Source of the DNA: Acidilobaceae archaeon
GTDB taxonomy: Archaea; Thermoproteota; Thermoprotei_A; Sulfolobales; Acidilobaceae
Assembly: GCA_026995555.1 (NCBI GenBank)
Contig: JALWOJ010000168.1
Location: 19,416 to 52,132, forward strand
Reading direction: 5' to 3'
DNA: 32,717 nucleotides
Shown: positions 1 to 32,717 of the stretch, in pieces
How the letters are laid out: every line of letters starts with the position of its first letter
Position numbering within the stretch: the first letter of the stretch is position 1
Translations under genes and position numbers: made by a program
Notes under the pieces: generated by a model
What the model was told of the DNA's origin: nothing
Seen by the model: only the letters and a program-made list of their open reading frames with translations
Databases searched by the model: none

Positions 1-841
1 TAAGATTTCCTGTTGTCCTAAAAGCTTCAAACGGTTTTAGCTGACGAAGATAATAGACGTCAGGAAATGCCTTGTTAAATAAAGTTGTCGATCTGCTAGT
101 CTTGGTTATGAACATGAGCGTTGTCCCGAATTCCCACGCATTCTTCAGGAATGCTGATAACAGTAATAATTTCTCTAACCACTCCAGAAAAGAGATCCAC
201 TCGACATCGTTATCACTTATATTTGATATGCCTACTTTATTTCGTATAATTCTCAACGTTGAAAGTGGACCGCTCTCAGAATTGCTCATTATTAAAGCTG
301 CCACGTCCTCCAGGGATGATATGTCTGGTATCTTTTTCGAAATCTCATTCAAAAGTTTATTGTATCCCCTAACATACCTGGCCTCCGGCCTATGTTTCAT
401 TAGAAGAAGAGACCTTAGACTTCCATCCCAGAGAAAGATATCTGGTCTGCAAGTCTCCAATACCTTCCTCGAAATCCAGAGTTCCATTATTTCTCTATAG
501 AGTGATATCCTTTCCTCCATACGCTGGGGAGGAACAATTACGTTAACGTCAGCTACACTTTCCTCGGTCACTATTTTATAAGAGTTCTTTTCAGACTTTA
601 TACATAGGGCTCCAGCTTTTACAAGATATATACTATAAGCCTCGAAATCAATGAGCCTCTGTCCACCATCCTCTGCAACGTGAAGAGGTGCCTCCTTTGC
701 AGGGGGAGGCAACTCCTTCAGTTCAACATTTTCATTATTAATGTCTTTGGACTTCTCGTAAAACATCTTAAGCAGCTCTTTTAGCTCGTCTCTTCTCCCT
801 ATAGCCGCCTCAATTACGTTCTTGAAATAATTCACTTCCAA
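1..841 (-). CDS. nurA: NurA-family 5'-3' nuclease, 3' end cut by window edge
   Basis: The frame is open for 280 codons from a TTG at 841 down to base 1, so the C-terminus lies outside the window. NurA is a 5'-3' single- and double-strand nuclease that works with the HerA translocase and Mre11-Rad50 in DNA-end resection. Visible marks are an acidic N-terminal motif (AEDGGQ, Asp near residue 58), a second one (WDGS, about 138-141) and an ITKTSRS segment (about 245-251) like the conserved Lys-containing NurA motif. It lies 27 bases behind rad50 in the same reading frame, separated from it by the rad50 stop. That is the usual archaeal herA/nurA/mre11/rad50 order, so herA may lie just left of the window. 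The family is recognised from motifs and context; the start could instead be the TTG at 853. Confidence 0.85.
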   Translation of the reverse strand, partial: MEVNYFKNVIEAAIGRRDELKELLKMFYEKSKDINNENVELKELPPPAKEAPLHVAEDGGQRLIDFEAYSIYLVKAGALCIKSEKNSYKIVTEESVADVNVIVPPQRMEERISLYREIMELWISRKVLETCRPDIFLWDGSLRSLLLMKHRPEARYVRGYNKLLNEISKKIPDISSLEDVAALIMSNSESGPLSTLRIIRNKVGISNISDNDVEWISFLEWLEKLLLLSAFLKNAWEFGTTLMFITKTSRSTTLFNKAFPDVYYLRQLKPFEAFRTTGNL

Positions 842-868
842 CGCGCCCCACAAACCGTTATATCGAAA

Positions 869-3670
869 TTACATAAGTTGCTCTCCAAGCGGTTTCAACA
901 AAGATCCTTGAGGACCCTTTGTAACCTCAAAAACCATGTCTGCCGCCTCAATTACGTCTCTGTCATGGGAAACTACGATAAGCTGTGGTATTCTCTCTCC
1001 TCCCTTAAATATCTTTAATATATTTACTAAGACCTTCCTTCTCTCTTCATCTAAGTTGTTGGTTGGCTCATCAAGTACTAAGAATCCTGTTTTTCTGGCC
1101 AGAAGAGCGTTGAGTGCTAAGACGAAAGCCAAGGCTATAGCTGTTCTCTCACCACCGCTTAACACTCCTAAGGGTACAGGCGTTCCATCACGGCTTACTG
1201 CCATTATATTAATTAAATCAAAGTTCTTTTCAACCTTTATACTTACAGCATTATAACTAAGATCGAACTTTGAAAGTATCTCAGTCATGAGGTCCTCCAA
1301 TTTAGCTAGATATTCTAAGAAGAGGAGCCTAGGTACCTTCTCAAACACTACGTCTCTTATGTATGTAAGAATCTCTAGCCTAAACTTTGCATCCTCAACG
1401 TTCCTAATGCTTTCATCTATTTCTCTTATTCTATCCTCAATGCTAAGGATTTCCTGACTTAATCTACTTAGCTTTTCTAGCAGATCCTTTAGCTCTTTGC
1501 TCTTTACTTGATAATCCCTTTCTGCAATTGTTAGAATTTTCTCCTTATTCTTCAATTCATCTAACTCAGAGGCAATTCTCTTAAGCTCCCTCCTCTTTTC
1601 CTCGAGCAACTTTGTGTGGGAAAAAACCTCCTGTTCAAGGGAATTCTTTTCTTTTTCTAACTCCTCGACAACCTTTAGCTTTTCTAAGGAATCATTTATG
1701 AGTTCTAAAGCTTGCTCTAGAGAAGCCGTTTTACATACATTCTTAAGCTCCTCTTCAAGCCTTTTCACTTCCTCAGAAACTCTGGAGATCTCTCCATTTA
1801 TTAATGAGATCGTCTTAGCAAGGCTTTCTAGTGAGGACTCAGGATCTTTTAAGAGAGACGAATCATGTTCTGCTACTATCTTTTTCGCTCTGTTAAATTC
1901 CTGTAACCTCTTAATAGCATCATCGTATTCTTCCTCAAGTTTTCTTATTCTTTGATTTAATAACTCTAATTTCTCTTTAATTGACTTCTTTCTGTCCTCT
2001 AAGGGTCCAATAGTCTCCATAATATTTACCAAGGAATCTCTGGCTTTCTTAAGGTCGTTTAACCTGAGCATTAAAAGATCCTTATTGTTTCTTAATTCTT
2101 GAAGTCTCCTCTCTATAACCTTTATCTTCCTTCCGAGAGAATCTATGTCCTTTCTAAACTCCTGCAATTGCGAGGTGAACTTACTTATGAGCTCTGTCTT
2201 TCTTTCTAAAGTTAAAGGTGCACCACAAAGTGGACATTTAGATTCCTTGGAGTCCTTAAGCAGGGATAAGGAGTTTTCTAACTCGTTGACACGAGTCTCA
2301 AGAAAGGACCTTTTAGTTTTAAAGGTCTGCAATTGTTCTTCTTTAGAAGAAATTTCCTCCGCGACTTTCTGTAAGGAAAGCTGGACGGCGTCAATCACGT
2401 CATCTATTTTCGTAATAATATTCTTGAGGCCCTCATTGATATCTAATCTATTTTTGATAATATCCATTATGTTCTTGAACACCCTTCTTTTTTGATTTTC
2501 TAACTCTTTAATTCTGCCCTCTACCTCTCCTAACACCTTTTGAAGTTTTCTATGCTCCTCTTTGACTTCTGCTAAAGAGGTCCTAATTTTCTCAAACTCT
2601 CTCTCAATACCCTTGTTGTATTTGATGATCTCCAGTGCCTCCTTAACCTCTTTCAACTTCTTTAGATCTAAAAGCATCCTTGAAATCTTACCACTTAACT
2701 CATAGTATCTTGTTGCCTTCTCATGATATTGGGCACAGTTGACGGCATTAGAAAGAGCAGTTAATTCAGCCTTAATACTCTCTAGCCTTGTAAGCTTAGA
2801 ATTGAGCTCTGACTCCAATTTAGATATTTCTCCACTAAGTTTCCTGACCCTATCCTCTAAAGCTAAGGCTCTCCCTCTGAACCTGTTGAGCTCATCAACC
2901 TTCTCACGTAGAGTTTCGACCTCCTTTTCCAGTTTGGCTTTAAGCCTTTCATATTTGTTCTGTTCTGTTCTCATATTCTCAAGCTTCTCTTGGAGTTCCT
3001 TCTTTTCTCTTCTCAGCCTTAGTATTAGATTATTGATCTCTCTTCTCCAAGTTCTCGTTGGGGCTAGTGAGTATTGAGTATTTTTGATCTTAACATCAAC
3101 AACGCTAAGCTCACCCATTAACTCTTTGGCCTTAGAGTACTCGGTAAGTCCGAAAACGTTCTCAAAAAACTTAATCCTCTCTCTGTTTTCACCTGAAGAA
3201 AGCAAATAAATTATGTTATCGAGACCTCCTTGTCTTATGACTACTGAGGAACCTATAACGCTCTCCAATCTGGCCTTTTCAATGCCCAGAATCTCTGAAA
3301 GTCTTTCCTTAACAGCCTTGACTCCTGAAGCCTCAACTCTCTTATTTCTCCTAAGAACGACCTGAGATGAACCTCTCTTATCAATAATTGATTCTATAAT
3401 GTAGATAACCTCTTCATTCTTCATATCATCAACTAACTCTAATGTGATCCTAGCTCTTGGAGATCTTTTATTAACTAGGTCAGCCTTCTTACTAGCTCTT
3501 AAAGCTTGCTGGGGCTGAGTTAAAGAGTAATATATGGCATCAACAAAGCTGCTCTTGCCCGATCCGTTTTCTCCGATAATTGCTATAACCCCTGAGTCAA
3601 GCTTTACGTTAACTTCTTTCAGATAACTAAGAAATCCTGAGATCTTCAATGATTTCAATCTTAATGTCAT
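869..3670 (-). CDS. rad50: DNA double-strand break repair ATPase Rad50
   Basis: SMC-like ATPase that forms the Mre11-Rad50 complex for DNA-end recognition and processing. Seen directly: an N-terminal Walker A (GENGSGKSS, about residue 35), two long charged coiled-coil arms, a central zinc hook CPLC near residue 480, and a C-terminal half with ABC signature LSGGER, Walker B ending in LDEP and a D-loop. The length of about 933 residues is normal for archaeal Rad50. I place the start at the ATG at 3670, which overlaps the mre11 stop as ATGA and implies translational coupling. An in-frame GTG two codons upstream (3676) is the alternative. It is the middle gene of mre11-rad50-nurA. Confidence 0.97.
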   Translation of the reverse strand: MTLRLKSLKISGFLSYLKEVNVKLDSGVIAIIGENGSGKSSFVDAIYYSLTQPQQALRASKKADLVNKRSPRARITLELVDDMKNEEVIYIIESIIDKRGSSQVVLRRNKRVEASGVKAVKERLSEILGIEKARLESVIGSSVVIRQGGLDNIIYLLSSGENRERIKFFENVFGLTEYSKAKELMGELSVVDVKIKNTQYSLAPTRTWRREINNLILRLRREKKELQEKLENMRTEQNKYERLKAKLEKEVETLREKVDELNRFRGRALALEDRVRKLSGEISKLESELNSKLTRLESIKAELTALSNAVNCAQYHEKATRYYELSGKISRMLLDLKKLKEVKEALEIIKYNKGIEREFEKIRTSLAEVKEEHRKLQKVLGEVEGRIKELENQKRRVFKNIMDIIKNRLDINEGLKNIITKIDDVIDAVQLSLQKVAEEISSKEEQLQTFKTKRSFLETRVNELENSLSLLKDSKESKCPLCGAPLTLERKTELISKFTSQLQEFRKDIDSLGRKIKVIERRLQELRNNKDLLMLRLNDLKKARDSLVNIMETIGPLEDRKKSIKEKLELLNQRIRKLEEEYDDAIKRLQEFNRAKKIVAEHDSSLLKDPESSLESLAKTISLINGEISRVSEEVKRLEEELKNVCKTASLEQALELINDSLEKLKVVEELEKEKNSLEQEVFSHTKLLEEKRRELKRIASELDELKNKEKILTIAERDYQVKSKELKDLLEKLSRLSQEILSIEDRIREIDESIRNVEDAKFRLEILTYIRDVVFEKVPRLLFLEYLAKLEDLMTEILSKFDLSYNAVSIKVEKNFDLINIMAVSRDGTPVPLGVLSGGERTAIALAFVLALNALLARKTGFLVLDEPTNNLDEERRKVLVNILKIFKGGERIPQLIVVSHDRDVIEAADMVFEVTKGPQGSLLKPLGEQLM

Positions 3671-4896
3671 TGCCACGCGGTCCCCCTTAGGACTCTCTTC
3701 CAGGTCTCATAATTTCTCTCATCCAGCAAGTCATCGAGTATTTTCCTTACCCTCTCCTCCTCTCCCAGCGCCAATGCGTTCTTTAATTCAAGTATTAACT
3801 TTGAGAGCGTCCTATTCCCTGCCAAAAACTTAGATATGAGTTCTATTTCATCGATACCCGCAACGCTGTGAACCTGAGCTGCTTTCTCAGAAGTCCTTTT
3901 ATTAGGAAGTATCCTATAGATAATAATGGTTTTAAGTTCTTTCTCAAGATCAGAAATAAGACTTCTTATAAGTCCCAGAGATCTAACGTTCACAGGAGCC
4001 TCGATGTCTAAATGAATGACTGGCTCCTCGGGCTGCTCTGCACCAGCGTAAGCCATTATTTTAGCTCTTAACCTTTCCCTTAACATATTCTCGGAATTGA
4101 AACTAATTTTAGCAACGTAATGCTTTCTCACTTCAACGTTTGGTTGATGTATAATTGGTTCATCAGAGCTTATATCAACTATAAGAGGACCTCTTACATG
4201 AGAGCTCATAACCTCGTCTATCTTTAAAGGATATAGGCTTCCTGGATAAGCATATGTTGTACAATCGCTGCACCCTCTTGATATAAATCGAGTGTGGACG
4301 TGGCCTAGGGCTATGTAGCTGAAGGTTTTTGGTAATCTACTCGCTGGAACTACAGCATCCCATTTACAGGCCTCGTCAACTCCAAAGTGTCCTATCAATA
4401 CGGACTTTTTCTGACCTCTTCTCTTTACGATAGACTCTAAGGCAGGAATTATTGTATTAAAGAATTTTTTCTTAAGCTCTGAAGAGCCTCTAGGAAAAGG
4501 CACTGTGGCGAAGTCCACACCATCTATATTAACTACCAGGCTCTCAAGGCTGGAGGAATCTTGTAGGTTCGGATAGTAAACCCCGTCCAATGTCTCTGCG
4601 ATTATCTCTAGAGGACTTCTATCCCTGACTTTTGGTGTATCATGATCTCCTCCAGCTAAAATGACCTTAATTCCCTGCTCTTTAACCCTCTTTAAGATTC
4701 TTATTGCTCCCAGTAGAAAGTAATTGTCCGGTCTGGGCTGATCAAAAAGGTCTCCAGCGATTACTATAACATTCACCTTCTCGTTAGTAAGAACATCTAC
4801 AGCGCTTTCAAATGCCTTGAGAGTATCGTCTCTTAATTCTTGTCTCCCATAGAGTCTTGCACCAAGATGTACATCAGCAAGATGGCCTATTAGCAA
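3667..4896 (-). CDS. mre11: DNA double-strand break repair nuclease Mre11
   Basis: Manganese-dependent 3'-5' exonuclease/endonuclease that pairs with Rad50. The N-terminal metallophosphoesterase domain shows DVHLG (Asp8, His10), GDLFD (Asp49), GGDHD (82-86, a variant of the usual GNHD) and later GHFG and GHVH, which together provide the metal ligands. The C-terminal third is helical and probably contacts the base of the Rad50 coiled coil. It is 409 residues long, normal for the family. The TTG start at 4896 is supported by a strong purine-rich Shine-Dalgarno (GGGTGGAGGG) just upstream. It is the first gene of the operon; the leader upstream carries a 15-base inverted repeat at 4921-4935. Confidence 0.97.
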   Translation of the reverse strand: MLIGHLADVHLGARLYGRQELRDDTLKAFESAVDVLTNEKVNVIVIAGDLFDQPRPDNYFLLGAIRILKRVKEQGIKVILAGGDHDTPKVRDRSPLEIIAETLDGVYYPNLQDSSSLESLVVNIDGVDFATVPFPRGSSELKKKFFNTIIPALESIVKRRGQKKSVLIGHFGVDEACKWDAVVPASRLPKTFSYIALGHVHTRFISRGCSDCTTYAYPGSLYPLKIDEVMSSHVRGPLIVDISSDEPIIHQPNVEVRKHYVAKISFNSENMLRERLRAKIMAYAGAEQPEEPVIHLDIEAPVNVRSLGLIRSLISDLEKELKTIIIYRILPNKRTSEKAAQVHSVAGIDEIELISKFLAGNRTLSKLILELKNALALGEEERVRKILDDLLDERNYETWKRVLRGTAWQ

Positions 4897-4920
4897 GTGT
4901 TGCTCCCTCCACCCTTACTG

Positions 4921-4935
4921 TTACTAATATAGTAA
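4921..4935. promoter_or_regulatory. Perfect inverted repeat in front of mre11 (possible operator)
   Basis: TTACTA-ATA-TAGTAA is a perfect 6-bp inverted repeat 25 bases upstream of the mre11 start. A TATA-like stretch (TTTATGTA read on the minus strand, about 4941-4948) lies just upstream, so the repeat would sit close to the transcription start. That is where archaeal repressors commonly bind. It is short and AT-rich, so chance is possible. Confidence 0.3.
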
Positions 4936-5113
4936 TACCTTACATAAAGGGTATGTCCTCTGAAACATTTCCCATTAAATTCCAACCTTTTTAAGAAACC
5001 TAATAGTCTTTTTAAAAATGCACTCAAGATGTAGAGATCAAACTCCAACCTCAGCTATCTTAATACTTTTGTTATTGACAGTAATACACTTAATAATTAT
5101 ATCGTATAAAACT

Positions 5114-5794
5114 TTATTTCAATCTTGTACAATTATTATTAAGCAAAGTTTCTATTTCTTTTGATAGCCTATGTCTTTTTTCTAGATCGATTATAAGGGC
5201 TTTGGTATCATCTATTAACCTTCTAGCAACATCAGCTTTGTGCCTTATACCTGGTGCTATTGCCTCAGGGTAGTCGAATTTTCTAAGCTCAAAATATATA
5301 AATTCCATAACTTTAAGTAATTTCCAAGCCATATCATAATTATCTTTTCTAATAAATTCTAAGGCCAGTCTTCTAAGCTCTCCCACTACGTCTCCCAAAC
5401 CCTGAAGATAGGGAACTGGCTGAACTCCCAGCTCTCCAGGCCCTTTAATATTGGAGCCTGTTATTATGTCGATAAATACTCTGGCTTCAACATACTCGGA
5501 GATCGCATTATAGATCATTCCAGAGTAGTAAATCTCCGGGTAATTCTTAACTAGGTTAAGCAGCTCCTTGGCAACCTCCTCAGTTCTCCGAAGATAGCTC
5601 TTCGCCTCGTTCAAATCGCCCTTGTGAACAGCTGTTATTGCCCAACCGCTGAACTTTATTACGTCCCTGGCCTTCTTTATTGCACTCTCCCTTATCGAAT
5701 CTCTCTCCGATAGATACTTATCCACCTCTTCTACTATATTTTTGAGCTTTTCCGGATCGAAAGTAAGCCTTATGGCCTCCTCCAAAAACAACAC
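5114..5794 (-). CDS. Translin-family RNA/ssDNA-binding protein
   Basis: All-helical protein of 226 residues that resembles archaeal translin homologues (COG2178). In eukaryotes translin forms octamers with TRAX that bind and cleave RNA; the archaeal role is not settled. Supporting segments are the YSGMIYNAISEYVEA helix in the middle and the glycine-rich turn followed by GDVVGELRRLALE, both typical of the translin core, plus a charged N-terminus. The GTG start at 5794 is preceded by only a weak ribosome site; the next codon, a TTG, could also serve. Its upstream region is shared with the oppositely oriented tRNA-Ala promoter. It appears to be a single-gene unit. Confidence 0.75.
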   Translation of the reverse strand: MLFLEEAIRLTFDPEKLKNIVEEVDKYLSERDSIRESAIKKARDVIKFSGWAITAVHKGDLNEAKSYLRRTEEVAKELLNLVKNYPEIYYSGMIYNAISEYVEARVFIDIITGSNIKGPGELGVQPVPYLQGLGDVVGELRRLALEFIRKDNYDMAWKLLKVMEFIYFELRKFDYPEAIAPGIRHKADVARRLIDDTKALIIDLEKRHRLSKEIETLLNNNCTRLK

Positions 5795-5817
5795 CTTGAT
5801 GAAACCAGTATGACCAA

Positions 5818-5826
5818 TTTTAAAAA
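5818..5826 (+). promoter_or_regulatory. TATA box of the tRNA-Ala gene
   Basis: TTTTAAAAA lies about 34 bases upstream of the first tRNA base, which places transcription start a few bases before the tRNA. The spacing is typical of an archaeal TATA element. Confidence 0.5.
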
Positions 5827-5855
5827 CTCTTAAGAGATCTTTAGCTCCTGACAGT

Positions 5856-5932
<77 letters not shown>

Positions 5933-6101
5933 CCCCTCCATCATCTTACTGCCACGGGCCCGGCGCTATTATAATTGTGTCACACCCACATCTGCAAATC
6001 AAAAAAGTAGTGCAAGGGCGTGGATTGTGTTTCGCCTGTGTTAGCTGGCGCGGCCATTCTTTTTAGCCATTGAGCCCATATTTTGTTTTAGGGGCACCAA
6101 G

Positions 6102-6582
6102 TTGGCTGAGGCGCTGGTTATCCGTGGCCGCCTAGCCAGGCGTGTCAGGGAGGAGGCTGAAAAATACGGCCTTAGCGTCGATGAGTACCTTGTTGAGCTC
6201 CTGAGCCAGGGCTTAGACCCGAAGGACAGAGCTCAGGAGTATGTTGAGGCCGCAGAGGACCTGCTGAAGGAAGCTAGGGAAGGGTAATGTCCGACAAGCG
6301 GCCGAGAAACTATGGGGCGCAGCAGCACTAGCTATTAAAGCCTACGCCACCTCGGTGGAGGGTAAGAGATTAACAAGTCATGAGGAGCTGTGGGAGTGGA
6401 AGAGAAGGCTTGAAGACGAGCTCGGCGAGTGGGTCAGCGACGCTTGGGCCCAGGCCAGCGCCATGCACATCTGCTTTTACGAGGGCTGGTGCAAAGAGAA
6501 AGACATCGCCACCGCCCGAAAGAGGGTTGAAAAGCTGGTGAAGGAGGTAGCATCCCTAGTAGAAAAGGGGAAATCAGATTAA
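6102..6582 (+). pseudogene. PaREP1-family gene interrupted by a one-base frameshift
   Basis: The first frame (TTG at 6102 to TAA at 6285-6287) encodes an N-terminal basic segment with YGLSVDEYLVELLSQGLDP, then EYVEAAEDLLKEAREG. The next frame, read from 6283, continues it with GNVRQAAEKLWGAAALAIKA and then KRLTSHEELWEWKRRLEDEL and MHICFYEGWC. That order is characteristic of PaREP1 proteins, a multicopy family of hyperthermophilic crenarchaea with a predicted all-helical, HEPN-like fold. The total of 481 bases fits a single extra base, most simply one G in the GGG at 6282-6284. The locus is GC-rich compared with its neighbours. It may be a real pseudogene, a slippage site, or a sequencing error. 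Confidence 0.75.
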
Positions 6583-6718
6583 ACCACTCCCCTCACCATC
6601 ATTTCCTCATTCTTCCTTATTTCCATTCATAGGATTATTGGGAGCACTCGTAAATACGTTCTACTGCTTGCACACCCACGCATATATACGGGAATACAAG
6701 CTATCTCATTAGGAAATG

Positions 6719-7015
6719 CTATACATGGTGCACATACATCCTAGCACCCATTGATAAGAAGGTGTGTATAGAAGCAGACATGCATCCCGGTAACACTAGC
6801 CCATAAGTCCGTTCCTCCAACTCATTCTCAAGGCTTCTCCTGAACCTCTGCAGTTTGTCATGCTCTTAAGAATCCTTATGAAAACCAGCACCGTTGGTTA
6901 AAGGAACCTTGAAGACAACCTGAGGAGCCTTATATAGGCTGTTTATTCCTTCATCAAATGATCTAAAGTCGGTTATTTTGTTTATAACGTTCCATTTAAC
7001 ATACAGACTTAACCA
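6719..7015 (-). pseudogene. Possible decayed PaREP1-like fragment
   Basis: Read on the minus strand, 99 codons contain only one internal stop (TAA) before the closing TAG, and there is no good start. The second half reads EHDKLQRFRRSLENEL and then MSASIHTFLSMG. These resemble, in the same order, SHEELWEWKRRLEDEL and ASAMHICFYEG of the PaREP1 gene at 6102-6582, with about 7 identities in the 16-residue block. The first half is not recognisable. This would be an old, inverted second copy. Chance similarity cannot be excluded from inspection alone. Confidence 0.3.
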
Positions 7016-7222
7016 TTAATATAGTTAGGCGCTTTGCCATGAGTGCTACACAACGGCAGACCATTACAACCATCTGCAACCGATTTTGAAGAAGGAAGGT
7101 AGCTGTTAGTGTAATGCTGGACGGTATAAAAATAGAAGCAAAAGATCTAATGCAAGAATATGTAACTTAGGTCATAATTTTGAGTATTTTTTAGTATATT
7201 ATGTTGACTAAACTCATATACA

Positions 7223-7232
7223 TTATATATAA
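7223..7232 (+). promoter_or_regulatory. Candidate TATA box for the gene at 7301
   Basis: TTATATATAA is the strongest TATA-like element upstream of the start. It would give a leader of about 45 bases, long enough to include the GGGG ribosome site at 7290-7293, which lies seven bases before the ATG. Confidence 0.4.
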
Positions 7233-7300
7233 CTGTTGCCTCTCTTATTTTTGTAATTGAGCAGAACCTGAGCATCTCTAACTTTACAAGGGGATTTTTT

Positions 7301-8263
7301 ATGAGCTCCCTTAAACTTGGGCTTGAGGTTGCCTCAATTGTCTTAATTTTAATAATGATCGTGTCCCTTCTGCCTATTGCACATGCAGGAACTTATGGAG
7401 GCAGATATACAGAATTTCAGTATAAAGATCTTAGGGTTATTGTCTATGAGAACATTTACAACCCAGACTATGTTATCAACTACAAGGGAATAAATTACAT
7501 AAGCCTGAACGCTGTAGGAAAGTTCATGTTCAGCGACCTTGAGGCGATTCCCAACATAAAGCCTGCTAAGAATGTTGGCGTTCTAACTCAGGAAGAGGTC
7601 TATAGCACCTTAAGTCCTCTTAAAAACTCTTTAACGATCTCGTTCATCTCTATATCGAAACGCTATGGAGGGGTTGAAATAGTTGTTGGGCCGAACGTTA
7701 ACCTAACAAAGGCATCTAGAATTCTTGCGGAAACCTTAGAGCCCCTGCTTGTAAGCAAAGGATATCATACATTAATGATAGTTCGACTTTTCTCAAACGC
7801 AAGCCCTAACGAGCTTGTAGGAGCCATGTATGCATATTCCAATCTCATATACTCTGCAATATCAAATCCTGGGAAGTACAAGAACGTCCCATCTTATCTG
7901 CTCCAGATAGCAAAGCTTGTGAACGCAAGCCTGCACAAATACCCTATCGAGATGCATGTCTTGGTGGGAGTAGGAGTTTATGGAAGTGTAGGAATAGACT
8001 TCTGGGGGCCCCAGCCGACCAAAAAGCAGGTCTATGAGCTTGTGAAGTGGTTAAGGAACAATGCTGGGTACAGCGACATACCTCTGACAATCACATTTCA
8101 TAAAGACCCTCCGCCGAAGGAATATCTTCTGATCGGACATGCTACTGAGAGCTCAAAGAAAGTGATAAATAGGATGGATCTCATAAGCCCTGCGATCCTA
8201 ATTCTTATCTCAACTTTGACATTGGTGGTTGCAACAACATATACATGGCTCCGGAAACATTAA
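7301..8263 (+). CDS. Secreted, C-terminally membrane-anchored protein of unknown function
   Basis: Not assigned to a family. The N-terminus has a typical export signal (about residues 6-29: hydrophobic core then AHA before GTYGG). A long polar extracytoplasmic region of about 260 residues follows, then one hydrophobic segment near residues 293-313 and a short basic tail (TWLRKH). That gives a type I topology with the bulk outside the cell. The outer domain has alternating strand-like and helix-like segments and several NxS/NxT sites that could be N-glycosylated. The only cysteine-type disulfide potential is negligible. The ATG is backed by a GGGG ribosome site. It stands alone next to the PaREP1 region. 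Confidence 0.7.
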   Translation: MSSLKLGLEVASIVLILIMIVSLLPIAHAGTYGGRYTEFQYKDLRVIVYENIYNPDYVINYKGINYISLNAVGKFMFSDLEAIPNIKPAKNVGVLTQEEVYSTLSPLKNSLTISFISISKRYGGVEIVVGPNVNLTKASRILAETLEPLLVSKGYHTLMIVRLFSNASPNELVGAMYAYSNLIYSAISNPGKYKNVPSYLLQIAKLVNASLHKYPIEMHVLVGVGVYGSVGIDFWGPQPTKKQVYELVKWLRNNAGYSDIPLTITFHKDPPPKEYLLIGHATESSKKVINRMDLISPAILILISTLTLVVATTYTWLRKH

Positions 8264-8288
8264 TTTTTTGAAAATCTAAGCAATCTAT

Positions 8289-9305
8289 CTAGACATATAT
8301 CTTCCAGAGTCTAGTAAGTTCATCGGGAACGTATACATCTGAAATCTTCTCTGTTCTATATTTTCTATGGAGGATCACCAGAATATTATCTATTCTTCTC
8401 TTAACCTCACCTATAACCTCTGCTCTGACATTAACAGATCTTAAAACCTCCAGAGCCTCATTCACCTTGTCATCGGGGACTGTAGCTATCAGGCTTCCGG
8501 AACTTATAAGTCTTAAAGGATCTATTCCAAGAGCCTTACATATAATTGAGGTCTCAGAGGCTATTGGGATTTTATCCTCCCAGATCTCCAACGTTGTCTT
8601 TGATGCATAAGCTATCTCACTTAGACCTCCTAAAATACCTCCTTCTGTAGGATCGTGCATGGAGGTTGCTAGGCCTCTCTCAGCTAAGGCAAGAGCTTCC
8701 TTAACGACACTCACATTTCTGATAAACCTTCTTGCAGAGTCTAGGACTTCCTCTTTAACGCCTCTTTCAATTAAGATCTCCCTAAAGTCGGTTGAAAGTA
8801 TAGCAGTTCCCTCTATGGCAGCTACTTTAGTCATGATGACTTTATCTCCAGGCTTAGCGCCTCCTGTTCTCACAAACCTGTTCTTATCTGTAATACCCAT
8901 GGCTGTAGTTGCTATTAGAGGTCTCTCCAGCTTGGGTGTGAACTCCGTATGTCCTCCAACAATCATAACTCCTATCTCCTTGGCAGCAACGTCCATCTGG
9001 CTTGTTATCTTATCTATAACGTCCTCAGGGGTGTTTTCAGGCAAGTAAAGGGTAGAGAGATACCACCTTGGCTTAGCTCCAGTGACGGCTATATCGTTGC
9101 TAACTATATGTATAGCTAACCAGCCCATAAGATCGACAGCGCCTGTGATCCCATCGGAATGGACCACTAAGACCTTATCATTACCTATATCTATTACAGC
9201 TGAGTCCTCCCCTATCTGAGGGCCCACTATTACATCAGGGTCCTTAATTCCGAGTCTTGTATAGATATACTTCTTCATGAGGTTCGGGGGAAACTTTCCG
9301 ATCAA
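8289..9305 (-). CDS. AIR synthase-like protein (PurM/HypE superfamily)
   Basis: A 338-residue two-domain ATP-binding protein. The N-terminal domain has GEDSAVIDIG, VHSDGITGAVDLMGWLAI and VSNDIAVTGAKPRWYL; the C-terminal domain has MHDPTEGGILGGL and ISSGSLIA. These are marks of the AIR synthase, SelD, ThiL and HypE superfamily, and overall it is closest in look to archaeal HypE-like proteins (COG0309). True HypE ends in a conserved cysteine that carries the carbamoyl/cyanide group. This protein ends in LTRLWKIYV with no such cysteine, and no other hyp or hydrogenase gene is in the window, so hydrogenase maturation is unlikely. Its ATP-dependent reaction is unknown. The TTG start has a GGGTGAAG ribosome site. 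Confidence 0.75.
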   Translation of the reverse strand: MIGKFPPNLMKKYIYTRLGIKDPDVIVGPQIGEDSAVIDIGNDKVLVVHSDGITGAVDLMGWLAIHIVSNDIAVTGAKPRWYLSTLYLPENTPEDVIDKITSQMDVAAKEIGVMIVGGHTEFTPKLERPLIATTAMGITDKNRFVRTGGAKPGDKVIMTKVAAIEGTAILSTDFREILIERGVKEEVLDSARRFIRNVSVVKEALALAERGLATSMHDPTEGGILGGLSEIAYASKTTLEIWEDKIPIASETSIICKALGIDPLRLISSGSLIATVPDDKVNEALEVLRSVNVRAEVIGEVKRRIDNILVILHRKYRTEKISDVYVPDELTRLWKIYV

Positions 9306-9409
9306 CGAACTTCACCCGAGAGTCTGTTAAGGAGAGTAAGAATTATCTCTAGACATTCACCATAATATGCTAACAGCTTTATTGAAATAACTTGGTCTAT
9401 AATATTATG

Positions 9410-10336
9410 TCATAGAAGATTTGTAACGTTCTTTAAAAGTTCTGGATATCTTATCAGCTGATCAGCAGCTATCGTAACCACCCTTTGTCCTTTTTCAATC
9501 AGTCCGTCCCTAACTAGCTTCTGGAATGCAACAAAATTAGCTCCTGTGGACGGCCCGGGAAGTATTAAGAATCGCCTAAATATTTCCCTTATAGCTTTAA
9601 GGGCCTCTTCCAAGCTCACTTCAACTATAAAATCTACAACATTCTTGTGACGCTCAAAGAGCTCCGGAATCTTTGAGCTGACAAGACCTTCTATAGGTTT
9701 GAAGCCTCCTCCTCTCTTTTCCGAGAGGGCGGAACCTGTAGGAACAACTCCTGCGATCTTAACATTTTTCAATTTCTCCTTTATCCTTGTTCCAGCACCT
9801 GTAACAGTTCCTCCTGTTCCTATTCCCATTATGAAGAAATCAAAACCCTCCTCAACCTGGTTTAATATTTCTGGACCAGTGGTCTCATAATGAGCAAGGA
9901 AATTATCTTCGTTAGCATCCTGGTTAAGGAATACGCATCCTCTTTCCTCAGCAATGTTCTTCGCATCCTTAACACTTGTATCTTTCTTAACAATTAACAG
10001 TTCACCTCCATAAAGTCTCACAAGGTTTTTCTTGATATTAGAAGCGTATTCCTTAACCAAGAGTAAGCTCTTTAATCCTAAGAAGGAGGAGGCCCAGGCC
10101 ACCGAGACAGCAGTGTTACCGCTACTTAACTCGGCTACGCATTCACCTTCCTTAATCTTTCCTCTTTCAATAAGTCCCTTAATCATGTATACCGCTGTCC
10201 TGTCCTTATGACTACCCGTCGGATTGTCATATTCTAGTTTAAAACAAAGATCTATTCCATCAACGTTCATACATTTAATTCTTGTATTTCCTATTGTGCT
10301 TAAAAGGATCTTGAGCCTATCTTCAATGGACCTCAA
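9410..10336 (-). CDS. PLP-dependent cysteine synthase-family enzyme
   Basis: Fold-type II PLP enzyme of 308 residues, the length of CysK/CysM. The PLP-binding lysine is Lys44 in NPTGSHKDR; SSGNTAV is the substrate-binding loop and GIGTGGTVTGAG the phosphate-binding loop. Family members make cysteine from O-acetylserine, O-phosphoserine or homocysteine-derived substrates with beta-replacement chemistry; which one applies here cannot be told. The loop after SSGNT and a KRGGGFKPIEGLVSS segment resemble archaeal paralogues. It is divergent from the CoA-transferase operon with 91 bases between them, so they may share a regulatory region. The TTG start follows a weak AGG-type ribosome site. Confidence 0.85.
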   Translation of the reverse strand: MRSIEDRLKILLSTIGNTRIKCMNVDGIDLCFKLEYDNPTGSHKDRTAVYMIKGLIERGKIKEGECVAELSSGNTAVSVAWASSFLGLKSLLLVKEYASNIKKNLVRLYGGELLIVKKDTSVKDAKNIAEERGCVFLNQDANEDNFLAHYETTGPEILNQVEEGFDFFIMGIGTGGTVTGAGTRIKEKLKNVKIAGVVPTGSALSEKRGGGFKPIEGLVSSKIPELFERHKNVVDFIVEVSLEEALKAIREIFRRFLILPGPSTGANFVAFQKLVRDGLIEKGQRVVTIAADQLIRYPELLKNVTNLL

Positions 10337-10427
10337 CCTAAATCCCCTATCACCTTAAAACATTACAGTTAAAACCATAAAAATTATTTCATCCATTACT
10401 TAATAAACGGCTGAGGAGGCTTAAAAC

Positions 10428-11246
10428 ATGACTTCTAGTAAACTTATGAAGCCTGAGGAGGCTGTAGATCTAATTGAAGACGGAATGAGCATTACCGTGA
10501 GCGGAATAACATTTAGTAGGAATCCCATGATGCTAGTTTCTTATATCATAAAGTCTGGCAAGAAGGACCTTTATTTTATCGATAGAGAGCCCGGTTTTGC
10601 TTTGGATGTGTTAGTTGCTTCAGGCGCGGTTAATAGGATTAGAGCAAGTATGGTCACCTTTGAACTTTACGGACTGGCTCCGAGCGTTAGAAGATTTGTA
10701 GAAGAGGGAAAAGTAGAATTCATAGAGGATACATGTGGCGCCTTTGTTGCCGGACTTAGAGCTGGAGCTCAAGGAATACCTTTTATGCCTGTAAGAGGGG
10801 TTTTGGGTTCTGACCTAGTCAAACTCCATGAAAGGTTAGGAACGTGGAAGGTCATGAAGGATCCTTTCACAAATGAAGAGATCCTAGCTGTTAGAGCGAT
10901 AAGACCAGATGTGGCCATTATACATGTAAATTACAGCGACGAGTATGGAAATGCTGTTATTGAGGGACCAAGATACGAGGATGAACTTAAAGTTAGAGCT
11001 GCAAAGAAGGTTATAATAACCGCTGAGAAGATAGTGCCTACAGATTATATTAGAAAGTATGAATGTCCTCTTTCAGCAACAGCAATACATGTATCAGCTG
11101 TAGTTTGGGCCTCCAAGGGTGCATGGCCTACGGCCATGCACAACTGTTACGAAGCCGATTATAGTGCGATAGAGAGTTATTACAATGAGGCTAAGAAAGG
11201 GAATGCTATTTCCTGGATAGAGAGAAATCTACTAAGCAGGTGGTAG
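10428..11246 (+). CDS. CoA-transferase family I, alpha subunit (GctA/IpdA-like)
   Basis: Alpha subunit of a two-gene CoA-transferase-type enzyme (COG1788). The segment from about residue 15 (IEDGMSITVSGITFSRNP) is the N-terminal nucleotide/CoA-binding strand and loop; AIIHVNYSDEYGNAVIEGP and VKVRAAKKVIITAEKIV-like segments are family hallmarks. Glu100 (FIEDT) and Arg123 (PVRGVLGSD) lie where IpdA-type subunits carry active-site residues, at a similar spacing. The ATG has a strong GAGGAGG ribosome site and the beta gene follows after 3 bases, so the two are co-translated. The substrate could be glutaconate, 3-oxoacids or a ring-derived acyl-CoA; see findings. Confidence 0.85.
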   Translation: MTSSKLMKPEEAVDLIEDGMSITVSGITFSRNPMMLVSYIIKSGKKDLYFIDREPGFALDVLVASGAVNRIRASMVTFELYGLAPSVRRFVEEGKVEFIEDTCGAFVAGLRAGAQGIPFMPVRGVLGSDLVKLHERLGTWKVMKDPFTNEEILAVRAIRPDVAIIHVNYSDEYGNAVIEGPRYEDELKVRAAKKVIITAEKIVPTDYIRKYECPLSATAIHVSAVVWASKGAWPTAMHNCYEADYSAIESYYNEAKKGNAISWIERNLLSRW

Positions 11247-11249
11247 ATT

Positions 11250-12008
11250 TTGGTCAGTCAAATAAAACCTAGACCTACAGATTACATGATAAAATGTATG
11301 GCAGAACTCATTAATGATGGAGATATTGTTTATCATGGACTTGCAAGTCAGATTCCTGTACTTTCTATGATCCTGGCAAGAGAAGCCTTAGGCAAAGACT
11401 TTATATGGCTAAGTGTTACGGAAGCCTATATGCCTCTTCCAGAAACTATAAGGTCCTATCCCTCCTCTGGGGATCCTTTTTCTGAAAAATTTGGTGTTGG
11501 AATAGTTCCTACTTATGACGTTTTTGACTTAGCGGCTCAAGGAAGAATAGACCTAATGTTTTTCGGTGCTGCTCAAGTAGATGAAAACGGTAATACAAAC
11601 CTCAGCGTGATAGGTAGATATGATAAACCGAAAGTCAGGTTACCAGGAGGTGCCGCGACTGCGTATCTATTCCCTCTCGTAAAGAGAATAGTTGTGTGGG
11701 CTCGACATGATAAAAGAACGCTCGTCAGAAGAGTTGATTTTGTGACAGGTCAAGGCTGGTTAAGAATTAAAAAAGGACTAGAACTATTGCTTTGTACGAA
11801 CAAGGGCTTAATTGAATATACAGACAAAGGTCCTATACTTAAGGCTGTTTTTGAGTATGAGGATGTAAAAGATGTGATAGAAAATGCTAGCATGAAGATC
11901 AATACTTCGAATAAACTATATTATTTAAGAGCTCCCAATGAAAAAGAGATGAAAATAATTCAATACCATGACCCTCTAGGACTAAGATATAAATTGGGCT
12001 ATGGCTAA
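11250..12008 (+). CDS. CoA-transferase family I, beta subunit (GctB/IpdB-like)
   Basis: Partner of the preceding alpha subunit (COG2057). Recognised from the N-terminal DYMIKCMAELINDGDIVYHG, the central DVFDLAAQGRIDLMFFGAAQVDE and the RLPGGAATAYLFPLVKRIVVW block typical of glutaconate CoA-transferase beta chains. In classical family I transferases a beta-chain glutamate forms the covalent acyl-CoA thioester, commonly in an SENG-like motif. Here the local sequence reads LSVTEAYMPLP, so Glu is present but the surrounding motif is not the usual one. It starts with TTG three bases after the alpha stop. Of 252 residues, the length is normal. Confidence 0.83.
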   Translation: MVSQIKPRPTDYMIKCMAELINDGDIVYHGLASQIPVLSMILAREALGKDFIWLSVTEAYMPLPETIRSYPSSGDPFSEKFGVGIVPTYDVFDLAAQGRIDLMFFGAAQVDENGNTNLSVIGRYDKPKVRLPGGAATAYLFPLVKRIVVWARHDKRTLVRRVDFVTGQGWLRIKKGLELLLCTNKGLIEYTDKGPILKAVFEYEDVKDVIENASMKINTSNKLYYLRAPNEKEMKIIQYHDPLGLRYKLGYG

Positions 12009-12124
12009 TTTTTCAATTTGTAAATATAATAAAGTCTGTGGCTAATAGAAAAGAATTATATTTTTTACAAAGAGAGATCCTTAAATTCTTACATTTGCAC
12101 TCTATTTGATTGGGGGTTGGAGCC

Positions 12125-13195
12125 TTGAAGTTTCTGAGATGTAAACCAGATAAGATTCCGCCGAGTACGGGTTTCAAGATCTCCATAATAGGTGCTGGAC
12201 CCGCTGGTCTCGGTGCGGCAGGCCTACTCCGATGTTGGGGCCATGAAGTAGTAATTTATGACATGAACCCTGAACCAGGAGGCCTTGTAATGTTTGGAAT
12301 ACCAGTAACCAGAATAAAGAAGGAACCTGTGAGAGCTGGTATAAAAGAATTGATGGATGCAGGTGTCAAGTTTGTCTTAAGAACTAAAGTTGATATGACA
12401 AAGAGATATGGAGTTATTGATGATATAGTAAAGCCTGTTAACAAAATCCATCTGGAGGATGTGATAAAGGAGAGTGATGCTGTCCTTATAGCTACTGGAA
12501 CCTGGGCCACTAGGAGTATGGGTGCTGAGGGTGAAGATCTTTCTTGGATATATCCAGCAGCTGAATGGCTTGTTTCAGTTCACATGGCTATGTTTGGCTA
12601 CAAGAGCTGGGAGGAGGTGCCGAAACTTGAAGGAAGGATCCTTGTAATTGGTGGGGGCCTCACGGCTGCCGATGCTGTTCTAACCCCTCTATCATACGAA
12701 CAGTTTAAGGGGAAGGTTAAGGAGGTTGTTCTCAGTTACAGAAGGAGCAAAGAGTATGCGCCAATGGGGGCGAGAGAAATAGATCACTTAATATCTATCG
12801 GGGCGAAGTTCTGGCCTTTAACCCTTCCAGTTAAGTTCTATGAGGAAAATGGAAAGAAAATAGTAAGGTTTGTTAGGATGAAACTAGTGAAGGTTGAAGG
12901 TGAGAAGAGACCTAAACCTGTGCCTATAGAGGGCAGTGAGTTCGAAGAAGAATTTGACTATGTACTTAAAGCTGTAGGTGTTATACCTACTGCTCCTATC
13001 GAGGACGGTTGCTGTGGAATTAGATTAAACAAGAATGGGACCATAGTCACGGACGAGAACTTCATGACAACCAGAGAGGGCGTCTTTGCCGCTGGTGACG
13101 TAAGACATGGCCCTAGCCTGATAGGTCCAGCAATGAAAAGCGGTATGGATGCTGCCAGAGCCATACATAACTATCTTATGTCAAAGAAAAAATAA
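12125..13195 (+). CDS. GltD-like FAD/NAD(P)-dependent oxidoreductase
   Basis: Resembles the small subunit of NADPH-dependent glutamate synthase (COG0493), which moves electrons from NAD(P)H through FAD. Seen: an N-terminal FAD-binding GAGPAGLGAA, an NAD(P)-binding VIGGGLTAADAV mid-protein, and a C-terminal AAGDVRHGPSLIGPAMKSG that closes the FAD site. The usual N-terminal domain with cysteines for two 4Fe-4S clusters is missing, so it is a short form that needs another electron partner. The TTG at 12125 has a GGGGGTTGGAG ribosome site; a TTG five codons upstream is the alternative. It follows the CoA-transferase genes by about 115 bases with an AT-rich gap that may hold its own promoter. Confidence 0.8.
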   Translation: MKFLRCKPDKIPPSTGFKISIIGAGPAGLGAAGLLRCWGHEVVIYDMNPEPGGLVMFGIPVTRIKKEPVRAGIKELMDAGVKFVLRTKVDMTKRYGVIDDIVKPVNKIHLEDVIKESDAVLIATGTWATRSMGAEGEDLSWIYPAAEWLVSVHMAMFGYKSWEEVPKLEGRILVIGGGLTAADAVLTPLSYEQFKGKVKEVVLSYRRSKEYAPMGAREIDHLISIGAKFWPLTLPVKFYEENGKKIVRFVRMKLVKVEGEKRPKPVPIEGSEFEEEFDYVLKAVGVIPTAPIEDGCCGIRLNKNGTIVTDENFMTTREGVFAAGDVRHGPSLIGPAMKSGMDAARAIHNYLMSKKK

Positions 13196-13221
13196 AGTCA
13201 GTGAAGGACCACTTCCACATC

Positions 13222-13237
13222 GTCCCCAAGAGGGGAC
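13222..13237. terminator. Perfect 6-bp hairpin between convergent genes
   Basis: GTCCCC-AAGA-GGGGAC forms a GC stem with a four-base loop 26 bases past the gltD-like stop, between it and the convergent phoU-like gene. A second complementary GGTCCC follows directly and could compete for pairing. There is no U-run, so it may be a folding or processing element rather than a classical terminator. Confidence 0.35.
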
Positions 13238-13302
13238 TTAGGTCCCAGGGTAGACATCATCCAAAGAGAAATAAGGTGAACAGAGGTTCATTTATTTTTA
13301 AA

Positions 13303-14346
13303 TTATTCATTTCCTGCGAAAAGTCTGATAGTGCTTATATCAATCATTGCTTCTGAAATGTCTATAAGATATCCTGCTATTCTTTCAATACTATCAAATA
13401 CCCTTAAGGCTAGTATATTTCCTTTCAATATTTCTCTATCCCTCACACCTCTCACCCTTTCCCTCAGCTTTGAAGCCTTCCTAGCTATCTCATGAGCTTT
13501 GATTTTAGACAATTGAATTAATGAGCTACAGGTGTTGCTTACAAGGGACTCAGCAATGTTCAACATATCGACAATCTCGTTCTTCGAAGAACATTTTTCA
13601 GGCCCAAGCCTTAAAAGCTCCGACGCTATAATAGTTGCATGATCTGCTATCCTTTCTATACTTTTTATTGCAATGAATATGTGAATAGTTTCAGCCATAG
13701 TTCTTAAGCCTAGTTCTGAGATCCTGAAGTTGCCTAGAAGAGCCCCTGTTAGTTGCTTTAATGCCAGAATATATAGCTTATCAACCAGCTGATCCCTTTC
13801 AATGACACTTTCTAAGAGCGTTTTTTCTAAGGAAATACATGCTCTACTTATATCGCTAATCATAGATTTGGTAACCTTACATGCTCTACTTATTACATCT
13901 AAAAATTTCATACTTCTAGGGTCTATTACTATATAAAATTTTAAGAAATTGGGGCCCTCCTCAAGAACGCTTAAACCTAGAGCTATCTCCTCAAGAAGCT
14001 TTCTTAGCTCAATAGCTTTTTCTCTATATTTCTCATCGAAGAGAACAATTATTTCGTTATAACCAGCTATGTAAGCTGAAATACATTCTCTTATGGTCTT
14101 TCCTATATCTTCTGGCTCAAGCTCAACTTTGGCTACATTTTTCTCTTTTCCCAGACCTGCGGTAGGAGGTTCTATAACTAGCGAGCCTGTAGGATTCTTT
14201 CTCACTACCAAGATAGCTCCGGGTTCTATCCTGTAAAGCTTTACCCAATCCTTGGGGAGGGAAATTATGAACGTTGACTTACCCACTATCTGAACCTTTC
14301 TATAATATACCGAAGCGTTTGCATCATAATTATTCTTACTCAACAC
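13303..14346 (-). CDS. AbrB-PhoU fusion regulator
   Basis: Residues about 10-60 form an AbrB/SpoVT swapped-hairpin DNA-binding domain (RKVQIVGKSTFIISLPKDWV). Two helical PhoU-like domains follow, with acidic metal-binding patterns such as IKSIERIADHATIIASELLR (about 225-245) and FDSIERIAGYLIDISEAM near the C-terminus. PhoU-type proteins sense phosphate state or, in some lineages, control ion transporters. This one is 28 bases behind trkH on the same strand, so the sequence favours control of potassium uptake over phosphate, and no pst genes are present. The GTG start follows an AAGG-type site. Length 347 is typical of archaeal AbrB-PhoU proteins. Confidence 0.85.
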   Translation of the reverse strand: MLSKNNYDANASVYYRKVQIVGKSTFIISLPKDWVKLYRIEPGAILVVRKNPTGSLVIEPPTAGLGKEKNVAKVELEPEDIGKTIRECISAYIAGYNEIIVLFDEKYREKAIELRKLLEEIALGLSVLEEGPNFLKFYIVIDPRSMKFLDVISRACKVTKSMISDISRACISLEKTLLESVIERDQLVDKLYILALKQLTGALLGNFRISELGLRTMAETIHIFIAIKSIERIADHATIIASELLRLGPEKCSSKNEIVDMLNIAESLVSNTCSSLIQLSKIKAHEIARKASKLRERVRGVRDREILKGNILALRVFDSIERIAGYLIDISEAMIDISTIRLFAGNE

Positions 14347-14374
14347 CTTACACCGTCACTCCTTTAAGTAAAAC

Positions 14375-15925
14375 TTAGAAACCAAAACTTATGTTGGTAA
14401 CTGAAGAGAAGTTATATGATCTTCTACGTCTCCTCCTAGTTATCTTTAAGTAAGTATACCTAAGAGCAACAAGGTAAGTTACAACTTCAAGCCTACCAAG
14501 TAACATAGCCAAGATCAATATTATCTTCGCTCCTACTGGTGCCGCGGCTGAGGTTATTCCGACGCTTAATCCTACATTACCCATCGCACTTGCAACCTCA
14601 AACATTGAATCGGCTATTGAGTATTGGGGATAAAGGGCTGAGAGTGCCATAGACAAAAATAGGTGGGTTAACAGCATAGCTGTCATTACCGCTAAAACTC
14701 TTCTTATTAACTCACCATCTAGATAATATCTACCAAGCTTAACTCTTGGTCTATATCCTGAAGGATGAAGAAGAATACCTGACTCTATCCCTATGGTCTT
14801 AGCGGCAATAACTAAACGTAATATTTTTATTCCTCCTGCCGTTGAGAAGGCGCTACCTCCTAAAAGGGCTAAACCTGCTAGAAGTATCTTGTATGCATCG
14901 TCTGCCTTAGCCAAATTTCCTGCCTGAAACCCTGCAGTGGCACTACTTGACACTACATGGAATATTATTTGTAGAAGACTGAAGTTCCTTTGCATGTTAG
15001 GATTTACCTTCCACATAAGAATAGCTGCTATTATTGATAAACCAACAATTAGGGCCTGAGCCTTACTTTCCACACTTTCCTTTAAGTATTTAAACTTGCC
15101 AGTAAAAATTGCATAGTGGTCTTTAAAGTTCATCGCACCCCAATACATGACTAGCATTGCAACTATCAGTACTGCTGGTTTATTAAGATAATATCCTAAG
15201 CTCTGGGTATGTGTGGAAAAACCTGCGGTTGCTATGCCTGTCATTGCATGACTTATGGCATCATAGATGTTCATTCCAGCCAAATAGAACAGGGCCGCCC
15301 CTATCCCTGTTAAAGCTGTATAGATGATGAGAGCCTTTTTGGCTGTGGCTATCACGCTGGCCTCTATTTTTTCTTGTCTTCCTTCAGCAAGATATAGAGC
15401 CGCTGCTGAGATTCCTGGCTGGGCCATGATTCCTAACGTAAACACAACAATTCCTAGGCCTCCTTCCCACTGCATTACAGTTCTCCAAACCTGAAGCGTC
15501 TTAGGGATCTGTTCAACCCTAGGAACGTATATATGATGCCAACTACTTGGTTGACCTGTTAATATTGTTAATCCTGTAGTGGTCCACCCACTTACGCTTT
15601 CAAAGAGACCATCTATGTAAGGTATCTTTGCCGCCTTGGAGAAAGGAAATGCCTCAAGGACTGGTATGAGGATCCATGCCAAAACAGTAATGGAGACTGC
15701 CGTTGGAGGTCTTAGAGATGTTCTAGGTAGTTTTGAAAGTATAACTCCTATAACAAGATAAACTATTCCGTATGTCGACATTACTAAAGCAGGATCTACC
15801 TCAGACTCGGCACCCTTCACTATAAATAAAATGAGCCCATAGAGTCCTGAAGCCAAGAGGGCCGTGCTAGTTACCATTAATATGTAACCTATGTACGGTA
15901 ACGAGGTCGCTGGTATTCTCCTCAA
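14375..15925 (-). CDS. trkH: TrkH-family potassium transporter subunit
   Basis: Membrane subunit of a Trk/Ktr potassium uptake system, 516 residues with about ten hydrophobic segments. Four pore loops with their selectivity-filter glycines are visible: SGWTTTGLT (about 112), TGIATAGFS (about 232), SSATAGFQA (about 329) and AMGNVGLSVG (about 452). The C-terminus ends with a run of seven arginines, probably cytosolic. The cytosolic NAD-binding TrkA subunit is not in this window. The TTG start at 15925 has an AGGAGG ribosome site located inside a 27-codon ORF whose TGA overlaps the TTG. It is followed by the AbrB-PhoU gene, forming an operon. Confidence 0.92.
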   Translation of the reverse strand: MRRIPATSLPYIGYILMVTSTALLASGLYGLILFIVKGAESEVDPALVMSTYGIVYLVIGVILSKLPRTSLRPPTAVSITVLAWILIPVLEAFPFSKAAKIPYIDGLFESVSGWTTTGLTILTGQPSSWHHIYVPRVEQIPKTLQVWRTVMQWEGGLGIVVFTLGIMAQPGISAAALYLAEGRQEKIEASVIATAKKALIIYTALTGIGAALFYLAGMNIYDAISHAMTGIATAGFSTHTQSLGYYLNKPAVLIVAMLVMYWGAMNFKDHYAIFTGKFKYLKESVESKAQALIVGLSIIAAILMWKVNPNMQRNFSLLQIIFHVVSSSATAGFQAGNLAKADDAYKILLAGLALLGGSAFSTAGGIKILRLVIAAKTIGIESGILLHPSGYRPRVKLGRYYLDGELIRRVLAVMTAMLLTHLFLSMALSALYPQYSIADSMFEVASAMGNVGLSVGITSAAAPVGAKIILILAMLLGRLEVVTYLVALRYTYLKITRRRRRRSYNFSSVTNISFGF

Positions 15926-16005
15926 AGGTCATACCTCCTGAGGCTCCTCTCCGCGCTGGGCCTCCTCATCATCTCCTCGGGGTCGGAGGTTTCAGTCATA
16001 GCCAT
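15922..16005 (-). CDS. 27-residue leader ORF overlapping trkH start
   Basis: An ATG-started small ORF reads MAMTETSDPEEMM, then a basic part RRPSAERSLRRYDL, and ends in TGA overlapping the trkH TTG start (TTGA). It is GC-rich in an AT-rich setting and contains the trkH ribosome site. A TATA-like stretch on the minus strand (about 16031-16040) lies 26-35 bases upstream of the ATG, the spacing expected for a nearly leaderless transcript, so it would be the first ORF of the trkH operon. It could encode a small protein, act as a translational leader, or be the original N-terminus of TrkH separated by a frame change. I do not recognise the peptide. Confidence 0.45.
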   Translation of the reverse strand: MAMTETSDPEEMMRRPSAERSLRRYDL

Positions 16006-16053
16006 TTAAAAGGAATAAAAGGTTAATTCAAATTAAAAACTTTAAATAAATTT

Positions 16054-16848
16054 TTAACATTTAACTTCAAGTATTCTCAACACTTTTTTAATTAATTTTA
16101 TGACCATCTCGTCAAAATCTTCTCCTTCATCAAAGATATCCCTAAGCATGTTTAAAATTTCTAGAGAGATTTTCTCGCACCTTCTATCAAACCTTTGAAC
16201 ATAATCCTTTGGCAGTTCTTCTCTCTTGATAAATGCAAGAGGGGCTAGTAGTTTTGTTAAATTCAATGCTTGTTCAACATCGTTACAACCAACAGAGGAT
16301 AACTCCTTTGAGGTGAAAGTAGCATAGCACATTATCTCATTTTCTAATCCTAGATCCCTTAGCAAGCGGAAAACTTCAAAATCTTTAACTATAGCTGCGG
16401 ATAGGCTCAGGGCTTTAGCAAGAAAGTCCCTCTCACATTTTGCAAGATCAGAATTTGAAGGTAACGACACCACGTAGTATTTCACTCCTGAGTGAAGGAC
16501 GCTATGAGTGGCCTCGTGTAAAATTATTGATCGCCTTGAATGATCATCTATTGCTTTGAGTTCGTTCACTATTAAATGTATTCTCGGCAAACCACTCCAA
16601 GCTTCATGCATAGCTGGATAAATACTAAGAACTCTTACACCTCTTCTAAATGCTTCTAGTTCTAAAAACCTTAGGGCTTTTTCCTTATTCTCATAAAAGT
16701 ACACATCCACTAAATAAGGTGTTGAAAAGCCTCTTCTGCGTACTAATGCATAAAATGAACTCAAGAGATCAATAGCCTTTTTTACAAATTCTTTATCAAC
16801 GTTCCCAACTAATTTTTTAACTATTTTTGTCTGCATATCCATCCTCAT
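16054..16848 (-). CDS. Predicted HExxH metalloprotein of unknown function
   Basis: Not assigned to a named family. It has a zinc-metallopeptidase-like HEATH motif (about residues 111-115 counted from this start, in IILHEATHSVLH), and a KDFEVFRLLRD segment about 40 residues later that could supply a third ligand, as in several predicted peptidases. No signal peptide or membrane segment is evident, so it is probably cytosolic. A longer reading from TTG at 16872 exists, but an AATAATTTTT TATA-like element at 16871-16880 lies 27 bases before ATG 16848, so a leaderless transcript starting at this ATG fits better. It is divergent from the ATP synthase genes and upstream of trkH on the same strand. 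Confidence 0.65.
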   Translation of the reverse strand: MRMDMQTKIVKKLVGNVDKEFVKKAIDLLSSFYALVRRRGFSTPYLVDVYFYENKEKALRFLELEAFRRGVRVLSIYPAMHEAWSGLPRIHLIVNELKAIDDHSRRSIILHEATHSVLHSGVKYYVVSLPSNSDLAKCERDFLAKALSLSAAIVKDFEVFRLLRDLGLENEIMCYATFTSKELSSVGCNDVEQALNLTKLLAPLAFIKREELPKDYVQRFDRRCEKISLEILNMLRDIFDEGEDFDEMVIKLIKKVLRILEVKC

Positions 16849-16911
16849 ATTAATTGATAGTAAAGAGTGCAAAAATTATTTAGTTCGAAGCTGACTTGGG
16901 TAAGAAAATAA

Positions 16912-16920
16912 TTTTATAAA
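16912..16920 (+). promoter_or_regulatory. TATA box of the ATP synthase A-B operon
   Basis: TTTTATAAA sits about 45 bases before the atpA start, giving a leader of about 20 bases that includes the GGGGGT ribosome site at 16954-16959. It lies between divergent genes. Confidence 0.55.
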
Positions 16921-16962
16921 GTGGTTTAAGGAGGACTTTCCTGGAAGTTAGCTGGGGGTTTA

Positions 16963-18792
16963 ATGGTGCCTTTAAGAGGAAGAATCGTCAGAATCTCTGG
17001 CCCTCTAGTTGTCGCTGAAGGAATGACAGGAGCCAAAATGTATGAGATGGTAAGAGTTGGAGAGGACAGACTTATAGGTGAAATAACAAGGATTCGCGGT
17101 GATCTAGCATATATTCAGGTCTATGAATCGACCTCAGGCTTACGTCCTGGGGAGCCAGTTGAAGGGACGGGCTATCCCTTAAGTGTAGAGCTTGGACCAG
17201 GGTTAATAGGGACTATATATGATGGCGTTCAAAGACCCCTTCCTTTAATAGCCGAGATCATAGCTAGCAAGATGCCACAGAGAAGAATGTTTATAGAAAG
17301 AGGAGTTGAAGCTCCACCCCTTCCTCGTGAGAAGAAGTGGAGTTTTACTCAAGGTGATCCTGATAAAAATTATAAACTTAGACCTGGAGACAAAGTTGAA
17401 CCAGGAGATGTTCTTGGTTGGGTCCAAGAGACCGAGATAATAAAACATAAAATCATGGTACCACCTGGTATTCATGGAAAGCTAAGATGGTTAGCTAGCG
17501 AGGGAGATTACACCATAACGGAACCTATTGCTGAAATTGAGATGGACGGTACCGTTAAAGAAATAACTATGTCTCATAGATGGCCTGTGAGAACTCCAAG
17601 ACCTTACAGGGAGAAGCTGGAGCCCACAGAGCCTCTTATAACTGGTATGAGGATAATTGATACCATGTTCCCTATGGCCAAAGGTGGAACGGGTGCCATA
17701 CCTGGAGGCTTTGGTACAGGGAAAACTGTGACCCTTCATTCCTTGGCTCAATGGAGCTCAGCTAACGTAGTTATTTACATAGGATGTGGGGAGAGAGGTA
17801 ACGAGATGACCGAAGTTCTAGTAAGATTTCCTAAATATAAAGATCCTTGGACAGGAAAGCCTCTTATGGAAAGAACGATATTGATTGCAAACACGAGCAA
17901 CATGCCAGTTGCCGCAAGAGAAGCAAGCATTTACACTGGTGTAACCCTCGCCGAGTATTATAGAGATATGGGTTATGATGTGCTACTTGTAGCCGACTCG
18001 ACTAGTAGATGGGCAGAGGCCCTTAGAGAGATCGCTGGAAGATTAGAGGAAATGCCTGCAGAGGAAGGTTATCCCAGTTATCTGGCTAGTAGGCTAGCGG
18101 AGTTCTATGAGAGAGCTGGAAGAGTCGTAGCCTTAGGAAATCCTGAGAGGCTAGGAAGCGTTACTCTCGTTGGCGCGGTAAGTCCTCCTGGAGGCGACTT
18201 TACAGAACCTGTAACGAGTCATACAAAGAGATTTATAAGAGTCTTTTGGGCTCTTGATACCAAACTTGCTTACAGCAGACATTACCCTGCAATAAACTGG
18301 CTCCTAAGCTATAGCGCTTATGTCGATACAGTCGAGAATTGGTGGAGTGAAAACGTTGATCCTCTTTGGAGAGAGTATAGAGATGAAGCTATGGCCATAC
18401 TGAACAGGGAAGATGAGCTAATGGAGATTGTTAGACTTGTTGGAACTGAAGGACTTGACGAAAAAGATAAATTGACTTTAGAGACTGCAAGGCTTATAAA
18501 AGATGGTTTCTTAAAACAGAATGCCTTCGATCCTATAGATGCTTTTTCACCACCCCTCAAACAGTTCAAACTGCTTAAGATGATAATAGACATCCACAGA
18601 AAAGCTCTTGAAATGATAGAGAGAGGCTTTACAGTAGCTCAAATAAAGGAAGCCCTAGGAAGGTTATATCTCGAGATAGTAAGAGCAAAGTTTACAATCC
18701 CTAACGATAAACTAGAGGAAATAGATGCTTTAGAAGAGAAGGTCATCAAGACATTAGAGGATTATGAGGCTAAGGTGATGGTTCATGGCTAG
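16963..18792 (+). CDS. atpA: A-type ATP synthase catalytic subunit A
   Basis: Catalytic subunit of the archaeal A1Ao ATP synthase, located on the cytoplasmic A1 head. Seen: the N-terminal beta-barrel ([14 protein letters not shown]), the bulge domain specific for A/V-type A subunits (about 115-190), Walker [10 protein letters not shown] (about 248) with the following [13 protein letters not shown], and the [17 protein letters not shown] block around Walker B. The 609 residues are slightly long but normal. No intein is inserted at the P-loop, a site where some archaeal homologues carry one. The ATG has a GGGGGT ribosome site. Its stop overlaps the atpB start by 8 bases. Confidence 0.98.
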
Positions 18793-20182
18793 CCTAACTG
18801 GAGTTAGGGAATATACTAGGATTACTGAAATCAAAGGGCCATTGCTCATAGTTGAAGGAGTCTCTAGAGTTGCCTACGATGAAATAGTTGAAGTCGAGCT
18901 TTCCACGGGAGAGAAAAGGAGGGGTAGGGTCCTAGAGGTTAATAGAAATATTGCTGTAGTTCAAGTCTTTGAGGGCACTACCGGTATCACTACAACTGGG
19001 ACTAAAGTTAGGTTCTTAGGGAGACCTCTTGAGATACCATTAAGCGAGGATATGTTGGGCAGAGTCTTCAATGGTTTGGGCGAACCCATTGATGGCGGTC
19101 CACCCATAATTGCTGAGGAGAAAAGAGATGTTAATGGAGCACCTTTAAATCCTGCTGAGAGAGACTACCCTGAAGACTTCATACAGACCGGTGTGAGTGC
19201 AATAGATGGTATGAACACTCTAGTCAGAGGACAGAAGCTACCAATATTCAGTGGCAGCGGCTTACCTCACAACATTTTGGCTGCTCAGATAGCTAGGCAG
19301 GCAACTGTTAGAGGCGAGGAGGAAGAGTTTGCAGTTGTCTTTGCCGCAATAGGCATAAAGTATGATGATTACTACTTCTTTAAAAAGTTTTTCGAAGAGA
19401 CTGGAGCCCTTAACAGGGTAGCTATGTTTGTGAACCTAGCTGATGAGCCAGCCATGATTAGGCTAGTTACCCCGCGAACTGCACTAACATTAGCGGAATA
19501 TCTAGCTTACGAGAGAGACATGCATGTTTTGGTGATACTTACTGACATGACAAATTATGCAGAAGCCCTTAGAGAGATAAGTGCTGCAAGAGAAGAGGTT
19601 CCAGGCAGACAGGGATATCCCGGTTACCTTTATAGTGACCTGGCCAGCATCTATGAGAGGGCAGGAAGAGTTAAAGGCAAGAAGGGTAGCATAACGCAGA
19701 TGCCTATACTTACTATGCCTAACGACGATATAACGCATCCTATACCAGATTTGACAGGATATATAACTGAAGGGCAGATAGTTTTGAGCAGAGAATTATA
19801 TAACAGGGGCATTTATCCACCGATAAATGTCTTGATGAGCCTTTCAAGACTTATGAAGGAAGGGATAGGTCCTGGAAAGCCTAGAGAAGATCATGCCGAG
19901 GTTAGTAACCAGTTGTATGCGGCATACAGCAGGGGGGTAGAGCTTAGAAGTCTAGCTGCCGTTGTTGGAGAGGAGAGCCTAAGTAAAACTGAAAGACTTT
20001 ATTTGAAGTTTGCAGATGAATTTGAAAGAAAATTCCTAAGCCAGGGCACTAGAGAGAATAGAGATATAGAGAAGACGTTAGATCTGGCATGGGAGGTTCT
20101 ATCAATCTTACCCGAGGAGGAGCTCACAAACATAAGGGAAGAGTATGTTAGAAAGTATCATCCAAAGTATAAAGGGGGTTAA
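18785..20182 (+). CDS. atpB: A-type ATP synthase regulatory subunit B
   Basis: Non-catalytic nucleotide-binding partner of subunit A in the A1 head. It has the family core with [20 protein letters not shown], a degenerate P-loop ([10 protein letters not shown]) without the lysine, which is normal for B, and the conserved [16 protein letters not shown] and [15 protein letters not shown] blocks. At 465 residues it is full length. The ATG overlaps the last bases of atpA (ATGGCTAG), implying coupled translation. In most archaea subunit D follows B; here the next gene is an eIF2B-like protein and no D, E, C, F, I or K gene is present, so the operon is split. Confidence 0.98.
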
Positions 20183-20186
20183 TTTT

Positions 20187-21059
20187 TTGGAGCAGTTTCC
20201 AAAACCTCTCCTCAATGCCCTAAAAGAGGTACGCAAGGAGAGAGTTCGTGGAGCCGCCTGGTGCGCACTTAGAATAATTGAAGGTCTCCTAGATTCTTTA
20301 TCCGCAGGCAGTAAACTTTGTGGGATATCCGAAAAAGTATATAATGCAATAATAGAGGCCAATCCTTCTATGTCTAGCCTATACTGGGTGGCTATGACCT
20401 TTAAGAGAGGCTGCGAACTGGGAGATCCGGAGACCTATCTAAGAAGACTTCTCTTTGAGGTCTCTGAAGCTAGAAAAAGGATCCCCGATAATTCTTTGGG
20501 TATTCTGAAAAAAGGGTCCAGGATCATGACCATAAGTTACAGTAGTAACGTTGAGCTTGTCCTGAGGAATGCTTTTAGAAGGAAACTTTTAGAGGAAGTT
20601 ATAGCTCTGGAGTCAAGACCTGGAGGTGAAGGAATAAGACTTGCCCAAAGCCTGAAAGAGTTTGGAATTAACGTCAAGGTCATCCCGGACAGTACAATGC
20701 ATATATACATAAAAGATATAGATTTTGTTATGTCAGGGGCTGATACCATAACTAATGATGGTTGTCTTGTGCATAAAGTGGGTACTCAACTCCTAGCTAG
20801 AGTAGCTGCAAGAGAAGATGTACCTTTTATTGTTGTCTTTGAACCATTCAAAATAAACATGAGGTTGGACTGTTCAACAGCGCCTATAATCGAAAGAAGT
20901 TTTGAAATCGAAGGCTGGAAGAGCGAGGTCTATCCTCTTTTCGATATAACAACACCTGATCTCATATCAAAAGGGATAACGAGTGAGGGAATTTTTTCTT
21001 GGAGTGTAGATGAACTGAATAAAATAGCTGAGACCTTCTTAAAAAGGATCTTCGGCTAA
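20187..21059 (+). CDS. eIF2B-like / ribose-1,5-bisphosphate isomerase-related protein
   Basis: Member of the eIF2B alpha/beta/delta and MtnA superfamily (COG1184), 290 residues. The Rossmann-like C-terminal half shows RIMTISYSSNVELVLRNA, DFVMSGADTITNDGCLVHKV and a final ITSEGIFS. In catalytic relatives (archaeal ribose-1,5-bisphosphate isomerase, MtnA) a cysteine stands in the first motif and an aspartate in the second. The Asp is kept here, but the Cys position is a serine. I choose the TTG at 20187, five bases past the atpB stop, because atpB's end supplies a GGGGGT ribosome site; an ATG inside atpB (20145) is the alternative. It is probably transcribed with atpAB. Confidence 0.8.
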   Translation: MEQFPKPLLNALKEVRKERVRGAAWCALRIIEGLLDSLSAGSKLCGISEKVYNAIIEANPSMSSLYWVAMTFKRGCELGDPETYLRRLLFEVSEARKRIPDNSLGILKKGSRIMTISYSSNVELVLRNAFRRKLLEEVIALESRPGGEGIRLAQSLKEFGINVKVIPDSTMHIYIKDIDFVMSGADTITNDGCLVHKVGTQLLARVAAREDVPFIVVFEPFKINMRLDCSTAPIIERSFEIEGWKSEVYPLFDITTPDLISKGITSEGIFSWSVDELNKIAETFLKRIFG

Positions 21060-21085
21060 GATATTTCATAACTTGTTATCTTAAT

Positions 21086-21733
21086 TTAACATATTTTGCT
21101 GATCATTTTCTCTAATCTCTCCATTATTTTTTCACTAGTCTCTTCGATACTTAACTCCTTGGAGTTTACAACCTCGTTTATTATAATGAGATTGATCTTT
21201 TCGTTTACAAACCCCTTAAAAACTTTGTCGAAAGTCTCAAGTATTTTATATAACTCATTTTTTGTCTCATAGTACTCCTTAACCTTTCTTTCTCTAATTC
21301 TTCGAAGGGCTACATCGACATCTATCTTCAAATATATTACAACGTTTGGAGTTAATGCCCATTTATTCAAGTTCATGATCCAATCAATACCAACGTCCTT
21401 TCCTTGATATGCAAGACTCGAATACAGATATCTGTCGCTAACAACTATGTACCCTCTTTCTAGAGCACCCTTAATACCCTTTCTTCCAGGCAATGATGAA
21501 TCCTCAAAACAGTGCCAGTACCTGTCGGCTGCAAAGAGTAAAGAAAGAAGCTTTGGATCAGGTCTTTTTGTCTTTAAAAGCTCTCTTATTATCCTACCTA
21601 TAGGACCATTAGTAGGTTCCTTAGTATACACGACCTTACATCCCTTCTCCTTGAGCTTTTCAACTAATAATTTGGAATGCGTCGTTATCCCGCTTCCATC
21701 AATTCCTTCTAAGACTATAAACAAACCTTTCAT
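21086..21733 (-). CDS. tmk: Thymidylate kinase family protein
   Basis: Predicted dTMP kinase, 215 residues, making dTDP for DNA synthesis. Seen: LEGIDGSGITTHSKLL near the N-terminus, the EPTNGPIGRIIRELL segment, AADRYWH and DRYLYSSLAYQG (nucleoside-binding block) and a lid rich in Arg and Lys (RRIRERKVKEYY). The Walker A lysine is replaced by isoleucine (GSGITT), which is unusual. The ATG at 21733 begins MKGLFIVLEGIDG, the canonical N-terminus; a longer in-frame reading to 21847 is unsupported because it would overlap the divergent gene's promoter and start. It is convergent with the eIF2B-like gene. Confidence 0.88.
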   Translation of the reverse strand: MKGLFIVLEGIDGSGITTHSKLLVEKLKEKGCKVVYTKEPTNGPIGRIIRELLKTKRPDPKLLSLLFAADRYWHCFEDSSLPGRKGIKGALERGYIVVSDRYLYSSLAYQGKDVGIDWIMNLNKWALTPNVVIYLKIDVDVALRRIRERKVKEYYETKNELYKILETFDKVFKGFVNEKINLIIINEVVNSKELSIEETSEKIMERLEKMISKIC

Positions 21734-21822
21734 ATAAATGATCCCCAAACTATACTGATATGTAAATACAAAAATAAAGTATAAATGGACCACTCGAATC
21801 ATTAAGAGAGGAAGAGTGAAAA

Positions 21823-22974
21823 TTGGTCGGAATAGCTGATCTTCCACTTCATAAGGGTAAGGTACCTCCTTGGATGTTAAAGCTTATGGAGAAAATGAGC
21901 GAATCTATCCTTAAAGTCTTAGTTGAAATGTACGGACCTGATGCGGTACTTAAAGGTCTTTCTGACCCCTTTTGGTTTCAAGCATTTAATAACGTTATAG
22001 GGATGGACTGGGACAGCAGCGGCTCGACAACCGTCTTAACTGGAATATTGAAAACTGTAACTTGGAGAAACCCTGAGTTAGGCATTATAGTTCTGGGTGG
22101 GAAGGGTGAGAAGGCCAAAGAAGTGCCTGAGGAAGTTAAAAGGATTCCAAATATATTCAAAATAGATCCCGAGAAAATAGTTAAATATAGCAAGCTTGCA
22201 GCAAGGGTAGACACCTCATTCCTACAGGATGGCTATGAACTTTATCATCATTCTGTGATAATATCTGAGTCTGGCAAAATCATTGTGATTCAACAGGGTA
22301 TGAATCTACACAACAAATTGGCAAGAAGGTATCATATTGATAGGTTTTCTGTTGAAGAACCTCATAGTGCCATAGCGGGCTTTACATCAAATCCTATACT
22401 TAATGCTACTTTAGCCGAGAGCCGTGAGGCCAGAAAAACTTACATAGATATCATATCAGACGGACCTAAGAAAATAATAAAAATGCTCGCGGAGACTAAT
22501 CGAATACTTAAAGGTATTCCAACTCTTGAGTCTTTCTTAAAAAATAATGATGAGAATAAACTTCCAAAGAGACAGCAAAAACCCTATTATAAACCAATAC
22601 AACCTAGTCCACAGTTAAGAAAGGCTCTGGAAGACCTCTCAAATTTCTCACCAAGTAATGATATAGAATTATGTCTAGCGCCTGGATTAGGACCTAAAGT
22701 GATTAGAGCCCTAGCTTTAATAGCAGATTTAATATACAACATTCCAACGAGCACAAAAGACTCGCTGACTCATCCTCTCGACCCGTTTGCTTATGCCTAT
22801 GCCGTAGGCGGTAAGGATAGGGTGCCTTACCCTTATAATAGGAAGACTGTTGAAAAAGTTGTCCTTACTCTAGAGGAGGCTGTTGAACTTGCTAAACTTG
22901 GTAAAAAAGAAAAGCTAAGGGTCATATTAAGACTCAGGAGGTTGTTGGACAGGATAAGGTACTTAGATTCTTAG
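21823..22974 (+). CDS. DUF763 family protein
   Basis: Recognised as DUF763 from the N-terminal GIADLPLHKGKVPPWML, the middle HSAIAGF and QQGMNLHNKLARRYH and the C-terminal DPFAYAYAVGGKDRVPYPYN. It is 383 residues, full length for the family, which occurs in archaea and a few bacteria, mostly thermophiles. Its biochemical role is unknown; the mid-domain LAPGLGPKVIRALALIADLIYN looks like a helix-hairpin-helix, which suggests DNA contact. TTG start at 21823 lies close behind an AGAGGA-type ribosome site, with a TATA-like AAGTATAAAT at about 21777-21786. It is divergent from tmk and its stop overlaps the convergent dehydrogenase gene by 4 bases. Confidence 0.8.
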   Translation: MVGIADLPLHKGKVPPWMLKLMEKMSESILKVLVEMYGPDAVLKGLSDPFWFQAFNNVIGMDWDSSGSTTVLTGILKTVTWRNPELGIIVLGGKGEKAKEVPEEVKRIPNIFKIDPEKIVKYSKLAARVDTSFLQDGYELYHHSVIISESGKIIVIQQGMNLHNKLARRYHIDRFSVEEPHSAIAGFTSNPILNATLAESREARKTYIDIISDGPKKIIKMLAETNRILKGIPTLESFLKNNDENKLPKRQQKPYYKPIQPSPQLRKALEDLSNFSPSNDIELCLAPGLGPKVIRALALIADLIYNIPTSTKDSLTHPLDPFAYAYAVGGKDRVPYPYNRKTVEKVVLTLEEAVELAKLGKKEKLRVILRLRRLLDRIRYLDS

Positions 22975-23774
22975 GCTGACAGGAAGCCTCCATCTACAGG
23001 AATTAGAGCGCCATGAACATAAGAGGCCAGATCGCTCGCTAGAAAGAGTACAACTCTTGCTACTTCGTCAGGATCGCCCATTCTTCCTAAAGGGAGTCTC
23101 GTCATAAAGTTTATGCCCGTTTTTATTATATCAATCTTGAGCTTAATTATTGCTTCTTTCCTTAACCTCTCAGTCCCTGGCGTTTTAATTCCTCCTGGAA
23201 CAACAGCATTCACTCTGAATCCTAGCTTTCCATATTCTTTGGCTAGGGCTCTTGTTAGGGCAAGGATCCCTGCCTTACTTATATCATAATGAACAAGGCC
23301 TTTGGCAAAAGGCATAATGGCCTCTATAGAACCTACATTTATTATTACGCCACCTTTATTTCCCCTTCTTTTTATCATATGTTGTGACATCCAAAAAGCC
23401 GAATATAAGTTGACCTTCATTATGAAATCTAGAAAGTTTTCGTCAACCTCCCTAAAGTCCTTAAATATGTAGACTCCGGCGTTATTAATGAGTATGTCCG
23501 GTTCCTTATCCTCTAGTTCGTTCCACAGTGAGTCGATCTCATCCTTTTTCGAGAGATCTTTCTTAAAGGAGAGAACTTCAACATTAAATACATTTTTTAT
23601 TTCTCGTTCTAAAGATCTTAAGCCTTCTTCATTTATGTCAACAATATAAAGGTCTGAACCAGCTTCAGCAAACCTAAGTGCTATGGCTCTACCTATTCCA
23701 GCAGCCGCTCCAGTTATCAAAGAAACCTTTCCCTTTAAGGATATAAGTTCCGATAAGGAAGGTCTGCTTACCAT
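22971..23774 (-). CDS. Short-chain dehydrogenase/reductase (SDR)
   Basis: Classical SDR of 267 residues. Cofactor motif TGAAAGIG (about 21-28), Asp at the end of the second strand (VDIN) favouring NAD(H), NNAG (about 97-100), catalytic serine in NVGSIEA and the Tyr/Lys pair in YDISK, followed by VVPGGIKTPG and the C-terminal PVDGGF. It resembles the FabG/glucose dehydrogenase-like group, but the substrate is not identifiable. ATG start with a strong GAGGTG ribosome site at seven bases. It is alone on the minus strand and convergent with the DUF763 gene. Confidence 0.9.
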   Translation of the reverse strand: MVSRPSLSELISLKGKVSLITGAAAGIGRAIALRFAEAGSDLYIVDINEEGLRSLEREIKNVFNVEVLSFKKDLSKKDEIDSLWNELEDKEPDILINNAGVYIFKDFREVDENFLDFIMKVNLYSAFWMSQHMIKRRGNKGGVIINVGSIEAIMPFAKGLVHYDISKAGILALTRALAKEYGKLGFRVNAVVPGGIKTPGTERLRKEAIIKLKIDIIKTGINFMTRLPLGRMGDPDEVARVVLFLASDLASYVHGALIPVDGGFLSA

Positions 23775-23887
23775 AGATCACACCTCAAAATTAGACTTGT
23801 CTATGAGGGTTTATCTCCTTATATTGAAGGATGTAGAAAATGTTTAAAAGAGTTCAAGATCCAATTTCATCCATGGCGGGGTAACCT

Positions 23888-24056
23888 AGCGGGGTAGGGT
23901 AGCCTGGTAGCCCGCGGGAGGAGTGGGGCTTGGCCCCCTACCCGCGAAGCTCATAAGAGGCCCCCAGAAAGACCGACTGGGGGCGGCCTCGGAGACACAC
24001 CGAATAATTTCGGGTCGATCCCGAGGTCGGTGGTTCAAATCCACCCCCCGCTACCA
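23888..24056 (+). tRNA. Initiator tRNA-Met (CAT), interrupted by introns, CCA encoded
   Basis: The acceptor AGCGGGG (23888-23894) pairs with CCCCGCT (24046-24052); A1:U72 is the archaeal initiator mark. Other parts: D arm GGGT/GCCC, anticodon loop CTCATAA at 23950-23956 with CAT at 23952-23954, variable loop AGGTC, T arm GGTGG/CCACC with TTCAAAT, discriminator A and CCA at 24054-24056. The stem halves CGGG (23915-23918) and CCCG (24020-24023) are separated from the loop by extra sequence on both sides. About 92 bases must be removed, approximately 23919-23948 (30 bases) and 23957-24018 (62 bases). Both inserts fold into strong GC hairpins. Exact bulge-helix-bulge splice sites could not be fixed. 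Confidence 0.85.
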
Positions 24057-24078
24057 TGTGGGGGCCCCGCCGCCATGT

Positions 24079-24861
24079 CTACTTCTTTTTACTTTCAAGA
24101 ACCTTGTTAGCCAGTTCCTGACCTCTAGGCACCCATGCCCCTAACCTTCTGGCATTTTCGATTATCCTTTCAAGAACTCTAATTCTCGCACCTCTACCTA
24201 TACATTGAGGATGAAACGTCAGAGCAACATAACCTGAAACCTCACTTGCATATTTTAGCTCTTCTAGCCACATCTTGAGGAGATCTTCAGGTGTAATACA
24301 CCTATTTGACTCCAAATAAACCCAGTCATCTAGTCTCCAATCAACAGGAAGTTCAACGACTTTTTTGTTTTCAATTTCAATTACATAAGGCCTTTCGTCG
24401 TCCATTAGACTACTATCATATAGAAAGTTATTATTCACAATATTATCTATTGTGTTGAAGCTAAACCTCCAATAAGGAGCTCTAAATCCTCTTGGCCTTT
24501 CACCCACAACTCTCTCTAGCGCAGCTACCATTTTCTTAAATACAGATAGCTCCTCATAATAGCTAAGCCTGTCCAATCTCTCATGCATATATCCGTGAGC
24601 GGCTATCTCATGACCTCTTCTCTTAATTTCTGATACCAGATATGGATACTTTTCTGCAACCCATCCAGGAACGAAGAACGTCGTCTTTAGACCAAATATG
24701 TCCAACGCTTCTAAAACTTTCTTAAGACCTATCCTCTCTGTAAATCTACCTCTGCTTAATGATATAGGCTCTTCTCCTCTAAGCCTCTCAGCCGAATCAA
24801 CGTCCAGATCAAACGTGAGGAAAAGGACAAAACGATATCCTTCAGGAATGAGGTCCAGCAA
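24079..24861 (-). CDS. Polysaccharide deacetylase-like (NodB domain) enzyme
   Basis: NodB-fold metal-dependent deacetylase, 260 residues, without a signal peptide, so probably cytosolic. Motif 1 is TFDLDVDSA (where chitin deacetylases have TFDDG); motif 2 is HGYMHE (two His ligands); motif 3 is RAPYW; motif 5 is TFHPQ. The DxDxE-like first motif matches the group that includes cytosolic PgdA/PuuE-type enzymes acting on small amides rather than secreted cell-wall enzymes. The substrate is not known. Start at TTG 24861; upstream sequence is AT-rich with no clear ribosome site. It is convergent with the initiator tRNA. Confidence 0.85.
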   Translation of the reverse strand: MLDLIPEGYRFVLFLTFDLDVDSAERLRGEEPISLSRGRFTERIGLKKVLEALDIFGLKTTFFVPGWVAEKYPYLVSEIKRRGHEIAAHGYMHERLDRLSYYEELSVFKKMVAALERVVGERPRGFRAPYWRFSFNTIDNIVNNNFLYDSSLMDDERPYVIEIENKKVVELPVDWRLDDWVYLESNRCITPEDLLKMWLEELKYASEVSGYVALTFHPQCIGRGARIRVLERIIENARRLGAWVPRGQELANKVLESKKK

Positions 24862-24915
24862 GGTGTGCCCTAAATCAGAGATTTAAGCCTTTTAATTATA
24901 AACTTTAACTTTTAA

Positions 24916-25188
24916 TTACGCTCTTCTATGAACAGCCTCTACTTCCACTTCCTCCACTTCATCCAAAGACTTTATTATCTGTTCTAGTCTTTCCGTACCG
25001 CCTTCTACATCCTCTGGCATCTCAACTATTAACTTAAGGGCTTTTAAACCAAATGCTATAGGCTCTTCCCCGGAACTCCTTATAGAATATCCCTCAGGTA
25101 GCTTTGACGAAATCTTCTCTTTCAATTCATTGAGATCGATATCCAGAGAAGACGGAAACACCTTCATTATAACTAACACATTAGCCAT
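24916..25188 (-). CDS. Elongation factor 1-beta (aEF-1beta)
   Basis: Archaeal EF-1beta, the guanine-nucleotide exchange factor for aEF-1A, here 90 residues, the family norm. Marks: VLVIMKVFPSSLDIDL near the N-terminus, the IAFGLKALKLIVEMPED core and the acidic C-terminus ending DEVEEVEVEAVHRRA. The ATG at 25188 has an AAGGTG ribosome site six bases away, placed inside the end of the preceding zinc-finger gene; a reading ten codons longer lacks support. It is coupled to the zinc-finger gene upstream, a pairing that is widely conserved in archaea. Confidence 0.92.
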   Translation of the reverse strand: MANVLVIMKVFPSSLDIDLNELKEKISSKLPEGYSIRSSGEEPIAFGLKALKLIVEMPEDVEGGTERLEQIIKSLDEVEEVEVEAVHRRA

Positions 25189-25198
25189 ATGCATCACC

Positions 25199-25420
25199 TT
25201 AAGGCCCTTCAAATCCACAGTACGGACACTTATAAGGAGTGCCTTGTCTTCTACATCTCTGGCATCTCCAGATTATGGCTTTTCCGCAGTTAGGACAGTA
25301 AAAGACAGTAGCCTTCTCTCCAGGATGAATTATTCTACCGCAACTTGAACATATGGGAGGCTGAATTGGATCGTAAACATCTATTCTTCTCGGCGTTACT
25401 GCAGCCACTCCTTTCCACAC
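25199..25420 (-). CDS. Small four-CxxC zinc-finger protein (HVO_2753-like)
   Basis: A small protein of about 69-73 residues with four CxxC pairs (CSSC, CPNC, CQRC, CPYC), binding two zinc ions, and ending CPYCGFEGP. It matches the archaeal zinc-finger family that is regularly encoded next to EF-1beta (haloarchaeal HVO_2753 type). The molecular role is unknown but context points to translation. Starts at GTG 25420 (AGGGGTG upstream) or GTG 25408 after GGAAAGGA. The gene ends ten bases before the EF-1beta ATG. Confidence 0.85.
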
Positions 25421-25541
25421 CCCTGAGCTCTGAAGAATTTTGAGACTTAAATTAATTCTTATCCTCTTATTCTACAGTCTTTCAAGCTAGAAAAGCAGAG
25501 ATTAACGAAACTATTGGAATACTAACAAAGCCTATCTAAAA

Positions 25542-25865
25542 CTAAACCTTAATTATCCTCGATATCTTTTTTAACCTTTCTACTTTATCTAGGATTTTTT
25601 CTTTAATTGTTTCGATGTTATTGGATATAATAAAAAGTCCTTTAGGATCTAGGAGGGATTCGTGACAGGTTCTAGGACTAGTAGTAATTTTAATGATTAG
25701 ATTATCGTTGCTACCACTGAATATATAAAGGAAGAAAACGAAACCTTTGGCATCAACACTTATCTCTACACACTCTCCCAAAGAGGAAGGTTTAGTAACC
25801 TTAAATCCTCTCTCTCTAAGAAACTCTACGAGAGACTTAACATTGTCCATGAGAGAGCTACTCAT
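25542..25865 (-). CDS. Small conserved-looking protein of unknown function
   Basis: Not recognised. 107 residues, with an alternating strand/helix pattern: an N-terminal helix (VKSLVEFLRERGFKV), then strands around EISVDAKGFVFFLYIFSGS and LIIKITTSPR, and a C-terminal basic helix (IKEKILDKVERLKK). No signal peptide, cysteine motif or catalytic motif is visible. I prefer the ATG at 25865 because a TATA-like TTAAATTTT on the minus strand is about 31 bases upstream, which fits a short leader; a TTG at 25892 gives a nine-residue longer reading. Divergent from the radical-SAM-like pair. Confidence 0.6.
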   Translation of the reverse strand: MSSSLMDNVKSLVEFLRERGFKVTKPSSLGECVEISVDAKGFVFFLYIFSGSNDNLIIKITTSPRTCHESLLDPKGLFIISNNIETIKEKILDKVERLKKISRIIKV

Positions 25866-25928
25866 GTCGACATCGCCCAATAGTCTTTTCAAAATTTAAC
25901 TTTATGAACCTTTTCTTTAAAAGATCCC

Positions 25929-26858
25929 TTGGTGAAAAGTTTAGTGAAGTGTAGAGAGCTAAAAATTAGTTCTCTAGGCTATTCAACAATGGAAAACATA
26001 CCAATATATCACTTTGATCCTGGTCATACGGCCTTAAGGCTGATAAGCGTTCCTTTATTCAAGATACCCATAAACTTTCCTACAGATTTTCTCGAAAATC
26101 TTAACAGAGATCCCTCCGCCTACTCCTACAAATGTGTCGATATAACTGACCTTATTGAGCTGGCTAAGAGGTGGAGCGTTAGAGCTATTTTTCTTGATGG
26201 AATAGAACCACTCTCTATTCCCTACATAGACGTTTGCTTAAAAGAGTTAAAAGATGTAGGATTTCATGTGGGAGCCAGAACTCAAGGTGTCATCTCTTCT
26301 AAGACAGTTATGGAACTTGTTGATAACTCTATTCTCGACTTTCTCTTAGTTGATGTAAGTCCAGAGGGCTATTTTGACGTTGAAACGAAAATAACTGTTT
26401 ATAACTTTCTTCGTGAACTAACTTCCACAGATCTACATGTCGAAGTAGTTGTTCATATGGATGTGGAAAAGCCTCCACTTTTAGTGCCAATCATAAATAA
26501 TATAAGGAAAAGGAACATACCCCTGCATATAAAGGTTTATAATCCTAAAGGATTGGGATATAATCCCTTTTTAAAACTAACTTCAAGGAGCTTAGACTAT
26601 GTGTATGTACATGCGGGCGGTTTTTCCTTGCTCGACACGATATGTCCTAACTGTAAGAACTACATCGCTATAAGAGAAAGGGGTGTTCTGGTTAAACTTG
26701 AGCTTGCAGAAGATCTTAAGTGCCCCAAATGCGGAACACGTATACTTTTTCGGGGAGAAATTTCCAAGATGACCCCGAGAAGAGTGGTTAGAGAAACCAG
26801 AGGTGAGGTTATTTGGTATCATCTGAAGGCACTTCCTCTAAGGATAAGGAACTGTTAA
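25929..26858 (+). CDS. Radical-SAM-like AmrS paralogue lacking the Fe-S cysteines (probable pseudoenzyme)
   Basis: 309 residues. HFDPGHTALRLISV (28-41) aligns without gaps with HFYPGSTVLSISTV (88-101) of the AmrS protein encoded next. The AmrS cluster cysteines C103, C107 and C110 fall on L43, P47 and F50 here, so a 4Fe-4S cluster cannot form. The following segment (ITDLIELAKRWSVRAIFLDG, EPLSIPYIDV) also tracks the AmrS TIM barrel. A C-terminal zinc ribbon remains (CPNC near 238, CPKC near 264). The N-terminal AmrS cysteine region is missing. It overlaps the AmrS gene, so a heteromeric partner role is likely. The start could be TTG 25929 or, on promoter spacing, GTG 25944. Confidence 0.7.
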   Translation: MVKSLVKCRELKISSLGYSTMENIPIYHFDPGHTALRLISVPLFKIPINFPTDFLENLNRDPSAYSYKCVDITDLIELAKRWSVRAIFLDGIEPLSIPYIDVCLKELKDVGFHVGARTQGVISSKTVMELVDNSILDFLLVDVSPEGYFDVETKITVYNFLRELTSTDLHVEVVVHMDVEKPPLLVPIINNIRKRNIPLHIKVYNPKGLGYNPFLKLTSRSLDYVYVHAGGFSLLDTICPNCKNYIAIRERGVLVKLELAEDLKCPKCGTRILFRGEISKMTPRRVVRETRGEVIWYHLKALPLRIRNC

Positions 26859-27934
26859 AGAAACCTTATGTGAGATTAGCCAGATTTTGGGAGCCTTTAA
26901 AAGACAAACCTGGATATGTAAGGTGTAACCTTTGTCATAGAAGGTGTATTATAGCTCCTGGAAAATATGGAGTTTGTGGAGTTCGAAAAAATATAGATGG
27001 GAAACTATATGTCCTTGTTTATGGTTTACTTACCGCTATGAACTTAGACCCGATAGAGAAAAAGCCTTTAATGCATTTCTACCCTGGAAGTACCGTTTTG
27101 AGTATATCTACTGTTGGTTGCAACTTCTTCTGCAAATTCTGTCAAAACTGGGAAATAAGCCAAAGCAGATTGGAAAAAGGGCTTTATGGTGAATATAAAA
27201 GTCCTGAAGAAGTCGTAAAGGCGGCCCTCGAATGGAAAGCTGATGGAATAACTTATACTTATAACGAGCCGACTATTTTTTACGAATTCATGTACGATAC
27301 TGCAAAGCTTGCTAAGGAAAAGGGGCTTTTCAATACGATGGTTACAAACGGATATATGACACCAGAGGCGATTAAAGAACTAGGCCCCTACATGGATGCT
27401 GCTACCGTCGATTTCAAGGGAGGAGGAAATAAAGAGTTCTACAGAAAGTTCATGGGTGTTCCAGATCCAGATCCCATCTTTGACTCAATATTAGAAATGA
27501 AAAGGCAGGGCTGGTGGATAGAAATAACGAATCTTGTCGTTCCAAAAGTTGGTGATAAAGAGGAAGACATTAGAAGACTAGCAAGGTGGATAGTTGAGAA
27601 TCTAGGCGATGAAACTCCTTTTCACTTGCTAAGATTTCATCCTGATTACCTGATGAGAGACTTTCCTGTAACACCGGTCAAAACTCTTGAAAAACTGGCT
27701 AAGATAGCTATGGGTGAAGGCCTAAAGCATGTATATATAGGGAACGTTCCGGGCCATCCATTGGAGAATACATATTGCCCTAGATGTGGATATCCCGTTA
27801 TTGAGAGAATGGGCTTTAGTATAGTAGCTTGGAAATTGAAAAAAGGCAACGTTTGTCCTAGATGCGGATATAAGCTTAATATAAGGGGAGAATATAGAGG
27901 AAAGAACTTGAGATTTCCGCTAAGTTTACTTTAG
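26813..27934 (+). CDS. amrS: AmmeMemoRadiSam-type radical SAM enzyme AmrS
   Basis: Radical SAM protein of 373 residues. The 4Fe-4S motif is CNFFCKFCQNW (Cys103, 107, 110). N-terminal extra cysteines CNLCHRRC (38-45) and GVCG (55) form the family's auxiliary site, and the C-terminus has two CPRC pairs of a zinc ribbon. TYTYNEPTIFYEF, VTNGYM, DFKGGG and LLRFHPDYLM are AmrS hallmarks. The family sits in the AmmeMemoRadiSam group whose members include MEMO1 and AMMECR1 homologues; neither is in this window, so its role here is unproven. TTG start at 26813 lies inside the previous gene (46-base overlap); GTG at 26870 would avoid it. Confidence 0.9.
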   Translation: MVSSEGTSSKDKELLKKPYVRLARFWEPLKDKPGYVRCNLCHRRCIIAPGKYGVCGVRKNIDGKLYVLVYGLLTAMNLDPIEKKPLMHFYPGSTVLSISTVGCNFFCKFCQNWEISQSRLEKGLYGEYKSPEEVVKAALEWKADGITYTYNEPTIFYEFMYDTAKLAKEKGLFNTMVTNGYMTPEAIKELGPYMDAATVDFKGGGNKEFYRKFMGVPDPDPIFDSILEMKRQGWWIEITNLVVPKVGDKEEDIRRLARWIVENLGDETPFHLLRFHPDYLMRDFPVTPVKTLEKLAKIAMGEGLKHVYIGNVPGHPLENTYCPRCGYPVIERMGFSIVAWKLKKGNVCPRCGYKLNIRGEYRGKNLRFPLSLL

Positions 27935-27942
27935 ACAAGTAA

Positions 27943-27960
27943 GTTTGAAATTTTTCAAAC
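27943..27960. terminator. Palindrome just downstream of amrS
   Basis: GTTTGAAA-TT-TTTCAAAC is a perfect 8-bp inverted repeat starting nine bases after the amrS stop. Its short loop argues against a strong RNA hairpin. It could mark the transcript end or be a protein-binding palindrome. Confidence 0.3.
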
Positions 27961-28156
27961 AAATTCACTCTATACTCTTGATATGATTTTAATAACGTCT
28001 AAAGAAGACTTTTGATATCTAATAAACTTTAGCGATGGTAAACTTACAAAGAAAAGTTATTAAAAGTTTATACAAGTCTTAAAGGCCTCAACTCTTATTA
28101 ACCCCGAACTCCTATGAAAATGAGGTCGTAAGGAGTGTAAGAGGTGTAAATGTATA

Positions 28157-28441
28157 TTGAAGTTCTGTCCTAAGTGTGGAGGAATAATGGTACCCAGAAA
28201 GAAAAACGGTAAGATAGTTCTAGTTTGTACACGTTGTGGATATGAAATGGAGGCTAGTGAAGATGATCTAAAAAGCTATATGGCTTCGTCCAAGGCCGAG
28301 AAAGAGTCACATGTCAAAACTACTGGCGAGATCTCTGAGGTCAAGACCGCGAGCTCTGAGAAGAACAAAGAGGAACTTGAACAGGCTAGGGAGAACTATT
28401 ATGAACTTGTCCTCGACCAGTTAGGAGAATATGGAGAGTAA
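28157..28441 (+). CDS. TFS/RPB9-like N-terminal zinc ribbon protein without second ribbon
   Basis: 94 residues. The N-terminus is a zinc ribbon (C4-x2-C7 ... C24-x2-C27) that matches the first domain of archaeal TFS (RNA polymerase cleavage factor) and RPB9/RPA12. Archaeal TFS continues with a second C-terminal ribbon carrying the catalytic Asp-Glu; here the rest is a charged region rich in Ser, Lys and Glu, and the ORF ends LGEYGE. No later frame restores the missing ribbon. It may bind polymerase without stimulating cleavage, or act elsewhere. TTG start at 28157; a GAGGTG lies 11 bases before it. Confidence 0.65.
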   Translation: MKFCPKCGGIMVPRKKNGKIVLVCTRCGYEMEASEDDLKSYMASSKAEKESHVKTTGEISEVKTASSEKNKEELEQARENYYELVLDQLGEYGE

Positions 28442-28481
28442 TTGTTTGTTAGTACCACAAATCTTTTAAATTAAAAGGTTA

Positions 28482-29210
28482 TTAAGATTTAGATACCAGG
28501 TTTAGATTTTCAAGTTCCTTAGATGCTTCATCAAGATCTTTATGAGTATCTATACTTCTCCAATAATACTCCTTTAAGCTATATTTTACAGCTTTTAGTC
28601 TTCCTTCAGCTGCCAATTTAGGAAAGACTAGTTTTTCTAAGTCGCCCTCCTCAGGCACATAATTAAATATCTCAGGTTTCATAGCATAGACTCCAGCGTT
28701 TATCCAATATTCTTCTAACACAGGTTTTTCTCTAAAACCCCTTATTAAATTGTTATTGTCTATATCTAACACACCATATGGACTTTTCAGTTGAACTGCT
28801 GCCATAGAAGCTATCACATTATTATCAAGAGAATTTAAAAGTGGTCTGGGATCTATGTTCGTTATTATGTCACCATTTAGAACAAGAAATCTATCTCTTT
28901 TTGATAAAATTCCAGAGGCATTCTTCAATGCACCTGCTGTACCTAAAGGTTCGTCCTCGACACTGTAAACTATAGTGACACCGTATTTAGATCCACTTCC
29001 CAACTCTTCGATAATCTTCTCCTTCAGCCAACCGGCCATAACTAATATCTCAGTGACACCGTATTTCTTAAGCCATTCGATTTGATGAACTATTATAGGT
29101 TTTCCAGCAACATGGAGAAGAGGCTTTGGAATTTTCTCTGTGAGAGGCCTTAACCTTTTTCCATAACCTCCTGCCAAAATAGCTGCTAACTCTCCCAAAG
29201 CGCTCCCCAT
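28482..29210 (-). CDS. Sugar-phosphate nucleotidyltransferase
   Basis: Nucleotidyltransferase of the RmlA/GlmU/ManC type, 242 residues, activating sugar 1-phosphates as NDP-sugars for glycan or glycosylation pathways. Seen: LAGGYGKRLRPLTEKIPKPL near the N-terminus (signature and nucleotide site), LNGDIITNID with the metal-binding Asp, GFREKP, and YWINAGVYAMKPE. It has no C-terminal left-handed beta-helix, so it is a short form without acyltransferase activity. The sugar is unknown. The ATG start has only weak ribosome-site support. It is upstream of no obvious partner, with the cobalamin enzyme 98 bases away on the same strand. Confidence 0.88.
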   Translation of the reverse strand: MGSALGELAAILAGGYGKRLRPLTEKIPKPLLHVAGKPIIVHQIEWLKKYGVTEILVMAGWLKEKIIEELGSGSKYGVTIVYSVEDEPLGTAGALKNASGILSKRDRFLVLNGDIITNIDPRPLLNSLDNNVIASMAAVQLKSPYGVLDIDNNNLIRGFREKPVLEEYWINAGVYAMKPEIFNYVPEEGDLEKLVFPKLAAEGRLKAVKYSLKEYYWRSIDTHKDLDEASKELENLNLVSKS

Positions 29211-29308
29211 TCAAGCACTTATAACCTACGGAGAAATTAATTTTATTGAACAGCTTTATTTAGAAACATCAGCTAAAGGCATCAAGTGATAACCATAAAA
29301 ACTAAAGA

Positions 29309-29836
29309 TTAGACAGGCTCTGGTTCATAACCTAGCTTTTCTGATACCCAAAGAGCCATTGCAAACAACACATCACTAACTCTGTTAAGAGCCTTTAATA
29401 GAATAGGGTTTATCTCTATCCTACCCTCCTCCATAACTCTTACCAAGCGACGTTCAGCTCTTCTAACAACCGTTCTTGCTACATGAAGTGCTGAGGCAGG
29501 CTTAGGACCTGAAGGTAAGACAAAATACTTTAAGGGGCTATTGTAATATTTGTCTGCGATCTCCTCTAACCATCTAACATCATCTTCAGTAACCTCTACG
29601 TTCTGTTTTGCTATGCTAAAGCCTATTTTAAACAGTATACTTTGAATTCTTCTTAATTCATTGTCAATATCCGACAAATAAAATGGTAGAAATGACCTTG
29701 CTAATCCTATAAAGCTGTTAGCTTCATCTAAGGTTCCTATAAATTCTATTATGGAACTACTCTTCGATATTCTATTTTTCAAAGCTGCACAAAAAGTGTA
29801 ACCGTCATCACCACTCCTTGTGTAAAGATGAGGCAA
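29309..29836 (-). CDS. PduO-type cob(I)alamin adenosyltransferase
   Basis: Converts cob(I)alamin to adenosylcobalamin with ATP. 175 residues. Seen: YTRSGDDGYT (N-terminal phosphate-binding motif), LDEANSFIGLA, FVLPSGP, RTVVRRAERRLV and LNRVSDVLFAMALW, the full set of PduO-type active-site blocks. The organism therefore makes or salvages the coenzyme, probably for adenosylcobalamin-dependent enzymes such as ribonucleotide reductase or a mutase not in this window. The ATG start follows an AGAGGTG ribosome site. It is immediately downstream of L40e on the minus strand (19 bases), so the two may be co-transcribed. Confidence 0.95.
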   Translation of the reverse strand: MPHLYTRSGDDGYTFCAALKNRISKSSSIIEFIGTLDEANSFIGLARSFLPFYLSDIDNELRRIQSILFKIGFSIAKQNVEVTEDDVRWLEEIADKYYNSPLKYFVLPSGPKPASALHVARTVVRRAERRLVRVMEEGRIEINPILLKALNRVSDVLFAMALWVSEKLGYEPEPV

Positions 29837-29855
29837 AAAATCACCTCTTCTCTAA

Positions 29856-30023
29856 TTAGGCCTTTAATTTCGTTCCACGCTTTTTAGGTCTCAGATCCTT
29901 ACTTCCACATCTTCTACATTTAGTAGCTCCTGGCGGGTTTATTGCTCCGCATCTTCTACAGATCAACTTATTAAGAACTCTTTTTTCAAATATAGCTATT
30001 AGCTCGGGATCTGTTACTGGCAT
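29856..30023 (-). CDS. rpl40e: Ribosomal protein L40e
   Basis: 55 residues with [20 protein letters not shown] and a CRRCGA/CRRCGS zinc ribbon (C-x2-C-x10-C-x2-C), then a Lys/Arg-rich tail. Archaeal L40e is the stand-alone form of the ubiquitin-fused eukaryotic protein. The ATG at 30023 has GGGGAATAGG just upstream and gives the normal length; a longer in-frame reading to 30065 would add 14 unsupported basic residues. Minus-strand TATA-like TTTATAAAA near 30070-30080. Confidence 0.9.
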
Positions 30024-30113
30024 TTTTCCTATTCCCCTCTTCTTGACCCTTGGGAACAAGGTCAATCAAATTTTTATAAAACTTTTGTTGTTAATAGTAG
30101 TTCTCTACAATTT

Positions 30114-30130
30114 AAGAAAAAGCTTTTCTT
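30114..30130. repeat. Small inverted repeat in a gene-free stretch
   Basis: AAGAAAA-AGC-TTTTCTT, 7-bp arms and a three-base loop, in the AT-rich gap between the divergent L40e and zinc-ribbon genes. AT-rich repeats of this size arise often by chance. Confidence 0.25.
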
Positions 30131-30301
30131 CTAATTCTTGTTTAATTTTGAGCAACTTTAATTTATAAAATATAACATATAGTAAATGTTTAAATCTTTA
30201 AGTCAAGTAATAATTATGAGATTTTAGTTTGTGCTAGAATGAATGAAGACTTAGATTAAGGTAAGAGATATTCATACATATATTACGCTTAGGTAGTCAC
30301 C

Positions 30302-30310
30302 TTATATATT
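30302..30310 (+). promoter_or_regulatory. TATA box for the gene at 30344
   Basis: TTATATATT lies about 38 bases before the GTG start. This gives a leader of roughly 13 bases that holds the AGGAG ribosome site at 30336-30340. Confidence 0.5.
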
Positions 30311-30343
30311 CTCTTTTGTCCAAAATAACCTCAAAAGGAGTCG

Positions 30344-30649
30344 GTGAAGAAAACGATGTCGAGCTTAACCCAAAGAAGCAAAATGAAGATAAGAGGAGAA
30401 GCTCTTTGTCCGAAGTGTGGAAGTATAGGCATCTATGAATATATCCTAGAGGGGCCTATTGAAACCTCTTCTAAAGAAAAAAATGATGTTATTGAAATAA
30501 ACTATACCTTTAGATGTTTAGTCTGTGGTTATAAAGAAAGAAAGAAAATATTGGTCTCTCTCCAAGGTCTTTATCCCCTCAGACATTTACTGAACCCTGA
30601 GGTCAAGGTCTTTCTTGAAAAAATATATTTACTTTCGAAAGAGAGGTAG
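30344..30649 (+). CDS. Zinc-ribbon protein of unknown function
   Basis: 101 residues with one zinc ribbon: CPKCGS (Cys22, 25) and CLVCGYKERKK. The two pairs are about 36 residues apart, with an acidic, strand-rich insert. C-terminal part is helical (LRHLLNPEVKVFLEKIYL). The pattern resembles TFS- or L37Ae-like ribbons without matching either. GTG start at 30344 is supported by AGGAG and a TATA box. The next ORF encodes a second single-ribbon protein, so the two could act together; no function is assigned. Confidence 0.65.
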   Translation: MKKTMSSLTQRSKMKIRGEALCPKCGSIGIYEYILEGPIETSSKEKNDVIEINYTFRCLVCGYKERKKILVSLQGLYPLRHLLNPEVKVFLEKIYLLSKER

Positions 30650-30692
30650 CCTTAATAGGAAAGTAAAAAGGGTTCTGAGAGGAAGATTACAC

Positions 30693-30845
30693 TTGACCAA
30701 GTGGTTACTTAAATGTACAGAATGTGGAAAAGAATGGATACTTTCAGCAAGTTTCCCTTTAGACAAAATGGGTAGAATCTATCATTACTGTCCTTATTGT
30801 AAAAAGAATACCTTTCACATAGTTGTTAGGAAGATAGAGGATTAA
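30693..30845 (+). CDS. Small zinc-ribbon protein (about 50 residues)
   Basis: The likely start TTG at 30693 (GAGAGGA about nine bases upstream) gives a protein beginning MTKWLLKCTECGKEW with a CTEC and a CPYC pair, and ending in a strand-rich tail. A 26-residue longer reading from TTG 30615 would overlap the previous gene by 35 bases and adds only basic filler. The zinc ribbon is like those in small archaeal nucleic-acid or ribosome-associated proteins, but I do not recognise the family. It ends with a 20-base overlap against the convergent ThrRS editing gene. Confidence 0.6.
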   Translation: MTKWLLKCTECGKEWILSASFPLDKMGRIYHYCPYCKKNTFHIVVRKIED

Positions 30846-32256
30846 GTTCTATTTCTGGAGAGTTAGATCTTAAAACGGATAATTCTTCAATAAAGGCTTC
30901 TAAGCTCATAGTTTCTTGTTCTGTTTTGCTTCTTCTCCTTACAGTTACCGTATTGCTTTGAGCCTCTTTACTACCAACAACTACTATATAAGGCGTCCAA
31001 AGTCTTGCCGCCGTTCTTATTCTTGTTCCTAGACTTCTTGTTGGAGGATCTAAATATACTCTAACTAAATTCTCTATCAAACTTTTAATCATAACCGAAT
31101 AACTCATATTTTCTTCTTTTACAGGTATTATAGCAACCTGGAAGGGCGCTAACCAAAATGGAAATTGAGGAGTCTTTCCTTCCTCTGCAAGTCTTAGACC
31201 ATGGTCTAGTAAGGATTTAATTATATTTAGAAGAGGTCCTAAGAAGACTCCCTGAAATCCTCGTACCTTTAAAGACCCCCCGATAGGAACAAGACCCTTT
31301 GCCCTTGTTTTATAGAAGAACATCACTCCGTTGAATTCTAGGTCATAGTTTATTGTCAAACCAGTTTTTCCTACTTTTAATTCTATTATATGACTAGAAA
31401 TTTCGGGCATAAGATCATTAAAAGTGCTTAGATCTACGTTAGAGCTGTTCGAGGAACCGATGACTATTTCCTCCCCTGGAATATTAGCAGTTTTAATAAC
31501 AGGCTCCTTAACCCCGTACCTGACGGTATCCAAGACATCTTTGAGTATAAAGAAAATTTCCTGATCTAAGTCTTTAGTTAAAGAGTTTCTGCCTATACCT
31601 CCAGAAAACATGTATTCTTTCGCTCTAAGTGTCACAAGAGACCATTTTCTAATTTCGTTTATTAGTACGTAGCCCATACCCCTTAAGTTGGGGTAAACAC
31701 CAAATCTTTCAAAAAGCTCTATTGCTTTCTGGTCCCAAATTTTCTTATTTCCAAATTCAGTGGGAAGGTGTCCTTCTTTAGCAGCCTCACTTACGGTTAT
31801 TGTTTTTTCTTCCTTGTGCAGATAGAAAGCTTTTTGTGCTGAAGTCCTTGATCTTAGAGTTCTTGAAAGTTCGCACATAGGATGACCAGCACAAAAAACT
31901 TTGAAAGACTTGTACCAACCAAAGGGAGCTCTATGAACGTCGTAGCCCGACATTTTCCTTAACTTTTCCTCCATTCTTACAAGTACGTCATGTGCCTTTT
32001 TAGGTGGAGCTAGGTCTTGACTTAAATGTGCAAAAGGATAAATTAGTATTTTCTTTATCTTTACTCTCTTTGCATGTTCAATTATCTCTTTTATTGCAAG
32101 CTCTATCTCAGAACTTCCATCCTCTGACTCAACTGAGACAAAGGCCACAACAGACTCTCCTATATTCTCCTCCTTAGGTTCATCAGGCGGACTATCTATT
32201 GCGGGCTCTACAGCTTTGTACCAGGTATCCTTTGAGTGCATTAAAAGTATTTTCAT
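30826..32256 (-). CDS. Threonyl-tRNA synthetase editing subunit (ThrRS-ed)
   Basis: Stand-alone editing form of archaeal ThrRS, 476 residues. The N-terminus (MKILLMHSKDTWYKAVEPAI, LIYPFAHLSQDLAPP, HRAPFGWYKSF) is the D-aminoacyl-tRNA deacylase-like editing domain that removes serine from Ser-tRNA-Thr. The C-terminus (FPFWLAPFQVAIIPV, ... PPTRSLGTRIRTAARLWTPY) is the anticodon-binding domain. The class II catalytic motifs 1, 2 and 3 between them are missing or decayed, so it cannot aminoacylate. A separate catalytic ThrRS must exist elsewhere, the arrangement known from crenarchaea. ATG start at 32256. Convergent overlap of 20 bases with the small zinc-ribbon gene. Confidence 0.88.
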   Translation of the reverse strand: MKILLMHSKDTWYKAVEPAIDSPPDEPKEENIGESVVAFVSVESEDGSSEIELAIKEIIEHAKRVKIKKILIYPFAHLSQDLAPPKKAHDVLVRMEEKLRKMSGYDVHRAPFGWYKSFKVFCAGHPMCELSRTLRSRTSAQKAFYLHKEEKTITVSEAAKEGHLPTEFGNKKIWDQKAIELFERFGVYPNLRGMGYVLINEIRKWSLVTLRAKEYMFSGGIGRNSLTKDLDQEIFFILKDVLDTVRYGVKEPVIKTANIPGEEIVIGSSNSSNVDLSTFNDLMPEISSHIIELKVGKTGLTINYDLEFNGVMFFYKTRAKGLVPIGGSLKVRGFQGVFLGPLLNIIKSLLDHGLRLAEEGKTPQFPFWLAPFQVAIIPVKEENMSYSVMIKSLIENLVRVYLDPPTRSLGTRIRTAARLWTPYIVVVGSKEAQSNTVTVRRRSKTEQETMSLEAFIEELSVLRSNSPEIELNPLSS

Positions 32257-32337
32257 TAATCCTTCGACCTCAGAAGAAAAATATAGGTTTGGTCTGATAA
32301 AAAATTATCTTGATTTAAGTGCCGTCTCATTTAAAAA

Positions 32338-32717
32338 TTAACCTATCGGCACAATTTCATATGTAATATAATTCTCTGGCTGTCTCCTAACAACCTCAAG
32401 TTTGACCTTCATACCAACTCTCAGTTTCTTAGGATCTTTCTCTCTAACCCAAGCTAGCACTTGGACGCCGTTTGTCAATTTTGCTATTCCAACTATGTAA
32501 TCATCATAATGACCAAAGCTGTAAGGCTTAGTGTTTATTACAGTATAGGTCACTAACTCTCCTTCCTTGGGAAGTTCGATCCACTCAACTTCATCGTTTG
32601 GATCATCTGGACAATCCACCTGAGGCGGGAAGAATATTTTGTTTGTTTTTTTGCACCTTGTAGCCAATATCTTACCCTCAGACAGGCCTTCAAAGAATTT
32701 TCTTATTTTCTCTATAC
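32338..32717 (-). CDS. DUF35 OB-fold protein, 5' end cut by window edge
   Basis: The reading frame is open to the right edge (IEKIRKFFEGLSEGKILATR precedes the first in-window start-like codon), so the true start lies outside. DUF35 proteins have an N-terminal zinc ribbon and an OB-fold and work as CoA-binding partners of thiolases or of HMG-CoA synthase. The OB-fold is complete here (GELVTYTVINTKPYSFGHYD to the ITYEIVPIG end). The ribbon is degenerate: only CKKT and CPDD remain of two CxxC pairs, so zinc is unlikely to bind. A thiolase gene immediately to the right would be expected. Confidence 0.85.
   Translation of the reverse strand, partial: IEKIRKFFEGLSEGKILATRCKKTNKIFFPPQVDCPDDPNDEVEWIELPKEGELVTYTVINTKPYSFGHYDDYIVGIAKLTNGVQVLAWVREKDPKKLRVGMKVKLEVVRRQPENYITYEIVPIG

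What the first reader, a model, noticed from the sequence alone, without database searches (positions are those of the whole stretch)
23888..24056. Initiator tRNA-Met gene split by about 92 bases of intron on both sides of the anticodon loop
The acceptor, D, T and variable parts are canonical. The anticodon loop CTCATAA is separated from both anticodon-stem halves by inserts of about 30 and 62 bases, each able to fold into strong hairpins. The larger contains two hairpins (CCCCCAG/CTGGGGG and CCGAA/TTCGG) and an outer CCTCGG/CCGAGG pairing, so it may be two introns or one nested in another. A multiply interrupted initiator tRNA is uncommon.
Basis: partly seen in the sequence, partly recalled or inferred. 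Interest (0 to 1): 0.6.

Follow-up and report, generated by a model that had tools for sequence, protein, structure and literature searches.

The report
Initiator tRNA gene with three introns
In this archaeal genome the gene for the tRNA that starts every protein is interrupted by three small introns, two of which sit only two bases apart and must come out in a fixed order; the machinery is of a known kind, but the arrangement is unusually intricate.

Summary
In detail: an initiator tRNA-Met(CAU) gene lies at window 23888-24056 with 92 intervening bases. The split "30 + 62" is better read as three bulge-helix-bulge (BHB) introns: 30/31 (23919-23948, 30 nt), 37/38 (23956-23996, 41 nt) and 39/40 (23999-24019, 21 nt). 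They leave exons of 31, 7, 2 and 37 nt. The 39/40 intron's BHB uses sequence inside the 37/38 intron, so it must be excised first; the 37/38 motif is completed only after the other two leave. Among 115 linked genes the 39/40 intron never occurs without the 37/38 intron (11 of 33 against 0 of 82). The same 2-nt exon recurs in 17 genomes of three families; four relatives carry four introns, one more than the published maximum I found. Multi-intron archaeal tRNAs and order-dependent BHB motifs are already known, so this is a new, intricate member of a known kind. No RNA data were available, and the catalytic endonuclease subunit is missing from this assembly though present in all 20 relatives searched.

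The parts
23843..23849 (+). TTTAAAA, probable archaeal TATA box about 27 nt upstream of the leader stem
   Evidence: sequence and spacing only; inference
23875..23881 (+). leader strand GGCGGGG of an outer 7-bp leader/trailer stem
   Evidence: complementary to 24065-24071; stem kept in 79 of 103 genes with differing sequences
23888..23918 (+). exon 1, nt 1-30 (acceptor 5' strand, D arm, first four bases of the anticodon stem)
   Evidence: identical to uninterrupted initiator tRNAs of relatives
23919..23948 (+). intron 1, position 30/31, 30 nt
   Evidence: central helix CGCG:CGCG 4/4, cuts GG^A and AA^G, short inner helix, no outer helix; same AGG...CGCGAA borders in relatives
23949..23955 (+). 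exon 2, GCUCAUA, nt 31-37 with anticodon CAU
23956..23996 (+). intron 2, canonical position 37/38, 41 nt
   Evidence: central helix CUC:GAG plus A.G, cuts UA^A and AC^A, inner helix 6 bp, outer helix 5 bp only after introns 1 and 3 are gone
23997..23998 (+). exon 3, 2-nt exon A38 C39
   Evidence: the same AC dinucleotide sits between introns 37/38 and 39/40 in 16 other genomes
23999..24019 (+). intron 3, position 39/40, 21 nt
   Evidence: outer helix 9 bp including CCUCGG:CCGAGG, central helix GAC:GUC plus A.G, inner helix CCGAA:UUCGG, cuts AC^A and AU^C
24020..24056 (+). exon 4, nt 40-73 and encoded CCA
24065..24071 (+). trailer strand CCCCGCC of the outer stem
24072..24075 (+). GCCA directly after the outer stem, like an acceptor 3' end
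   Evidence: N-CCA after the stem in 57 of 103 genes against 0.3% in randomised trailers

Best explanation
It is the (apparently single-copy) initiator tRNA-Met(CAU) gene of an archaeon that probably belongs to the Desulfurococcales/Sulfolobales group. It carries three protein-spliced BHB introns at 30/31, 37/38 and 39/40. Shown from sequence: the three boundaries, the exact mature product, the BHB geometry, and the fact that the 39/40 motif needs intron-2 sequence as its 5' strand. Inferred: the heterotetrameric splicing endonuclease removes intron 3 first (in either order with the independent intron 1). That leaves the 2-nt exon AC next to CCCG, completes the anticodon-stem outer helix GGGG:CCCC, and so allows intron 2 to be removed last. 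Also inferred: the tRNA-splicing ligase then joins the exons.
For: Removing the three segments gives 77 nt identical to the uninterrupted initiator tRNA of G002 and, over the 5' 60 nt, to 10 intronless genes. A close comparison is G077, which reads GGCCTCGGAGAC|ACCCCGAGG where this gene reads GGCCTCGGAGAC|AC[21 nt]CCCGAGG. All 17 genes with the 39/40 intron keep AC^ and ^CCCGAGG; 16 have at least 3 of 4 central pairs (2 of 4 in G112), with pair changes GC/AU at one position and CG/UA/UG at another. Intron 3 occurs only with intron 2: 11 of 33 against 0 of 82 (the genomes are related, so the P value is indicative). If intron 2 is removed first, the intron-3 motif collapses from 3/4 central and 9 outer pairs to 1/4 and 0; folding agrees, outer-helix probability 0.99 at 37 C in the precursor, helix absent after intron-2 removal. 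The beta subunit of the splicing endonuclease is present.
Against: No RNA data. Introns 2 and 3 each have one A.G mismatch in the 4-bp central helix, and intron 1 has no outer helix, so all are relaxed motifs. Thermodynamic folding does not show the intron-2 BHB as the preferred structure after introns 1 and 3 are removed, although it also misfolds the mature D arm, so it is a weak test. The catalytic alpha subunit of the endonuclease was not found in this assembly, though it is in all 20 relatives searched, one of them in the same genus.
Confidence: 0.9

Rival explanations
1. Two introns only, as first drawn: about 30 nt at 31/32 and a single 62-nt intron at 37/38 or 38/39, giving A31 and U39 in the mature tRNA.
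For: The resulting 77-mer is also called tRNA-Met(CAT) by ARAGORN, and A31-U39 would pair.
Against: None of the relatives' intronless initiator genes has A31 or U39. The GG^A / AA^G borders at 30/31 fit the BHB rule exactly. Relatives lacking intron 3 join AC directly to CCCGAGG, and those with it carry 12-31 nt exactly there.
Confidence: 0.06
2. Nonfunctional gene: the inserts have ruined it and another initiator tRNA does the work.
For: The assembly is 90.6% complete in 221 contigs, so a second copy could be missed.
Against: Only one copy is found; the exons are letter-perfect; all three inserts keep splice motifs; most relatives show a single initiator gene.
Confidence: 0.03
3. The inserts are other elements (self-splicing introns or small RNAs) and not BHB introns.
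For: The inserts fold into strong hairpins.
Against: No Rfam group I, group II or other RNA family reaches its threshold in the window apart from tRNA-Ala; at 21-41 nt they are too short for ribozymes; the BHB borders are conserved.
Confidence: 0.01

Closest known systems
Multiple-intron-containing archaeal tRNA genes, such as Pyrobaculum calidifontis tRNA-Glu(UUC) and P. islandicum tRNA-Pro(UGG), three introns each (PMC4390854)
   Same: Three BHB introns in one tRNA, canonical plus non-canonical positions, lineage with the alpha2beta2-type endonuclease.
   Different: Here it is the initiator tRNA, outside Thermoproteales; all three introns fall within the anticodon arm; one exon is 2 nt. I could not read the primary 2007-2008 papers, so earlier 2-nt exons cannot be excluded.
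Order-dependent introns noted in tRNAscan-SE 2.0 (PMC8450103)
   Different: Here the dependence also shows as strict co-occurrence across relatives, with intron 3's 5' helix strand lying inside intron 2.
Permuted initiator tRNA-Met of Thermofilum pendens and split tRNAs of Desulfurococcales (PMC3218864)
   Same: Disrupted tRNA genes (the initiator in T. pendens) rebuilt through BHB motifs.
   Different: In the window all pieces are in order in one gene; nothing is permuted or split.
Box C/D-containing tRNA-Trp intron of archaea (PMC4090602)
   Same: An intron in a tRNA anticodon arm.
   Different: No matching RNA family reached threshold here.

Membership tests
Archaeal BHB tRNA intron (multi-intron tRNA gene) | Two 3-nt bulges separated by a 4-bp helix, cut after the second base of each bulge | tested here: met
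   Intron 1 4/4, introns 2 and 3 3/4 pairs with correct bulge registers; met in relaxed form
Archaeal BHB tRNA intron (multi-intron tRNA gene) | Removal yields a canonical tRNA | tested here: met
   77 nt identical to an uninterrupted orthologue; called tRNA-Met(CAT)
Archaeal BHB tRNA intron (multi-intron tRNA gene) | alpha2beta2 splicing endonuclease with broad specificity in the same genome | tested here: inconclusive
   Beta subunit found (L198, E 2.8e-25 to PDB 3p1z); alpha not found in this assembly but in all 20 relatives
Archaeal BHB tRNA intron (multi-intron tRNA gene) | Excised and exons joined in vivo, introns circularised | not testable with these tools
   No RNA data
Split (trans-spliced) or permuted tRNA | Pieces on separate transcripts or in changed order | tested here: not met
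   All four exons are contiguous and in order
Group I or II intron | Conserved ribozyme core | tested here: not met
   No Rfam match other than tRNA-Ala in the window; inserts 21-41 nt

The most novel reading that the evidence does not exclude
The window gene belongs to an order-wide, largely undescribed fragmentation of the initiator tRNA. A recurrent pair of introns flanks a 2-nt exon and is spliced in obligate order by exclusive pairing of one intron segment (CCUC[GG]), either with the 3' exon or with its own intron's 5' end. Four relatives (G115, G152, G153, G155) have four introns in one tRNA, beyond the published maximum of three that I could find. ORFs with LAGLIDADG-like motifs sit in some of the same intron sites. 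An initiator-specific leader/trailer stem ending in N-CCA surrounds the gene.
Probability: 0.5. Interest if true: 0.6.

Novelty: new member of a known kind. Interest (0 to 1): 0.42.

Why it matters
Initiation depends on one tRNA, yet this gene has three introns, one of whose splice motif is supplied by another intron. That is a natural test of how far the archaeal splicing endonuclease tolerates relaxed motifs and tiny exons. The relatives with 0 to 4 introns at the same four sites are a ready-made series for studying gain, homing and loss of tRNA introns. It also explains why tRNA finders miss or miscall the gene.

Tried and rejected
A single 62-nt BHB intron at 37/38: by eye only about 2 of 4 central pairs fit. 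A BHB around the whole tRNA from the flanking GGCGGGG/CCCCGCC: 4/4 outer pairs in only 22 of 79 genes and no consistent inner helix, so a plain leader/trailer stem is preferred. A free pairing search between leader and trailer with G-U allowed was uninformative because shuffles often reach 7-9 bp; a fixed-register test replaced it. MFE folding of splicing intermediates gave no clear intron-2 BHB. The same-genus genome G001 gave no initiator exon match and no match to the region. The one named-genome scan gave only relatives of the neighbouring deacetylase gene, so the organism is not identified beyond its group. The 2007 primary paper is not held.

Full report
What is there. Window 23888-24056 encodes an initiator tRNA-Met with the expected AGCGGGG/CCCCGCU acceptor stem, D arm, T arm, variable region, encoded CCA and anticodon loop CUCAUAA, interrupted by 92 bases. 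ARAGORN and Rfam do not report the unspliced gene, and in long-intron mode ARAGORN miscalls it tRNA-Asp. The precursor is much more structured than its shuffles (z = -5.96). The genome is 1.5 Mb in 221 contigs, 90.6% complete, and holds one copy of each half of this tRNA; none of the 31 tRNAs found by the Rfam model is an initiator.

How the boundaries were fixed. Initiator exons were located in relatives and the 3' halves of 132 genomes collected. Intronless genes give the mature sequence directly, always with G31 and C39 in the anticodon stem. The window gene gives exactly that sequence if three segments are removed: 23919-23948 (30/31, 30 nt), 23956-23996 (37/38, 41 nt) and 23999-24019 (39/40, 21 nt). 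The 77-nt product equals the uninterrupted gene of G002 letter for letter. The exons are 31, 7, 2 and 37 nt long (nt 1-30 in tRNA numbering include one extra D-loop base).

Splice motifs. With cuts after the second base of 3-nt bulges, intron 1 has a perfect CGCG:CGCG central helix; introns 2 and 3 have 3 of 4 central pairs with one A.G each; intron 3 has 9 outer and 5 inner pairs. These are relaxed motifs of the sort that alpha2beta2-type endonucleases are reported to accept (PMC4090602, PMC4033280). The beta subunit is present at L198, with best matches to PDB chains 3p1z_A and 3ajv_A (that these are the Aeropyrum pernix beta subunit is from memory). The alpha subunit was not detected in this assembly but is in all 20 relatives searched, including the same genus, so an assembly gap is the likely reason (inference).

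Order of splicing. Intron 3's 5' helix strand CCUCGGAGAC lies inside intron 2. If intron 2 went first, the intron-3 motif would fall from 3/4 central and 9 outer pairs to 1/4 and 0. Conversely the intron-2 motif gains its anticodon-stem outer helix (1 to 5 pairs) only once introns 1 and 3 are gone. Intron 1 does not depend on intron 2. Predicted order: 3 and 1, then 2. Across relatives intron 3 is found only with intron 2 (11 of 33 against 0 of 82; relatedness is not corrected). Folding supports intron 3 being ready in the precursor (outer helix 0.99, inner 0.98 at 37 C) but not intron 2 being ready afterwards; since the same program misfolds the mature D arm, I give this little weight.

Relatives. 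The 39/40 intron with its AC exon is seen in 17 genomes of families f1, f2 and f9, with intron lengths of 12 to 31 nt and differing inner helices; central pairs vary with compensation. Of 108 complete initiator genes, 66 have no intron at the four sites, 26 one, 6 two, 6 three and 4 four. The four-intron genes (G115, G152, G153, G155) add one in the T loop (59/60). Reviews state a maximum of three (PMC4033280, PMC8450103, PMC4390854). Some relatives' introns at the same sites are 1.2-1.4 kb and hold ORFs of 329-391 aa; two have a LAGLIDADG-like motif with sub-threshold Pfam matches. Homing followed by loss of the endonuclease gene is therefore a plausible origin for such introns (inference).

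What is known. Multi-intron tRNAs, relaxed BHBs and order-dependent introns are documented, the last explicitly in PMC8450103. A disrupted initiator gene is known in Thermofilum pendens, though permuted and not intron-split in this way (PMC3218864). What I did not find described is a 2-nt exon, four introns in one archaeal tRNA, or this set of positions in an initiator tRNA; the primary surveys are not in the library, so absence is weak evidence.

Verdict. A real, unusually intricate gene with an ordinary mechanism: a new member of a known kind, with the order-wide pattern the more interesting part.

Noticed in passing
window 23875-23881 with 24065-24075; relatives: A 7-bp leader/trailer stem encloses the initiator tRNA, starting 13 nt upstream, and its 3' strand is followed by N-CCA like a second acceptor end. 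In fixed register it is kept in 79 of 103 genes (10% in randomised trailers) with 15 different strand pairs, stem plus NCCA in 57 (0.3% expected). No such stem was evident for 29 other tRNAs of this genome by eye.
   Followed up: partly
L069 (5' piece, G048) and L106 (downstream piece, G048); also G085, G087, G089, G160, G162: Apparent trans-split initiator tRNA: the 5' piece trailer GCCCGCCGTCCCCA is complementary over 14 bases to the leader of a downstream piece on the other strand. A second break in the T loop without a 3' piece nearby suggests a tri-split gene in some.
   Followed up: partly
L088 211-1200 (-), L101 238-1413 (-), L105 266-1417 (+): ORFs of 329-391 aa inside initiator tRNA introns; L101 and L105 have LAGLIDADG-like motifs with Pfam matches below the curated cut-off.
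   Followed up: partly
G000 assembly: The catalytic alpha subunit of the tRNA splicing endonuclease (TIGR00324) is not found, although all 20 relatives have it.
   Followed up: partly
L113 (G098), L092 (G093): A further intron position in the initiator T stem (TCCAC^AAGCCG...GGGGAG^CCCCCGCTA), not seen in the window gene.
   Followed up: no
L178, L177, L182, L197: Other tRNA genes of this genome appear to carry single introns, including a CAU-anticodon tRNA that ARAGORN labels tRNA-Ser(CGA).
   Followed up: no
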